Shown: positions 1-64,000 of the stretch, piece after piece
Numbering within the stretch: the first letter of the stretch is position 1
How the letters are laid out: every line of letters starts with the position of its first letter
Origin: Ferrimicrobium sp.
GTDB lineage: Bacteria; Actinomycetota; Acidimicrobiia; Acidimicrobiales; Acidimicrobiaceae
Direction of reading: 5' to 3'
DNA length: 64,000 nt
Assembly: GCA_022690815.1 (NCBI GenBank)
Contig: JALCZJ010000001.1
Location: 62,001 to 126,000, forward strand
Notes under the pieces: model-generated
Seen by the model: the letters and a program-made list of their open reading frames with translations, nothing else
Told to the model about the DNA's origin: nothing
The model's database searches: none
Made by a program: the position numbers and the translations under genes

Positions 1-1
1 T

Positions 2-247
2 CCGGTGATGACTCATGAACAGGCCAAAGGGATCGACATTGTGATTTTTACCTCAGCGTCAACTGTCGATGGGTTTAGCCAGCAGTATCCGGGGGTGCTA
101 CCGCAACATGCCGTGGCGATCGGGCCAGTGACGGCCAAATGTTTGCAATCGATCGGTGTCACGCAACCACACGTGGCCCAAGAGTTCTCTGCACATGGCT
201 TGCTTGAGCTTGTCATGAAGCTGGTCGCCCGTCGGGCGACCAGCTGA
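2..247 (+). CDS. hemD: Uroporphyrinogen-III synthase, C-terminal end (partial)
   Basis: Only the last ~81 codons are present; the reading frame is open at the left edge. The enzyme closes and isomerises hydroxymethylbilane to uroporphyrinogen III. The segment carries the typical FTSAST..GF stretch, then AIGPVTAK and a C-terminal helix that matches the HemD second lobe (a substrate-binding Thr/Ser loop). It ends 17 bases before hemB, and hemL follows, so these form one tetrapyrrole operon. Internal GTG/ATG codons near the edge are not the true start. Recognition rests on a short fragment plus context. Confidence 0.8.
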   Translation, partial: PVMTHEQAKGIDIVIFTSASTVDGFSQQYPGVLPQHAVAIGPVTAKCLQSIGVTQPHVAQEFSAHGLLELVMKLVARRATS

Positions 248-264
248 CTGGGTAGGCTGGTCAC

Positions 265-1239
265 ATGGAATCTTTTCGACGGCCGCGACGCCTGCGTGCT
301 ACGTCTGTGGTCAGAGAGCTCGTCGCCGAAACCCACCTGCGCCGTACCCAACTCATCCTTCCTATGTTCATTCGAGACGGGATCGACCATCCGGTTCCAA
401 TCGTCTCGATGCCTGGCGTGTTTCAACATTCGATTGCGAGTGCAAAGGAGGAGGCCGACAGGCTTCTGGAGGCTGGTGTCAGCAGTGTTCTGCTTTTTGG
501 TGTGACCGACCGCAAGGACGAGGATGGAAGGTATGCCTGTCGAGGAGACTTTGTCCTCCAGCGTGGCATCGATGCGTTGAAGACCGCGTTTGGCGATGAC
601 CTTTTCGTCATCAGCGATCTGTGTCTCGATGAGTACACGACGCATGGACATTGTGGTGTACTCGACGCAAAGGGCAGAGTCGACAATGATCGTACCCTTG
701 TTCGCTACCAAGAGCTGGCCCAGTCCTTGGCACAGGCGGGTGTCGATATGGTCGCTCCGTCGGGGATGATGGATCACCAAGTCGCGGCGATCCGGGAGGC
801 ACTTGATGCATGCGGTGCACCCGAGTGTGGCATCCTTGCTTATTCGGCAAAGTATGCCTCCGCGCTCTATGGTCCTTTTCGCGAGGCAGTGGACGTTGAG
901 ATAGCCGATGGTGGCGACCGGCGGGCCTATCAGCAGGATTACCGCAACCAACGGGAGGCGCTCCTCGAGGTCGAGCTGGATCTCGCAGAAGGTGCGGACA
1001 TGGTGATGGTCAAACCCGCGTCGTTCTATCTCGATGTGATCGCGAAGGTCCGCCCAATCTGTCCAGTTCCACTGGTTGCCTACCAGGTCTCTGGTGAATA
1101 TTCCATGATTGTGGCCGCATCCGATGCGGGTTTTATCGATCGACGCCAGACCGTACTGGAATCGCTGACAGCGATCGCCCGCGCCGGCGCGGACAGCGTT
1201 CTGACCTATTTTGCGAAGGAGGTTGCCCCGTGGCTTTGA
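265..1239 (+). CDS. hemB: Delta-aminolevulinic acid dehydratase (porphobilinogen synthase)
   Basis: The enzyme condenses two 5-aminolevulinate molecules to porphobilinogen in the cytoplasm. At 324 residues it has normal length. The two active-site lysines are visible in AYSAKYAS (Lys196) and VMVKPASFYLD (Lys250, Schiff base). The metal-site segment reads DLCLDEYTTHGHCG: Cys120 and Cys130 of the zinc triad are kept but the middle Cys is Asp122, a mixed site also known from mycobacterial-type enzymes. The ATG start leaves 17 bases after hemD. The 3' end overlaps the hemL start by 10 bases, so the two are probably translationally coupled. Confidence 0.97.
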   Translation: MESFRRPRRLRATSVVRELVAETHLRRTQLILPMFIRDGIDHPVPIVSMPGVFQHSIASAKEEADRLLEAGVSSVLLFGVTDRKDEDGRYACRGDFVLQRGIDALKTAFGDDLFVISDLCLDEYTTHGHCGVLDAKGRVDNDRTLVRYQELAQSLAQAGVDMVAPSGMMDHQVAAIREALDACGAPECGILAYSAKYASALYGPFREAVDVEIADGGDRRAYQQDYRNQREALLEVELDLAEGADMVMVKPASFYLDVIAKVRPICPVPLVAYQVSGEYSMIVAASDAGFIDRRQTVLESLTAIARAGADSVLTYFAKEVAPWL

Positions 1240-2546
1240 AGAACGGAGAAGCGATGACGAACGAGACAGCTTTTGCACGAGCCTGTGCTGCTCTGGTGGG
1301 AGGCGTCAACTCCCCGGTGCGCTCCTTTGGAGCGGTGGGAGGTGTCCCGTTCTTCGTCCATGATGGTCAAGGTTCGTACATCACTGACGTGGAGGGCCGC
1401 CGGTACTTGGATTACGTCCAGTCCTACGGCGCCATCATCCACGGGCATGCCCATCCTGGGATCCTCTCGTCGCTACTGGAGGCTGCCCACCGTGGGACGA
1501 CCTTCGGGGCTCCGACGCTTGGTGAGGTTGCACTCGCGGAGCTGATCAAGCAGAAGGTGGCCGGCGTAGATCTGGTTCGTTTGACCAGTTCTGGGACGGA
1601 GGCAACGATGACGGCCTTGCGTCTGGCGCGTGGGTTCACTGGCCGGTCCAAAATAATCAAGTTTGAAGGCTGCTACCATGGGCACTCTGACGCTTTGTTG
1701 GCGGCGAGTGGTTCAGGGGTGGCGTCGTTGGGGTTGCCGGCTTCAGTTGGTGTGACAACCGGAGCCGTGGCCGACACGATTGTGGTCCCCTATAACGAAG
1801 TTCCCGAGGTCGACGAGACGATCGCGGCCATCATTGTTGAACCGGTGGCGGCGAACATGGGACTGGTTCCCCCGAGTCCTGGCTTCCTTGCCGAGCTGCG
1901 CTCGCTGACCGAACAGGTGGGTGCTTTGTTGATATTTGATGAGGTGATCACCGGTTTTCGTGTTGCCGAAGGCGGAGCGTCTTCCCTGTTTGGCATCACG
2001 CCGGATCTGTGGTGCTTTGGCAAGGTGATTGGAGGTGGACTACCGGTCGGCGCAGTTGCGGGGCCTGAGCGCGTGATGGACCATCTCGCTCCCGTCGGCC
2101 CTGTCTATCAGGCCGGCACACTGTCGGGCAACCCGCTAGCCACCGCCGCAGGAGCAGCCGCGCTTCGCCTGCTGGACGTGGCGAGCTACCGGATGCTGAC
2201 TGGCCGAGCTGAGCAACTCGAGGTTGGGCTTACCAAGGTGATCGAAGAGGCAGACCTTGCAGTTCAAATACAACGCGTCGGCTCACTCCTTGGAATCTTC
2301 TTTGCAGACGAGTCAGTTACGAATTACCAGCAAGCGGTTTCGTCCGTGCAGCGCGGGGTCTACCCGCACTTCTTTCATGCGATGCTCAAGCGAGGCATTG
2401 CGCTAGCACCAGGACCCTACGAGATTCTTTTTCCAGGGCTTGCGCACTCAGTTGACGACATTGACAAGACGATTGACATCGCGTCTGCGGCGGCAGCAGA
2501 GGCCCATGACCAGTGGCGTCGCGCGTCGTCTGGCACGTCTACATGA
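1230..2546 (+). CDS. hemL: Glutamate-1-semialdehyde 2,1-aminomutase
   Basis: A PLP enzyme that turns glutamate-1-semialdehyde into 5-aminolevulinate, the substrate of the preceding hemB product (C5 pathway). Family marks are the N-terminal GGVNSPVRSFGAVGG, TSSGTEATMTALRLARG (PLP phosphate loop), FDEVITGFR, and the PLP lysine in CFGKVIGGGLPVGA (Lys265). I chose the GTG at 1230 because a perfect AAGGAGG (1216-1222) lies 7 bases upstream. An ATG at 1254 (MTNETAF) with a weaker GGAGAA is the alternative and would give a family-like N-terminus. It is the last gene of the hem cluster and runs toward the oppositely oriented flavoprotein gene. Confidence 0.96.
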   Translation: MALKNGEAMTNETAFARACAALVGGVNSPVRSFGAVGGVPFFVHDGQGSYITDVEGRRYLDYVQSYGAIIHGHAHPGILSSLLEAAHRGTTFGAPTLGEVALAELIKQKVAGVDLVRLTSSGTEATMTALRLARGFTGRSKIIKFEGCYHGHSDALLAASGSGVASLGLPASVGVTTGAVADTIVVPYNEVPEVDETIAAIIVEPVAANMGLVPPSPGFLAELRSLTEQVGALLIFDEVITGFRVAEGGASSLFGITPDLWCFGKVIGGGLPVGAVAGPERVMDHLAPVGPVYQAGTLSGNPLATAAGAAALRLLDVASYRMLTGRAEQLEVGLTKVIEEADLAVQIQRVGSLLGIFFADESVTNYQQAVSSVQRGVYPHFFHAMLKRGIALAPGPYEILFPGLAHSVDDIDKTIDIASAAAAEAHDQWRRASSGTST

Positions 2547-2620
2547 CCACTGACGATGGTGGCTGTTAACAACACGGGTGTTCACGGCCAGTGTTGGCAC
2601 CGTCGAGGTCAGCCAGATGG

Positions 2621-3892
2621 TTAGCCGGCCTGCTTTTCGCGCAGCTGCTGGGTCAGACGATAGATCTGTTCGATCCGTGCGGATGTGGTCGCCGACATGA
2701 GGTTAGCCATGATTGCCACCACCGGCGCCATCGTCTGCTTTGACCTCATCGTGAGCCACACGCCAGATGACATCAAGCGAGGGTTAGATATCGCCTTCAC
2801 AAAAAGCCGTCCAGTGGCGTAGTACCCAGCGTAATGGGCATCGAGGGAGCGAGAGAACTCGACGATCGGCCTTGCATCGCCGGTGCCGAGGCTTTGGGTG
2901 ATCGCGTCGGCCCCAAGCCGACCAGTCTCATAGGCATAGGAGATACCCTCGCCGTTGAACGGATTGATACTGGCGGCTGCGTCGCCTATCAAGAGATAGT
3001 TGGGGCCGGAGCGCGGGACGACGCTGAGGCCCATCGGCAATTTTCCACCGGTAGCGCCATTGGCCCCGAGGCCCGGAGGAAAGTGCCAATCGCGTTCGTT
3101 CTGGGAGACGAAGCGCTCAAGGGCGTGCGTGGTGTTCATTTTGCGCCAGCGTTGACTGTTAGATAGCAAACCGAAGCCGACATTGGCAGTGCCGTCTCCG
3201 GCCGGGAAGATCCATCCATAACCCGGGATGGTTGCGCCAGTTGCATCGCGGAGATCAAGATGTGACTCAATCCAGTCTTCGTCGCTTCGATCGGTGTCGT
3301 AGTATCCGCGAATCGCGAGGCCGAGCGGTTTCTTCAGGTCACGATGTGCACCAATCGATCGGGCAATCCGTGCGTTCGACCCCTCTGCCAGGACGTAGAT
3401 CTTCGCCTTCAGACTGAGTTCATCCTGAGTATCGAGAACTCTGACACGAAGCGACTGGATGTGGCCGGCGTCGAGTGTTGCCTCTATCGCTTCATGGTGA
3501 TAGAGGACGTTGGCCCCAACCTCACCAGCTCGTTCGAGTACTGCCTGGTCGAGGACGGACCTTCGCACGACGTAACCATAATCAGGGTAATTCGGAAGGC
3601 TAGGCCAGGGGAGCTCGTAGGCGCGGCCATGCGCAATCGCCCGCAAACCTAGATACTTGTGTTGTTGATCGAGCATTGCTTGTAGCCCCATGGCCTCAAG
3701 CTGAACGACGGCTCTTGGGGTGAGGCCGTCTCCACAGGTCTTGTCACGCGGGAATTGTTTCTTCTCGATGACGACCACCCGCACCCCGCGTATCGCGAGC
3801 CAATGGGCGGCCGCGGCACCGGAGGGGCCACCTCCGATTACTACGACATCGACTGACACCTCGTCTGCGGTATTTTTACTCACATCTTCCAT
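2621..3892 (-). CDS. Geranylgeranyl reductase family FAD-dependent oxidoreductase
   Basis: A 423-residue flavoprotein. The N-terminal dinucleotide fold is VVVIGGGPSGAAAAHWLA (about residues 16-33). It is followed by the family signature KTCGDGLTPRAV and, near residue 300, the FAD-contact motif GDAAASINPFNGEGISYAYE. Members saturate isoprenoid double bonds, for example in menaquinone side chains (MenJ of mycobacteria) or geranylgeranyl lipids. In actinobacteria such a gene often sits divergently beside nuoA, as here (nuoA starts 170 bases away on the other strand), which supports a menaquinone role. Substrate cannot be told from sequence. Start is the ATG at 3892. Confidence 0.9.
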   Translation of the reverse strand: MEDVSKNTADEVSVDVVVIGGGPSGAAAAHWLAIRGVRVVVIEKKQFPRDKTCGDGLTPRAVVQLEAMGLQAMLDQQHKYLGLRAIAHGRAYELPWPSLPNYPDYGYVVRRSVLDQAVLERAGEVGANVLYHHEAIEATLDAGHIQSLRVRVLDTQDELSLKAKIYVLAEGSNARIARSIGAHRDLKKPLGLAIRGYYDTDRSDEDWIESHLDLRDATGATIPGYGWIFPAGDGTANVGFGLLSNSQRWRKMNTTHALERFVSQNERDWHFPPGLGANGATGGKLPMGLSVVPRSGPNYLLIGDAAASINPFNGEGISYAYETGRLGADAITQSLGTGDARPIVEFSRSLDAHYAGYYATGRLFVKAISNPRLMSSGVWLTMRSKQTMAPVVAIMANLMSATTSARIEQIYRLTQQLREKQAG

Positions 3893-4061
3893 CGTAGACC
3901 GAGCTCGCTGGTTATCTCTGGATTTCTCTTGGGCAAGCAGGAATCACCACCATAGATTGGAGGCGGATTTGCACGAGTGGGGCGAACCGTACCAAGATAG
4001 AAGTACGTGTGGGTGACAACCACGAACGCCTTTACAGTGATAGTGACAGAAATGAGGTGAG

Positions 4062-4508
4062 GTGGCTCAGTACCTTCCAATAGTCATCATGCTCGCGCTT
4101 GGTGGGCTCTTTGCGTCAGGCTCGTTTATCGCTTCGGGGCTCTTTGCTCCCCGAAGGCCCCATCGAGCAAAGTCCGCACCATACGAGTGTGGTATTGTTC
4201 CACGGACCGAGGTAGCCGAGCGGTTTCCCGTGCGCTTTTACCTGGTCGCCATGATCTTTATCATCTTCGATATCGAGATCATCTTTCTGTATCCTTTCGC
4301 TGCCGCCTCCGGTGAGCTCGGTACTTTCGGTGTGATCGAGATCGCCACTTTTGCACTGGTAGTCTTTGTTGCCTTTGCCTATCTTGTGGCGAATGGAGCC
4401 TTGAGCTGGGGGCCGACTCGCAGTGCGTCCTCTGGCTCGACGAGGGTCCCTGGTCGCGTCGATTTGAAGGAACTGACCGCCTCGATGGTCCGAGGGGGTC
4501 GCAACTGA
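4062..4508 (+). CDS. nuoA: NADH-quinone oxidoreductase subunit A
   Basis: First gene of the 14-gene complex I operon and a small membrane subunit. Visible are a first membrane helix ([20 protein letters not shown]), the loop [44 protein letters not shown], which is the conserved ECG...RF.V.FYL...FIIFD.E motif, and a third helix. The GTG start is preceded by GAGGTGAG. At 148 residues it is slightly long through a hydrophilic tail after the last helix. The stop overlaps the nuoB ATG by one base. Confidence 0.97.
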
Positions 4509-5068
4509 TGCCACTTGAAGACCTGAGTTACAACTTCCTGACCGGCAACGTAGAGAAGCTGGTTCAGTGGGCGCGTAAGGCCAGCGTGTGGCCTGCAACT
4601 TTTGGACTCGCCTGCTGCGCGATCGAGATGATGGCCAGCGGTGCAGCCGATTTTGATCTTGCTCGATTCGGCATGGAGGTTTTTCGGGCCTCGCCGCGTC
4701 AATCTGATCTGATGATCGTCGCTGGCCGAGTGTCACAAAAAATGGCACCGGTGCTGCGCCAGGTCTATGACCAGATGATGGAGCCCAAGTGGGTGATCTC
4801 GATGGGTGTCTGCGCCTCGACTGGTGGCATGTTCAACAACTACGCCATCGTCCAGGGCGTCGATCAGATCGTGCCCGTCGATGTTTATGCGCCTGGTTGT
4901 CCTCCCGGCCCAGAGACCTTGATGCACGCCATCTTGACGCTGCACCATCAGATCCAGACGGGCGAGATCCTTCGTCGTAGGGCCGCCGGCGAGAAGGGCA
5001 CGACGGTCAAAATGATTGGCGAGCCAGCCACCACGAAGATGCTCGGAGGTGTCGAGGACCTTGTCTGA
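4508..5068 (+). CDS. nuoB: NADH-quinone oxidoreductase subunit B
   Basis: Peripheral-arm subunit that holds the terminal [4Fe-4S] cluster N2, the electron donor to quinone. Cluster ligands are seen in [11 protein letters not shown] (tandem Cys), in [20 protein letters not shown], and in [18 protein letters not shown]. It has the usual length (186 residues) and starts at an ATG that shares one base with the nuoA stop. Confidence 0.98.
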
Positions 5069-5072
5069 TGTC

Positions 5073-5498
5073 ATGGTTCTAGAGAGGTCCGCGTACCTCT
5101 CCACGGTGCAAGCACGCCACGACGAAGGTTATATCTACCTCGCTGATTTGACGTGTGTGGACTATCTCAATAACCCAACGCGAGACCTCGTGGATGGCGT
5201 GTCACTTGAGCGGTTCGAGTTGGTGGTCAATTTGCGGGCTTTCGCCCCTCCGGCTATCGTGCGACTTCGCGTTCAAGTGCCTGAACAAGACCCGCTCATG
5301 CCTTCGATCTTCGGGTTCTATCCGGGCGCTGAGGCGATGGAGCGAGAGGTGTTTGACCTGTTCGGTATTCGTTTTGAGGATCACCCTGACTTGACTCGCA
5401 TCCTTTTGCCGGAGGATTGGGAGGGTCATCCGTTGCGCAAAGACTATGGGGTTGGTAGGGTTCCGGTGCAGTTCAAGGAGGTGAAGCGCAACCGATGA
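5073..5498 (+). CDS. nuoC: NADH-quinone oxidoreductase subunit C
   Basis: Hydrophilic subunit of the complex I connecting arm. Its C-terminal signature is seen in GAEAMEREVFDLFGIRFEDH and RILLPEDWEGHPLRKDY. I place the start at ATG 5073, four bases after the nuoB stop, giving 141 residues. The same frame stays open upstream to a GTG-like start inside nuoB at 5016, but that would duplicate coding in a conserved nuoB end. The protein is short for NuoC because the N-terminal region is reduced. The stop overlaps the nuoD ATG. Confidence 0.93.
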   Translation: MVLERSAYLSTVQARHDEGYIYLADLTCVDYLNNPTRDLVDGVSLERFELVVNLRAFAPPAIVRLRVQVPEQDPLMPSIFGFYPGAEAMEREVFDLFGIRFEDHPDLTRILLPEDWEGHPLRKDYGVGRVPVQFKEVKRNR

Positions 5499-6847
5499 CG
5501 AATGCTATCTATACGGTTATTCGCCCAGAGGGCGATAATCGGTTTGGATTGGTTCAGGAGACCTCGGAGGGACTTCAGGAGCTTGGTGATCGTTCAACCA
5601 CCTCAGCGGCTGCACTCGCAAAGGAGATCGGCTCCACCCTGAGGATTCCCGAGGGCGAAGCGGAGCTCGAGGGCGATTCCGATGACGGACGCATGATCAT
5701 CAACATGGGACCTCAACATCCGTCCACTCATGGCGTGCTGAGAATCATGCTCGAGATCGAGGGAGAGACGGTGCTGCGCTCCAAACCAGTGGTTGGTTAC
5801 CTGCACACGGGCATGGAGAAGACCGCCGAGAATCTCACCTATCTCCAAGGGACCACCAACGTGACCCGAATGGACTACCTCTCGCCTCTCAACAACGAAC
5901 TCGTGTTTTGTCTTGCGGCCGAGAGTTTGTTGGGCATCGAGCTCCCGGAGCGCGCGACCTGGATACGGATGCTCATGTCCGAGCTCAACCGCATTGCGTC
6001 GCACGTCATGTGGCTTGCTACCAACGGGATGGACCTTGGGTCCACGTCGATGATGATCTTCGGTTTTCGCGACCGCGAGATGGTACTTTCGTTCTTTGAA
6101 AAGACGTCCGGACTGAGGATGAATAACAACTACATCCGTGTCGGTGGGGTTGCGGCAGATTTGCCAGACGGCTGGGAGGATGACGTTACCGCAGTCATCG
6201 ACACCATCGAAGCACGCACCCACGACTACGATGAGCTGATCACCGGTCAGCCGATCTTTCGTGAACGTGTAGTGGGCGTGGGTACACTCAGTCCCCAAGA
6301 GGCCGTAGCGCTCTCGGCATCAGGTCCGATTTTGCGGGCCTCGGGAGTCCCGTGGGATCTGCGCAAGGAGATGCCCTACCTCTTTTACGATCAGATTGAT
6401 TTTGACGTCATCGTCGGGAGTGTTGGTGATACCTATGATCGGTATGCCGTGCGACTCTTCGAGATTCGTGAGTCGATTTCGATTGTGCGTCAAATCATCG
6501 ACAGGATGCCCAGAGGCCCCTATCGCGCCTTAGATCCGAAGGTGACGCCGCCCCCGCGTGCTCGGATCGACGAGTCCATGGAGGCGCTGATCCATCACTT
6601 CAAGCTCTTTACCGAGGGTATCCGAATCCCCCCGGGTGAAAGCTATGTCGCTATTGAATCACCTCGAGGTGAGCTCGGATGCTATATGGTCTCCGATGGC
6701 TCGGCACGACCATTTCGCATGCATATTCGTGGGCCGTCGTTCGTCAATTTGCAGAGTCTTCCTGTGATGTTGCACGGTGGGTTGCTCGCCGACGCCGTTG
6801 CAGTGATTTCGTCAGTGGACCCGGTGATGGGAGAGGTGGATCGTTAA
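5495..6847 (+). CDS. nuoD: NADH-quinone oxidoreductase subunit D
   Basis: The 49-kDa subunit, which forms the quinone pocket with NuoB. MIINMGPQHPSTHGVLR, GYLHTGMEKTAENLTYLQ, SHVMWLATNGMDLGSTSMM and the C-terminal ESPRGELGCYMVSDGSARPFRMHIRGPSF region are unmistakable. The conserved body starts only at about residue 65; a polar extension rich in Glu and Ser precedes it. The ATG at 5495 overlaps the nuoC stop (ATGA) and has AAGGAGGTGAAG upstream (from 5476), so this extension is probably really translated. Confidence 0.98.
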   Translation: MTNAIYTVIRPEGDNRFGLVQETSEGLQELGDRSTTSAAALAKEIGSTLRIPEGEAELEGDSDDGRMIINMGPQHPSTHGVLRIMLEIEGETVLRSKPVVGYLHTGMEKTAENLTYLQGTTNVTRMDYLSPLNNELVFCLAAESLLGIELPERATWIRMLMSELNRIASHVMWLATNGMDLGSTSMMIFGFRDREMVLSFFEKTSGLRMNNNYIRVGGVAADLPDGWEDDVTAVIDTIEARTHDYDELITGQPIFRERVVGVGTLSPQEAVALSASGPILRASGVPWDLRKEMPYLFYDQIDFDVIVGSVGDTYDRYAVRLFEIRESISIVRQIIDRMPRGPYRALDPKVTPPPRARIDESMEALIHHFKLFTEGIRIPPGESYVAIESPRGELGCYMVSDGSARPFRMHIRGPSFVNLQSLPVMLHGGLLADAVAVISSVDPVMGEVDR

Positions 6848-7435
6848 GTGGCGCGTTTCTCTGATGAGATGTTGAGCCGTGCGCAGGAGTTGGTGTCGCT
6901 CTATCCAGATCCTCGTTCGGCAACGATTCCGCTCTGTCATCTTGCCCAAGAACAGGATGGCTATGTGACCAATGAGGCGATGGAGCACATTGGTGAGCTC
7001 GTTGGCTCAAGCGCCGCAGAGGTCCAAGGTACTGCGTCATTTTATGACATGCTCAAGCTCGAGCCGGTCGGTCGGTACGTAGTGGGCGTCTGCACCAACA
7101 TCGCTTGTATGTTGCGAGGGGCCTATGAGGTGCTCGAGGATGCGGAGGAGGTCCTGGGTGTACCGGTTGGTGGTACGACAGAGGATGGGCTTTTCACTCT
7201 CGAAGAGGTCGAGTGCATCGCACACTGTGATCGTGCACCGGCCGCTCAGGTGAACTATCGATACTTTGGTCCCCTCGATCGAGAGAGTTTACAAGATCTA
7301 GTCGCGACGTTGCGCAACGGTGATCTCGATCATGAGGTGCCTCCCCACGGGACGTTGATTCGTGTTCGTCGCGAGGCTCCACCGGTCGTACCGATGGAAG
7401 AGATCGATCGTGAGCGAGCGGAGGAAGGTCAGTGA
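6848..7435 (+). CDS. nuoE: NADH-quinone oxidoreductase subunit E
   Basis: The 24-kDa thioredoxin-fold subunit that carries the [2Fe-2S] cluster N1a in the NADH module. The four ligands are in VCTNIACML (C-x4-C) and EECIAHCDRAP (C-x3-C). The N-terminal helical bundle (IPLCHLAQEQDGYVTNEAMEHIGE) is typical. The GTG start directly follows the nuoD stop. A polar C-terminal tail of about 30 residues follows the fold. The end overlaps nuoF by 4 bases. Confidence 0.97.
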   Translation: MARFSDEMLSRAQELVSLYPDPRSATIPLCHLAQEQDGYVTNEAMEHIGELVGSSAAEVQGTASFYDMLKLEPVGRYVVGVCTNIACMLRGAYEVLEDAEEVLGVPVGGTTEDGLFTLEEVECIAHCDRAPAAQVNYRYFGPLDRESLQDLVATLRNGDLDHEVPPHGTLIRVRREAPPVVPMEEIDRERAEEGQ

Positions 7436-8727
7436 TAGAGCGAATCGTTGGTGCTCGTCTAGGTTACGAGGACTCGGAGACGCTAGAGCGCTTTCTAGCG
7501 ACCGGGGGCGATCTCGGGCTGCGAAAGGCTGTTCTTGAGATGCGACCCGAGGAGGTCGCCGCTGAGGTGACGACCGCGAACCTGCTGGGTCGTGGTGGTG
7601 CTGGTTTTGAGGCTGGGCGTAAGTGGTCGATGTTGCGCAAGGCACCGCGACGCTATCTCGTGATTAACGGCGACGAGAGCGAACCTGCGACCTTCAAGGA
7701 TCATCTCCTGGTAGAGCGCGATCCACATCAGCTGGTCGAAGGCGCCACCATCGCCGCTTATGCCATAGGTGCATCGTTGGTCGTCATCTACCTACGGGGA
7801 GAGTTCGCTCTTGGTCTTGAGCGTGTCCAGCAGGCGATCAACGAGGCCTATGCCAGAAACGCCCTCGGTCGGTCGATCTTCGGGTCGTCGTTCTCCGTCG
7901 ATATCGTGCTGCAGCCAGGTGCTGGTGCCTATATTTGTGGTGAAGAGACCTCGCTGATTGAGTCCCTCGAGGGCAAGCGAGGGTTCCCGCGCATCAAGCC
8001 GCCCTACTTTCCGGCTGTCATCGGACTCTACGGGGAGCCGACGATCGTCAACAATGTCGAGACGGTCTCCAACCTGCCATGGATCGTCCAAAAAGGCGGG
8101 GCCGCGTTTAAGGCACTTGGCCAGGGGCGCTCGACTGGGACGAGGCTCTTCGCTCTCTCTGGGCAGGTAAAGCGACCCGGTCCCTACGAGGTCGAGATGA
8201 CCAAAATCACCTTCCGCGACCTGATCTATGGTGATGACTACGGTCAGGGCCTCCTGCCTGATCGGTCGCTGATCGCCTTCATCCCTGGTGGTGTTTCCGC
8301 TCCATGGTTTTTCGAAGAACATCTCGATATTCCGCTTGGCCAAGACGAGGTTGCTCAGGCTGGTTCCATGTTGGGCTCGGGATCGGTAATCGTCATGGAC
8401 GACACGTCGTGCCCGGTTCGCTCGGCATGGCGGATCGCTCGCTTCTTTGCCCGTGAGTCGTGTGGACAGTGCACACCGTGTCGCGAGGGTGGGGCCTGGA
8501 TCGACAAGATTATGCGCCGCATTGAAGAGGGCGAGGGGAGAGAGGCTGATCTCGATCTTCTCTTGGATCTTTGTGACAACATCTCGCCAGGTATCAAGTG
8601 GCCACCAGCTCAGACCACCATTTGTGTTCTTGGGCCTTCGATCCCACCGTCGGTGAGTGCAGCCATCAACCATTTTCGTGATGATTTTCTCGTGCACATC
8701 AAGGAAGGACGGTGTCCTCATGCCTGA
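7432..8727 (+). CDS. nuoF: NADH-quinone oxidoreductase subunit F (NADH- and FMN-binding)
   Basis: The 51-kDa subunit, where NADH reduces FMN. Glycine-rich loop LLGRGGAGFEAGRKW, NGDESEPATFKDH, the FMN-site GAGAYICGEETSLIESLEGKRG split over about residues 160-185, and the [4Fe-4S] N3 ligands ESCGQCTPCREG with a distal Cys (TTICVLGP) are all present. The GTG start overlaps the nuoE stop. At 431 residues length is normal. The last 8 bases overlap the nuoG start. Confidence 0.98.
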   Translation: MIERIVGARLGYEDSETLERFLATGGDLGLRKAVLEMRPEEVAAEVTTANLLGRGGAGFEAGRKWSMLRKAPRRYLVINGDESEPATFKDHLLVERDPHQLVEGATIAAYAIGASLVVIYLRGEFALGLERVQQAINEAYARNALGRSIFGSSFSVDIVLQPGAGAYICGEETSLIESLEGKRGFPRIKPPYFPAVIGLYGEPTIVNNVETVSNLPWIVQKGGAAFKALGQGRSTGTRLFALSGQVKRPGPYEVEMTKITFRDLIYGDDYGQGLLPDRSLIAFIPGGVSAPWFFEEHLDIPLGQDEVAQAGSMLGSGSVIVMDDTSCPVRSAWRIARFFARESCGQCTPCREGGAWIDKIMRRIEEGEGREADLDLLLDLCDNISPGIKWPPAQTTICVLGPSIPPSVSAAINHFRDDFLVHIKEGRCPHA

Positions 8728-11257
8728 CGAGTTGGTGACGGTTTCATTTGACGAACGTTCCTACGCTGTGCGTCAAGGGGTCAAGCTCATCGACGCTCTT
8801 GATGATGTAGGCATCCACGTACCGCGGTTCTGTTATCATCCACGGATGTCGGCGGTGGGCATGTGTCGCATGTGTCTCGTCGAGGTTAAGGGACCACGTG
8901 GAGTCTCGTTGCAGCCGTCGTGTTTCATCGACGTTGCCGATGGGATGGAGGTCTTCACGGAGTCGGACGCGGTGAAGAAGGCCCAACACGGCGTTCTCGA
9001 ATTTCTGTTGGCCAACCATCCGCTCGATTGCCCAGTCTGTGACAAGGGGGGTGAGTGTCCGCTGCAGGACCAGGCCTTTGCTCACGGGTCAGGGGAGACG
9101 CGCTTCGTCGAAGAGAAGCGACACTATGCCAAGCCGATTCCGATCTCGCGACTTATCAAACTAGATCGTGAACGTTGCATCCAGTGTGATCGTTGCACGC
9201 GGTTTGCTGATGAGGTTGCAGGTGAACCGCTCATCGATTTTGCTGGTCGTGGCGGAGCTTTGCGAATCTCGACCTTTTCGAAGATTGATTTCGACTCCTA
9301 CTTCTCTGGGAATGTTGCCCAAATCTGCCCTGTCGGCGCGCTGACCGCGACGCCATACCGGTTTAAGGCACGCCCTTGGGACTTGCTGCAGTCGGCCTCA
9401 ACTTGCACGGCGTGTGACCTGGGTTGCCAAGTCAGTCTTCAGTCGAGCCAAAATGAACTGACGCGAATGCTGGGTGTCGACTCCGATGCCATCAATCACA
9501 GTTGGCTCTGTGATCGCGGTCGCTTCTCCACGAGCGAGATCAACAACACCGAGGCCCGCATTGCGCGCCCTCGGCTCAAGGACCAGGACCAGACCATCGA
9601 GGTGTCGTGGACGAAGGCGTTGCGTGCTGCGGCGCTCAGTATCAAGACGACCATCGATAAGCGCGGGGCCTCGGCAGTTGGTGTGATTTCCAACGCCTCG
9701 TTGACGCTGGAAAACACCTACGCTTGGGCACAGCTTGCGAGTAACGTGATTCGAACCAACGCCGTCGATGGAGCGGCTGATGTGCGCACGGACGCTCGGT
9801 TGTTGCTGGCCAATCCAGCGTCGATCAACGAAGCGCTGGCGGCGAAGAAGTTGCTCCTCTTTAACGTCGACCCCAAGAACGAGTTACCGGTGTTACACCT
9901 GCGTCTACGGGCTGCGATACGCTCGGGGCTCGAGGTGATTGAGGTCAACACCTCTCCAACCGATCTGACCCCAATTGTGGGTCGCTCGATCACGTTAGAT
10001 CCGAGTCGTCTTGGGACCGTCATCGCCGAGGTTGGCCAGGCGGTTGGAGACGAGGACGGCGATGTTGTGGTGGTCGCAGGTTGTCGTGACCGCGGACTGG
10101 GAGCGGCACTCAATGCTCGATTACTCGCTGACCTCTTGGAGCGCCTGCCGCGGGCAAAGGTTTTGAGCGGAGTTGCTCGCGGGACCAATGCGTTGGCGGT
10201 TGGATTTAGCCCAAATGCACCCCAGGGGATTCGGGCATCGGATGGGGTGGTTCCGTCAATGGCGGCGGACGCCATCATTGCGGGTGCCCTCCGTGGTGAT
10301 TTTGGCGTACTGGTCGTGCTCGACAGTGATATCGCCGAACTCGGATTGTCTGAAGCGGATCTCGAGCTGTTGGCACAGCGGGTTACGCTGATTGTCGCCA
10401 GCTCCTTTGAGTCGACCACGACCCGACATGCCTCCATCGTCCTCCCGCTGAGTGCGTTTGGCGAAGAGCAAGGATCGACTCTTAACATCGAGTGGCGCCA
10501 CCTGCGTGTGGGCCGCCAGGTCGAGCCCGTCGGCCAGTCTCGGTCGGCATGGATGGTTGCGGCAGAGCTCGCCTCGATGCTCGGTGATGAGCTGCACTTC
10601 CTCACCTTGGCTGACATTATGCGCGAATTGAGTCAGTCGGGTGGGCTCCTTGAGGGGCTTAGCTACGAGTATTTTGCCGAGAGCCTGGACGGGCCGCTGT
10701 TGCCCCGGTCGCGCCACGAGGAGCGGGGTACCCCGCGCGTGCTCGATCCGATGGCTACTCCTGGTATCGCCTCTATCGACCGCCAAGGTGCCAATTTCGC
10801 AGCAGGGCGTGTTGTCGAGCCCACCTCGGCTACCGGCTATGGGTTGTCCGGTGGTGATTACCCGAAGGCACTAGCGGCCGGTGCTCGAGCTCTCGATTTG
10901 CCTGCGATCGCCCTTGACCCGCTTGCTGATGGAGAATATTGGCTGAGCCTAGTACCGCGACTCTATGATCCTTCTCCTGAACTGTTGGCGAATCCATTCC
11001 TCGCTGCGTCGGTTCGTGAACCGGTGTTGGCGCTGACGCCCAGACAGTGCGAGGAGTTGGGTCTACATGATATGGATCGTTGTCGAGTCAGTGGCGCCAC
11101 CGACGTCGAACTCGTGGTCACCTGCACGAAGGAGGTCGAGCCATCGAGCGTTGGAGACGTCCGGGTGCTGGTGGTCAATGGTGTGACTCCGACGACACTT
11201 GGTCTGTTGGGGGAACAGCCTTGGATCAAAGTAAGAGTGGAGAAGATCAATGGGTAG
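8720..11257 (+). CDS. nuoG: NADH-quinone oxidoreductase subunit G
   Basis: The 75-kDa iron-sulfur subunit, 845 residues from the ATG at 8720 (MPDELVTV), which has AAGGAAGG upstream; the frame stays open further upstream inside nuoF but that part is nuoF code in another frame. In order: a [2Fe-2S] ferredoxin domain (FCYHPRMSAVGMCRMCLVEV...PSC), a His/Cys [4Fe-4S] site (HPLDCPVCDKGGECPLQD), a further cluster set (CIQCDRCTRFADE...ICPVGALT; TCTACDLGCQ...WLCDRGRF), then a molybdopterin-oxidoreductase-like domain that binds no cofactor in complex I. It overlaps nuoF and nuoH by 8 bases each. Confidence 0.97.
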   Translation: MPDELVTVSFDERSYAVRQGVKLIDALDDVGIHVPRFCYHPRMSAVGMCRMCLVEVKGPRGVSLQPSCFIDVADGMEVFTESDAVKKAQHGVLEFLLANHPLDCPVCDKGGECPLQDQAFAHGSGETRFVEEKRHYAKPIPISRLIKLDRERCIQCDRCTRFADEVAGEPLIDFAGRGGALRISTFSKIDFDSYFSGNVAQICPVGALTATPYRFKARPWDLLQSASTCTACDLGCQVSLQSSQNELTRMLGVDSDAINHSWLCDRGRFSTSEINNTEARIARPRLKDQDQTIEVSWTKALRAAALSIKTTIDKRGASAVGVISNASLTLENTYAWAQLASNVIRTNAVDGAADVRTDARLLLANPASINEALAAKKLLLFNVDPKNELPVLHLRLRAAIRSGLEVIEVNTSPTDLTPIVGRSITLDPSRLGTVIAEVGQAVGDEDGDVVVVAGCRDRGLGAALNARLLADLLERLPRAKVLSGVARGTNALAVGFSPNAPQGIRASDGVVPSMAADAIIAGALRGDFGVLVVLDSDIAELGLSEADLELLAQRVTLIVASSFESTTTRHASIVLPLSAFGEEQGSTLNIEWRHLRVGRQVEPVGQSRSAWMVAAELASMLGDELHFLTLADIMRELSQSGGLLEGLSYEYFAESLDGPLLPRSRHEERGTPRVLDPMATPGIASIDRQGANFAAGRVVEPTSATGYGLSGGDYPKALAAGARALDLPAIALDPLADGEYWLSLVPRLYDPSPELLANPFLAASVREPVLALTPRQCEELGLHDMDRCRVSGATDVELVVTCTKEVEPSSVGDVRVLVVNGVTPTTLGLLGEQPWIKVRVEKING

Positions 11258-12476
11258 AGATCCATTACTGGCGGGCCATATCGGATGGATCGTTGTTCTG
11301 ATCGTCGTTATCAAAGTGATTGTCGCCTTCATCGTGATGATGGTGTCGGTTTTGCTTGCGATCTGGATCGAGCGCAAGGTCATCTCAGACATGCAGAACC
11401 GGATTGGTCCCAACAGAGCTGGGCCGTTCGGTATCCTCCAGAGCTTGGCTGACGGCATCAAGCTGTTCTTCAAGGAGGATCTCGTCCCCGAGCGCTCGGA
11501 TAAGTTCATCTTCAAGCTCGCTCCGTATCTATCGCTGATCCCTGCGTTCTTGACCTTTACCCTGGTGCCGATTGGTGGCATCGTGCATATCTTTGGGCAC
11601 ACCACTGAGCTCCAGGTAGCCGATCCACCGATCGGTATTCTGTTGCTCCTCGCGATGTCGTCGATCTCGGTCTACGGTGTCATGCTGGCCGGTTGGTCTT
11701 CTGGGTCGAAGTATCCGCTGATTGGATCGGTGCGTGCTTCGGCGCAGATGATCTCGTATGAGGCTGCGATGGGCTTGTCAATCGCGTCAGTCGTGTTGTT
11801 GACCGGATCGCTCTCGACGCGCAACATGGTCAGCCAGCAACTGGGTACCTTCTTGGGTTTTATCCCTCATTGGAATATCATTCGACTCGGGGTCATCCCG
11901 TTCCTAGTCTTTATCATTGCGATCACCGCTGAGGTTAACCGACCGCCATTTGACCTTGTAGAAGCCGAACAAGAGCTCGTTGGTGGTTTCCATACCGAGT
12001 ATTCCTCGATTCGTTTTGCGCTGTTTTACCTGGCGGAATACCTCAACACCATCACGATGTCGGCGATTATGGTCACCATGTTCTTCGGTGGTCCGGATGG
12101 GCCAGATCCGAGTTTTCTGCACTGGCTTTGGCCGATCATCTGGTTTATCGTCAAAACCGCCATCTTCTTTTTGATCTATGTCTGGTTTCGTGCGGCGCTT
12201 CCTCGGCTCCGATATGACCAGCTCATGGATCTCGGTTGGAAGGTCTTGATTCCGGTTATGCTGGTGTGGCTCCTGGTGGTGGCTGGTATGCGTGTGTCGC
12301 GTCCGCTTGGGTTTGCGCTCGTCGGCCTCGGCATCCTGGGGGGGTTGCTGTTGTACCGGGCGATTGCCGTGGGCCGGGCCCGAAGTACGACTCAGGAGTT
12401 GGCGCGCCCCTCACGTGCGCAACCGGCTCAGTTGGATCCACCACTCGATGGGAGGGAGGACCATGGGGATTCTTAG
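11250..12476 (+). CDS. nuoH: NADH-quinone oxidoreductase subunit H
   Basis: Membrane subunit (ND1) that anchors the peripheral arm and forms the quinone entry path. Signatures are IERKVISDMQNRIGPNRAGP in the first loop, LADGIKLFFKEDLVP, and EVNRPPFDLVEAEQELVGGF followed by HTEYSSIRFALFYLAEY. Eight or so hydrophobic helices are evident. A polar C-terminal tail of about 35 residues, rich in Arg, Ala and Pro, is unusual but not striking. It overlaps both neighbours. Confidence 0.98.
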   Translation: MGRDPLLAGHIGWIVVLIVVIKVIVAFIVMMVSVLLAIWIERKVISDMQNRIGPNRAGPFGILQSLADGIKLFFKEDLVPERSDKFIFKLAPYLSLIPAFLTFTLVPIGGIVHIFGHTTELQVADPPIGILLLLAMSSISVYGVMLAGWSSGSKYPLIGSVRASAQMISYEAAMGLSIASVVLLTGSLSTRNMVSQQLGTFLGFIPHWNIIRLGVIPFLVFIIAITAEVNRPPFDLVEAEQELVGGFHTEYSSIRFALFYLAEYLNTITMSAIMVTMFFGGPDGPDPSFLHWLWPIIWFIVKTAIFFLIYVWFRAALPRLRYDQLMDLGWKVLIPVMLVWLLVVAGMRVSRPLGFALVGLGILGGLLLYRAIAVGRARSTTQELARPSRAQPAQLDPPLDGREDHGDS

Positions 12477-13146
12477 TGGCTTAGGAGGCTTCAAAGTAAC
12501 CTTGAAGCAAGTGGGCGAGCCCCGGGTTACCCGGCAGTACCCAGAGGAGAAGCGTCCAAAACCGCCCCGTTTCCACGGGCGCCATGTACTGAATCGTTAT
12601 CCAGATGGGATGGAGAAGTGCATCGGTTGCGAGCTCTGTGCTGGAGTTTGCCCAGCGCGATGCATCTACGTACGTGGAGCAGATAACGATCCGGATGCGC
12701 CGGTCTCGCCGGGGGAACGTTATGGGTTTGTCTATGAGATCAACTACCTGCGCTGCATTCACTGCGATCTCTGTGTCGAGGCGTGCCCGACCGAGGCCAT
12801 CACCGAGTCCAAGATGTTTGAGTTCTCGTTTACCAGCCGGGAGGATGCTATCTACACCAAGGCTGAGTTGGTCGTCGACGAAGAAGGCCACCCTCGTCGT
12901 ACGCCCTTCGAGGATTGGCATGACGACGATGAGGAAGATACGTCCGGGTGGGTTCGTGCCACGGCGCCGTCAGGCGACCCGAATTTTGAGGGTGTTGTTG
13001 GCTGGTCTGGCGAGCTGGGCCATGGAGTGCGCTTGCCAGAACGTGGTCAGTCGGATATCTCGGAGGACGAGATGTCAGCGGTGTTTCGGCTTCGCGATGT
13101 CTTAGCGGATCGAATCTCACGAAAGATCGGAGGAAAGGTCTGGTGA
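12463..13146 (+). CDS. nuoI: NADH-quinone oxidoreductase subunit I (2 x [4Fe-4S])
   Basis: Ferredoxin-like subunit with clusters N6a and N6b. The two ligand sets are CIGCELCAGVCPARCIYV and CIHCDLCVEACPTEAI. The start is the ATG at 12463, with GGAGGGAGGA just upstream. The frame is open further upstream inside nuoH but only in shadow code. At 227 residues it is longer than many NuoI because of an acidic C-terminal part (DWHDDDEEDT...) after the ferredoxin fold, as in other actinobacteria. It overlaps the nuoJ GTG. Confidence 0.97.
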   Translation: MGILSGLGGFKVTLKQVGEPRVTRQYPEEKRPKPPRFHGRHVLNRYPDGMEKCIGCELCAGVCPARCIYVRGADNDPDAPVSPGERYGFVYEINYLRCIHCDLCVEACPTEAITESKMFEFSFTSREDAIYTKAELVVDEEGHPRRTPFEDWHDDDEEDTSGWVRATAPSGDPNFEGVVGWSGELGHGVRLPERGQSDISEDEMSAVFRLRDVLADRISRKIGGKVW

Positions 13147-13730
13147 TCGCTACTGTTATCTCGGTTCCCCAGCTCATCGTCTTTGTCGTCGCGGTCGTGA
13201 TTATCGCCGTCGGTGGTGTTGGGCTCTTGAGCGCACGCTACCCGGTGCATGCGGCGTTGTTCCTTGTGATGACGCTCTTTGGGGTGGCGATTCTCTTTAT
13301 TGAGGAGGGCGCCGAGTTTTTGGCGGCGGTGCAGGTTGTCGTGTACGCTGGCGCCGTGGTCGTTCTTTTCTTGTTCGTGATCATGCTGCTTGGCGTGGAT
13401 CGAGAGGAGATTGCAAGCTTTGCCGGAGACACGGTCCGTATCGTGCTCGCTGGTGTAGGCGTGGTGTTGATTCTTGCGGAGCTCTTCATTGTTGCAACTG
13501 GCGCGTGGGCTACCGGGGCACACTCCGCGGCGGGCAAACTCGATGCCGGGTCCAACATCGGCGTGCTTGCACGCTCTGTCTTTACCACCTATCTACTGCC
13601 GTTCGAACTGACGGCGGCACTCTTGGTCATCGCAGTTGTCGGGGCCGTGATCTTGTCGGGCAGGATGAATGCGGCAACTGGGGTTACCGAACCGGCTCGT
13701 GGGGGAGAGAACCTGGAGGTAGAGCGGTGA
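13143..13730 (+). CDS. nuoJ: NADH-quinone oxidoreductase subunit J
   Basis: Membrane subunit (ND6) with five hydrophobic helices. The conserved region is [22 protein letters not shown] and [24 protein letters not shown], which matches the ND6 helix 3 with its pi-bulge motif. GTG start at 13143 overlaps the nuoI stop by 4 bases; its own stop overlaps the nuoK GTG. Length 195 residues is in range. Confidence 0.96.
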
Positions 13731-14032
13731 CAATTCCCGGGAGTTGGTACCTCGTCGTCGCGGCGTTGCTCTTTGGGTTAGGGACGTTCGGAGTGTTGAC
13801 GCGGCGCAACGTGATCGTCATGTTCATGTCGGTCGAGTTGATGCTCAACGCCGTCAACCTGACGTTTGTGACGTATGCGAGAATGCTCAACGATGTCGGT
13901 GGGCAGATCGCGGTCTTTTTTGTGCTCGTCGTTGCGGCCGCTGAGGTGGTTGTTGGACTAGGAATCATTGTCGCAATTTTCCGTCATCGGGCCACCATTA
14001 CCGTCGATGATATCTCGAGTTTGAAGGGCTAG
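13727..14032 (+). CDS. nuoK: NADH-quinone oxidoreductase subunit K
   Basis: Small antiporter-like membrane subunit (ND4L), 101 residues from the GTG at 13727, which overlaps the nuoJ stop and has GGAGGT at 13715-13720. Three helices are visible. The two membrane glutamates used in proton transfer are in [13 protein letters not shown] and [12 protein letters not shown]. The frame is open upstream only as nuoJ shadow. Confidence 0.97.
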
Positions 14033-14034
14033 AC

Positions 14035-15912
14035 ATGGTTGTTTTGGGTTTGGTGATCGGCTTCCCGCTGGTCGGGTTTCTTATCCTCCTGGCCTTTGGG
14101 AAGCGGATGGGGGATCCTGGGGCGGGTTGGTTCGGTACCATCGCGGTCGCCTCGAGTTTCATCGCGGCCATCGCAACATGGATCGTTCTCCTCACCAAGC
14201 ATGGGTCCCACCGCACGCAGGTTCTTCATCTCTTTAGCTGGTTCCATGCCGGTGCGTTCCAGGTCAACTTCGCATTTCGAGCCGACCCTCTCTCGGTGGT
14301 GATGATCCTGTTCGTCACCGGGGTGGCTGCGCTGATTCATCTGTACTCGATTGGCTACATGAAACGTGATGCTCGGTTCCACCAGTTTTTCATCTACCTC
14401 AACCTGTTTGTGTTCTCCATGCTGGTCCTCGTTACCGCCAACAACCTGCCGTTAACCTTCCTCGGCTGGGAAGGTGTTGGCGCATGCTCATACTGGCTGA
14501 TCTCATTTTGGTTTGAGCGACCCAGTGCTGCTTCCGCGGGCAAGAAGGCATTCATCATCAACAGGATTGGCGACATGGGGTTCATGCTCGGTACCTTCCT
14601 GGTATTTCTCAACTTCCATTCGGTCAGCTACTCGACGGTGTTACCTGAGGCACATCGACTTCCTACGGGAACGGCCGAGGCGATTGCACTGCTGTTCTTC
14701 TTGGCTGCGGCCGGTAAGTCTGCGCAGCTACCGCTGTTTACCTGGCTGTTAGACGCGATGGAAGGTCCGACCCCCGTGTCGGCACTCATCCACGCGGCGA
14801 CGATGGTAACAGCAGGTGTTTACCTCATGGCAAGGCTTGCGCCAATACTGTCGCTAGCACATGCCGCCTCCTTTACGATCGCGATCATCGGTGTCATTAC
14901 TGCGTTTGTAGCTGCCATGGCGGCGACGTCACAGACGGACATCAAGAAGATCGTGGCGTTTTCGACGGTCAGCCAGCTCGGTTACATGATGTTAGGTATT
15001 GGCACCGGAGCCTATGTCGCCGCCATCTTCTTGATGGTGACACACGCGTTCTATAAGGCGCTCATCTTCCTCTCGTCCGGTTCGGTTATTCACTCACTCG
15101 ACAATGAACAGAGCATCCGTCGTATGGGCGCGTTGGCGAAGTTGATGCCGATAACCGCCTGGACCATGATTATCGCGTGGTTGTCCATCGCTGGCGTCCC
15201 GCCGTTCTCGGGTTTCTTCTCCAAGGGTTCTATTCTCGAGGACGCTTTTGGGCGCAATGAAGTACTGTGGGTAGTCGGTGTCGTGACTGCTCTTTTGACC
15301 GCCTACTACATGGGTCGATTGGTCTTTGTCGTGTTCTACGGCAATGCCCGGTGGCAGGAGGTTACCCATGGACATGAGCCGCACGAATCTCCTCGGGTGA
15401 TGACGATCCCCCTCATCGTGTTGGCGGTGGCGGCGGCAATTGCTGGACTCCTTAACCTGCCCTATTCAGGCCTACGCTTTCTCCACGATTGGCTGTCACC
15501 GGTCTTTGGATCAGCGCTTGTGAACTATCCGCTCTCGACGTCGGAGAAGATCTTGCTGCCTGCTACTGATGCTGTGGTGGCACTGCTAGGCGTTTTCCTC
15601 GCATGGCGCTTGTGGAGGAGTCATTCGGAACGCAAAGCCCTCGAACCCACGGTGCTCTTTAAGGGCTGGTACGTTGACACCTTCTACGATCGAACCTTCG
15701 CTCGGGGAGGGACAGCGCTGGCCAAGCTTGGTGATCGAGTGGTGGATCCGACCATCATCGATGGAGCCGTTGGCGGGGTGGCATGGACCTTTCGTTGGAT
15801 TGGAGGGCTCGGACGAAAAGTGCAGTCTGGGCTGGTGCGTAGCTACCTCCTGATCATGATCGCTGGGATAGTGGTCATACTGACTTATGTGCTCGTGGGC
15901 GCGGCGCGGTAG
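14035..15912 (+). CDS. nuoL: NADH-quinone oxidoreductase subunit L
   Basis: Large distal antiporter-like proton-pumping subunit (ND5), 625 residues. The N-terminal ND5 part (ADPLSVVMILFVTGVAALIHLYSIGYM) and the antiporter core are clear: LGWEGVGACSYWLISFW with the key Glu, the lysine/histidine region AAAGKSAQLPLFTWLLDAMEGPTPVSALIHAATMV (split here), and TDIKKIVAFSTVSQLGYM. The lateral helix at the C-terminus is present. The start is 2 bases after nuoK. Confidence 0.98.
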   Translation: MVVLGLVIGFPLVGFLILLAFGKRMGDPGAGWFGTIAVASSFIAAIATWIVLLTKHGSHRTQVLHLFSWFHAGAFQVNFAFRADPLSVVMILFVTGVAALIHLYSIGYMKRDARFHQFFIYLNLFVFSMLVLVTANNLPLTFLGWEGVGACSYWLISFWFERPSAASAGKKAFIINRIGDMGFMLGTFLVFLNFHSVSYSTVLPEAHRLPTGTAEAIALLFFLAAAGKSAQLPLFTWLLDAMEGPTPVSALIHAATMVTAGVYLMARLAPILSLAHAASFTIAIIGVITAFVAAMAATSQTDIKKIVAFSTVSQLGYMMLGIGTGAYVAAIFLMVTHAFYKALIFLSSGSVIHSLDNEQSIRRMGALAKLMPITAWTMIIAWLSIAGVPPFSGFFSKGSILEDAFGRNEVLWVVGVVTALLTAYYMGRLVFVVFYGNARWQEVTHGHEPHESPRVMTIPLIVLAVAAAIAGLLNLPYSGLRFLHDWLSPVFGSALVNYPLSTSEKILLPATDAVVALLGVFLAWRLWRSHSERKALEPTVLFKGWYVDTFYDRTFARGGTALAKLGDRVVDPTIIDGAVGGVAWTFRWIGGLGRKVQSGLVRSYLLIMIAGIVVILTYVLVGAAR

Positions 15913-15923
15913 AGAGGAATTCG

Positions 15924-17459
15924 ATGACCTTACTCGATTGGCTGATTGCACTTCCTGCACTTGGGGCGCTGGTGGTGCCCATGATGTCGCTGCCGCCGGA
16001 GAACCAGAAACTCATTCGCTACTTTGGGATTGCGATCTCGTTGGTTGAGCTCGCGCTCGCGATTGGCATGGCGGTGTCATTCAAGCTGCACACCAGCGGC
16101 TACCAGTTTGTCACCAAAGTTCACTGGATCGGTGCTTTTGGTATCGCCTGGTATTTGGGGGCGGACGGCATTTCGCTCGTCTTAGTCCTCTTGACGGCGG
16201 TTCTCTTTGCGATCGCCATGTTCGCGATGAAGGGTGTTAAAGATTATCGGGCCTATGTTGGATGGATGTTGCTCCTTGAGGCGGCGTGTATGGGGAGTTT
16301 TACCGCCCTTGACCTCTTCCTCTTCTTTGTCTTCTTCGAGTTGACTTTAGTTCCAAGCTATTTTCTCATCTCGGATTTCGGTTTGGGTGCCTCCGGGCGG
16401 GCTGCGATCAAATTCTTTGTGTACACCTTTGCCGGCTCGGCGTTTTTGCTGGTCGGGATCGTCTCCCTCGTTTTTATCCACGATCACCAGACCGGACATC
16501 TCACCTTCTCATTGCCAGCGTTGATGCACACCAGGTTGCCCAAAGATACCGCTATTTTGTTGTTCTTCGCGTTCGCGATAGCGTTCGCTGTGAAGACGCC
16601 GATTTTTCCGTTCCATACATGGTCGCCTGATACCTATCGTTCCGCTCCGATACCCGCAGTGGTCATTTTGGCTGGTGTGATGGCCAAGCTCGGCGCCTAT
16701 GGCCTGATTAGGTTCGACCTCGAGCTCTTCCCGGCCACATCAAGAGAGCTCGCTTGGTTGATGCTCACCTTGGGGGTGGTTGGTATTCTTTACGGCGCGA
16801 TTGTCGCGGCGGGAGAACGTGATCTGGGCCGAATGGTGGCGTACTCGTCGCTCTCACACATGGGGTTTATCGTTCTTGGAATCTTCGCGTTCTCCACAGA
16901 GGCGTTGTCGGGCGCCACACTCCAAATGGTCAACCATGGTATTTATACGGCGGCCATCTTCTTGTTGCTGGGGATGATTTACGAGCGGCGTGGAACGCTC
17001 GACATGAACAAACTTGGTGGCCTCCAGAAGAAGGCTCCAATCTTTGCAGCCGTGTTCATCCTGGTCGTGATGGGCATGATCGGACTCCCGGGCCTCAATG
17101 GATTCGTGGGCGAGTTCCTCATCTTGATCGGGACGTTCATCACCCACCGCTGGTGGGCAGTGGTCGCCGTGTTGGGGGTCGTGTTGAGTGCGGTGTATCT
17201 GCTCTGGGCCTATCAGCGAGTCTTCCACGGAGAGCTGAAGGACGATCGGAGCTTTCGCGACTTGGCTCCTCGTGAAGCGCTGTTGTTGTTGCCGCTGCTT
17301 GCGCTCATCGTCTTCCTTGGCATCTATCCGATACCGTTGTTGAATCGCATTAATCCAACCACATCGGCTATTGTCCACCACGTAGCCACAGCGCCTGCGC
17401 TCACGAATTCGGGGACGCCGTCGGCGGTGGTGTCAAGCGTAACTGGAGGGACAAAGTAG
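15924..17459 (+). CDS. nuoM: NADH-quinone oxidoreductase subunit M
   Basis: Antiporter-like proton-pumping subunit (ND4), 511 residues. Conserved parts are LFFVFFELTLVPSYFLI with the helix-5 Glu, AFAVKTPIFPFHTWSPDTY with the central Lys, AIVAAGERDLGRMVAYSSLSHMGFI, and GLPGLNGFVGEFLI. ATG start with AGAGAGGAATTCG upstream, 11 bases after nuoL. Its stop shares one base with the nuoN GTG. Confidence 0.98.
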   Translation: MTLLDWLIALPALGALVVPMMSLPPENQKLIRYFGIAISLVELALAIGMAVSFKLHTSGYQFVTKVHWIGAFGIAWYLGADGISLVLVLLTAVLFAIAMFAMKGVKDYRAYVGWMLLLEAACMGSFTALDLFLFFVFFELTLVPSYFLISDFGLGASGRAAIKFFVYTFAGSAFLLVGIVSLVFIHDHQTGHLTFSLPALMHTRLPKDTAILLFFAFAIAFAVKTPIFPFHTWSPDTYRSAPIPAVVILAGVMAKLGAYGLIRFDLELFPATSRELAWLMLTLGVVGILYGAIVAAGERDLGRMVAYSSLSHMGFIVLGIFAFSTEALSGATLQMVNHGIYTAAIFLLLGMIYERRGTLDMNKLGGLQKKAPIFAAVFILVVMGMIGLPGLNGFVGEFLILIGTFITHRWWAVVAVLGVVLSAVYLLWAYQRVFHGELKDDRSFRDLAPREALLLLPLLALIVFLGIYPIPLLNRINPTTSAIVHHVATAPALTNSGTPSAVVSSVTGGTK

Positions 17460-19018
17460 TGTTTGGGACCCTGGTGTCACAGTTGCCGATCAGGCTGCCA
17501 GCGATCTCGTATCAGGCGATTGCGCCAGAGATTATCCTGTTCGGTGCCGCGCTGGTCGTGTTGGCGCTCTCGGCTACGATCGGTCGACGGGAGCGTCCTG
17601 AGATCTATCGAGGGATCGGACTGCTTGCGGCCGCTGGAGAGGTGGCGTGGTCTGCTAATCTGTTGCGTTTGGTCGATAAGCACGGGCCATCGCTTGCTAT
17701 TGCCGGTGCGATCTCCAACGATGGGTTTTCTGCCGTGGTGGCCATCATCGTCGGCGTTGCCCTTTTCTTGACGATGTTGATCGGACCTGGCTTTGTGGAG
17801 TCGGTGGCCGGCAGAGGACCCGAGTTCGCGACGCTTCTGCTGATCTCGGCGACCGGGGCTGTCGTGATGGCGCAGGCCAACGACCTGATCGTCATCTTTC
17901 TCGGGTTGGAGATTCTCTCGATTGCCCTCTACATCATGGTCGGCTTTCGATTGCGCGACGGACTCTCCCGGGAGGCGGCGTTTAAATACTTTATCCTTGG
18001 CGGATTCTCCTCTGCGGTGTTCCTCTACGGTGTTGCCCTCGTCTATGGCGCAACTGGTTCGACCGACCTGGTCAAGATCGGTGCCTTTCTCTCCTCCCAC
18101 GTACTGATCAACAATGGAGTGCTGCTCTTTGGTATTGCGTTGATTTTGGTAGGTTTTGGCTTCAAGGTCTCTGCGGTCCCGTTCCACGTCTGGTCGCCCG
18201 ATGTCTATCAAGGTGCGCCGACGTCGGTGACTGGTTACATGGCGGCGATGGCCAAGATCGCGGCCTTTGCGGCGTTGCTTCGGGTGTTGACCGTCGCATT
18301 CCATCTACAACTGGACTACTGGCGTCCGATCGTGATCGCACTTGCGATTCTATCGTTGTTCTTTGGTGCCGTTTTTGCCTTGCGCCAGCGCGAGATCAAG
18401 CGGATGCTGGCCTACTCCTCCATCAATCATGCCGGGTTTATCCTTCTCGGGGTCTTGGCTGCCACCAGTGGCGGCGTCCGTGATTCACTGTTCTACCTCG
18501 CCGCCTACTCGGTGATGGTGATCGGAACCTTCGGATTGATCTCTTTGGTGCAACTCGACCTCAACAAGACAGAGGGTGGACTCTCGCTGGGAGACGTGCG
18601 TGGGCTAGGACGGCGGCGGCCGGCTGTCGCGGTGTTGTTAGCGATCTTGGTGCTGGCCCAGGCTGGTGCTCCCTTCACCAGCGGATTTATCGCCAAGTTC
18701 TCCGTCATCACTGCCGTGATCTCGGTGAATGAGTACTGGATTGCAGTGGTTGCGATGGTGACCGCAGCCATCGCGGTGGCGTTCTACCTACGGCTGACGC
18801 TCGCTCTGTTTGCAAGAGACGATGCCGAGGTCGGAGCTGGAGATGCACTCTACCCAGCCGTTGTCCGAGGTGGCAGCGATGAGGGCAGCCGATTGTCGCG
18901 GGCTTCGCTGGTTCCGATTTGGATTGGCATTTGGGCTTCTGTTGCGATCACCGTTTTTTTCGGAGTGTTCCCTACGTTGTTGTTGAACCTTGTTGGGAAG
19001 GGGAAGATCTTCTATTAG
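17459..19018 (+). CDS. nuoN: NADH-quinone oxidoreductase subunit N
   Basis: Third antiporter-like subunit (ND2), last gene of the operon. VIFLGLEILSIALYIMVGF holds the membrane Glu, FKVSAVPFHVWSPDVYQGAPTSVTGYMA the central Lys and conserved loop, and REIKRMLAYSSINHAGFIL the helix-12 region. The GTG start overlaps the nuoM stop by one base, so coupling is likely. No strong terminator is visible in the 120 bases after the gene. Confidence 0.98.
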   Translation: MFGTLVSQLPIRLPAISYQAIAPEIILFGAALVVLALSATIGRRERPEIYRGIGLLAAAGEVAWSANLLRLVDKHGPSLAIAGAISNDGFSAVVAIIVGVALFLTMLIGPGFVESVAGRGPEFATLLLISATGAVVMAQANDLIVIFLGLEILSIALYIMVGFRLRDGLSREAAFKYFILGGFSSAVFLYGVALVYGATGSTDLVKIGAFLSSHVLINNGVLLFGIALILVGFGFKVSAVPFHVWSPDVYQGAPTSVTGYMAAMAKIAAFAALLRVLTVAFHLQLDYWRPIVIALAILSLFFGAVFALRQREIKRMLAYSSINHAGFILLGVLAATSGGVRDSLFYLAAYSVMVIGTFGLISLVQLDLNKTEGGLSLGDVRGLGRRRPAVAVLLAILVLAQAGAPFTSGFIAKFSVITAVISVNEYWIAVVAMVTAAIAVAFYLRLTLALFARDDAEVGAGDALYPAVVRGGSDEGSRLSRASLVPIWIGIWASVAITVFFGVFPTLLLNLVGKGKIFY

Positions 19019-19162
19019 CACCTTGACGCGATCTCTGATAGCTGATCGCCGACGAGGGCTCCTGTTGGCCGTGCTTGAATCTCTTGGTGGGGCGCAGGTG
19101 GCGAGTGGTGCTGGTACCGGTTCGACGTTGTTGGCAAAGTGTCCCCAGATGCGTGCGTGAAG

Positions 19163-20518
19163 ATGAGCACAGCAAGACACAAGGTGTGGGCATTGGTGCA
19201 GCGAGGGGTCCCCGTTGGTGGTGTCGGGGTTGTCGCCGGGGTCAGCGTCGCCTTGTTTCATTGGTCGTTGTATGGGCTCAATGGTCTTCTTGATGGACTC
19301 ATAGGGGTACACCAGCTGGTCTCACTCCAGCAGACAACTCGGTTGTTGGGTTCACGTCTTGTGCTGGTGCCGCTGGTGATCTTTGTCGCCCTCGCGATCA
19401 GCAAGGTGGTCGCCACCAAGTCCGGTGTCGCGAAACGTCGAGAACGCGGAGCTGACCGTGTCATCGAGGTCGTCAACGGCGCTGAGGTGGTGCTTCCCAT
19501 CGGTGAGGCCTTGGGAACGGCCATCGCCGGGGTTATCGCACTTGGACTCGGTGTCTCCGGTGGTCCAGAGGGGCCAATCGCCATGTTGGTCGGTGGTCCT
19601 ATCGTAAACCTGGCCAAGAGGTTTGGGGTTGGGGAACGTGAGATTCGTATCCTCGTGGCGGTTGGGGTCGGAGCTGCGTTAGCTACCTTGTTTCGCGCGC
19701 CGCTCGCTGGTATCCTGCTCGCTGGCGAACTCTTCGTGCTTGACGGCTTCGTCGGTGCGGTGATTGTCCCAGGGCTCTTCGTGGTGGCGATCACCTGGTT
19801 TGTCGATTCCCTTCTGGTGGGTAATGCACCGTTGATCGGTGATCTGCACCTTGGTAACTTTCACCTTGAGGCCTATGTCAGCGCCATCGGCATCGGAGTG
19901 CTTTCCGGGCTGTTGGGTCTTTTGTATCGCTGGTGGGTCGGCGTGGTGAGCCCGAAGCTCACCGGGTTTTCTCGGTTGAGTTTGCTACGGTGGTTTGGCG
20001 TCGCTATCGCGGTGAGCGTCCTAACGACCGGCGTAGCCTTAGTAGCGCCTGAGGTTCTTTCAACTGGGACAAACTGGATACGACTGGTCGCGCTCTTTGG
20101 CCACGATTCAAGCGTCTGGCCGTTGTGGATCTTGCTCTTGGTCCCATTGGGTCGAATCATCTTGACAGGATCGAGCCTTTCGGCGGAGGCACCAGTTGGG
20201 GTCTTGGGCCCTGCGCTGATCATCGGAGCCTTCGGTGGGGCAGCACTCTGGCGTCTGGCGGCGTTGGCGCACCTGTCTATCACCTTCGGCACCGCCGAAC
20301 TGTTTGTGATCCTGATGTTCGCGGCGGTTTTCGGCTCGATCGGTCGAATCCCACTCTCGATGATCGTGATTGCGATCGAAGTTACCGGCTCGGTCGCGAT
20401 TGCACCATTGGTGACCGTAGCGATTGGTGTGGCGGTGTTTCTCGTTCGCCAGCGAGGGATGACCATCTTTGGATCCCAGGCGTTGCCTGGGAAGGGTCCG
20501 CTGTCACCGCTCGTTTGA
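19163..20518 (+). CDS. CLC-family chloride channel/transporter (divergent)
   Basis: Polytopic protein of about 450 residues with CLC features: GVSGGPEGPIAMLVGGPIV corresponds to the GREGP helix with the gating glutamate; ALATLFRAPLAGILLAGELFV matches the following helix pair; APVGVLGPALIIGAFGGA corresponds to GGxFxP. The first selectivity motif (GSGIP) is replaced by RGADRVIEVV, so the central Ser is missing. Proteins of this kind move chloride, in antiporters exchanged for protons, which could matter for acid resistance; transport has not been shown. Start is uncertain: ATG 19163 (MSTARHK) chosen, GTG 19139 possible. The 3' end overlaps the convergent MprF-like gene by 15 bases. Confidence 0.82.
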   Translation: MSTARHKVWALVQRGVPVGGVGVVAGVSVALFHWSLYGLNGLLDGLIGVHQLVSLQQTTRLLGSRLVLVPLVIFVALAISKVVATKSGVAKRRERGADRVIEVVNGAEVVLPIGEALGTAIAGVIALGLGVSGGPEGPIAMLVGGPIVNLAKRFGVGEREIRILVAVGVGAALATLFRAPLAGILLAGELFVLDGFVGAVIVPGLFVVAITWFVDSLLVGNAPLIGDLHLGNFHLEAYVSAIGIGVLSGLLGLLYRWWVGVVSPKLTGFSRLSLLRWFGVAIAVSVLTTGVALVAPEVLSTGTNWIRLVALFGHDSSVWPLWILLLVPLGRIILTGSSLSAEAPVGVLGPALIIGAFGGAALWRLAALAHLSITFGTAELFVILMFAAVFGSIGRIPLSMIVIAIEVTGSVAIAPLVTVAIGVAVFLVRQRGMTIFGSQALPGKGPLSPLV

Positions 20519-23368
20519 GAGGGCCGGGGCTGGCGGGTTGGTCGGTGTATCGGTGAGAAACCGACCGATTACCGGGAGATCCCACAGCGACTCGGCCTTG
20601 CTAGCGGCGATCGCGATAACTGGCAGGTTCTCGATGTTGTCAACGACGAGATATCGTGCGAGCCAATGGGGATCGAATTTTGCGTTGAAGTGCCAGAGGG
20701 ATTCGATCTGCATCGACTCAGAGAGTCGACCGAGGACCCAACGCTCGACGCGGGATGGGAACCCAGAGCCACCGCGCTCTCCGGCTAGCACCGCCCGCAT
20801 GGCGGCAAAGTTGAGGCTGAGTGCCTGGTAGCCTCGATCACCAAGCTGGCGAATGGTCTCGACGATCAGCAGATCGAACATCCCATTGGGATGTTCGGCG
20901 AGATCGCGACGCATCAGGTCGAGCGAGAAGCCATTGACCGCCGGTGCCGGCACCCATTGGCAAAAGCCAGTGATCTTGTGCTCCTTATCACGGCAGACAC
21001 TCATTAACAGATCGGTGTCTCGGGGGTCGAAGATACGCCCTAGGGTCATCGAAAAGCCACGTTCTCGATCGCCACGTCGTGAGGCCGCCATGATCGTGAG
21101 AATTTGTTCGCGGTCGCTGGTCGATAGTTCATTGGGATTCGCGAGTTCTACAGAGTATCCATAGTTTTTCATTCGGTTGACGGCTTGCCGTAGGCTCTTG
21201 TGACGCTTGCCAGCGAGGTCAAGTTCGCCGAGGGTGACGATTGCCTCGTCGCCGATGTAATAGCTGTGCATGTTCAGCGCCTGATAAGTGGCTTGCCACT
21301 CGGCGCTTGCGCCGAGCACTGCGACCGCACGACCTTGACGTCGCATCTCGGTGAAGAACTCCACAAAGGCGAGACGAGCATTTGATTTCGGTCCGATTGG
21401 ATCTGGTGACACGATGACGGTCGATCCAAAGAGTCCGTAGGCGATCATGACGCCGTGACGTACCCAGTGTGCCTTGTCGTCACGGAGTGCGAAGTAGTCG
21501 AGCGTGCCTTGAGGATGCGTCGAGAGGATACGTGCGAGACCGGTTAGCCCCGGTGCTGCCCGCCCTTCGAGGTGCACGCGACTCGAGAATGGGGCTACGA
21601 GTGTCCACAGTGCGATTAGCGCGAGGACGAACATCGAGAGCTGAAGCGCGTCGCGTAGATACGGATGCTCAAAGGGTAGCGGTGCCGACGATGAGAGCCC
21701 GATCGATACGGCGATGACGTGGGCAATGGCGTTTACGGGCCGGTAGGGGCGATTGCGGTGGAAGAGGAGGTGGGCCACTATGGTGGCGACGTCGGCAACT
21801 GCCCAGAGGAGGAGTGCTGCCACCATCAGCCTTACGAGCCGTAGTAGATTCGGCCTTGCCGGTGTCGGTTGGTCAAAGGCGCGGTGTTTGATGATCAGTA
21901 CCGCAAGGACGACCCCAATGACGACTAAAGCGAGTAGGTCGCCGCCGCGTGCGAGGTTGGCCGCAAAGGCGATGACACCGACGCCGATGGTGATCTGCAA
22001 GGACCGTCGGCGACCGGCGTGGAGACCGAGGGCCACAGCTATCATTCCCACGCCGGCCGCTGCGGCCAACGCGTTGGCGTAGCCACGGATAAACGGTGCG
22101 ACGTTGGGGAACAGCTCCGAGACGAGCTGAAGATGTCGGTGCAGGGTCGGGATCAGTGTGGTGGTGAGCTCGACGACACCTCCAACAAATACGATCAAGG
22201 CGCTAAGGCGACGAAAGCGCAGTTTGGCATCCTTCAGGGCAGTTGCGATCGGCGAGTAGGCGGGGCCGTCAGGCGCGAGAGCTCTTAGTTGCGCAGTGGG
22301 CTTCTGTAGATCGCTGGTGACCAGAAACTTAATCAAGCGGGAGGGCGTGGTCAGACGCTGATGCGACCAGAGGCTCAGACGTAAGGTGGCACCAGGTTCG
22401 ATCTCAATCCAGGACGCGTTGGTCCGTTTCAGGTAGAGCGAGGGAAGGGGTAGCCGTGTGGGAGTACGGTTGACCGATTGGGCAAAATTGCCAGGACTTG
22501 CAAAGATGCCACCGCCAACTACGAGGAGTTCGGCCGAACGGGTGGCGCCGCTGATGAGACCGTCGTAGCCTTGTTGGGAGAGTTCGTCGAGTCGTCGACG
22601 CTCGTCGGCGTTGGGATCGGCGGTACGCGTTGCGATATCGAGGGGTGCATCGAGGATGCGCAACAGCGAACGACTGGTGAGCGCTGAAACGGTAACTGCG
22701 AGGCCAATGTCGAGCAGGATCGTTAGCGTGATCAGCTCGGCGTTGCTGAGGAGTGATGGTGACCGATGGTTCAGGGTAGCTGTGTCAAATACGACCAGCA
22801 GGCGCACGGCCCAGATAACCAGTAACGGGATCGTGATCCAGGCCAACATCAGACGCATGCGTCGATAGAAGGAACGTGAGGCGACATAGCGGGCGATCGA
22901 GGCATCGGGATCGAGATCGGTGGCGTCGCGAAAGCGTGGCCCTTTTTGGGTAAGCCGCTCGAGAATCGTGGTTCGTGGATCCAAGGGGACGGGTAGCGGC
23001 TTGCCTGGATCGACTAGGAGGCGCTGCGAGCCTTGGCTGTCGTAGAGGATCTCAAGGCTGGAACAGAGCGCGAGTGTGCCTTCTGTTTGCTGGTAGGCCG
23101 CCGCATGGGGTTGCAGCGCTTGACAATCATTGTCCGGTATGACGAGGTAGGTCAATCTTCGACGATTGAGTACCGACGCCATCAGCTCTCCGTTCGAGAA
23201 AACCTCCGCGGTTGGCGCGTGGCCACAGATGATGACGATGTCATCGGCGCTGAGTGCACCGGTCGCCAAACGTAGCTCCAAGTCGAGATCGTTCGGCGGG
23301 TGCTCAAGCAGCGCACTAGACAGGACAACGGCCCGTTGTCCAGGTTGTAGATGACACACCTGCCCCAT
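20504..23368 (-). CDS. Large membrane protein with C-terminal MprF-like (DUF2156) domain
   Basis: A 954-residue protein in three parts. Residues ~10-140 resemble a calcineurin-like metallophosphoesterase but lack its metal ligands (LSSALL where DxH, ICGHAP where GD, PDNDC where GNHD are expected). Residues ~175-600 hold roughly eight membrane helices with a soluble insert (LPLPSLYLKRTNASWIEIEPG). From about residue 610 comes a lysylphosphatidylglycerol-synthase-type acyltransferase domain (SPDPIGP, YGYSVELANPNEL, GFSLDLMRRD, LSLNFAAMRAVLAG). MprF-type domains transfer amino acids from tRNA to lipids; whether this one does is unknown. The gene follows yajQ after 9 bases, and no good Shine-Dalgarno is visible. 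Domain calls of the C-terminus are firm, the N-terminal one is inference. Confidence 0.8.
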   Translation of the reverse strand: MGQVCHLQPGQRAVVLSSALLEHPPNDLDLELRLATGALSADDIVIICGHAPTAEVFSNGELMASVLNRRRLTYLVIPDNDCQALQPHAAAYQQTEGTLALCSSLEILYDSQGSQRLLVDPGKPLPVPLDPRTTILERLTQKGPRFRDATDLDPDASIARYVASRSFYRRMRLMLAWITIPLLVIWAVRLLVVFDTATLNHRSPSLLSNAELITLTILLDIGLAVTVSALTSRSLLRILDAPLDIATRTADPNADERRRLDELSQQGYDGLISGATRSAELLVVGGGIFASPGNFAQSVNRTPTRLPLPSLYLKRTNASWIEIEPGATLRLSLWSHQRLTTPSRLIKFLVTSDLQKPTAQLRALAPDGPAYSPIATALKDAKLRFRRLSALIVFVGGVVELTTTLIPTLHRHLQLVSELFPNVAPFIRGYANALAAAAGVGMIAVALGLHAGRRRSLQITIGVGVIAFAANLARGGDLLALVVIGVVLAVLIIKHRAFDQPTPARPNLLRLVRLMVAALLLWAVADVATIVAHLLFHRNRPYRPVNAIAHVIAVSIGLSSSAPLPFEHPYLRDALQLSMFVLALIALWTLVAPFSSRVHLEGRAAPGLTGLARILSTHPQGTLDYFALRDDKAHWVRHGVMIAYGLFGSTVIVSPDPIGPKSNARLAFVEFFTEMRRQGRAVAVLGASAEWQATYQALNMHSYYIGDEAIVTLGELDLAGKRHKSLRQAVNRMKNYGYSVELANPNELSTSDREQILTIMAASRRGDRERGFSMTLGRIFDPRDTDLLMSVCRDKEHKITGFCQWVPAPAVNGFSLDLMRRDLAEHPNGMFDLLIVETIRQLGDRGYQALSLNFAAMRAVLAGERGGSGFPSRVERWVLGRLSESMQIESLWHFNAKFDPHWLARYLVVDNIENLPVIAIAASKAESLWDLPVIGRFLTDTPTNPPAPALSNER

Positions 23369-23377
23369 TAGGGGACG

Positions 23378-23872
23378 TTAATCACGAAAGTTGACGAACT
23401 GGAGTGGAATGTCGAGGACACGCTCCTTGAGCTCGCCGATCACGAGTTGCAGGTCATCTCGCTTCTTGCCGGTCACCCGCACCTGATCTCCCTGGATCTG
23501 TGCCTGCACCCCTTTGAGACCCATCGCCTTGATCGCCTGCGTGACTTGCTTGGCCCGATCTCCCTCGAGACCTGCGATCAGGCGGATCGACTGGCGAACC
23601 GTGCCCTTGGCGGCATCCTCGACCTTTTGGCGGTCGAGCACTTTGAGAGACACTGAACGTTTCACGAGCCGCTCTTCGAGCACCGTCATGACGGCCTTGA
23701 GCCGATCGGGAGTGTTGGAGGCGAGAGTGATGACGAGATCCCCCTCGTTCAAAGTGATCGAAGAATCGGTGTTTTTGAAGTCGAAGCGTGTCGCGATCTC
23801 ACGACCTGCTTGATCGACAGCGTTTTTAACTTCTTGGAGATCAATCTCTGAGACTACGTCGAAGGAAGGCAT
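23378..23872 (-). CDS. yajQ: YajQ family nucleotide-binding protein (UPF0234)
   Basis: A 164-residue protein with full-length match to YajQ: [21 protein letters not shown] at the start (here split), [57 protein letters not shown] and the end LQFVNFRD. Some members bind cyclic di-GMP and act with transcription factors; others have been reported to bind RNA or tRNA. It is the promoter-proximal gene of a minus-strand pair with the MprF-like gene, and starts 26 bases from the divergently oriented tRNA-Tyr. Confidence 0.95.
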   Translation of the reverse strand: [164 protein letters not shown]

Positions 23873-23898
23873 AATGGTAGACTATTATGTCCTCACCA

Positions 23899-23981
23899 GG
23901 GTCGGTGCCCGAGTGGCCAATGGGAGCAGACTGTAAATCTGCCGGCGTACGCCTACGGGGGTTCGAATCCCTCCCGGCCCA
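23899..23981 (+). tRNA. tRNA-Tyr (GTA)
   Basis: Type II tRNA. The acceptor stem GGGTCGG/CCGGCCC pairs fully (one G-U); the anticodon arm GCAGA-CTGTAAA-TCTGC gives anticodon GTA. A variable arm (CGGCGTACGCC...) and the T arm GGGGG-TTCGAAT-CCCTC follow. Discriminator A; CCA is not encoded. Confidence 0.96.
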
Positions 23982-23993
23982 CGGTTCGGTATG

Positions 23994-24026
23994 GCGTGGA
24001 GTGAAGCGTGAATGCGGACTCCACGC
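23994..24026. repeat. 9-bp perfect inverted repeat between tRNA-Tyr and the mannosyltransferase gene
   Basis: GCGTGGAGT (23994-24002) and ACTCCACGC (24018-24026) are perfect inverted copies separated by 15 bases. It begins 12 bases after tRNA-Tyr and is followed at once by TATACT (24027). It could form a hairpin at the tRNA 3' end or be an operator over a promoter. No T run follows, so it is not a standard terminator. Confidence 0.55.
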
Positions 24027-24043
24027 TATACTGGAGCGGACTC

Positions 24044-25930
24044 ATGGATAAGGATATTCGCCAGCCAGGTGCCAATGCCGATGGCGCCATCCCCAGTACA
24101 AAGCCCGACATCGATGCGACAGAGGGCAACACAGGCGTTTTTGATTCCTCACGGTCGGACGGTCTCAGAGGTCGTAAAGGTCAGAATAGTCTCAGAGCTC
24201 AGGGGTCCCGCGATTGTGACGGCGTTGGAGTCGATGACCTCGGGATTGGCCAGGCCAGCTCGAGCAAGATCGGCTCTCGTAGGGCCAATACTGGCAAGAT
24301 TAGTACTAGCAGGGCCGGTACTAGCAGGGCCAATACCGAGAGTGTCAGCCAGCGCCAGGCTGTGGATGCACCTTTTCTGATTCGCCGGGTTTGGCGTGCG
24401 CTTGGCCGCTGGTTCACATGGGCAAATGCCGATACGTTGATGCACGTGAACCCTATCTCCACCGGTTTCATCGGTTCGTTGCTTGTCCTTGTGGGGTCGC
24501 TCCAGCCCAACTCCCCGTTTACGTCAAAGATCCCAGGCTCTTGGTATCTCGGCGTCGACTCCGCGCCCCATCCGGGCAATTTGATCATTGAACTGCTCGC
24601 ACAGTCGTTGGTCTATTACGGCCTGATTCTTACGGCAGTCGCTTGGTTGCGCATTGTCGTTGGTACCCGACGAGGTGAGCAACTCCGACATAAGTGGCTG
24701 CTGTTTGGCCTGTGGGTGCTGCCGTTGATGGTGGCAGGGCCTCTGTTCTCCCGGGATGTTTACTCCTATGCCGCCCAAGGGAGAATGGTGACGTTAGGCA
24801 TCAATCCCTACAGTGGTGGACCAGCACTATTGGGTAACAGTGCCTTTCGTTCCACAGTAGATCCCCTCTGGGGTATGGCAAAGGCTCCATATGGTCCTTT
24901 GTTCTTGTATCTTGCCGGTGGGCTGGTCGAACTCTCTGGGCGCTCACCCATGGTGACGGTACTACTGCTGCGCCTGGTGGCGCTGATCTCGGTGGCGGTC
25001 ATTGGCATCTTCGTTCTTAAGATTGCGGACCTCCTTGGTGTCAATCGAGATCTCGCCTTCGCGCTCTCAGCGGCGAATCCAATTTTGTTATATACATTTG
25101 CCTCTGCTGGTCACAATGATGCCTTGATGACCGCTTTGATGGTTATCGGTATTTATCTATTCCTCAAAGATCGCAAACTCGCTGGCATCATCATCGTCGC
25201 GCTTGCTGCATCGGTTAAAGTGCCCGCAATCGTTGCCGTCGGCTTCATGGGTTACCATTGGAGTAGCTCGGATCGAGTGGTCAGCAAACTTCGTGGTCTC
25301 CTCATTGCCGTTGTGCTTACCTTTGCTATTTTCTACGTCTTGGGATTGGCGACCCATCTAGGGATGGGTTGGATTCCAGCACTGTCGACGCCTGGCTCTG
25401 TGCTGTCGTTTGAAGATCCAGTGATTCTCGTTGGGTATGCACTTGGCTGGGTGCTCGCTCACCTGGGGTTGCCCTTTGGCCCACACTTTGTCGTCGGAGT
25501 TTTTCGTGCCATCGGTGATTTGTTTATCTTGCTGATCGGCGGAATCACTATCTTGGGCAGCCGTCGCTCAAATATCGTTCGGCTGACCGGAGTCGTCTTG
25601 ATTGTCACGGTTGTGCTTGGTCCGGTGATTTGGCCGTGGTACCTTGGATGGGGAATTGTCCTACTCGCCCTTGGTGCTGGAGATCTTACAGTCGACTTTC
25701 TCATCCTCTTGACGCTGTCGGCTATGCCGATTGATTTCCTTGGAGCTCCTACTGCCTTTGCGTGGATCGGCTATGCAGGGCTCGCTGCGGTGTTGTATCG
25801 TCGCCGGGCCGGTCTGATCGTGGAGGCTCAGGAGGTGATCCACGGTTTCAGGAGTGCCGTCACCGAGGTGCTACCAGAACGGTTCCAGCGGTTCGTTCCG
25901 CGGATTGCGCGGCTCGAAGTCGACGCTTGA
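24044..25930 (+). CDS. mptB: Polyprenol-phosphate-mannose-dependent alpha-1,6-mannosyltransferase (MptB-like)
   Basis: Integral membrane glycosyltransferase of the GT-C type, 628 residues. After a polar, Ser/Arg/Asn-rich N-terminus of about 105 residues come at least ten hydrophobic helices. The family loop GPLFSRDVYSYAAQGRMV with the catalytic-type Asp, then GINPYSGGPALL and KAPYGPLFLYLAG, is the MptA/MptB pattern. Known members extend the mannan core of lipomannan-type glycolipids in mycobacteria and corynebacteria. Start: ATG 24044 has GGAG 7 bases upstream; GTG 24008 is an in-frame alternative. The N-terminus contains a 15-bp tandem repeat array. Confidence 0.85.
   Translation: MDKDIRQPGANADGAIPSTKPDIDATEGNTGVFDSSRSDGLRGRKGQNSLRAQGSRDCDGVGVDDLGIGQASSSKIGSRRANTGKISTSRAGTSRANTESVSQRQAVDAPFLIRRVWRALGRWFTWANADTLMHVNPISTGFIGSLLVLVGSLQPNSPFTSKIPGSWYLGVDSAPHPGNLIIELLAQSLVYYGLILTAVAWLRIVVGTRRGEQLRHKWLLFGLWVLPLMVAGPLFSRDVYSYAAQGRMVTLGINPYSGGPALLGNSAFRSTVDPLWGMAKAPYGPLFLYLAGGLVELSGRSPMVTVLLLRLVALISVAVIGIFVLKIADLLGVNRDLAFALSAANPILLYTFASAGHNDALMTALMVIGIYLFLKDRKLAGIIIVALAASVKVPAIVAVGFMGYHWSSSDRVVSKLRGLLIAVVLTFAIFYVLGLATHLGMGWIPALSTPGSVLSFEDPVILVGYALGWVLAHLGLPFGPHFVVGVFRAIGDLFILLIGGITILGSRRSNIVRLTGVVLIVTVVLGPVIWPWYLGWGIVLLALGAGDLTVDFLILLTLSAMPIDFLGAPTAFAWIGYAGLAAVLYRRRAGLIVEAQEVIHGFRSAVTEVLPERFQRFVPRIARLEVDA
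24273..24347 (+). repeat. 15-bp in-frame tandem repeat in the mannosyltransferase gene
   Basis: Two near-identical 15-base units, GTACTAGCAGGGCCG (24303-24317) and GTACTAGCAGGGCCA (24318-24332), flanked by degenerate copies on both sides. In the protein they give a pentapeptide periodicity TSRA(G/N), i.e. SRRAN-TGKIS-TSRAG-TSRAN. The array lies in the unstructured N-terminal part before the first membrane helix. Confidence 0.75.
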
Positions 25931-25954
25931 TCTCGTTACGGCGGTCTACAAACG

Positions 25955-26692
25955 ATGGAGGAAGTCCGAGCGTCTAGTGGCGATGCTGATCGTCCAACTG
26001 ACTGTGGTGATCTGCGTCAGCCAGAGCATGGGAACGCAAATCTTGAGGATCGACTCGATGCGGCGATAGCGGTGCTCGGGCGACGTAGTGGGCTCATGCG
26101 ATCATTCGCGGCTCGCTATGGTAGGCCTCGGCTTTATCGGGATTCGTTTGATCCTGGGCGTAGCAACGGCCCCACTCACCAACATGCCTACGGTTTTTTG
26201 GTTGAGACACTGATCTACCAGCAGCTCTCTGGCTCCTCTGCGCGGGCGATTCTTGCACGCCTCATGGAGGCAGCCCCGCTCGAGCCAGAGGCACTCTTGG
26301 CGCTTGGAGCTGATCGGCTTCGCGCAATTGGGCTTTCTGCGCCGAAGATTCGTACGCTTGAGCAGCTTTGTAGACAGGTGACACCCGAAGAGTTGGATCG
26401 ACTCAATGTTCTCGATGATGCGGCGGTACGGAGTTTCATTGTGGGGTTGCATGGTTTTGGAGATTGGAGTGCAGATATGTACCTCATGTTCCATCTTCAT
26501 CGCTTTGATGTCTGGCCCGTCGGTGATTTAGCGATGCGTCGGAGTGTCCAGCGCCACCTTGCCGATGGGGCTGTGTTGTCCCTGGACGAGGTGGTCGCAC
26601 TTGGGGATCCCTTTCGCCCGTTCCGTTCACTTGCGGCCTGGTATTTCTGGGCGGACGACCATGCCCAGGGGCTGGGAGGTACTAAATCATGA
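25955..26692 (+). CDS. DNA-3-methyladenine glycosylase II-type (AlkA/HhH-GPD) repair enzyme
   Basis: Base-excision repair glycosylase, 245 residues. The helix-hairpin-helix is seen in GLHGFGDWSADMYLMF, followed by the catalytic Asp in VWPVGDLAMRRSVQ. The entry helix LIYQQLSGSSARAILARL and IGLSAPKIRTLEQL are also typical of the superfamily. It would remove alkylated purines. The AlkA N-terminal beta domain is missing, as in many short homologues. ATG 25955 was chosen; a later ATG near the SGLMRSF stretch is possible because the first ~45 residues show no family similarity that I recognise. Confidence 0.85.
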   Translation: MEEVRASSGDADRPTDCGDLRQPEHGNANLEDRLDAAIAVLGRRSGLMRSFAARYGRPRLYRDSFDPGRSNGPTHQHAYGFLVETLIYQQLSGSSARAILARLMEAAPLEPEALLALGADRLRAIGLSAPKIRTLEQLCRQVTPEELDRLNVLDDAAVRSFIVGLHGFGDWSADMYLMFHLHRFDVWPVGDLAMRRSVQRHLADGAVLSLDEVVALGDPFRPFRSLAAWYFWADDHAQGLGGTKS

Positions 26693-26873
26693 GCGGCCTC
26701 GAGTTATGATCGGCATGGCACTTGGCCTGCTCTGAAGCTTGTGCCCGTGGCTAAGTTTGGAACGGCTGCTCACGTTCGGATCGTCGAGTGTGAGAGGATT
26801 CCAAGGTTGCGTGGCCCCTGTATCCATGAGCTAGGGCCACTGACGCGCATTGAGGCGGGGTGCTCTGTTGCCG

Positions 26874-27419
26874 TCAAAGCTGACGTTGAAGGATTGCCAT
26901 GTCGATCCATCGCCCAAACTTTCGCCCAATCTCTTGTTCAACACCAACAAGTCGAAAACCACAGCCAAGATGTAGTTTGAGCGATGCTGAATGGTCGGCG
27001 ACAATATGGGCGATGCAACTGTGAAAACCAAGGGATGTCGCTGTGGCAAGCAGCGCTTCGAGGAGGAGGCGGCCGACACCCTGACCCTGAAAACTCGGAT
27101 CGATATAGACCGAGTCTTCGATAGTGGAGTTATAGCCAGCACGGGGACGGAATGGCGAGATGGAGGCGTATCCAATGGGATGACCATCGTGAACCGCGAC
27201 GAGGGCAGGGTAGATGCCCAGGTGAAGCTCTAGCCAACGCTCTTGCTCTGAGGGGCTTCGAGGTTCCAGATCCAGCGTTGCTGTCGATGAGAGGACGGCA
27301 TGGTTATAAATCTGACGAAGCGGCTCTGCATCTTGACTGCTGAGGTGTCGAATGTTGACGGCGGATGATCGACGCGGTGTTAGACGTTCATCGCCGTAGG
27401 CAGGAAGATCGTTGCTCAC
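26874..27419 (-). CDS. GNAT acetyltransferase of the phosphinothricin acetyltransferase type
   Basis: A 181-residue protein. The pattern IYNHAVLSSTATLDLEPRS near the start, YASISPFRPRAGYNSTIEDSVYI, acetyl-CoA loop FQGQGVGRLLLEALLA, and the end FGRWIDMAILQRQL match the Pat/YncA (MddA) group, which acetylates small amine substrates such as phosphinothricin or methionine sulfoximine/sulfone. The true substrate is unknown. The gene stands alone on the minus strand between the glycosylase gene and the tRNA cluster. About 15 leading residues may be superfluous (a later start near VNIRHLSS would suit the family). Confidence 0.85.
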   Translation of the reverse strand: MSNDLPAYGDERLTPRRSSAVNIRHLSSQDAEPLRQIYNHAVLSSTATLDLEPRSPSEQERWLELHLGIYPALVAVHDGHPIGYASISPFRPRAGYNSTIEDSVYIDPSFQGQGVGRLLLEALLATATSLGFHSCIAHIVADHSASLKLHLGCGFRLVGVEQEIGRKFGRWIDMAILQRQL

Positions 27420-27527
27420 CGGCGCTGCACGGATGTAGAAAAGTCCGACGGCCGAGAAGGGAAAAATCCGTGGATGTGAGGATCAATTCTCATTACCTTG
27501 TATCATAGATTGAGCCTTCAACGTATT

Positions 27528-27600
27528 GCCCCCTTAGCTCAGTCGGCAGAGCACAGCCATGGTAAGGCTGGTGTCGTCGGTTCGATTCCGACAGGGGGCT
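27528..27600 (+). tRNA. tRNA-Thr (GGT)
   Basis: Acceptor GCCCCCT/AGGGGGC is a perfect 7-bp stem. Anticodon arm CAGCC-ATGGTAA-GGCTG gives anticodon GGT. T arm GTCGG-TTCGATT-CCGAC. No CCA encoded. Discriminator T. It is 6 bases before tRNA-Met and most likely co-transcribed with it. Confidence 0.96.
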
Positions 27601-27606
27601 CTCAAA

Positions 27607-27683
27607 GGCGGCGTAGCTCAGTAGGTAAGAGCACACGGCTCATAATCGTGGGGTCGTCGGTTCGAGTCCGACCGCCGCTACCA
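27607..27683 (+). tRNA. tRNA-Met (CAT), probably elongator
   Basis: Acceptor GGCGGCG/CGCCGCT (first pair G-U), anticodon arm CACGG-CTCATAA-TCGTG with anticodon CAT, T arm GTCGG-TTCGAGT-CCGAC, discriminator A followed by an encoded CCA. The three G-C pairs that mark initiator tRNA in the anticodon stem are absent, so it is elongator Met, or less likely a lysidine-type tRNA-Ile. Together with tRNA-Thr it precedes rpmG, as in many actinobacteria. Confidence 0.94.
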
Positions 27684-28203
27684 TTCGGTTGGATACCGGT
27701 GAGGGGGCCTGTCTCTGGTGTTGGTGTTGGCTAGCGTTGAGGAGCTGACCATCCAGAGGTAATTGTTACTGTCGGTGACCGCTTAGACGCTCCTCTTAGG
27801 ACGATTGCCGTCACTAATGTTGCACTGGGTCGGTCTGCTCATCGACCTGAGCTGGTGCGGGCAAGCAGGGCTTGGCGGTAGGCTGTCGTGCGTTGGCTCA
27901 TCGCGATCGTGGTGCGTGAGGATACTCGTTAGGGACTGCACGATGAAAACAACTGCGCTGTGGATCCTGACATCGGACTATTGATGGTAATCGCGTCACG
28001 GTGAGACGGTACCATCGTGTTTCGGTGGAGCTTGGTCTATCATCTGCGTTCGATGGCAGTGTGGCCAGTCGAGATGGACGTAGGCGTGTGAGTGAGTAGT
28101 CTGTTGGGTAAGGTGACGCCCATGGCAACGGGCTGCGGTCCGAGTCGACGATCAGACCGGTCTAGTGTCAATGGCACGCTAGCTAGCACAAGAGAGGTAG
28201 ATG
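27684..28203. other. 520-base stretch without a recognised gene
   Basis: No open frame of convincing coding character was found on either strand; the longest (minus, 27898-28128) has no family resemblance. In other actinobacteria the rpmG-to-secE neighbourhood often holds MaoC-like dehydratase genes (hadA/B/C). A plus-strand stretch at 27765-27881 reads VTVGDRLDAPLRTIAV and stops after 38 codons, which is vaguely MaoC-like, so a decayed remnant is conceivable. GAGAGGTAG just before 28201 serves rpmG. Confidence 0.5.
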
Positions 28204-28368
28204 ATGGCAAAGAATGAAAAGCGGGTGAAGGTAACCTTGGCGTGCGAGGAGTGCAAGCGAAGGAACTACATCACCACCAAGAACAAGCAGAACGATCGTG
28301 AGCGAATTGAGATGCGGAAGTTTTGCCAGTGGGACCGACGTCACACGTTACACAAGGAGACCCGCTGA
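28204..28368 (+). CDS. rpmG: 50S ribosomal protein L33
   Basis: A 54-residue protein: [18 protein letters not shown], then [11 protein letters not shown] and [13 protein letters not shown] 28204 is used, with AGAGAGGTAG upstream; ATG 28201 would add one Met. The zinc ribbon is incomplete: the first pair CEEC (Cys14, Cys17) is intact, but the second pair reads CQWD (Cys41, Asp44). Asp might still hold zinc. The gene is followed at once by the sigma factor frame. Confidence 0.95.
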
Positions 28369-28382
28369 CTGCGCCCAAGGCG

Positions 28383-28952
28383 ATGCAAGCGGTTGGTGAC
28401 CTCAAGCCCAGTTTCGAGGAGATTCTAAAGCGTACCCAGCGTGCCAGCGCGGGTGTCGCGCTCAGGATTCTTGGGGACGCTGAGAGTGTGGCGGATGTGC
28501 TTCAGGACGCCTATTTGAATGTCTATCGATCGCTCGATCGCTTCCGGGGGGAGTCTAGGTATGAGACTTGGGTGTATCGAATCGTTGTGAATTCTGCTCT
28601 TGGGCACTTGCGCGTGCGCAATCGGATTATTCATCGTGAGTGTTCCCTTGAGGTCTGTTCGCCTGTAGAGGCCGAGGTTCGCCATGAAGATCCGAATGAG
28701 ACGACGGCGGAGACGGTTGATTTGATTGCACTCCTGGATAAGGTTCCTCACGCCACTCGCGAGCTCCTCGTGATGCGCTATGGCATGGGCTATAGCGTGA
28801 GAATGATCGCGGATGTGACTGACCAGAGTGAGGCGAACGTGAAGGTTCGCCTCTATCGCGCTCGCAAGCAACTTGCACTTATGTTTGCCCAAGAGGCTGC
28901 GCTTGCTGGCGCAGAAGGTGTCAATGATGGGGAACCCCTGATAAGCTGGTAG
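28383..28952 (+). CDS. ECF-like sigma-70 family RNA polymerase sigma factor
   Basis: About 189 residues with the two sigma domains only. Region 2: RILGDAESVADVLQDAYLNV and YRSLDRFRGESRYETWVYRI. Region 4: LLDKVPHATRELLVMRYGMG and NVKVRLYRARKQLALM, a helix-turn-helix for the -35 element. It would direct RNA polymerase to a special promoter set. Start is unsure: ATG 28383 is chosen; TTG 28323 lies inside rpmG, and CTG 28365 has AAGGAG 5 bases upstream. No anti-sigma gene is adjacent. Its position between rpmG and tRNA-Trp is unusual. Confidence 0.9.
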   Translation: MQAVGDLKPSFEEILKRTQRASAGVALRILGDAESVADVLQDAYLNVYRSLDRFRGESRYETWVYRIVVNSALGHLRVRNRIIHRECSLEVCSPVEAEVRHEDPNETTAETVDLIALLDKVPHATRELLVMRYGMGYSVRMIADVTDQSEANVKVRLYRARKQLALMFAQEAALAGAEGVNDGEPLISW

Positions 28953-28959
28953 GCCACAA

Positions 28960-29032
28960 AGGGTAGTAGCTCAATTGGTAGAGCACCGGTCTCCAAAACC
29001 GGGGGTTGGGGGTTCGAGTCCCTCCTGCCCTG
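28960..29032 (+). tRNA. tRNA-Trp (CCA)
   Basis: Acceptor AGGGTAG/CTGCCCT (one G-U), anticodon arm CCGGT-CTCCAAA-ACCGG with anticodon CCA, T arm GGGGG-TTCGAGT-CCCTC, discriminator G. 3' CCA is not encoded. It starts 7 bases after the sigma factor stop and precedes secE, the common bacterial arrangement. Confidence 0.97.
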
Positions 29033-29072
29033 CTGATAGGCTGGCTACATTCGTGAAGTATGAGGTTTTGAC

Positions 29073-29354
29073 GTGAATCGCGAGACGAAGCGGTTGATGG
29101 CGCGCCAACAGATGGCGCCGGAGAAGAAGCAAGAGGCTGTACGGCGGTCGAAGGCGAAGCGGACCAAGGAAAAAGGTCGTATTCGCCGGTACCTCGCTTC
29201 AGTGATTAATGAACTGAAGCTTGTCGACTGGCCGACGCGCGCGCAGGTGCGTAGCTACGCGACGGTGGTCTTTGTAACGCTGGTTTTCGTCGTGGGTTTG
29301 ATTTTTTTGTTTAACCTCTTGTTCTCAACCGGTGTAACGAAGCTGTACGGTTGA
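29073..29354 (+). CDS. secE: Preprotein translocase subunit SecE
   Basis: Small membrane subunit of the SecYEG channel, 93 residues. A basic N-terminal region ([20 protein letters not shown]) leads to the conserved amphipathic segment [20 protein letters not shown] and one membrane helix ([20 protein letters not shown]). GTG start at 29073. The stop overlaps the nusG ATG by one base. Its partner SecY is encoded at 55.1 kb. Confidence 0.96.
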
Positions 29355-30235
29355 TGCGAGAGATTGTGGGAGTGGTAGCCGTGTCGGATGAGCAAGTTGC
29401 AGATCAAGGCGTAGCAGATGAGGGAGTCAGGGACCTCGCCTCGCAGGACGTTACTTCACATGAGGGATTATCTCAAGCAGACGATGCGCTCGGCGATGAG
29501 GAGCGAGAAGAGCCTGTAGAGAGCGGTTCTCAACTAGCTAACACTTGGTCGTTATCAACCGATGCTGCCCAAGAGTACCCCAGCGATGCGTCTGACGCCG
29601 AAACCTCTGCGACCGACGCGACAGTTGCGGTAGACGAATCTACCGACATTGCGGACGATCTCGAAGTCGATGCTGTCCAGTCACCTTACGACCGTGCAGG
29701 CGATTGGTACGTTGTTCATTGTTATTCGGGCTATGAGAACAAAGTGAAGACGAATCTCTTCGCGAGAGTCAAGTCGCTCAACCTCGACGAGCGGATCTAT
29801 GAGGTTGAAATTCCGATGGAAGATGTTGCCGAGATCAAGAACGGCAAGCGAGTCTCTGTTCGTCGTAAGGTGTTCCCAGGCTACGTGATGGTGCGAGCGG
29901 AGATGGATGACGAGGTCTGGACGGCGATCCGTAATACTCCAGGGATTACGTCGTTCGTAGGATCTGGCTCGAAGCCGACACCACTTTCCAAGCGTGAGGT
30001 GGAGTCGATGTTGTCCTTCAAGACGCCGGAGGAGATGCGTACCCAGACGGTGCGTAAGCCATCGCACGGTTTCGAGGTTGGCGACACGGTACAGGTGAAG
30101 GAAGGTCCGTTGGCGGACTTCTCGGGGCAGATTTCTGAAATTAATGCCGATCAAATGAAGCTGAAGGTGCTCTTCAACATCTTTGGACGCGAGACGCCGG
30201 TGGAGTTGGACTTCTCGCAGGTCACCAAAATCTGA
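29354..30235 (+). CDS. nusG: Transcription termination/antitermination protein NusG, with long acidic N-terminus
   Basis: The NGN domain begins near residue 115 ([20 protein letters not shown]), with [12 protein letters not shown] and [10 protein letters not shown], then the KOW domain [19 protein letters not shown] and [11 protein letters not shown] at the end. NusG binds RNA polymerase and couples transcription with Rho or the ribosome. Before the NGN domain lie about 110 acidic, Asp/Glu/Ser/Ala-rich residues with no visible fold. ATG 29354 overlaps the secE stop; a GTG at 29381 is an alternative, which hardly shortens the tail. Confidence 0.95.
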
Positions 30236-30275
30236 TTCCCAATCGGATCCTTAAGCTGCCAGGTGCCAAGGGTGC

Positions 30276-30301
30276 TTGCGAGCTTGCATATCGTATATAC
30301 T
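30276..30301 (+). promoter_or_regulatory. Possible promoter for rplK-rplA
   Basis: TATACT (30296-30301) is a good -10 hexamer 31 bases before the rplK start. The upstream match is poor: TTGCGA (30276-30281) is only 14 bases away, and TGCTTG has the right distance but weak sequence. It sits in the 97-base gap after nusG, where an L11-operon promoter is expected. Confidence 0.3.
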
Positions 30302-30332
30302 TGTTTGGTTCAATGTAAGGAGTTCATTCATC

Positions 30333-30761
30333 GTGGCCAAGAAACGTGTCGCAGCCATTGTTAAGATCAACCTTCCGGCGGGGGCGGCAACGCCTGCTCC
30401 TCCGGTTGGTACGGCGCTTGGGCCCCATGGTATACAGACCATGGAGTTCGTCAAGCAGTACAACGCTGCGACTGAGGCTCAGCGGGGGCAGGTTGTGCCG
30501 GTAGAGGTGACGATTTTTGAAGATCGTTCCTTCAGCTTTATTCTTAAGACGCCACCGACTGCTGAACTGCTGAAGCAGGCGGCAGGGCTTGACAAGGGCT
30601 CGGCTACCAATCGACGCGCCTTGGTCGGTACCGTCACCCGGGATCAGGTGGCTGAGATAGCGAAGACCAAAATGCCGGATTTGAACGCATTTAATCTTGA
30701 GTCGGCGATGAAGCAAGTGATTGGGACGGCAACGTCGATGGGTATCACGGTCGTTGAGTAG
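30333..30761 (+). CDS. rplK: 50S ribosomal protein L11
   Basis: 142 residues from GTG 30333 ([12 protein letters not shown]), with AAGGAG at 30318-30323. Earlier in-frame starts have no ribosome site. Family marks are [35 protein letters not shown] and [12 protein letters not shown]11 binds 23S rRNA at the GTPase-associated centre near the L10/L12 stalk. It is followed by rplA. Confidence 0.98.
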
Positions 30762-30819
30762 TAACTTCGTTGGTTGATGCGATTTGGGTTTGACTGAATC
30801 GAAGAGTTTGGAGTTTGTC

Positions 30820-31533
30820 ATGGCTGGGAAAGTGTATGTTGAGCAGGCAGCGCAGGTTGACGCTGGGAAGCTGTATCTCCCTCGTGAGGCAGTAGCCCTG
30901 GTTCAGGCGATGAGTAAGGCGAAGTTTGACGAGACGGTGGAACTGGCCGTGCGTCTCGGTGTTGATCCTCGGAAGGCGGATCAGATGGTGCGTGGGACCG
31001 TATCACTTCCGCATGGTACTGGCCGCACCGTTCGAATTGCGGTGTTTGCTGCAGGTGAAGCTGCGGCGGAGGCACGAGACGCTGGTGCAGACGTCGTTGG
31101 TGCAGATGATCTTGTTGAGCGTGTTGCTGGTGGATTCCTCGAATTCGATGTTGCGATTGCTACTCCAGACTTGATGGGCCAGGTAGGTCGTCTCGGACGT
31201 GTGCTTGGGCCGCGTGGGTTGATGCCGAACCCAAGGACTGGCACGGTCACGATGGAGGTTGGCAAGGCTGTTGCTGAGTTCAAGGCGGGACGAGTTGAGT
31301 TTCGCACCGACAAAGTCGGCAACGTTCATGTTCCTGTAGGAAAGGTTTCATTTTCGGCAGCTGCGCTGTTAGAGAACTTCCGAGCCGTCATCGATGAACT
31401 CGCTCGCGCCAAGCCGGCATCAGCCAAAGGGCGCTACTTTCGGTCGGTTCACTTGAGTGCAACGATGACACCGTCGGTGGCCATTGATCCGAACCGGGTT
31501 CGTCTCCTCGACGAGGACGTGACCGCGGCGTAG
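30820..31533 (+). CDS. rplA: 50S ribosomal protein L1
   Basis: 237 residues from ATG 30820 (MAGKVYVEQ), with GGAG about 8 bases upstream; the frame is open upstream to 30784 but the extra residues do not fit. Conserved parts are [49 protein letters not shown] and [12 protein letters not shown]1 forms the mobile stalk at the E site and in some bacteria represses its own mRNA. Overlong in no part. Confidence 0.98.
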
Positions 31534-31729
31534 TTGCGGTAACGGCCGGTTACCTAGTACCGGTTAGCTAGTATGTAGTTCGCCTCGATTCGCTCAAGAG
31601 GTCCGGTGCTTATGCTTAATTCCCTTCGGGTGCCCGATGAAGCGATCTCTCCGAGTCAGGCATGACCAGCGAAGCCCGATCAGCGGTCGGGAATCACATG
31701 AAGTCGGGTATGACAACAAGGGAGAGAGA
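31534..31729 (+). other. rplJ leader, possible L10(L12)4-binding RNA
   Basis: A 196-base untranslated stretch before rplJ. It contains GGTAAC-GGCCG-GTTACC (31538-31554), a tandem 14-base repeat, and later CCCGA..TCGGG (around 31677-31692). In many bacteria the L10-L12 complex binds such a leader to regulate rplJL. I infer that role from position and structure; I could not verify the kink-turn. Confidence 0.35.
31546..31573. repeat. Tandem 14-bp direct repeat in the rplA-rplJ gap
   Basis: CCGGTTACCTAGTA (31546-31559) is followed directly by CCGGTTAGCTAGTA (31560-31573), 13 of 14 bases identical. It begins 13 bases after the rplA stop. Confidence 0.75.
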
Positions 31730-32260
31730 ATGATCGACAATCCACGGCCTGGTAAGGTTTCTGTGGTCGACGAGATCCGCGGGAAGCTGACAGATACCGA
31801 TGTGGTTTTTGTGACCGAATACCGTGGCCTCAAAGTGACGGACCTTCAAGCATTGCGTGCACAGTTGCGCGCGGTCAATGCCGAATACAAGGTTTTCAAA
31901 AACACTCTGACTAGGATTGCTGCCCAGAAGGCGGACCGAGAGGTGTTGGTTGAGCTCTTGACGGGACCGAGCGGCTTGGTCTTTAGCGGTCCAGATGCTG
32001 CGGCGACTGCAAAGAGTCTTCGGGACTTCTCCAGGACCAATGAGCAGCTCGTTGTCAAGGGAGCACTCTTAGGTGGGCAGTTGCTTGATCAACGTGCGGT
32101 GTTCGCGCTTGCGAGCCTCCCTAGTCGAGAGGTTCTCCTTGCTCAGCTTGCAGGGCTCATCGCAGCGCCGATGACCAACTTTGCCTCGGCCCTGAACGCT
32201 CTTCCTCGAAACGTCGCCTATGGACTCAAGGCGTTGCTTGATCAGCGTGAGGCGGCGTAG
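31730..32260 (+). CDS. rplJ: 50S ribosomal protein L10
   Basis: 176 residues from ATG 31730 (MIDNPRPGKVSVVDEI), preceded by AAGGGAGAGA. An upstream open frame to 31637 has no site and no family similarity. VFVTEYRGLKVTDLQALRAQLR, YKVFKNTLTRIAA and PSGLVFSGPDAAA are typical. L10 is the base of the ribosomal stalk on which L7/L12 dimers sit. rplL follows, but only after an unusually long gap with repeats. Confidence 0.97.
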   Translation: MIDNPRPGKVSVVDEIRGKLTDTDVVFVTEYRGLKVTDLQALRAQLRAVNAEYKVFKNTLTRIAAQKADREVLVELLTGPSGLVFSGPDAAATAKSLRDFSRTNEQLVVKGALLGGQLLDQRAVFALASLPSREVLLAQLAGLIAAPMTNFASALNALPRNVAYGLKALLDQREAA

Positions 32261-32302
32261 CCAGCGTTCAGCGCTTGGCTGTCGGAGCTGAGGTGGTAGC
32301 GC

Positions 32303-32386
32303 AGAGCTGGGTTAGCGTCACAGAGCTGGGTTAGCGTCACAGAGCTGGGTTAGCGTCACAGAGCTGGGTTAGCATCACAGAGCTGG
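32303..32386. repeat. 19-bp tandem repeat array between rplJ and rplL
   Basis: The unit AGAGCTGGGTTAGCGTCAC occurs head to tail at 32303, 32322, 32341 and 32360 (the last with one change), followed by a partial copy at 32379. Each unit can form a small GCT-GGGTT-AGC hairpin. There are no spacers, so it is not a CRISPR. It fills the middle of a 256-base gap in what should be a tight L10-L12 operon, so it will be part of the rplJL transcript unless a promoter lies after it. Confidence 0.95.
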
Positions 32387-32516
32387 CGCGATGCCCGTAG
32401 CTTCTTCGGCGAAGATCTATAGACAGTTCCTAGTTATTGAGTAGTTAATCGTTCTTAGTAAGTAGCACAACGTTGTAGTTGGCATGATCGTCCTGGTTGG
32501 ACACGAAAGGAAACTA

Positions 32517-32909
32517 ATGGCAGACGTTCAGGCAATGCTTGATCAGATCTCGGAGATGACCGTTATCGAACTCTCAGAGCTCTTGAAGGCTTTTGAGGAG
32601 CGGTTCGGTGTTACTGCTGCGGCTCCGATGGCGGTTGCGCCAGCAGGAGCGGTGGCCGGCGGGGGTGCCGGTGAGGCTGCAGCTGCGGCCGAAGAGCAGG
32701 ATGAGTTTGATGTCATTCTCTCCTCCGCAGGTGAGAAGAAGATTCAGGTGATCAAAGAGGTTCGAGCGCTCACCAACCTGGGACTTAAGGAGGCCAAGGA
32801 TCTGGTCGATGCCGCTCCAAAGCCAGTCCTAGAGAAGGTGTCCAAGGAGGATGCCGAGAAGGCGAAGGCGCAGCTCGAAGGCGCTGGCGCGACTGTTGAG
32901 CTGAAGTAA
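32517..32909 (+). CDS. rplL: 50S ribosomal protein L7/L12
   Basis: 130 residues from ATG 32517 ([14 protein letters not shown]), with AAAGGAAA upstream. The N-terminal dimer domain ([20 protein letters not shown]), an Ala/Gly-rich hinge, and the C-terminal factor-binding domain ([37 protein letters not shown]) are complete. The dimers recruit EF-Tu, EF-G and other GTPases to the ribosome. Two hairpins separate it from rpoB. Confidence 0.98.
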
Positions 32910-32930
32910 CGTTCGGTCTCGCGAGCTCTT

Positions 32931-32964
32931 GTCGTTTGCGCCTGGGATTTCAGGCGCAAACGAC
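32931..32964 (+). terminator. Perfect 14-bp hairpin after rplL
   Basis: GTCGTTTGCGCCTG (32931-32944) and CAGGCGCAAACGAC (32951-32964) pair perfectly around a 6-base loop. It lies 21 bases after the rplL stop. No T run follows, so it may be an RNA-processing or stabilising structure and not a true intrinsic terminator. Confidence 0.55.
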
Positions 32965-33027
32965 GTTGCGACACCAAAAGGCATCTATGCTGTATGTCGT
33001 AGTGTCTTGCCCACAACTGAGCTCTTG

Positions 33028-33070
33028 AAAAACTCATCTGAGCGACCTTGTCGCTTGCGTGAGTTTTTTT
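33028..33070 (+). terminator. Intrinsic terminator or attenuator between rplL and rpoB
   Basis: Outer arms AAAACTCA and TGAGTTTT enclose an inner AGCGAC-CTT-GTCGCT stem and are followed by a run of seven T. This is a standard rho-independent terminator shape, 31 bases before the rpoB start. Because rpoB has little room for its own promoter after it, it likely works as partial attenuator lowering rpoBC relative to rplJL, as known for the enterobacterial rplL-rpoB gap. Confidence 0.8.
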
Positions 33071-33101
33071 GTGTTTTAGGACCTCATCGAAGGAGTAGTA
33101 C

Positions 33102-36100
33102 TTGACCTTGCTTAACCGCTCGCCCCAGCGTTTTTCGTTCGCGAAACTTCCCCAAGTTCTGCCGTTACCCGATCTTATCGCCATTCAAACAGATTCCTTC
33201 CGTTGGTTTCTCGAGGAGGGTCTGGCTGAGGCTTTTCATGACATCTCGCCGATTGAGGACTACGGAGGTCAGCTCTCGCTGGAGCTAGAGTACGATCCCA
33301 ACGACCCAGATCTCGCCCCTTTTCCGAAGTACTCGGTGGAGGAGTGCAAAGAAAAGGATATGAACTATGCCGCGCCGATTTTTGTGCGGGCAAAGTTCTC
33401 CAACAAGAGTACCTACGAGATTAAAGAACAGATTGTCTTCATGGGTGACTTCCCGTTGATGACCGATCGAGGTACCTTTGTGATCAACGGCACGGAGCGT
33501 GTGATCGTGTCGCAGCTGGTGCGCTCACCGGGCGTGCTCTTTCAACCTGGGCGAGATCAAAAGACCATTGTGACGGCCACCATCAACCCCTATCGTGGTG
33601 AGTGGCTGGAGTTCGACGTGGAGGCTCGGCCTGGTCGCGATATTCAGGCCGGGGCGAGGGTGGCACGCAAGCGACGTTTGAGTCTTTTTACCTTGCTGCG
33701 TGCGGTAGGGTTCTCGGATCCTGGTGATCTCCAGAAGCTGGTGCAGCACTTTGACTTCTTGATCCCGCAATGGGAAAAGGAGGATCAGTCACAGACTGAA
33801 GACGAAGCTTTGCTTGAGGTGTTCAAGCGCGTTCGCCCTGGTGAGCCGCCGAATGCCGATGCTGCTCGCATGTACCTTGAAGGAGCATTTTTCCAGGCGA
33901 GGCGCTACGACCTAACTCGCGTCGGTCGCTACAAGATCGATAAGCGTCTCAAGCCTGAGATCGCACGGCTAGAAGAGATACTTGGACATCCGCTCGACAC
34001 TGATTACGAGACACCAGGTGTGCTCTCACGGGCCGAAGTGGTGGCGACGGCGTCGTACATGCTGCATTTGGCCAGTGGCGAGCTTGGTTACCGTTACGAC
34101 GACCAGGACCACTTTTCCAACCGGCGGGTGCGCAGCGTTGGTGAGCTGATTCAGAATCAACTCAAGATTGGTCTGTCCCGGCTCGAGCGCCTTGTTCGGG
34201 AGCGGATGACGACCCAAGACGTTGAGGCGATCACGCCTCAGAGTCTCATCAATATCCGCCCGGTGGTGGCCGCGGTGAAGGAGTTCTTCTCAACCAGCCA
34301 GTTGTCGCAGTTTATGGATCAGAACAATCCGCTCTCTGGCCTTGCCCACAAGCGTCGCCTCTCGGCGCTCGGGCCTGGTGGCCTTTCGCGTGAGCGGGCG
34401 GGCTTTGAGGTGCGAGATGTCCACTCGTCCCATTATGGCCGTATGTGCCCGATTGAGACGCCAGAGGGCCCAAACATTGGACTTATCGGAGCGCTTGCGA
34501 GCTACGCGAGACTCAACAAGTTCGGCTTCATTGAGACCCCGTATCGTAAGGTGGTCGATGGTAAGGTGACCGACGACATTGTCTACCTCACGGCGGATGA
34601 GGAGGAAGAGTTCGTCATTGCCCAAGCCAATGCGCGGCTTGATGCTGAAGGACGCTTCGTTGAATCGAAGATCCTGGTACGACGCGGTCCACAAGGTGCG
34701 GTGGTCAAGGTAGGGGTGAATGAAGTCTCTTATGGCTCGACTTCCGAGGTGGAGTTGGCAACCCCTGATGAGGTTGATCTGATGGATGTCTCGACCTCCC
34801 AGGTGGTTTCGGTATCGACCTCGTTGATTCCGTTCGTTGAGCACGATGATGCCAACCGTGCGTTGATGGGTGCCAACATGCAGAAGCAGGCAGTTCCGTT
34901 GATGATTCCGGAGGCTCCGTTTGTCGGGACCGGCGTGGAGGCACGTGCGGGTCTCGATGCCGGGGATGTTTTGGTGGCGAAGGGGTCGGGGTTAGTCACT
35001 GAAGTGACCGGCGACTCGATCGTTGTCGCCTACGACCGAGGGCAGACCGACGCTACTGGCATGGAGTTAGGCACCAAGCGATATCGGTTGGTAAAGTTTG
35101 AGCGCTCGAATCAGAATACCTGTTGGAACCAGCGTCCCTTGGTTGATCAGGGTGATCGGGTTGAGGTCGGCGATCTGTTGGCCGATGGCCCCTCCACGCA
35201 AAACGGCGAGTTGGGCCTTGGCAAGAACCTTCTTGTTGGATTTATGCCGTGGGAAGGGTACAACTTCGAGGATGCTATCATCATCTCCGAGCGTCTGGTG
35301 CGCGACGATGTCTTGAGTTCGATTCACATCGAGGAGTTCGAGACTGATGCGCGTGACACCAAGCTTGGTGCTGAAGAGATCACCCGGGACATCCCGAACC
35401 TATCGGAAGAGGCACTTGCTGATCTAGACGAACGGGGCATTATCAGGATCGGTGCCGAGGTGGGACCGGGTGACATCCTGGTTGGGAAGGTAACGCCAAA
35501 GGGCGAAACAGAGCTGACGCCTGAGGAGCGACTCCTGCGTGCGATCTTTGGTGAGAAGTCGCGTGAGGTGCGAGACACCTCGCTCCGAGTTCCCCATGGT
35601 GAATATGGGAAGGTGATTGACATCAAAGTGTTTAGCCGAGATGATTCCACCGAACTGCCCCCAGGTGTCAACCAGCTGGTCCGTGTCTATGTTGCGCAGC
35701 ACCGCAAAATCTCCGAAGGGGACAAGCTTGCTGGCCGCCACGGCAACAAGGGTGTCATCTCGCGAATTCTTCCCTTGGAGGATATGCCGCGTATGGCAGA
35801 CGGTACGCCGTTGGATATCATCCTCAACCCACTCGGTGTCCCGTCTCGAATGAATGTTGGTCAGGTTCTTGAAGGACATCTTGGTTATGCTGCCAAATGG
35901 GGTTGGACGCCCATCGATGCAAGTCATGGCCAGGTGCAGGGCCATAAGACACAGCCGCGTGCCATACCCACTACCTGGGTAGCGAGCCCGTCGTTTGACG
36001 GTGCCCATTGGGACGAGACCGAGGAGGCTGGTGGACTCCCCACCATCAAGGAGCTCCTCGTCAACCTCAATCCACAGTCATTCGATGGCAATCGTTTGGT

Positions 36101-36650
36101 TGGCGAGGACGGCAAGGCCCAACTCTACAACGGTCGCACCGGTGAACCTTATGACAATCCGGTCATGGTGGGTTATGTGTACATGATCAAGCTGGCCCAC
36201 ATGGTGGACGACAAGATCCACGCGCGTTCAACGGGCCCATACTCGATGATCACCCAGCAGCCCCTCGGTGGGAAGGCCCAGTTTGGTGGCCAGCGCTTCG
36301 GTGAGATGGAGGTATGGGCACTTGAGGCCTATGGAGCTGCCTATGCGCTCCAGGAGCTTTTGACCATCAAGTCAGATGACGTCGCTGGTCGCGTCAAGGT
36401 GTACGAGTCGATCGTCAAGGGAGAGAACATCCCGGAGCCTGGGATCCCTGAGAGCTTTAAGGTGCTGATTAAGGAGATGCAGTCGCTGTGCTTGAACGTG
36501 GATGTGCTCTCACCGACGGGTGAGCGGGTGCAACTACGTGAGCTTGACGAAGATGCATACTCGGCATCTGAAGACCTAGGCATCAATCTCAGTCGCCCCG
36601 AGCGCAATGTTGATTACGAAGATGATGGACGTCAGGAAAGAGGTATTTAG
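33102..36650 (+). CDS. rpoB: DNA-directed RNA polymerase subunit beta
   Basis: 1182 residues, a usual actinobacterial length. The TTG start at 33102 has AAGGAG upstream (33090-33095). The rifampicin region reads [20 protein letters not shown] and [20 protein letters not shown], with the resistance-linked residues in their sensitive form. Further marks are [48 protein letters not shown] and [20 protein letters not shown]. It forms the catalytic core with beta' (next gene, no gap) and alpha (60.3 kb). Confidence 0.99.
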
Positions 36651-39600
36651 ATGCTCGACTTAAGCCGGTTCGATCAGATCAGAATTGGGCTTGCAACCTC
36701 GGATGATATCAAGAACTGGTCACGTGGTGAGGTAAAGAAGCCGGAGACGATTAACTATCGGACCTTGCGCCCCGAGCGTGACGGCCTATTCTGCGAGCGG
36801 ATTTTTGGACCAACCAAGGATTGGGAATGCGCCTGTGGCAAGTACAAGCGGGTGCGATTTAAGGGTATCGTCTGCGAGCGTTGTGGGGTCGAAGTCACTC
36901 GTGCCAAGGTGCGTCGTGAGCGCATGGGCCACATCGAGTTGGCTGCTCCTGTCGTGCACATCTGGTACCTCCGTGGCACCAGGTCTTGGCTTGCCTACCT
37001 TCTCATGGGTACTACCCCCAAAGAAGAGCTCAAGGCTAAGCAGCTCGAGAAGGTGATTTACTTTGCTGCCAACCTGGTCACCGCGGTCGATGAGGATCGT
37101 CGGCACCAGGAGCTTCCGAATCTGGAGACCGAGATGCTCGAGGAGATCAAAGGCCTTGAGGATGCTCGCGATATCGAGATCGAGCATCGCTTCCAGGAAC
37201 TCGAGGAGCAGCTCGCGGCCATGGAGGCCGAGGGCGCGAAGGACAGCGATGTACGTGCGCGCCAGCGACAGCTAGAAAAGGAGATCCAGTCCGTTCGTGA
37301 GCGTGCGAACCAATCGATCGAGCTGGTGCGTCGAGCCTTTGACGAGTTTCGGGAGCTCTATCCTCGGATGATTATCGAGGACGAGATCCTCTGGCGTGAG
37401 CTTCGGGCTCGCTACTCCGAGTACTTTGAGGGTGGCATGGGTGCCGAGGCAATTGCTGATCTGATCAACCGTATCGATTTCGATGCCGAGCAGGTCAAGC
37501 TCCGTGAAATGATCGAACCGACGGATGCCCGGCGTCCGCTGTCGGCTCAGCGCCGCCAAAAGGCGATTCGTCGCTTGAAGATCGTGTCGGCCTTCAATCG
37601 ACGTGACGAGGATGGTCGGCGAATTAATGACCCGATGGCGATGATTCTCTCCGTCGTACCTGTCATACCCCCGGATTTGCGGCCGATGGTTCAGCTCGAT
37701 GGTGGCCGTTTTGCCACCTCCGACCTGAACGACCTCTATCGTCGCGTCATTAACCGCAACAACCGCCTCAAGCGGTTGTTGGATCTTGGGGCACCAGAGA
37801 TCATCGTCAACAACGAGAAGCGCATGCTCCAGGAGGCGGTTGACGCGCTGTTTGACAATGGACGGCGTGGTCGTCCCGTTGTTGGACCCGGTAACCGTCC
37901 ACTCAAGAGTCTTTCGGATATGCTCAAGGGAAAGCAAGGCCGATTCCGTCAGAACCTTCTCGGTAAGCGCGTGGACTACTCCGGTCGTTCGGTCATCGTG
38001 GGCGGCCCAACGCTCAAGTTGCACCAGTGCGGTCTCCCCAAGCTCATGGCGCTTGAACTGTTCAAGCCGTTCGTGATGCGTCGGTTGGTTGAACTTGATT
38101 TTGCCCAGAATATTAAATCTGCCAAGCGCATGGTCGAGCGACGGCGTCCTCAGGTGTGGGAGGTACTCGATGGGGTCATCCGGGAGCACCCAGTTCTCTT
38201 GAACCGCGCACCGACGCTGCATAGGCTCGGCATCCAGGCATTCGAGCCGGTCTTGGTCGAGGGCAAGGCGATCCAGATCCACCCGTTGGTAACGACGGCT
38301 TTCAACGCCGACTTCGATGGTGACCAGATGGCAGTTCACCTGCCACTGTCGCCGGAGGCACAGGCTGAGGCTAGAGTCTTGATGCTCTCGGCGAACAACA
38401 TCATCTCGCCCGCGACAGGGCGACCGATTACCGTGCCGAGCTTGGACATGGTGTTCGGTTTGTTTTATCTGACCATCATCCGAGAGGATGAGATCGGTGC
38501 GGGTAAAGTGTTCCGACACAATTATGAAGTGCGTCGAGCCCTCGACACTGGTGAACTGGGTCTGCATGCCCCAATTCGCCTGCGACGTCTTGGATCGGAT
38601 GGCGTAGTGGAGGAGCTGCGCACGACGGCTGGACGTGTGATTTTCAACGAGGCGCTACCTGAGGATTTCCGGTTTGTCAATGAGATCATCGGCAAGAAGA
38701 ATCTACCTATTGGGGCGATCGTTGAAGAGGTGGCCAATGGTTACGACCGCAGTACGGTGCAGGTCACGCTTGATGCCATCAAGGATCTTGGATTCCGGTT
38801 CGCCAGCCAGTCGGGTTTGACCATCTCCATTGACGACGTGAAGACGCCGATTGCCAAGGCAGAGATTCTGAACCGCTACGAGCGCGAGGCCGAAAAGGCT
38901 GAGGCGCAGTTCAAGCGGGGCATCATCACCGACGACGAGCGCAAGCAGAAGGAGATCGAGATCTGGACCTCAGCCACTGCTGAGATCGGTCACGCGATCG
39001 ACGAAATGCTTGCGGCCGATATTGTGAACCCGTTGGGCATGATGATCGAGTCTGGTGCTCGAGGCAACCCGCAACAGATCCGCCAGATCTCGGGTATCAA
39101 AGGTTTGGTAGCCAACCCACGTGGTGAGATGATCCCTCGGCCTATCAAGTCTTCGTTCCGTGAAGGACTCCAGGTACTCGAGTATTTCCTCTCAACCCAC
39201 GGAGCACGCAAGGGTCTTGCTGATACTGCGTTGCGGACAGCTGACTCAGGGTATCTCACGCGCCGCCTTGTCGACGTTGCCCAGGAGATGATCGTCCGAG
39301 AGATCGATTGTGGCACGAATCGAGGGATTTGGCTCGAAGACATCCGATTGGACGAGGCGGGACAGCGCTTCTATATTGAGAGTCGTGCATTTGGGCGCGT
39401 GTTAGCCGATGCCGTCAGCTTGGCCGATGGTACAGAGCTGGGGCGCGGAACCTTGCTCACCGATGCCTTGGTGACCGCTATCGCTGAGGATCCGGGGGTC
39501 AATCAGATCCGGGTTCGTTCGGCCTTGACCTGCGAAACTGCACACGGTGTCTGTGCGATGTGTTACGGCAAGTCCCTTGGCGGGACTGGTCTCATCGAAC

Positions 39601-40496
39601 TGGGTGAGGCGGTTGGCGTTGTTGCTGCGCAATCCATTGGAGAGCCTGGAACTCAGCTGACGATGCGTACGTTCCACCAGGGTGGTATTGCCGGTTCGGA
39701 CATCACCCATGGACTACCTCGTGTCGTTGAACTCTTCGAGGCGCGGACGCCGAGAGGTGCTGCCATTCTGACCCATGGAGCCGGTGTTGTCCGACTCGTG
39801 GATGAGGAGAACGGCCAACGAGTCAGTGTTGTGCACGATGACGGTACCGAGGAGACGTATCTTTTGCCGACCCGAGTGCATCTCAACGTCCAGGATGGAC
39901 AAGAGGTGGCGGCTGGCGATCCACTGGTCGATGGTCCTAACGATCCAAAGCAGGTGCTCGAAATCAAAGGCATCCGCGAGACTCAGCAGTATCTGGTTGA
40001 AGAGGTCCAGAAGGTCTATCGTGACCAGGGCGTGCCAATCCACGATAAGCACATCGAGCTCATCGTGCGTCAGATGCTCCGTCGGGTCTTGGTTGCGGAG
40101 CCTGGAGATTCGGAATTCCTGCCGGGCGAGCGTGTCGAGTCCCAGATCTATGCTGAGGTGAACCGAGCACTGTTTGCACAAGGCCAGAGGCCAGCCGAAG
40201 GCAGGCCTGAGTTGATGGGGATTACAAAGGCTTCGCTTGCTACCGAGTCGTGGCTTAGCGCAGCCTCATTCCAGGAGACCACTCGAGTGCTCACCGAGGC
40301 CGCGATCGAAGGGAAATCAGACCCGTTGCTCGGTCTCAAGGAGAACATTATCCTTGGGAAGCTGATTCCGGCTGGTTCTGGCGTGAAGGAGTATCGTTCG
40401 GTCGAGGTGAAGGCTCCGTTCCATCGCAAACTCGCCTTCTGGAGTTCCGGGGATGAACCAGAGGCTGGTCCCGAGGATCTCATTGAGGAAGGCTAG
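36651..40496 (+). CDS. rpoC: DNA-directed RNA polymerase subunit beta'
   Basis: 1281 residues. The N-terminal zinc site is [20 protein letters not shown]. The absolutely conserved catalytic motif is [17 protein letters not shown], which binds the active-site magnesium. The second zinc site [16 protein letters not shown], the bridge helix/trigger loop region and [20 protein letters not shown] are present. ATG immediately after the rpoB stop. No insertion or inteins. Confidence 0.99.
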
Positions 40497-40597
40497 TTCA
40501 AGCATAATGACCGTTAGACTGTCCCGTTGGGCCAGGAGTGGCTCCGGGCTGCTCTGTGTGTTGGCTAAACCAGAATGTAATTGACGAGAGGAACGTC

Positions 40598-40969
40598 TTG
40601 CCTACCATTTCACAGTTAGTTAGGAAAGGTCGCGAGTCCAAGCGGACGAAGACCAAGACACCAGCGTTGAAGGGATCCCCACAACGACGAGGCGTATGTA
40701 CGCGGGTTTACACTGCGACTCCGAAGAAGCCGAACTCGGCGCTGCGTAAGGTAGCACGCGTGCGCCTTACGTCCGGTGTTGAGGTAACGGCGTATATCCC
40801 AGGGATCGGTCATAATCTTCAAGAGCACTCTATCGTGCTCGTGAGGGGTGGGCGCGTGAAGGATCTTCCCGGTGTTCGTTACAAGATCGTCCGAGGATCG
40901 CTTGATTCGGCTGGAGTAAAGAATCGTAAGCAGGCTCGTAGCCGGTACGGTGCGAAGAGGGAGAAGTAG
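40598..40969 (+). CDS. rpsL: 30S ribosomal protein S12
   Basis: 123 residues from TTG 40598 ([12 protein letters not shown]), with GAGAGGAA about 5 bases upstream; an upstream open frame to 40538 does not fit. The streptomycin-site lysines are wild type ([11 protein letters not shown] and the [11 protein letters not shown] loop region). S12 takes part in decoding at the A site. First gene of the str group rpsL-rpsG-fusA-tuf. The stop lies 4 bases before rpsG. Confidence 0.98.
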
Positions 40970-40973
40970 CGTT

Positions 40974-41444
40974 ATGCCCAGGAAGGGACCCATTCAGCCA
41001 AGGTTTATCCCGGCAGACCCGATCTATCACTCAGTCCTTGTCGCACAGTTCGTGAACAAGGTTCTCGTCAGTGGCAAGAAGTCGGTTGCGGAGCACATTG
41101 TCTATCGCGCGCTCGACATCGTCGCTGAGAAGGTCGGTAGCGATCCAGTCGCAGTGTTGAAGCGTGCGGTGGACAATACTCGCCCCGATACTGAGGTGCG
41201 CTCGCGACGGGTTGGCGGCACTACGTATCAGGTTCCGGTTTTGGTTAAGCCTCGGCGGGCTAACTCAGTTGCGATTCGGTGGATTGTCACCAACGCCAAG
41301 GGCCGCCGGGAAAAGACCATGGTTGAGCGGTTGGCGAATGAGATCTTGGATGCCTCCAATGGCGTTGGTGCCTCGGTGAAGCGTCGCGATGATACTCATA
41401 AGATGGCGGAGTCAAACCGGGCATTCATGCATTACCGCTGGTAG
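40974..41444 (+). CDS. rpsG: 30S ribosomal protein S7
   Basis: 156 residues from ATG 40974 ([11 protein letters not shown]). Conserved parts are [39 protein letters not shown] and [20 protein letters not shown]7 nucleates the 30S head and binds near the E site. Followed by an unusually long gap before fusA. Confidence 0.98.
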
Positions 41445-41852
41445 GTGTGGAATGCAGATAGTGAAGTAGTAATCACAGAGAGTACGGGGTCATCTGCCGG
41501 GTGGTTCGAAGAGCGTCCGTGTAGGGTGGTCGGCGCGGACTAGTCAGTGGGTTGGTAGTCGCGATTGCCAGGCAAGGACAGGTCAGTGTCAGCAGGCAAG
41601 GACAAGCCAGTGTCAAACTGCAATCCGTTGTCAGTGGTGATGACTTAGACTGGTCGTTTGAATAGTCAGCTCGGATTGAGTGAGTGTCTGCGCATTCGGG
41701 CCGCCGTTTCTGAGATGAGATCCGGCCATGATATGTGGTCGATTTGGTTAGTTGTAGTTTGACAGTCGATCCCAATTACATGGTTCTGGAAAGACTGCTA
41801 CGGGCGTCTCCGTTCTCTCATTGAGATCGTGGATGTAGAGGAGAAGGAGTAA
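41445..41852. other. 408-base gap between rpsG and fusA
   Basis: No gene is supported; the minus-strand frame at 41473-41775 has repetitive, non-family content. The region holds an imperfect 24-bp duplication and ends in GAGGAGAAGGAG, the ribosome site of fusA. It probably contains a leader or a fusA promoter, but I see no clear -35/-10 pair. Confidence 0.5.
41571..41618. repeat. Imperfect 24-bp tandem duplication ahead of fusA
   Basis: GGCAAGGACAGGTCAGTGTC plus AGCA (41571-41594) is followed by GGCAAGGACAAGCCAGTGTC plus AAAC (41595-41618). Two copies, about 20 of 24 bases alike. Confidence 0.7.
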
Positions 41853-43940
41853 ATGGTTACCAAGCGAGAGATCCCTCTCGAGCGAATTCGCAATATCGGT
41901 ATTATGGCCCACATTGATGCGGGCAAGACGACCACCACCGAACGGATTCTCTACTATACGGGCAAGAACTACAAAATCGGTGAGGTCCATGAAGGGGCCG
42001 CGACGATGGACTGGATGCCTCAAGAGCAGGAACGTGGTATCACCATTACCTCTGCTGCAACCACCGCGTTCTGGAAGGACCATCGAGTCAACATCATCGA
42101 TACGCCGGGACACGTCGATTTCACGGTGGAGGTCGAGCGTTCGCTTCGAGTGTTGGACGGTGCCGTCGCTGTTTTCGATGCGGTTGCTGGCGTGGAGCCC
42201 CAATCCGAGACGGTGTGGCGCCAGGGCAACAAGTATTCGGTTCCGCGGATCTGTTTCATCAATAAGATGGATCGCGTTGGAGCGAACTTCGAGCGTTGCG
42301 TCGCGATGATCAAGGATCGGCTCGATGCCAATCCTTTGGTGATTCAGCTCCCGATTGGTTCGGAGAGTGACTTTCTGGGTGTCATTGACCTGCTTCGCAT
42401 GGAGGCCATTATCTGGGATGAGGGCATGGGCGATAAGTTCCACACTGAAGCCATCCCGGACAATTTACTTAGCGCTGCAGAGGATGCCCACCGAGAGCTC
42501 ATCGATGTGCTAAGTAATTTCGATGATGACCTGATGGAGCTCTATATCCAGGATCTGGAGATATCGCCTGAGTTTCTCCAAGGTGCGATTCGCAAGGCAA
42601 CCATCGCCAACTCGCTGGTGCCGGTCCTGTGTGGGTCAGCCTTTAAGAACAAGGGTGTACAGCCATTGCTTGATGCCGTGGTTGACTTTCTCCCATCGCC
42701 GGTTGACATCAAGCCAGCAATTGGGACCAGTCTTTCGGGAGCCGAGGAAATTGAGCGAGAGCCGTCTGACGACGCGCCGTTCTCAGCCTTGGCGTTCAAG
42801 ATCATGACTGACCCCTTTGTTGGGAAGCTGACCTATTTCCGGGTCTACTCCGGGACCCTTGAAAAAGGGGCGACGGTCTTGAACTCGACCAAGGACAAGA
42901 AAGAACGACTTGGTCGCATCCTGCTCATGCACGCCAATCACCGGGAGGATATCGATTCGGTGGCTGCCGGCGACATCGTAGCCGCGGTTGGGTTTAAAAA
43001 TACGACGACGGGGGATACCCTCTGCGATCCGGCAAAGCCAATCATCCTTGAAAGCCTAGAGTTCCCGGATCCGGTGATTCATGTGGCCGTCGAGCCAAAG
43101 ACTAAGGCTGACCAGGAGAAGATGAGTCGGGCGTTGTTCGCTCTTGCCGAAGAAGACCCGACGTTTCGGGTGCGTTCTGACCAGGAGACTGGGCAGACGG
43201 TCATCTCTGGCATGGGTGAACTGCACCTTGAAGTCCTCGTTGATCGCATGCTACGCGAGTTCAAGGTGGATGCCAACGTGGGTAAGCCGCAGGTTGCCTA
43301 CCGCGAGACGATTCGAAAGCCAGTAGAGCGCATCGAGGAGCGCTACGTTCGCCAGACGGGTGGACGTGGTCAGTATGGCCACGTTGTCATCAACGTCGAG
43401 CCACTCGGTGCCGGAAGCGGTTATGAGTTTGTCGATAAGATTACTGGTGGCGTCATCCCCAAGGAATACATCCCCTCAGTGGACGCGGGTATTCAGGAGG
43501 CGCTCTCGTCGGGAGTGCTCGCCGGATATCCAGTGGAGGATCTGCGGGTCACCTTGGTGTTTGGCTCCTATCACGACGTTGACTCCTCTGAGATGGCGTT
43601 TCGTATTGCGGGTTCCATGGCGGTAAAGAAGGCGGTGCGGGCTGCAAATCCGGTGCTGCTCGAGCCGATCATGGCGGTTGAGGTGGTGACCCCTGATGAT
43701 TACATGGGGGACGTCATCGGAGATCTCTCGTCTCGGCGTGGCCGGGTCGAGGGCATGGATCAGGTTGGGAATAACCAAGTTATTCGCGCCCTGGTTCCAT
43801 TGTCGGAGATGTTTGGTTACGCTACCGACTTGCGTTCTAAGACGCAAGGTCGGGCGACGTATACCATGCAGTTCCACGCGTATCAAGAAGTCCCGGATTC
43901 GATTGCGGCGGAGATCGTCCGCAAGGTCCGAGGCGAGTAG
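41853..43940 (+). CDS. fusA: Elongation factor G
   Basis: 695 residues. GTPase motifs: G1 [16 protein letters not shown]2 with [15 protein letters not shown]3 [21 protein letters not shown]4 [10 protein letters not shown]. Domain IV is visible in [21 protein letters not shown] drives translocation. ATG start with GAGGAGAAGGAG just upstream. tuf follows after 70 bases. Confidence 0.99.
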
Positions 43941-44010
43941 ACTACGTAGTTCTGTAATGGGTCAAGGTTGCGCCGTGTGGGCGCAGTGAGTAGCAACGGA
44001 GCAGGAGAAG

Positions 44011-45198
44011 ATGGCAAAGCAGAAGTTCGAGCGAAGTAAGCCTCACTTGAACATCGGAACCATGGGTCATATTGACCATGGTAAGACGACGTTGACGGCA
44101 GCGATTACCAAGGTATTGTCTGAGAGTAATCCAAATGTGAAGTTTAAGCCTTTCGATCAGATCGATAAGGCCCCGGAAGAGAAGGCTCGTGGCATCACCA
44201 TCGCCATCTCGCATGTTGAGTACGAGACCGATAAGCGGCATTATGCCCACGTCGATATGCCTGGACACGCTGACTACATCAAGAATATGATCACCGGTGC
44301 CGCCCAGGTTGATGGTGCGATCTTGGTCGTCGCGGCAACGGATGGTCCAATGCCCCAGACTCGTGAGCACGTTCTGCTTGCCCGTCAGGTTGGTGTCCCC
44401 TACATTGTCGTGGCGCTTAATAAGGCGGACATGGTCGATGATGAGGAGCTGCTCGACCTCGTCGAGCTTGAGGTCCGAGAGTTGCTGAACGAGTATGAGT
44501 TCCCAGGTGACGATACTCCTATCGTTCGTGTTTCGGCCCTGAAGGCACTCGAGGGCGACAAGGAGTGGGAGGAGAAGATCCTCGAGCTGATGGCTGCGGC
44601 CGACGATTACATCCCAGAGCCTGAGCGACCACTCGATCGCCCATTCCTGATGCCTATTGAGGACGTGTTAACCATTCCTGGTCGTGGCACCGTTGTCACC
44701 GGCAAGGTCGAGGCCGGCAAGGTCAAGGTATCCGAAGAGGTGGAGATCGTTGGTTTGCGACCGACGCAAAAGACCGTTGTTACCGGCGTCGAGATGTTCA
44801 ACAAGGAGCTTGGAGAAGGCATGGCAGGAGACAACGTTGGTGTCCTGTTGCGTGGCGTCAAGCGTACCGATGTTGAGCGTGGTCAGGTAGTCTGCAAGCC
44901 CGGTAGCATTACACCGCATACCGAGTTTGAGGCCAATGTCTATGTGCTCTCAAAGGAAGAGGGCGGTCGTCACAAGCCGTTCTTTAACCATTATCGTCCT
45001 CAGTTCTACTTCAGGACCACGGACGTCACTGGTAGCATCATGTTGCCTGAAGGAACTGAGATGGCGATGCCTGGTGACAACATCAGCATCAAGGTCGAGC
45101 TAGGCAAGCCGATTGCGATGGACGAGGGTCTCCGTTTCGCTATCCGTGAGGGTGGTCGAACCGTTGGCGCTGGTCGCGTCGTGAAGATCATCAAGTAG
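44011..45198 (+). CDS. tuf: Elongation factor Tu
   Basis: 395 residues. G1 [16 protein letters not shown]3 [20 protein letters not shown]4 [11 protein letters not shown], and domains 2/3 ([36 protein letters not shown]) are complete. It brings aminoacyl-tRNA to the A site. The position of the widely conserved Cys in DCPGH is Met83. ATG start with GGAGCAGGAGAAG upstream. A strong hairpin follows the stop. Confidence 0.99.
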
Positions 45199-45207
45199 TT
45201 AAGCGGT

Positions 45208-45237
45208 GAATGGCCCGGAGGCAGCTCCGGGCCATTC
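45208..45237 (+). terminator. Hairpin after tuf
   Basis: GAATGGCCCGGAG (45208-45220) and CTCCGGGCCATTC (45225-45237) pair perfectly (13 bp) around a 4-base loop, 10 bases after the tuf stop. Only a short T-containing tail (CCTGTGTTTTGG) follows. Probable terminator or transcript end between the str and S10 groups. Confidence 0.65.
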
Positions 45238-45287
45238 CCTGTGTTTTGGCGGTTGCCGGACCGGATCCGGCCGAGATACGGAGCGAA

Positions 45288-45608
45288 ATGACTGACAAGC
45301 AGCGAATCAGGATCAGGATCAAGGGTTTCGACCATGAAATCCTCGAAGCCTCGACACAGAGAATTGTTGATACGGTAACACGGACACAGGGTAAGGTCGT
45401 TGGGCCAGTGCCACTGCCGACCGATATCCATCGGTATACGGTGATCCGCTCACCGCACAAGTACAAGGATTCTCGAGAGCATTTTGAGATGCGGATTCAC
45501 AAGCGGCTGCTCGATATCGTTGATCACTCGGCAAAGACCGTAGACGCGTTGAAGCGCCTCGAGTTGCCTGCGGGTGTCGATATCGAGATCAAAATCCAGA
45601 ACGTGTAA
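45288..45608 (+). CDS. rpsJ: 30S ribosomal protein S10
   Basis: 106 residues from ATG 45288 ([20 protein letters not shown]), GGAGCG upstream. Typical [20 protein letters not shown] and [19 protein letters not shown]10 is a 30S head protein and also NusE, partner of NusB in antitermination. First gene of the S10 group. Confidence 0.98.
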
Positions 45609-45768
45609 AAAGGCCTAACTCGGGTGCCTGGTGGGCATCGAGGTGTGATTAGTATTATTAGGTCGTTTCTTGTCCGGTTGTGCCTTCGCGGGACCCTCCG
45701 GCATTCGTGACACCGTGGCACCGATGCGGTTGTATCCGTATGTGCCGTTGCAAAGATTGAAGGATTTC

Positions 45769-46416
45769 ATGGCTAGTAAAACAGTGGTTGGCGAGAAAGT
45801 CGGCATGACCCAAGTCTGGGTCGATAACGATCATGTCGTTCCGGTCACGGTAATTCGCGTGCTACCCGCACGGGTCCTACGGCACAAGACGCTGGATCGC
45901 GATGGGTATGAGGCGGTTCAGGTTGCCGTCGGCGTAGTGCAGCCGTCGCGGCTGACGAAGCCGGTGCTAGGTCAGTTCACCACCAGGGGTGTTGAGCCAG
46001 GTCGCAAAATCATGGAGTTTCGCCTTGAGGGTTCTCAAGAGCTGGCCGTTGGTGCGGCTATCGACGCGTCCGCTATCAATAGCGGCGACAGAGTTGATGT
46101 GGTGGCCACCAGCAGGGGACATGGGTTCTCGGGTGGAATGAAGCGACACAACTTCAAGGGTCAAGGTGGAAGCCACGGTAACCATAAGAAGCACAGGGCA
46201 CCCGGCTCCATCGGTGCCTGTGCGACGCCAGCGCGCGTGTTCAAGGGTACGCGGATGGCCGGTCAATACGGTAGTGAGCGAACCACCATTATGAATCTCG
46301 AGGTCGTGCGATCAGAGCCCGATCGCCAATTGCTCTTGATCAAAGGGGCGGTTCCAGGACCGAGGGGCGGCATGGTCGTTATCCGGGACACAGTGAAGGG
46401 TGGGAAACGAGCATGA
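45769..46416 (+). CDS. rplC: 50S ribosomal protein L3
   Basis: 215 residues from ATG 45769 (MASKTVVGEKVGMTQVWVD), with GAAGGA upstream. The stretch GHGFSGGMKRHNFKGQGGSHGN and the TRMAGQYGSERTT region are the L3 hallmarks near the peptidyl transferase centre. A 160-base gap precedes it. An upstream open frame to 45670 lacks similarity. Stop overlaps the rplD ATG. Confidence 0.98.
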   Translation: MASKTVVGEKVGMTQVWVDNDHVVPVTVIRVLPARVLRHKTLDRDGYEAVQVAVGVVQPSRLTKPVLGQFTTRGVEPGRKIMEFRLEGSQELAVGAAIDASAINSGDRVDVVATSRGHGFSGGMKRHNFKGQGGSHGNHKKHRAPGSIGACATPARVFKGTRMAGQYGSERTTIMNLEVVRSEPDRQLLLIKGAVPGPRGGMVVIRDTVKGGKRA

Positions 46417-47054
46417 CGTTGCAAGCCAAGGTTGTCAATGTTTCCGGTGTTCTCGAGGGTGAAATTGAACTCGTCGGTGATGTTTTTGGAGTGTCCGCTA
46501 ATGTTGGTCTCCTCCACCAAGTAGTTGTAGCCGAGGAGGCAAATCGTCGGCGGGGTACTCACTCTACTAAGACGCGCGCAGAGGTCTCGGGCGGCGGCGC
46601 CAAGCCGTTCCGTCAAAAGGGAACCGGTAACGCCCGTCAAGGATCGACGCGGGCGCCGCAGTTCACTGGTGGTGGTATCGTCCATGGACCAAGGCCGCGC
46701 AGCTATGCGCAGGCGACACCCAAGAAGATGGTACGCGCGGCGTTACGGCAGGCGCTCAGTGATCGAGCCCAAGGGGAAGCCATATTCGTCCTTCGCGGTG
46801 ACCTAGCGTCGCCGTCGACGAAGGCCGCCGTGAACATCGTGCGAGGTGCGGGTCTTGATGGCAAAGGTATAGCCCTCGTGGTGCTTCCAGGTGAGTCCTC
46901 GATTGTTCGGAGCTTCCGCAATCTTCCGGATTTCATGATTACGACACCGGCATCGTTGCTGACACGTACGGTGTTGACGAGTGACGTGGTGTTCTTCACG
47001 GAGGCCGCGTTGACGGCCACCGTGGCACGTTTGAGCCAGAGAGAGGGTGAGTAG
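46413..47054 (+). CDS. rplD: 50S ribosomal protein L4
   Basis: 213 residues. HQVVVAEEANRRRGTHSTKTR, AEVSGGGAKPFRQKGTGNAR and GGIVHGPRPRSYAQATPKKM form the tunnel-lining loop, which is intact and shows no macrolide-resistance-like change by eye. L4 is the S10-operon repressor in enterobacteria. ATG 46413 overlaps the rplC stop. Confidence 0.97.
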   Translation: MTLQAKVVNVSGVLEGEIELVGDVFGVSANVGLLHQVVVAEEANRRRGTHSTKTRAEVSGGGAKPFRQKGTGNARQGSTRAPQFTGGGIVHGPRPRSYAQATPKKMVRAALRQALSDRAQGEAIFVLRGDLASPSTKAAVNIVRGAGLDGKGIALVVLPGESSIVRSFRNLPDFMITTPASLLTRTVLTSDVVFFTEAALTATVARLSQREGE

Positions 47055-47059
47055 CGGTT

Positions 47060-47356
47060 ATGCACGCTGGAGATCGCTATCAGATCCTTCGCCGTCCACT
47101 TGTGTCGGAGAAGAGTTATCAGCTGATGGATGCGGGTGTCTATACCTTTGAGGTGGACACCGATGCCACCAAGATCGACGTCCGTAAGGCTGTTGAGCAG
47201 CTCTTCGAGGTGAAGGTTGCCAAGGTCAACACCTTGAACCGTAAGGGTAAGTCGACCCGTAATCGTCGCACTGGGAAAATCAGCTTTCGTCCGGATACCA
47301 AGATTGCGTACGTGACCCTTCGCGAGGGTTTCGCAATCGAATTGTTGCAGAGGTAG
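47060..47356 (+). CDS. rplW: 50S ribosomal protein L23
   Basis: 98 residues. ILRRPLVSEKSYQLMDAGVY, FEVDTDATKIDVRKAVEQLF and VNTLNRKGKSTRNRRTGK are typical. L23 lies at the tunnel exit and docks trigger factor and SRP. ATG start 5 bases after rplD. Confidence 0.97.
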   Translation: MHAGDRYQILRRPLVSEKSYQLMDAGVYTFEVDTDATKIDVRKAVEQLFEVKVAKVNTLNRKGKSTRNRRTGKISFRPDTKIAYVTLREGFAIELLQR

Positions 47357-47363
47357 GTAGGTA

Positions 47364-48200
47364 ATGGCGATCCGTAGACGCAAGCCGACGAGCGCGGGAC
47401 GACGTTTTCAGTCTGTCTCCACGTTCGACGAGCTGACGAAGAAGGCTCCAGAGAAGTCACTGCTCGAACCGAAGTCGAGCACTGGTGGGCGTAACTCCAA
47501 GGGACGCAAGACCGCGCGCCACCGTGGGGGCGGCCACAAGCAGCAGTACCGCATCATCGACTTTAAGCGCACCAAAGACGGTGTCCCGGCTACCGTGGCA
47601 GCGATCGAGTATGATCCGAACCGTAATGCTCGAATCGCACTCTTGCATTATCACGATGGTGAAAAGCGCTACATTCTTGCTCCTCGAGGGTTGAAGGTTG
47701 GTGACAAGGTGCAATCGGGGGTGGGTGCCGACATCACGGTTGGCAATGCCCTCCCGTTGCGGGCCATTCCGGTCGGTTCGGTGGTGCACAATGTTGAGCT
47801 CCGGCCAGGACAGGGTGGCAAGATTGCGCGCTCTGCCGGTATGAGCGTCCAACTCGTTGGTCGAGATGAAGTGTACGCCACACTGCGACTGCCGTCTACT
47901 GAGATGCGCCGTGTCCCGGCAGATGCCCGGGCCACCATTGGTGAGGTCGGGAATGCTGAGTTCGAGCTCCTCTCGGTTGGTAAGGCCGGGCGCAATCGCT
48001 GGAAGGGCGTGCGACCACAGACACGTGGTGTCGCCATGAACCCGGTCGATCACCCGTTGGGTGGTGGAGAAGGCAAGACCTCGGGAGGCCGACACCCGGT
48101 CTCGCCGTGGGGCAAGCCTGAAGGACGTACTCGTCGCGCCCACCGTGATTCCGATCAACTTATTATTCGACGACGTCGCGGTCGTGGAGCCAGGAGATAA
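47364..48200 (+). CDS. rplB: 50S ribosomal protein L2
   Basis: 278 residues. [20 protein letters not shown], the C-terminal [20 protein letters not shown] and [17 protein letters not shown] include the conserved His region at the peptidyl transferase centre. ATG start 7 bases after rplW. Confidence 0.98.
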
Positions 48201-48203
48201 ACG

Positions 48204-48485
48204 ATGCCCAGAAGTCTGAAAAAGGGTCCCTTTGTCGATGATCATCTCCTCAAGAAGGTAGATGATCTCAATGAGAAGAACGAGAAGCGGGTCATCAAGA
48301 CCTGGTCACGTCGGTCTACCATTATCCCAGACATGGTCGGTCACACCATTGCGGTCCATGATGGACGCAAGCATGTCCCCGTCTACCTCACCGAGTCGAT
48401 GGTTGGGCACAAACTTGGAGAGTTCGCGCCTACCAGAACGTTCCGCTACCACGCTGGACAAGAAAAGACGGCGAGGAGAAGATAG
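48204..48485 (+). CDS. rpsS: 30S ribosomal protein S19
   Basis: 93 residues. [39 protein letters not shown] and [19 protein letters not shown] are canonical. ATG start 3 bases after rplB; the stop shares one base with the rplV GTG. Confidence 0.98.
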
Positions 48486-49315
48486 TGACACAGACCATGC
48501 AGGCCAACCAGGCTCGAGCCGTATTGCGGTATTTCCGTATGAGTCCTACAAAGGCTCGCCAGGTACTTGACCTCATTCGAGGCAAGTCGGCGGTCGAGGC
48601 TATTCGGACACTGTCTTTGGTGAATCGTGAGGCCAGTGAAGTTGTTGGCAAGCTACTGGCTTCAGCCGTAGCTAATGCGACCGTTCGTTACGGTCTCGGA
48701 GCTGACGAGGTCTTCGTCGCTCAGGCCTTTGCCGACGAAGGTCCTACGATTAAGCGGTTCCGACCGCGCGCTCGAGGGCGCGCGACTCGCATTCGCAAGC
48801 GCAGCTGCCACATCACGATTGTCGTCGAGGAGATGCCACTTGAGATGCGTCGGGTAGCGGCTGCGAAGAGCTCAGGGCGACAGAGTGCTCGGCGGAGCCA
48901 GCGTGTCGCCTCATCGCGAGCCGGTGGGCCACGCGTTAATCAGCGATCGCTCCCTCCGACGGACGAGGTCGTTCAACCGGATGAAGTGCTGCCATCCGAC
49001 GACATGGGTGCAGTCGTATCAACCGAGGCTCCAGCGGTTGACGCTGGGATCGAGGCCAGTGCAGTTGAGACCAGTGCAGGTGAGACCAGTGCAGTTGAGA
49101 CCAGTGCAGTTGAGACCAATATCATAGAAGGCAGCCTGGCTGAGGACAATGTTGGAGAAAGTGATGTTGTCGAGGGTGAGGTCGCCGAGGATGTAAGCGA
49201 TGCTACCGGTCAAGCTGAGGTGGCCCCCGACGATGAGAGTTCTGGCAAAGCTGCGAGCGTCGAGGAAGCATCGACAGAAGATGCCGGGGCGGATGAAGGG
49301 CAGGAGGACTCATAG
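48485..49315 (+). CDS. rplV: 50S ribosomal protein L22 with very long C-terminal extension
   Basis: 276 residues, over twice the usual ~110-120. The L22 core is normal: [20 protein letters not shown], the tunnel hairpin and [20 protein letters not shown], ending near residue 118. After a short basic stretch, about 150 residues are acidic and low-complexity (Glu, Ala, Val, Ser, Thr, Asp), including a 15-bp in-frame tandem array (49052-49120) that encodes ETSAV units. GTG 48485 overlaps the rpsS stop, and the rpsC GTG overlaps its stop, so the frame has not been broken. The extension would lie at the ribosome surface near the exit region; function unknown. Confidence 0.96.
49052..49120 (+). repeat. 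15-bp tandem repeat inside rplV
   Basis: GAGGCCAGTGCAGTT, GAGACCAGTGCAGGT, then twice GAGACCAGTGCAGTT (start points 49052, 49067, 49082, 49097), and a partial fifth at 49112. In frame it gives E-A/T-S-A-V/G pentapeptides. Confidence 0.95.
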
Positions 49316-50187
49316 TGGGTCAGAAGGTACATCCTTACGGGTTTCGTCTTGGTATTACGACGGACTGGAAGTCTCGTTGGTACGCTGACAAGGACTACCA
49401 GAAGTGGGTCATACAGGATCATAAGATTCGGTCTTGGCTTCAGCGGGAGCTCGCCACGGCTGCCGTGTCGCGGATCGATATCGAACGCACCCGTGATCGA
49501 CTCAAGGTTGATATTCATACAGCGCGTCCAGGCATTGTCATTGGGAAGAAGGGTTCCGAGGTCGATCGATTGCGCAAGGCGCTCGAGAAGCTCACAGGTT
49601 ATCCGCGAGTACAGCTCAATGTCGAAGAGGTGCGCAACCCGGAGCTTGATGCCACGTTGGTGGCGCAGAGCATTGCTGACCAAATCGCTCGCAGGGTTAG
49701 CTTCCGTCGTGCCATGAAGCGCTCCATCCAGATCGTGATGAAGGAAGGCGGCAAAGGGGTCACAGTTCAGTGTTCTGGGCGACTCGGTGGGTCCGAGATG
49801 GCACGCCGTGAGACACACCGTGAAGGTCGCGTACCGCGTCACACGCTGCGAGCCGATATTGACTTCGGGCTGCGAGAGGCGCATACGAACTCAGGTAGCG
49901 TGGGGGTCAAGGTTTGGATCTACCGCGGCGATGTCGTGCCGTACCAGACCGCTGCTGCTCCGACGCAGCGGGTAGCTCCCGAGCGCCCACGACGCATCAT
50001 TACTGCGGGTGGTGGCCGGCGCAAGGCGGCTGAGGAAGAGGTGATTGCCACGGTCGCTCCTACCACCGTCGAGGAACCTGTGGTTCCCGAGGAGCTCGAG
50101 CGGTTGCTGGCTGAAGAGGAAGACATCGAACGTCGAACCAAGGACGACGGACACGAGGCCCCTCACTTCAAGAAGGAGGTGGATTAA
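49315..50187 (+). CDS. rpsC: 30S ribosomal protein S3
   Basis: 290 residues. [22 protein letters not shown] domain with [20 protein letters not shown], and [20 protein letters not shown] are typical. The folded part ends near [12 protein letters not shown] (about residue 207). An 80-residue charged tail (Arg-rich, then Glu-rich) follows, as also seen more mildly in other actinobacteria. GTG start overlaps the rplV stop. Confidence 0.97.
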
Positions 50188-50190
50188 CCG

Positions 50191-50625
50191 ATGTTGATGC
50201 CACGTAAGGTCAAGCATCGTAAAACCCATCGCGGTCGTCTGACCGGCAAGGCCAAAGGAGGCACCGAAGTCAGCTTTGGTCGATACGGTATCCAGGCGCT
50301 AGAGCCTGGCTGGATCACGGCACGCCAGATTGAGGCGGCGCGTGTTGCCATGACTCGACACGTGCGTCGTGGTGGAAAGGTTTGGATTCGGGTGTTTCCG
50401 GACAAGCCGGTGACCAAGAAGCCGGCGGAGACTCGCATGGGTTCTGGTAAGGGTAACCCGGAGTTCTGGGTTGCCGTCGTTCGCCCTGGCAAGATTCTGT
50501 TTGAGTTGGATGGGGTCAACGAGGAGTTGGGTCGTGCCGCTATGGAACGTGCGATTCAAAAGCTCCCGATTAAGGCGCGGTTCGTTGTCAAAGAAGGCAT
50601 CGAAGCGATTGGAGGCACGCGATGA
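50191..50625 (+). CDS. rplP: 50S ribosomal protein L16
   Basis: 144 residues. [40 protein letters not shown], and [20 protein letters not shown] are conserved. L16 positions the A-site tRNA in the 50S. ATG 50191 is used (50197 is an in-frame alternative). The stop overlaps the rpmC ATG. Confidence 0.98.
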
Positions 50626-50828
50626 CCAAGGCTCTGGAGTTGCGCGAACTACTCGATGATGAGTTGGTCAAGAAGTTGGCGGATACCAAAGAGGAGCTGT
50701 TCCGGCTGCGGTTCGCTATTGCATCGGCCCAAGGGACGGACACCGCGAGATTGGGGCTGCTCCGCAAGGAGATCGCCCGTATCGAGACGGTGTTGAGTGA
50801 GCGGCGTGTCGCTCAGGGAGGAAATTAA
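50622..50828 (+). CDS. rpmC: 50S ribosomal protein L29
   Basis: 68 residues, two-helix protein: [40 protein letters not shown] and [18 protein letters not shown]. Located at the exit tunnel next to L23. Overlaps rplP by 4 bases and the rpsQ ATG by one. Confidence 0.96.
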
Positions 50829-51097
50829 TGAGCGAGTTGCACGAGGAGCGTCCTCAGCGCAAGGTTCGCGAGGGTGTGGTCGCCTCTGAGTCGATGGATC
50901 AGACCATCGTGGTCCTGGTCAATCAGCGAGTGCGTCACCCACGGTACATGCGTACGATCTCTAAGACGAAGAGATTGTACGTGCATGATCAAAATAACGA
51001 GGCACATGTGGGAGACACGGTTGAGGTTGTTGAGACTCGACCGATCTCGAAGCTTAAGCGTTGGAGATTGGTTCGAGTAGTGGAGCGTGCAAGATGA
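50828..51097 (+). CDS. rpsQ: 30S ribosomal protein S17
   Basis: 89 residues. [40 protein letters not shown] and [20 protein letters not shown] form the OB-fold that binds 16S rRNA. The ATG shares a base with the rpmC stop, with AGGGAGGAAAT upstream. The first ~10 residues are a charged extra. Confidence 0.97.
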
Positions 51098-51462
51098 TTC
51101 AGCAGGAGAGCCGTCTTCGAGTGGCGGACAACTCGGGGGCCCGCGAGGTACTCTGCATCCGTGTCCTCGGTGGTAGCCGCCGGCGCTACGCCGGTATCGG
51201 CGACGTTTTTATCGCCACCGTCAAGGAAGCCCTGCCGGGTGCGGGTGTTAAGCGCGGTGACGTTGTGAAGTGTGTCGTGGTGCGGACTCGGAAGGAGTCT
51301 CGTCGCCCCGATGGCAGCTATATCCGTTTCGACGATAACGCGGCTGTCTTGATCAACGATCAGATGCAGCCCCGAGGTACGCGTATCTTTGGGCCGGTCG
51401 GTCGTGAGCTTCGTGACAAGCGGTTTATGCGCATCGTCTCGTTGGCGCCGGAGGTGTTGTGA
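51094..51462 (+). CDS. rplN: 50S ribosomal protein L14
   Basis: 122 residues from ATG 51094 ([20 protein letters not shown]), which overlaps the rpsQ stop (ATGA). [20 protein letters not shown] and [20 protein letters not shown] are conserved. It forms an intersubunit bridge. The open frame upstream to 51061 is rpsQ shadow. Confidence 0.98.
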
Positions 51463-51767
51463 TGCGTCTCAAAAGTGGAGACCGCGTCAGGGTCCTTGCT
51501 GGAAAAGACAAGGGGTCTGAGGGTCAGATTCTCAAAGCTTTCCCAACTCAGGGCAAGGTCTTGGTTGAGGGTGTGCATGTCGTGAAGCGACACACCAAGG
51601 CCAGAGATGCGACAACGCCGGGTGGCATCATCGAGAAGTCACTCCCTATCGACGCGTCCAACGTCGCGGTGGTGTGCTCGACGTGTGGACCGACTCGTAT
51701 CGCGATGGATGTTGATGAGTTTGGCAAGCGGGTTCGCGTTTGTCGTAAATGTAGAGGTGCGCTATGA
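51462..51767 (+). CDS. rplX: 50S ribosomal protein L24
   Basis: 101 residues from ATG 51462, sharing one base with the rplN stop; GTG 51459 would add one residue. KOW motif in [19 protein letters not shown]; the C-terminal part has two Cys pairs ([20 protein letters not shown], then VCRKCRGAL), a common zinc-ribbon-like end in L24. An assembly initiator of the 50S. Stop overlaps the rplE ATG. Confidence 0.97.
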
Positions 51768-52333
51768 GTACAACAATGACTGAGCGGCCGCGTCTCAAGC
51801 TACGCTACGATACCGAAGTGAAGGCCCAGTTGTTCGGGGAGCTCGGGGTGAAGAATATTCATCAGGTTCCTACGCTCGACAAGATCGTGGTCAACATGGG
51901 TGTCGGTCGCGCAACGCAACAGCAGTCTCTGCTGGAGGGCGCGATTCGGGATCTTGAGGCGATTACTGGTCAAAAGCCAGCCACCCGGCGTGCCCGAAAG
52001 TCGATCGCTGCGTTCAAACTGCGAGAGGGAATGCCGATTGGGGCTATGGTGACCCTGCGTGGTGACCGTATGTGGGAGTTCTTTGATCGGCTAGTTGCCA
52101 TCGCTATCCCCCGAATCCGTGACTTTCGGGGCCTGAACCCGCGTTCGTTTGATGGCCATGGTAACTATTCGTTCGGTGTGAATGAACAGCTGATCTTCCC
52201 TGAAATCGACTACGACAAGATCGATACCACGCGCGGTATGGATATCACCATCGTCACTACGGCACTCTCTGATGCCCAGGGTCGGGCGTTGTTGCTTGCT
52301 TTTGGGTTTCCATTCCGGAAGGAAGGTTTGTAA
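51764..52333 (+). CDS. rplE: 50S ribosomal protein L5
   Basis: 189 residues. [60 protein letters not shown] and [20 protein letters not shown] are standard. L5 binds 5S rRNA in the central protuberance. ATG overlaps the rplX stop by 4 bases. Confidence 0.98.
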
Positions 52334-52519
52334 ATGGCCACCAAGGCATTGATTGCGAAGTCGAATCGTCGCCCCAAGTATCGGGTACGGGCCTACACGC
52401 GCTGCCAGCGCTGTGGTCGTCCACACGCAGTGTTCAGGAAGTTTGGGCTCTGCAGAATTTGCCTCAGGGAGATGGCGCATCTTGGCGAGCTTCCCGGTGT
52501 CTCGAAGGCCAGTTGGTAG
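52334..52519 (+). CDS. rpsZ: 30S ribosomal protein S14, zinc-binding type Z
   Basis: 61 residues with both Cys pairs ([26 protein letters not shown]). This is the short zinc-dependent S14 form. [20 protein letters not shown] at the start is typical. ATG directly after the rplE stop. Confidence 0.98.
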
Positions 52520-52529
52520 GAGGTAAGCG

Positions 52530-52940
52530 ATGAGTATGACTGATCCGATTGCGGATATGCTCACGCGGATCCGCAACGCGTCCCGTGTACGACACGAGGT
52601 GGTGCGGATGCCCGGTTCAAAAATTAAAACTGAGCTCGCTCGCATCCTCAAGGAGGAGGGCTACATCGAGGGCTATTCGGTGGCGCCAGCTACGTCAGGG
52701 CCAGGGACGGTTCTTGAGATTCAACTGCGTTACGTAGGGTCGCGTAATCGAGAGTGCGCGATCAACGGAATCCAAAGGATCTCCAAGCCCGGCCTTCGTG
52801 TCTATACCCAGGCCGCGTCTATCCAGCGGGTCTTTGGTGGTATGGGGGTTGCGGTGCTTTCGACATCGCACGGTCTGATGACCGATCGTGATGCTCGCAA
52901 GGCGGGCGTCGGCGGCGAGGTCATCTGTCATGTTTGGTAG
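52530..52940 (+). CDS. rpsH: 30S ribosomal protein S8
   Basis: 136 residues. [39 protein letters not shown] and the end [20 protein letters not shown] are the S8 marks. In enterobacteria S8 represses the spc operon. ATG 52530, or ATG 52536, which matches the family start better (MTDPIAD). GGAGG lies just upstream (52519-52523). Confidence 0.97.
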
Positions 52941-52954
52941 AGGAGTCTGATTAA

Positions 52955-53494
52955 GTGTCACGCATAGGTAAGCAGCCCATAGTCCTGCCAGACGGCGTCA
53001 ATGTCACCGTCGATGGACGTACTGTGAAGGTTCAGGGTCCAAAGGGTACGCTCCAGCGGGAGATGCCTCCGATGGTGACGGTTTCGCTGGATGATCGTGT
53101 TGTCACGGTAAGCCGGATCGATGACACTCGGCAAGCGCGTGCGATGCATGGCTTGTCGAGGACGTTGGTTCAGAACATGGTCGTCGGCGTCAGTGAGGGC
53201 TATCGCAAGCAGCTTGAGATCGTTGGTGTTGGCTACCGAGCCCAGCTTCGTTCTCCGAGTGAGGTGGAGTTGGCGCTTGGGTTCTCGCATCCAGTAATTG
53301 TCAAGGCGCCAGAGGGGATCGGGTTCGAAGCGCCGGTTCCGACCAGGTTGGTCGTCCAAGGGGTTGACAAGGAGCTCGTTGGTCAGGTCGCCGCCAACAT
53401 CCGCAAGATTAGGAAGCCGGAGCCGTACAAGGGCAAGGGTGTTCGTTACGAGGGTGAAAAGGTCGTACGCAAGGTTGGAAAGGCCGGGAAGTAG
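52955..53494 (+). CDS. rplF: 50S ribosomal protein L6
   Basis: 179 residues. [34 protein letters not shown] and the C-terminal [20 protein letters not shown] are canonical. L6 supports the factor-binding site. GTG start; GAGGAG upstream. Confidence 0.98.
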
Positions 53495-53500
53495 GTAGCG

Positions 53501-53860
53501 ATGTCAGTGAGCCAGTCGTATAGTCGACAAAAGAGACGGCATCAGCGGGTCCGTGGGAAGGTCGTTGGATCTCCCGAGAGGCCAAGACTTGCGGTGTATC
53601 GCTCCAACAAGCACATGTTTGCGCAGCTGATCGACGATAGTCGCGGAGCAACGCTCGTCGCCGCGTCAACACTCGAGGCAGCCCTGGTGAGTGGGTCTAC
53701 CAGCAACTGCGAGGCTGCGAAAAAGGTGGGTGAGGTGATCGCAGAGCGCGCGAAGGCGCATGGGGTTACCAAGGTTGTCTTTGATCGGGGTGGCTTTCAG
53801 TATCATGGCCGGGTCGCTGCGCTTGCAGAGGCAGCCCGGGAAGCGGGATTGGAGTTTTAG
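53501..53860 (+). CDS. rplR: 50S ribosomal protein L18
   Basis: 119 residues. [34 protein letters not shown] and [20 protein letters not shown] are typical. Binds 5S rRNA with L5. Short 6-base gap to rplF; rpsE follows with no gap. Confidence 0.98.
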
Positions 53861-54403
53861 ATGGCTGAGAGTCAATACGAAGACCGAACGATCAAAGTTA
53901 ATCGCGTATCCAAGGTAGTCAAGGGTGGACGGAGGTTCTCCTTCACCGCGTTGATGGTGGTAGGCGATGGGAATGGTCGGGTTGGCATCGGCTACGGTAA
54001 GGCCAAAGAGGCCAGTATCGCCGTCCAGAAGGGTACCGAGGAGGCTCGACGTAAGTTGATCTCTGTCCCGTTGGCTGGGAGCACGATCCCACATCCCATT
54101 ATTGGACGCGCCGGTGCTGGTCGCGTGTTGCTCAAGCCAGCCGCACCAGGTACCGGCGTCATCGCCGGGGGTGCTGCACGAGCTATTCTCGAGATGGCGG
54201 GGATTACCGATGTGCTCGCGAAGTCGCTCGGTTCGTCGAACGGTATCAACGTTGCCCACGCCACGATGGATGGCTTGGCTCATCTTTTGAGTCCTGATCA
54301 GGTTGCGAAGGCGCGTGGTAAGTACCCAGATCAGATTGCTCCAAAGGGCATGCTCGCCTCATTTGAGGAGCGAAAGCGACAGCAGGAGAGTACACATGGT
54401 TAA
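53861..54403 (+). CDS. rpsE: 30S ribosomal protein S5
   Basis: 180 residues. [40 protein letters not shown] and [20 protein letters not shown] are conserved. Involved in translational accuracy and mRNA helicase activity. The stop overlaps the rpmD ATG region by 8 bases. Confidence 0.98.
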
Positions 54404-54614
54404 GCAAACTGGAGCCAACAAAGCTGGCGCCTCAGCCCAGATCAAGGTACGCCAAGTACGTTCGTTGATCGGTTCCAAACCAGTGCACCGCGGTACGCTG
54501 CGAGCACTTGGGCTTGGTCGCATCGGGAGAGAACACGTACTCCCAGATCGTCCAGAGATTCGTGGCATGTTGCGCAACGTGGCACATCTTGTCGTTGTGG
54601 AGGAGATGAAATGA
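54396..54614 (+). CDS. rpmD: 50S ribosomal protein L30
   Basis: 72 residues from ATG 54396 ([20 protein letters not shown]), within the end of rpsE; AGGAGAG sits upstream. [20 protein letters not shown] and [17 protein letters not shown] are L30. An open frame upstream to 54303 is rpsE shadow. The stop overlaps the rplO ATG. Confidence 0.97.
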
Positions 54615-55111
54615 TTTATCTGCATGATCTTGCACCGAACGAAGGCGCAAAGACTCGCAAGCGTCGTGTCGGCCGCGGCATCGGAGGAAAAGGTGGCAAG
54701 ACTGCTGGTCGCGGTACCAAGGGACAGGGTGCCAGGGATACGATCCCCGTGGGCTTTGAGGGTGGTCAGCTGCCGTTGACACAGCGGATTCCGAAGCTGC
54801 GAGGGTTCGATAATCCGTTTCGTATCTCGTATACCGTTGTGAATCTTGATCAGCTGGCCATGCTGGCCGAACGTGGTTTGACGGTCATCTCGCCGGAGTC
54901 ACTCCAAGAAGCAGGGGTCATCCGTAAAGGTGCCCTGGTGAAGGTCTGCGCCCGGGGTGCCCTGACCAGCCCGTTACAGGTTTCGGCGCACGGATTCTCG
55001 AAGACTGCGCGGGAGCTGATAGAATCAGCTGGTGGTTCTGTTGCTGAGCTGCCGTTGCCGTACAAGTCCGGTCGGCGCCCATCGCTGGGCAATGCTCTGA
55101 TGAACCGGTAG
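54611..55111 (+). CDS. rplO: 50S ribosomal protein L15
   Basis: 166 residues. [40 protein letters not shown], and FEGGQLPLTQRIPKLRGF are standard. Stop is 25 bases before secY. Confidence 0.98.
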   Translation: MIYLHDLAPNEGAKTRKRRVGRGIGGKGGKTAGRGTKGQGARDTIPVGFEGGQLPLTQRIPKLRGFDNPFRISYTVVNLDQLAMLAERGLTVISPESLQEAGVIRKGALVKVCARGALTSPLQVSAHGFSKTARELIESAGGSVAELPLPYKSGRRPSLGNALMNR

Positions 55112-55136
55112 TGAACCAGGAGCGTTGTAGAGTCTG

Positions 55137-56432
55137 ATGCTGCAGAATTTTGTTAATATTTTTCGTGTTAAGGACCTTAGGAATAAGGTCCTTTTCACGC
55201 TATTCATCGTCGGAATCTACCAACTGGGGTCTAATATCCCAGTGCCGGGTGTGAGCTACTCGGCCATCCATCAGCTCGTGACCCAGTCCCAAGGTGCTGG
55301 AATCTTCGGGTTCCTCGATCTGTTTTCCGGTGGTGCGCTGTCGAGAGCAGCCCTTTTTGGGCTTGGGATCATGCCCTACATCACATCGTCGATCATCATC
55401 CAACTCCTTACCGGTGTCATTCCCAAGCTCACCGAGTGGAGGGATCAGGGTTCGGCTGGTGAGCGCAAGATCACGCAGACTACTAGGTATCTCACGATTG
55501 GCCTAGCGGTGTTGCAGGCTACGGGTCTCGCCTTTGTTTTCCACAGTGGACTTGGCATCCTCTTGGCCAACCAGAAGTCACTTGACCTCATCCCGGATTT
55601 CACGATTCCCCGGGTGCTCTTTATTATCTTGACCTTGACCGCGGGCACGGCACTCGTGATGTGGATGGCTGAGTCCATCACCGAGCGTGGTGTTGGGCAG
55701 GGAATGTCGATCTTGATCTTCGCCAACGTTGTGAGCATCATCCCCTCCGGCGGCAGGTTGATCCTTGATCAGGCGGGCGCTGTGAAGTTCACCGTGATCG
55801 TACTCGTCGTCCTCTTGCTGTTAGTGGCCATCGTCTTCGTCGAGCAGGGGCAGCGACGGATCCCGGTGGTGTTCGCGCGCCGAGTCGTAGGGAGGAGGAT
55901 GTACGAGGGTGGGAACTCCTACATCCCACTGAAGGTCAATCAGGCCGGCGTCATTCCGATTATCTTCGCATCATCGATTCTGTATTTCCCGGTGTTGTTG
56001 TCCAATGTCATCCCCTGGGATAGCTTTCGTACCTTTGTCAACAACCATCTGTTGAATGCCACCAGTGGGTTTTACATCATCACCTACGGTCTGCTGATCA
56101 TCGTATTCACATTCTTCTATGTGACGGTGGCGTTCGACCCCTATCAGCAGGCAGAGATTATCCGTAAGCAGAATGGGTACATCCCTGGGGTCCGTCCAGG
56201 GCAGGCGACCCAGCAGTATCTGTCTCGGATCCTCAACAGGATTACGCTTCCGGGAGCGCTGTTTCTCGCGGCCATCGCCGTGATCCCTTCGATTCTTCTG
56301 TCGGCTTGGCATATCACCTCCTTCCCGTATGCTGGCACCACGATCCTGATCTCGGTCATCGTCGCGTTGGAAACCGTGAAGCAGATCAACTCACAGCTCA
56401 CCATGCGTAACTACAAGGGATTCTTGAAGTAA
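55137..56432 (+). CDS. secY: Protein translocase subunit SecY
   Basis: 431 residues with ten membrane helices, the channel of SecYEG. Marks: LGSNIPVPGV, DLFSGGALSRAALFGLGIMP, MSILIFANVVSIIPS, RIPVVFARRVVGRRMYEGGN and the late loop IRKQNGYIPGVRPGQATQQY. ATG 55137; the ribosome site CCAGGAG lies rather far away (about 14 bases), so expression may depend on coupling with rplO. adk follows without gap. Confidence 0.98.
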   Translation: MLQNFVNIFRVKDLRNKVLFTLFIVGIYQLGSNIPVPGVSYSAIHQLVTQSQGAGIFGFLDLFSGGALSRAALFGLGIMPYITSSIIIQLLTGVIPKLTEWRDQGSAGERKITQTTRYLTIGLAVLQATGLAFVFHSGLGILLANQKSLDLIPDFTIPRVLFIILTLTAGTALVMWMAESITERGVGQGMSILIFANVVSIIPSGGRLILDQAGAVKFTVIVLVVLLLLVAIVFVEQGQRRIPVVFARRVVGRRMYEGGNSYIPLKVNQAGVIPIIFASSILYFPVLLSNVIPWDSFRTFVNNHLLNATSGFYIITYGLLIIVFTFFYVTVAFDPYQQAEIIRKQNGYIPGVRPGQATQQYLSRILNRITLPGALFLAAIAVIPSILLSAWHITSFPYAGTTILISVIVALETVKQINSQLTMRNYKGFLK

Positions 56433-57116
56433 ATGCCCTCTGGTCACCCTCTCCGACTCGTATTGGTCGGTCGACAAGGGGCAGGGAAGGGAACGCAGTG
56501 CGTCCGGGTTTCCCATCGTTACGCGATTCCCCACATCTCTACTGGTGATATGCTTCGGGCGGCGGTTGCGGCCGGCTCGCCGTTTGGTCAGCGGGCGAAG
56601 TCCTTCATGGACCGCGGTGAGCTCGTGCCGGATTCGGTTATCAATGGGGTTATCGCCGAACGGCTTGCCCAACCCGATGCTCGGTTGCGCGGATTCGTAC
56701 TCGATGGCTTTCCGCGTACTAAAGACCAGGCTGTTGAGCTCAACGAGCTGCTCGCGCCGGCTACCTTGCACGTCGTAATCAACCTTGAGGTTCCCGTTGA
56801 GCTGGTGCTTCGCAGGTTGTCGTCACGGAGGGTATGTTCGGTCTGTGGCAGTATCTATTCGGATGAGCTGCCGCCGAAAGTGGCTGACATCTGCGACAAT
56901 TGTGGTGGTGAGTTGATCCAACGTGAAGATGACACGGAGACCGCCATCCTTCGCCGGCTTGAGATCTATGAACAGACAACGACACCGCTGCTTGGTCTGT
57001 ACGCCCAGATGGGGCTGTTGGAGACGGTCGATGGCATTGGTACCCCAGACGAGGTGCTCGGTCGGATCAGTGAGGTACTTGCGAGGCACGGTTTTTACGA
57101 AGGTGGTGCAGTATGA
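56433..57116 (+). CDS. adk: Adenylate kinase
   Basis: 227 residues. P-loop GRQGAGKGTQC (usually GPPGAGKGTQ), ISTGDMLRAAVAAGSPFGQR, LDGFPRTKDQA, and a zinc-type LID with two Cys pairs: VCSVCGSIY and ICDNCGGELIQREDD. It interconverts ATP, ADP and AMP. ATG directly after the secY stop; the stop overlaps the map ATG. Confidence 0.97.
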   Translation: MPSGHPLRLVLVGRQGAGKGTQCVRVSHRYAIPHISTGDMLRAAVAAGSPFGQRAKSFMDRGELVPDSVINGVIAERLAQPDARLRGFVLDGFPRTKDQAVELNELLAPATLHVVINLEVPVELVLRRLSSRRVCSVCGSIYSDELPPKVADICDNCGGELIQREDDTETAILRRLEIYEQTTTPLLGLYAQMGLLETVDGIGTPDEVLGRISEVLARHGFYEGGAV

Positions 57117-57868
57117 TTCGGACACCAGCTGAACTCGCGTCCATGCGCAAAGCTGGGCGGGTGACGGCGGAGATGCTCGAAGCCTGCCGAACGGCGGTGC
57201 GACCCGGGGTAACGACGGCAGACCTCGATACGGTGGCCCGAGAGGTGCTCGCAAATCGAGGAGCACGCTCGAACTTCCTTGGATACCACGGATTTCCTGC
57301 GGTTATCTGCACCTCGCGGAACAATGTAATCGTTCACGGCATACCGAGTACGCAAGAGGTACTACAAGAGGGTGATATCATCTCCATCGATGCTGGCGCG
57401 ATCGTCGAGGGTTACCATGGTGATGCGGCGATCACGGTAGCGGTCGGTTCGGTGCCCAAGCGCGTGGAGCGGCTGATCGAGGTGACAAAGGATTCACTTG
57501 CGGCCGGGATTGCACAGATGGTGGCTGGCAATCATCTTCACGACATCGGCCGAGCGGTCGAAGAGGTGGCGCTTGCTGCCCATCTTGGTGTCATCCGGGA
57601 GTATGTAGGCCATGGTATCGGGACACAAATGCACGAGCCGCCAAACGTTCCCAACTACTGGCCTGGGCGGGCGGGGCCCAAGCTGCGGGTCCATGAGGTT
57701 TACGCGGTTGAGCCGATGCTGACGCTGGGGGGAGAGGATACGGTCGTGTTGCCCGATGGTTGGGGGGTCGTCACGGCCGATGGCACGTGGGCGGCGCACT
57801 TTGAGCACACGATAGCGATCACCGATGAAGGTCCGGAGGTCTTTACCGTGATGGACGGGACTCCGTGA
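57113..57868 (+). CDS. map: Methionine aminopeptidase, type I
   Basis: 251 residues. MIRTPAELASMRKAGRVTAE, NVIVHGIPSTQEVLQEGDII, metal ligands in SIDAGAIVEGYHGDAAIT, VGHGIGTQMHEPPNVPN with the active-site His, and EPMLTLGGED. Removes the initiator Met cotranslationally. Overlaps adk by 4 bases. Confidence 0.98.
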   Translation: MIRTPAELASMRKAGRVTAEMLEACRTAVRPGVTTADLDTVAREVLANRGARSNFLGYHGFPAVICTSRNNVIVHGIPSTQEVLQEGDIISIDAGAIVEGYHGDAAITVAVGSVPKRVERLIEVTKDSLAAGIAQMVAGNHLHDIGRAVEEVALAAHLGVIREYVGHGIGTQMHEPPNVPNYWPGRAGPKLRVHEVYAVEPMLTLGGEDTVVLPDGWGVVTADGTWAAHFEHTIAITDEGPEVFTVMDGTP

Positions 57869-57983
57869 GTGGATTCCCGGCTATACTAGTAGGGTAGCTT
57901 TTTGCGCCTCGCGATCGAATGGTCGTGGCTTTAGCGGTGCACGATTGGCGCGCGCTGGATAGGCAATCAATCAGCGTAATCGG

Positions 57984-57998
57984 TAGGAGGATGAACTG
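57984..57998 (+). promoter_or_regulatory. Shine-Dalgarno that sets a CTG start for infA
   Basis: TAGGAGG (57984-57990) is followed by 5 bases and then CTG (57996-57998), the first codon that fits the IF-1 N-terminus. The TAG at 57984-57986 is also an in-frame stop, so translation of infA must start after it. An out-of-frame ATG lies at 57991, touching the Shine-Dalgarno. Confidence 0.8.
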
Positions 57999-58220
57999 GC
58001 AAAGGGAAAAGAGGACACGATCGTCCTTGAAGGGACAGTGGTGGAGCCACTTCCGAACGCGATGTTCCGCGTCGAGCTCGAGAATGGTCTCAAGGTTCTG
58101 GCCCATAGCTCTGGGAAGATGCGAATGCATCGAATTAGGATTTTGCCCGGAGACAAGGTACAGGTAGAGTTCACCCCTTACGATCTCGCTCGGGGTCGTA
58201 TCACCTATCGATACAAGTAG
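57996..58220 (+). CDS. infA: Translation initiation factor IF-1, CTG start codon
   Basis: 74 residues, a complete IF-1: [20 protein letters not shown] (first residue from CTG), [40 protein letters not shown] and [11 protein letters not shown]. No ATG, GTG or TTG occurs in frame between the stop at 57984 and GTG 58038; starting at 58038 would remove the first beta strand. CTG 57996 has TAGGAGG at ideal distance and gives the canonical MAKG-type N-terminus. IF-1 occupies the A site during initiation. Separated from map by 127 bases. Confidence 0.92.
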
Positions 58221-58228
58221 GTAAGAAG

Positions 58229-58247
58229 ATCACGGCAGTGCCGTGAT
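58229..58247 (+). other. Hairpin after infA
   Basis: ATCACGGC (58229-58236) and GCCGTGAT (58240-58247) pair perfectly over a 3-base loop, 8 bases after the infA stop. No T run follows. The rest of the 273-base gap to rpmJ shows no gene and no clear promoter. Confidence 0.45.
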
Positions 58248-58493
58248 TCTTCGGTTGTTGAGGAACTGGTCCGATGATTGTGATTGTTGGCGGTCATTGT
58301 TGCTGGTGGGGCGTTGCTCCGGTGAGCAATCGCTAGCGAGCAGTCGTTCGGTGCAGGGTCAAGTGTTACGAGATCGAGGTGCAAGCCCATCCGGTTTCGT
58401 GGCTCCAGGGCAAGGGTCTTGGAGGAGTTTGTATGAGGCGTCAGGGAGAGTACGGTAGGCAAGCGTGTTTGCTCGCTGTGAGGAAGGATCACT

Positions 58494-58607
58494 ATGAAGG
58501 TGCGACCAAGCGTCAAACCAATCTGTGAGAAGTGCAAGTTGATTCGCAGAGAAGGTCGGGTGCTCGTTATTTGCGAGAACCCTCGGCATAAGCAACGGCA
58601 GGGGTAG
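58494..58607 (+). CDS. rpmJ: 50S ribosomal protein L36
   Basis: 37 residues: [37 protein letters not shown]. Zinc ligands C-x2-C, then Cys and His (ICENPRH), are all present, the zinc-binding form. AGGAAGGA lies 6 bases before the ATG. It is followed after 2 bases by rpsM. Confidence 0.98.
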
Positions 58608-58609
58608 GC

Positions 58610-58987
58610 ATGGCTCGTATAGCAGGGGTAGATATTCCAAGGGAAAAGCGTGTTGAGATCGCGCTTACCTACATTTTTGGGATTGGACTGACGACGGCGC
58701 AGCAGATCTGCGCTCTCACCGAGGTTAATCCTGACACGAGGGTTCGTGATTTGACCGACGATGAGGTGCTGCGTCTTCGTACCTACATCGATCAGAACCT
58801 TAAGGTGGAAGGAGATCTTCGACGCGATGTTGATCAAAACATCAAGCGCAAGGTGCAGATTGGGTGCTATGCAGGCATTCGACATCGCCGTGGACTCCCG
58901 GTGCACGGACAGCGTACCCACACCAATGCCCGGACACGCAAGGGTCCACGCAAGACGGTCGCTGGTAAGAAAAAGGTGAAGCGTTAA
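58610..58987 (+). CDS. rpsM: 30S ribosomal protein S13
   Basis: 125 residues. [40 protein letters not shown], and the basic C-terminus [20 protein letters not shown] are canonical. Head protein contacting the P-site tRNA. Confidence 0.98.
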
Positions 58988-59103
58988 CCTAAGCGTCTGT
59001 CCAGCGAGCTGGCATGACGAACAGGGTTATGAAGGTTTGACAGAGGGTTGTCAGAGGGCGGTTTCCTATACGATGCCGCGCAGAGGGTTTTGAGAGGAGT
59101 TTC

Positions 59104-59502
59104 ATGGCAAAGCCACGACCAGGAGGTAGAAGACCTCGTAAACGTGAGAGAAAGAATATTGCGCGAGGAGTCGCCTATATTCACTCATCGTTCAACAACA
59201 CCATTGTGACGATTACCGATCCGACGGGCAACGTACTCGCATGGGCGAGTTCGGGCAACGTAGGCTTCAAGGGTAGCCGAAAGTCGACGCCGTTTGCAGC
59301 GCAGGTGGCGGGTGAGACCTGCGCAAAGCGCGCGATGGAGCACGGTGTTCGAGAGGTCGACGTCATGCTGAAGGGTCCTGGCTCTGGTCGTGAGACTGCG
59401 CATAAGGCGTTGTCATCGGCAGGGATCGAGATTCGTTCGGTCCGTGATGTTACCCCGATCCCGCACAACGGGTGCCGGCCAAAGAAGAGGAGACGAGTGT
59501 AG
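59104..59502 (+). CDS. rpsK: 30S ribosomal protein S11
   Basis: 132 residues. [40 protein letters not shown] and [18 protein letters not shown] are typical. AGAGGAG lies just upstream of the ATG. A 116-base gap with three CAGAGGG copies precedes it. Confidence 0.98.
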
Positions 59503-60129
59503 ATGGCGCGTTATACGGGGCCGGTTTGTCGGTTGTGTCGCAGGGAAAAGACCAAGTTGTACCTCAAGGGACCCAAGTGCGACAGTGCGAAGTGCCCGAT
59601 CACCATCGGTAGATTTCCCCCCGGGGAGCACGGTCGTGATCGCCAGCGCCAACCATCGGAGTACTCGATCCAGCTTCGCGAGAAGCAGAAGGTTCGTCGC
59701 ACGTATGGTGTGATGGGACGACAGTTCTCGAAGACTTACGGTGAGGCAGCTCGGCAGCGTGGGATCACTGGTGAGCGCCTTTTGCAGCTGCTCGAGCTGC
59801 GTCTGGACAACGTCGTGTATCGGGCGGGTTGGGGTTCGTCGAGAGCTCAGGCGCGTCAACTGGTGCGCCATGGCCACATCTTGGTCGATGGACGCCGCGT
59901 GGATATCCCGAGTTACCGGTTGCGTCCCTCACAGGAGATTTCGCTGAAGGAGAGTTCACGCACGCTTGCGGTCATCGAATTTAACCGGGATGTCCTCTCT
60001 CGCCCTGCGCCAGCCTGGCTCGAGATGGCTCCGGCTGGATTCTCGGCTCGGGTGCTCAACACGCCGCTTCGAGATCAGATTGATCTTGACGTACGCGAGC
60101 AGCTGGTCGTCGAGCTCTTCTCGAAGTAG
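59503..60129 (+). CDS. rpsD: 30S ribosomal protein S4, zinc-type
   Basis: 208 residues. The N-terminus keeps the zinc ligands: VCRLCRREKTKLYLKGPKC, then CP. FPPGEHGRDRQR and the S4 RNA-binding domain LLELRLDNVVYRAGWGSSRA, QARQLVRHGHILVDGRRVDI are clear. S4 starts 30S assembly and autoregulates its operon in other bacteria. ATG directly after the rpsK stop. Confidence 0.98.
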   Translation: MARYTGPVCRLCRREKTKLYLKGPKCDSAKCPITIGRFPPGEHGRDRQRQPSEYSIQLREKQKVRRTYGVMGRQFSKTYGEAARQRGITGERLLQLLELRLDNVVYRAGWGSSRAQARQLVRHGHILVDGRRVDIPSYRLRPSQEISLKESSRTLAVIEFNRDVLSRPAPAWLEMAPAGFSARVLNTPLRDQIDLDVREQLVVELFSK

Positions 60130-60198
60130 TCCGGGGCGGCCGGCTTCGATCCAAAGGGCCCAATGTGTCGCCTTGGAGAGCGCGGCCTAGAGATAATG

Positions 60199-60236
60199 GT
60201 GATCATGAGGTGTTCATGATCGTATGAAGTGATCAC
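60199..60236. repeat. Overlapping palindromes in the rpsD-rpoA gap
   Basis: GATCATGA (60201-60208) and TCATGATC (60214-60221) form an 8-bp hairpin with a 5-base loop; GTGATCA (60199-60205) and TGATCAC (60230-60236) form a competing 7-bp pair. The site lies 25 bases before rpoA. It could be a leader switch or a DNA operator. Confidence 0.6.
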
Positions 60237-60260
60237 GAGAGAAACAAAGAGGAACGATTA

Positions 60261-61199
60261 ATGCTCATTATTCAGCGGCCGAAGGTAGAAGAGGTAAGTG
60301 AGGAGACCGCCAACCGACAGGTCTTTTCCATTGGCCCACTTGAGCCAGGTTTTGGCCATTCGGTTGGGAATGCGCTTCGACGGGTGTTGCTGTCGTCGGT
60401 TCCGGGGGCGGCGATCACCCAGGTGCGCTTCGACGATGCCTTGCACGAGTTCACCACCATCGGCGGTGTCAAGGAAGATGTCATTGACATCATCTTGAAC
60501 TTGAAGGATATCGTTCTTCGTTGTTATTCTCCCGATCCGGTGACGATCCGACTCGATATCAAGGGTCCAGCGACGGTCCATGCTGGCGATTTCATGCTGT
60601 CCTCTGACGTTGAGATTGTGAATCCTGACCTCTATATCGCCACCGTATCCGACAAGGGTCGGCTCGCACTCGATGTCGTCGTCGAGCAAGGGAGGGGTTA
60701 CGTCTCGGCCGAGCGCAACAAGCGGACGAACACCATCGGTATCATCCCGATCGATGCTATTTTCTCCCCAATTCGGAACGCGAACTACGTGATCGAGCCG
60801 GTCCGTGTCGGACAGGCTACGGACTACGATCAAATCGTTGTCGATGTCGAGACGGATGGTTCTATCACACCTCGTGAGGCATTGGCTTCCGCCGCGGGAA
60901 CGCTGACGGGGATCTTCGCGCTGGTCTCTGAGCTGGTCGCCGATGCCAGTCGGCTGGTCGTGGCCGATGAGGTAGCGGCTGAAGAGCGCTCCCCAGACTT
61001 TGACCTGCCGATCGAGGAACTCGATTTGACCGAGCGCCCCCGGAACTGTCTCAAGCGGGCTCAGATCAATACCATTGGTGATTTGGTGGAACGTACCGCT
61101 GATGACCTTCTGGCGATCACGAATTTCGGGCAGAAGTCGCTCGATGAGGTTGCTGAGAAATTGGCGTTACGAAATATGTCTCTAAGGAGTGAAGGTTAA
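60261..61199 (+). CDS. rpoA: DNA-directed RNA polymerase subunit alpha
   Basis: 312 residues. N-terminal domain: FSIGPLEPGFGHSVGNALRR, VLLSSVPGAAITQVRFDDA, HEFTTIGGVKEDVIDIILNL. C-terminal domain: LDLTERPRNCLKRAQINTIG and ITNFGQKSLDEVAEKLA, which binds UP elements and activators. ATG with AAAGAGGAACG upstream. Confidence 0.99.
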   Translation: MLIIQRPKVEEVSEETANRQVFSIGPLEPGFGHSVGNALRRVLLSSVPGAAITQVRFDDALHEFTTIGGVKEDVIDIILNLKDIVLRCYSPDPVTIRLDIKGPATVHAGDFMLSSDVEIVNPDLYIATVSDKGRLALDVVVEQGRGYVSAERNKRTNTIGIIPIDAIFSPIRNANYVIEPVRVGQATDYDQIVVDVETDGSITPREALASAAGTLTGIFALVSELVADASRLVVADEVAAEERSPDFDLPIEELDLTERPRNCLKRAQINTIGDLVERTADDLLAITNFGQKSLDEVAEKLALRNMSLRSEG

Positions 61200-61556
61200 A
61201 TGGTACCTGGCCGACCGAAAAGGGGTAACCGTCTTGGCAGCGATGCTTCGCATCAGCGCGCAATGTTGGCGAATCTGTGCGCATCGTTGATTGCTGCGGA
61301 GTCCATCTTGACCACGGATGCCAAGGCGCGGGCTTTGCGCCCGGTGATTGAGAAGTTGGTGACGAAGGCCAAGAAGGGCGATCTTCACCAACGGCGTCAG
61401 GTGATCGCGTTTCTTCGTGATGAGGATGCGACCAAGAAGCTTTTCGATGAGGTGGGACCGCGATTCCAGAACCGCCAGGGTGGCTACGTTCGTATTCTTA
61501 AGCGCGGGCCCCGCCACGGCGATGGCGCGCCAATGGTCGTCATCGAGTTCGTCTAA
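61200..61556 (+). CDS. rplQ: 50S ribosomal protein L17
   Basis: 118 residues. MVPGRPKRGNRLGSDASHQR, AMLANLCASLIAAESILTTD and GGYVRILKRGPRHGDGAPMV are standard. ATG directly after the rpoA stop. Last gene of the alpha group. Confidence 0.98.
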   Translation: MVPGRPKRGNRLGSDASHQRAMLANLCASLIAAESILTTDAKARALRPVIEKLVTKAKKGDLHQRRQVIAFLRDEDATKKLFDEVGPRFQNRQGGYVRILKRGPRHGDGAPMVVIEFV

Positions 61557-61581
61557 GCGATAACCTCTCGAGCGCCCTCAA

Positions 61582-62421
61582 ATGCGGTTGGCCTTGGTGC
61601 TTGCCTATGACGGGGAGCAGTTCCATGGGTCGGCGCCCCAGCCCCAGGTGCGCACCGTAATTGGTTCGCTGGTCAACGGTCTTGATCTGCTCAACGTCGA
61701 TACCTCCGAGGTGGCGATGGCGGGCCGTACCGATGCTGGGGTGCACGCACGCTGCCAGGTCGTTTCGCTGGAGGCACCGGAGCTAGATCCATCGATCTGG
61801 CCGCGGCTCCATGTGGTGGTCGGGGACGGTGTCATGCTTCGAGCGGTGATGCGGGTTCCTCCCGAGTTTCATGCACGTCACTCGGCGAGGTGGCGCCAAT
61901 ACCTGTATCGCGTCCGGGCTGCCTCGAGGGATCCTCTTTTCCCCCACGCCTGGCAACTGCCAGTGTCGCTGGATATTGATCGCATGCGAGAGCTTGCCTC
62001 TTACTTACTGACGGTCGAGGACTTCCATGCCATGTGCAAGGTTGGTAGTGCAGGCGGTTATCGCCGGCGGCTGCACGCTATCGACATCATCGAGCGTGCT
62101 GGTTTGATCGAATTCTCGGTACTTGGTATCAGCTTCTGTCACCAGATGGTTCGCCGTATCGTCGGTGCGATGGTTCAGGTCGGGCGGGGTCGCTGGTCGG
62201 TTGCACGGGTGGTGGACGCCATCGAAGCGCGTGATCGTAGTGTGCTCACGGAACTGGCACCGCCTTCGGGTCTGTATCTGTGGAGAGTTGGCTATGCGGA
62301 CGCGTGGGAGTGGGCTCCCGAACGTCTTCGGGAATCGGGATTTGAGCAAGACTGGGCGACAATTGACCGGTTGGAGCTTGACTTTCCTCTAGAATGGAGC
62401 GCCGAGTGTCGCCACGGCTGA
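61582..62421 (+). CDS. truA: tRNA pseudouridine synthase A
   Basis: 279 residues. The catalytic Asp is in AMAGRTDAGVHARCQVVSLE. LVLAYDGEQFHGSAPQPQVR at the start and ISFCHQMVRRIVGAMVQVGR near the end are TruA. It makes pseudouridine at positions 38-40 of tRNA anticodon arms. The usual YDG..F.GWQ reads YDGEQFHGSAPQ, a mild change. ATG start 25 bases after rplQ. Confidence 0.96.
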   Translation: MRLALVLAYDGEQFHGSAPQPQVRTVIGSLVNGLDLLNVDTSEVAMAGRTDAGVHARCQVVSLEAPELDPSIWPRLHVVVGDGVMLRAVMRVPPEFHARHSARWRQYLYRVRAASRDPLFPHAWQLPVSLDIDRMRELASYLLTVEDFHAMCKVGSAGGYRRRLHAIDIIERAGLIEFSVLGISFCHQMVRRIVGAMVQVGRGRWSVARVVDAIEARDRSVLTELAPPSGLYLWRVGYADAWEWAPERLRESGFEQDWATIDRLELDFPLEWSAECRHG

Positions 62422-62449
62422 CAACAAAGTTGAGCGAGGAAGAGCAGGT

Positions 62450-62911
62450 ATGAAGACCTTTGTAACTACCACGAGCACCGTCGAGCGTGACTGGTGGGTC
62501 GTCGATGCGCAGGGATTGCGCCTTGGACGACTTGCCACTGAGGTCGCGAGTCTCCTGAAGGGAAAGCACAAGCCATACTTCGCACCGTACCTGGATTGCG
62601 GTGATCACGTGGTAGTCGTCAATGCTGACAAGATCGCGCTCTCCGGTGCAAAGGCCGAGAAGAAGGTGTATTATCATCACTCGGGCTACCCCGGAGGTCT
62701 GCGAGAGTCCAAGTTTCTTGAGATGATGGAGAAGCATCCTGAGCGAGCCGTAGAGTTGGCCATCAAAGGTATGTTGCCAAAGAATCGGCTGGGCCGCCAG
62801 ATGTATCGCAAGCTCAAGGTCTATGCTGGGCCGAATCACCCACACGCTGCTCAGCAGCCGATGGTGCTCGACCTGGGCAGCCGATTGATCACGCGCGAAG
62901 GAGCGAAATGA
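62450..62911 (+). CDS. rplM: 50S ribosomal protein L13
   Basis: 153 residues. DWWVVDAQGLRLGRLATEVA, LKGKHKPYFAPYLDCGDHVV, YHHSGYPGGLRESKFLEMM and MLPKNRLGRQMYRKLKVYAG are typical. ATG start, GAGGAAGAGCAG upstream. The stop overlaps the rpsI ATG by 4 bases. The first residues (MKTFVTTTST) are slightly longer than usual. Confidence 0.98.
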   Translation: MKTFVTTTSTVERDWWVVDAQGLRLGRLATEVASLLKGKHKPYFAPYLDCGDHVVVVNADKIALSGAKAEKKVYYHHSGYPGGLRESKFLEMMEKHPERAVELAIKGMLPKNRLGRQMYRKLKVYAGPNHPHAAQQPMVLDLGSRLITREGAK

Positions 62912-63300
62912 CCTCACCGTTAACGCAAGCGACCGGACGACGTAAGACCGCAACGGCACGTGTTCGGCTGGTACCAGGCAGCGGCGCTGTGGTGGTCAAT
63001 GGCAAGGAGCTGCGTGCCTATGTGCCGTCGGTCTCTCAGCGCGGGCATCTCACCGAACCACTCAAGGTCGTGGAGCTCGATGAGGTCTATGATGTGTACG
63101 CTACCGTCGATGGCGGCGGTACCGCCGGTCAAGCAGATGCCATTCGTCTGGGCCTTGCCAGGGCGATCATCGAGTTGCACCCAGAGCATCGAGCAGCCCT
63201 CAAGAAGGAGGGGATGCTGACACGAGATGCTCGGAAGAAGGAATCGAAGAAGTACGGTCTCAAGAAGGCGCGTAAGGCACCGCAGTATTCGAAGCGGTAG
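62908..63300 (+). CDS. rpsI: 30S ribosomal protein S9
   Basis: 130 residues. TGRRKTATARVRLVPGSGAV, GGGTAGQADAIRLGLARAII and the C-terminal KKYGLKKARKAPQYSKR, whose last Arg contacts the P-site tRNA, are canonical. glmM follows without gap. Confidence 0.98.
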   Translation: MTSPLTQATGRRKTATARVRLVPGSGAVVVNGKELRAYVPSVSQRGHLTEPLKVVELDEVYDVYATVDGGGTAGQADAIRLGLARAIIELHPEHRAALKKEGMLTRDARKKESKKYGLKKARKAPQYSKR

Positions 63301-64000
63301 ATGCTTCGGTTCGGGACCGATGGGATTCGCGGACGTGCGAATCAGGAATTGACCATGGAGGTCGGGTATTGGCTGGGGGTCGGTATCGCAACTGCGATAC
63401 GGCCCCCAGCCTTTGCGATTGGGCGTGATACTCGTGAGTCTGGTTATTGGCTCAGCCAGGCGGTAGGGCTCGGTATCGCCTCGGTTGGTGTTCACCTGAT
63501 CGATTGTGGTGTTCTACCGACCGGTGCACTTTCGTGGGTCGCTCGTTCCGAGCAGGTACCCACGGTCGTGATCTCGGCCTCGCATAACCCGTATTTCGAT
63601 AACGGTATCAAGGTGTTTGACGCCGAAGGCGCGAAGGTGGCCCCGGCCATCGAGCATCAGATCGAGGAGCTGCTGGCCGGCTTTCTCGGTGGGGAGCGAC
63701 CATCCTTTGGCTCGCTTGGCAGCGTCGATCATCGCTCCTTCGAGGATGCGTACCTGGATTGGATTTTCGAGGGCCTTGGCCCGGTTAGCCGTCGTTTGCG
63801 GGTGGTAGTCGATGGTGCGAACGGAGCTGCTTGGAGGCTTGGCCCTGCACTGATGCGACGCCTCGGTGCCGAGGTGGTGGGGGCGCTTGGAGATCATCCC
63901 GATGGGCGCAACATCAACGATGGTGTCGGAGCGACGCACCCGGAGGTGCTTGCGAGTGCTGTCGTCGAGGCTGGTGCCGACCTCGGGGTCGCCTTTGACG
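63301..64000 (+). CDS. glmM: Phosphoglucosamine mutase, N-terminal part (partial)
   Basis: The frame is open from ATG 63301 to the right edge (233 codons seen). MLRFGTDGIRGRANQELT, IGRDTRESGYWLSQA, the phosphoserine motif TVVISASHNPYFDNGIKVFD and VVVDGANGAAWRLGP identify the alpha-D-phosphohexomutase superfamily, GlmM type. It makes glucosamine-1-phosphate for peptidoglycan. Directly after rpsI, as in many actinobacteria. Confidence 0.95.
   Translation, partial: MLRFGTDGIRGRANQELTMEVGYWLGVGIATAIRPPAFAIGRDTRESGYWLSQAVGLGIASVGVHLIDCGVLPTGALSWVARSEQVPTVVISASHNPYFDNGIKVFDAEGAKVAPAIEHQIEELLAGFLGGERPSFGSLGSVDHRSFEDAYLDWIFEGLGPVSRRLRVVVDGANGAAWRLGPALMRRLGAEVVGALGDHPDGRNINDGVGATHPEVLASAVVEAGADLGVAFD
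63371..63411 (+). repeat. Long imperfect hairpin within the 5' part of glmM
   Basis: GGCTGGGGG plus GTATCGC (63371-63379, 63383-63389) pair with GCGATAC plus CCCCCAGCC (63394-63400, 63403-63411), with a small internal bulge and a 4-base loop. It lies 70 bases inside the coding sequence and encodes ordinary GlmM residues. No T run follows. Confidence 0.6.

Follow-up and report, generated by a model that had tools for sequence, protein, structure and literature searches.

Does a tandem array lying between the genes for ribosomal proteins L10 and L12 act on L12 synthesis, or is it an ordinary repeat that the spacer tolerates? The array was studied in a window of 64,000 nucleotides of a Ferrimicrobium genome (GC content of the window 0.57), taken from a 2.54-Mb draft of 60 contigs that is 98% complete. 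Gene order around it is rplA, rplJ, rplL, rpoB (Table 1). The gene rplL is essential and normally highly expressed. Both rplJ (31730) and rplL (32517) start with ATG; the L10 stop at 32260 leaves a gap of 256 bases (32261–32516), in agreement with the initial annotation, and the array occupies 85 of these.

Table 1. Coordinates in the window of the genes, the array and the spacer elements discussed in the text
Feature	Position	Strand	Basis
rplJ, ribosomal protein L10, 176 aa	31730..32260 (stop included)	+	NCBIfam NF000955, E 3.5e-49
Candidate degenerate ancestral copy, immediately 5′ of the array	32284..32301	+	aligned by eye with gaps
Tandem array, 19-base unit × 4.5	32302..32386	+	TRF score 163; 4 full copies; 1/42 family genomes
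rplL-proximal spacer part: short stem, GUCC...GGAC stem, Shine-Dalgarno stretch GAAAGGAAAC	32445..32516	+	seven-genome alignment, 83% mean column identity; stems predicted
rplL, ribosomal protein L7/L12, 130 aa	32517..32909 (stop included)	+	NCBIfam TIGR00855, E 1.7e-43

The repeated unit, CAGAGCTGGGTTAGCGTCA, is arranged head to tail (TRF: period 19, 98% matches). Copies 1–3 are identical, copy 4 differs from them by a single G-to-A substitution, and the array closes with nine bases of a fifth copy; these are the four full copies and partial fifth first described, except that the true start is 32302, not 32303. Chance is excluded as the origin of the array: at up to three mismatches the unit has four matches in the window, compared with a mean of 0.01 in 100 shuffles, none of which reaches four. 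A whole-genome search at the same tolerance yielded no unit elsewhere, all four full copies lying inside the array, and the complete rplJ–rplL spacer matches itself alone in its own genome. The candidate ancestral copy adjoining the array is weak, since the best ungapped match to the unit within the 41-base upstream flank is 11/19.

Bacterial minisatellites, or VNTR loci, consist of contiguous direct repeats with a unit of roughly 10–100 bases, and the array has this form. No protein runs through it, because a period of 19 places TAG in every forward frame. A hidden protein was accordingly rejected: stops occur in all three plus-strand frames, and no frame of at least 30 codons on either strand contains the array.

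Alignment with related genomes had been proposed at the outset, and the array proved absent from the relatives searched. A 26-base two-unit pattern at up to three mismatches was detected in one of 42 family genomes, its own, with one genome per species compared and 20 of the 42 having a completeness of 90% or more and a contamination of 5% or less. It was not found in any of the six genus mates, all of other species, nor in the 35 further family genomes covered by the search, many of which are incomplete drafts. TRF, applied to spacers longer than 20 bases together with 100-base flanks, likewise reported a 19-base array in this genome alone. The 13-base core of the unit has one further exact match in the genus, on contig C123 of genome G006, whose rplL sits on contig C150; this match is most likely due to chance. 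The near-identity of the copies and the lack of a two-unit match in the six genus mates or the other 35 family genomes support the earlier suggestion that the array is recent.

Dispersed and phage-borne elements were both rejected. The array is not a dispersed element, because its unit is found at one genomic place and the spacer matches itself alone; for a phage-borne element, the two-unit pattern gave no exact match in viral contigs, and the single genomic place stands against it as well. The MIRU of mycobacteria resemble the array as tandem units in intergenic gaps of an actinobacterium. However, MIRU are a dispersed repeat family present at several genomic places, whereas the four full copies of this unit all lie in one array.

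The two genes had been regarded as normally a tight pair. L12 was found in 54 of 60 genomes, including its own, and gaps were measured at the loci of the best 30 of these 54, with its own genome counted twice (L001, L002) and one extra distant locus added; the nearest in-frame candidate served as the start codon, and single values are possibly off by some codons. In the six genus mates the gap measures 119, 116, 101, 112, 112 and 126 bases, in every case without the array; the gap is therefore long throughout the genus. Among the other 23 relatives, gaps reach at most 122 bases, eight of them being shorter than 35, and the lowest value is an apparent overlap of 11 in L026, where the start codon is uncertain, and the distant locus, from a MAG titled Candidatus Oleimmundimicrobium, has a gap of 23 bases. 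Tight spacing is thus seen in some of the more distant relatives, and this genus does not share it. The gap studied here is the longest among the measured loci. The array is not the sole reason for this, since about 171 bases remain without it, compared with 101–126 in the genus mates. Mycobacterial loci share the adjoining rplJ and rplL and a Shine-Dalgarno stretch before rplL, but PMC2904383 gives spacers of 36–69 base pairs for them, in contrast to the 256 bases here and the lengths in the six genus mates.

The seven genomes cannot be aligned over the 5′ half of the spacer, and the last ~65–75 bases or columns up to the rplL ATG are conserved. The array lies in the 5′ half, upstream of the conserved stretch. 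The latter contains two small predicted stems, one of them directly before the Shine-Dalgarno stretch. At the point where conservation begins, the spacer of L008 (genome G001) carries a perfect tandem duplication of 13 bases, TCATAGTAAGTAG, that is unrelated to the array; TRF also marks a weak 9-base duplication in the spacer of L016.

We consider it very probable that the array is an ordinary young, lineage-specific minisatellite, generated through slippage within the variable 5′ spacer half and most likely neutral. We infer that a 19-base stretch of this fast-changing half slipped repeatedly (or recombined unequally) to give the array, that it is probably transcribed together with rplJ and rplL, and that it is neutral, no activity being revealed by the evidence. 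We propose that it is tolerated because it is located upstream of the conserved rplL-proximal stretch. Its likeness to bacterial intergenic minisatellites and VNTR loci comprises short near-identical head-to-tail units, lineage specificity and a non-coding gap; copy number at VNTR loci varies among strains, whereas the array is known from one genome of its species.

An unlikely alternative is a cis-acting expression element, in which the units would act by forming RNA structures or providing processing sites, with copy number setting the L12:L10 ratio. The location between rplJ and rplL is consistent with such a role, and in front of rplL neutrality is not guaranteed. The predicted fold also allows base pairing between neighbouring units. 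However, the hairpins suggested by the initial annotation did not stand out from shuffled sequences: the whole 256-base gap folds with a z of 0.08, and the array alone with a z of −1.23, which is slightly better than the average shuffle and in this respect speaks against neutrality, although 22 of 200 shuffles equal or exceed this stability. A structured cis-regulatory RNA would be expected to fold beyond shuffles and to be conserved; the array does not fold beyond shuffles, and the search of the 41 remaining family genomes did not find it. At the gathering score, Rfam yields only four tRNAs in the window and no family over the array. The best-scoring hit there, to MIAT_exon5_2 on the minus strand (24.3 bits, cut-off 75), was taken as chance.

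Spacers of at least 50 bases were folded in 22 genomes. Four of them, all from other genera of the family, fall below a z of −2 (L012, −2.47; L018, −3.35; L019, −2.30; L028, −3.68), and the six genus mates range from −1.27 to 0.24. Clear folding beyond shuffles in some spacers of other genera means that this gap is able to contain structured RNA in relatives, a point that also counts against the neutral reading.

The earlier proposal that copy number tunes L12 expression is unsupported by the one prediction made, in which Shine-Dalgarno exposure remains flat at 0.51–0.53 across 0 to 8 in silico copies. Predicted exposure of the rplL start codon is 0.42 without copies and 0.46–0.51 with one to eight, peaking at four (0.51). 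This slight rise would favour a cis-acting element over neutrality, but the modelled difference between copy numbers is small and we do not read it as a signal. L10 has 176 aa in all seven genus members, and therefore gives no hint of a changed stalk. For mycobacteria, PMC2904383 proposes that the 1:4 ratio results from degradation of free (uncomplexed) L10 and not from unequal synthesis, which makes a spacer element unnecessary as an explanation of the ratio. Among the matches listed in a literature text search, no title concerns a repeat in the rplJ–rplL gap, and the spacer is not mentioned in the accessible portion of PMC4538822. The array shows no sign of controlling anything, and the function proposed for it is not supported.

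It is very unlikely that the genus retains a long spacer whose last ~65 bases form a conserved RNA element controlling L12 translation by itself, with the array adding distance from rplJ in this species and thereby uncoupling rplL from rplJ translation. The predicted stems are weakly supported: across the seven genomes, 8 of their 11 pairs are invariant and one is changed on both sides, and the covariation score is reached by 228 of 500 shuffles. When the second stem was combined with the ribosome-binding stretch into one search pattern, 5 of 60 genomes gave a single match each, and all five are genus mates; the genome that carries the array and G005 miss the pattern, their loop being different.

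Evenly spaced direct repeats upstream of a gene could also be iteron-like DNA sites for a protein acting on an internal rplL promoter. We regard this as highly improbable: a simple scan for the sigma-70 consensus, with other promoter types outside its scope, found no promoter of this type in 31400–33200, the unit is present nowhere else in the genome, and the array is not conserved in the family. A separate motif, TAGTAWGTAG, located before rplJ (31569) and rplL (32456), was rejected as not above chance, its three window matches at one mismatch being reached by 12 of 100 shuffles. An assembly error, conceivable in a draft of 60 contigs, is barely credible for an 85-base array inside a 153-kb contig, as ordinary sequencing reads are longer than that and the substitution in the fourth unit is not expected from a simple duplication error.

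The neighbouring rplA–rplJ gap (31534–31729) contains a stretch that is strongly alike by eye in all seven genus members. It matches no Rfam family at the gathering score, nor at E values up to 5, and may represent an L10 leader that has diverged beyond recognition by Rfam. TRF reports a 14-base tandem pair in the same gap, at 31546–31573.

The neutral minisatellite reading can be set beside other repeats of the same genome. A survey limited to this genome covered 464,000 bases (18% of it), namely the window and twenty 20-kb stretches, a non-random choice because 17 of these are contig starts; it returned 31 TRF rows at a score of at least 50. Six of the sampled arrays have units of at most 24 bases, at least three copies and at least 94% matches: 15 × 6.9, 19 × 4.5 (the rplJ–rplL array), 15 × 4.2, 7 × 8.9, 15 × 4.5 and 15 × 3.3. 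Three of the other five were searched in the genus (15 × 6.9, 15 × 4.2 and 15 × 4.5), and each was detected in one of seven genomes, its own. Several arrays are thus private to this genome, the rplJ–rplL array among them, and the case for linking it to L12 is correspondingly weaker.

Two of the three searched 15-base arrays sit in long open frames. The L22 gene (window 48362–49312, plus strand), assigned by TIGR01044 over residues 53–155 of a 317-residue stop-to-stop frame, possesses a long C-terminal extension with a 15-base (5-residue) tandem array at 49052–49118, present in its own genome only among the seven of the genus. The 15 × 6.9 array (L046 13392–13494, contig C2 of genome G000) lies outside any open frame of at least 100 aa and is also confined to its own genome among these seven. 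A perfect 7-base array, GCGAGAT × 8.9 (L051 4562–4623, contig C7 of the same genome), is located inside overlapping open frames; since every gain or loss of a 7-base unit would shift the reading frame, this array could be a phase-variation site.

The rplJ–rplL array is mainly of interest as a potential marker for strain typing. It further demonstrates that large changes are tolerated in the 5′ half of this spacer, within a cluster of ribosomal protein genes. For studying L12 control in the genus, the conserved stretch beside rplL is a better target than the array.
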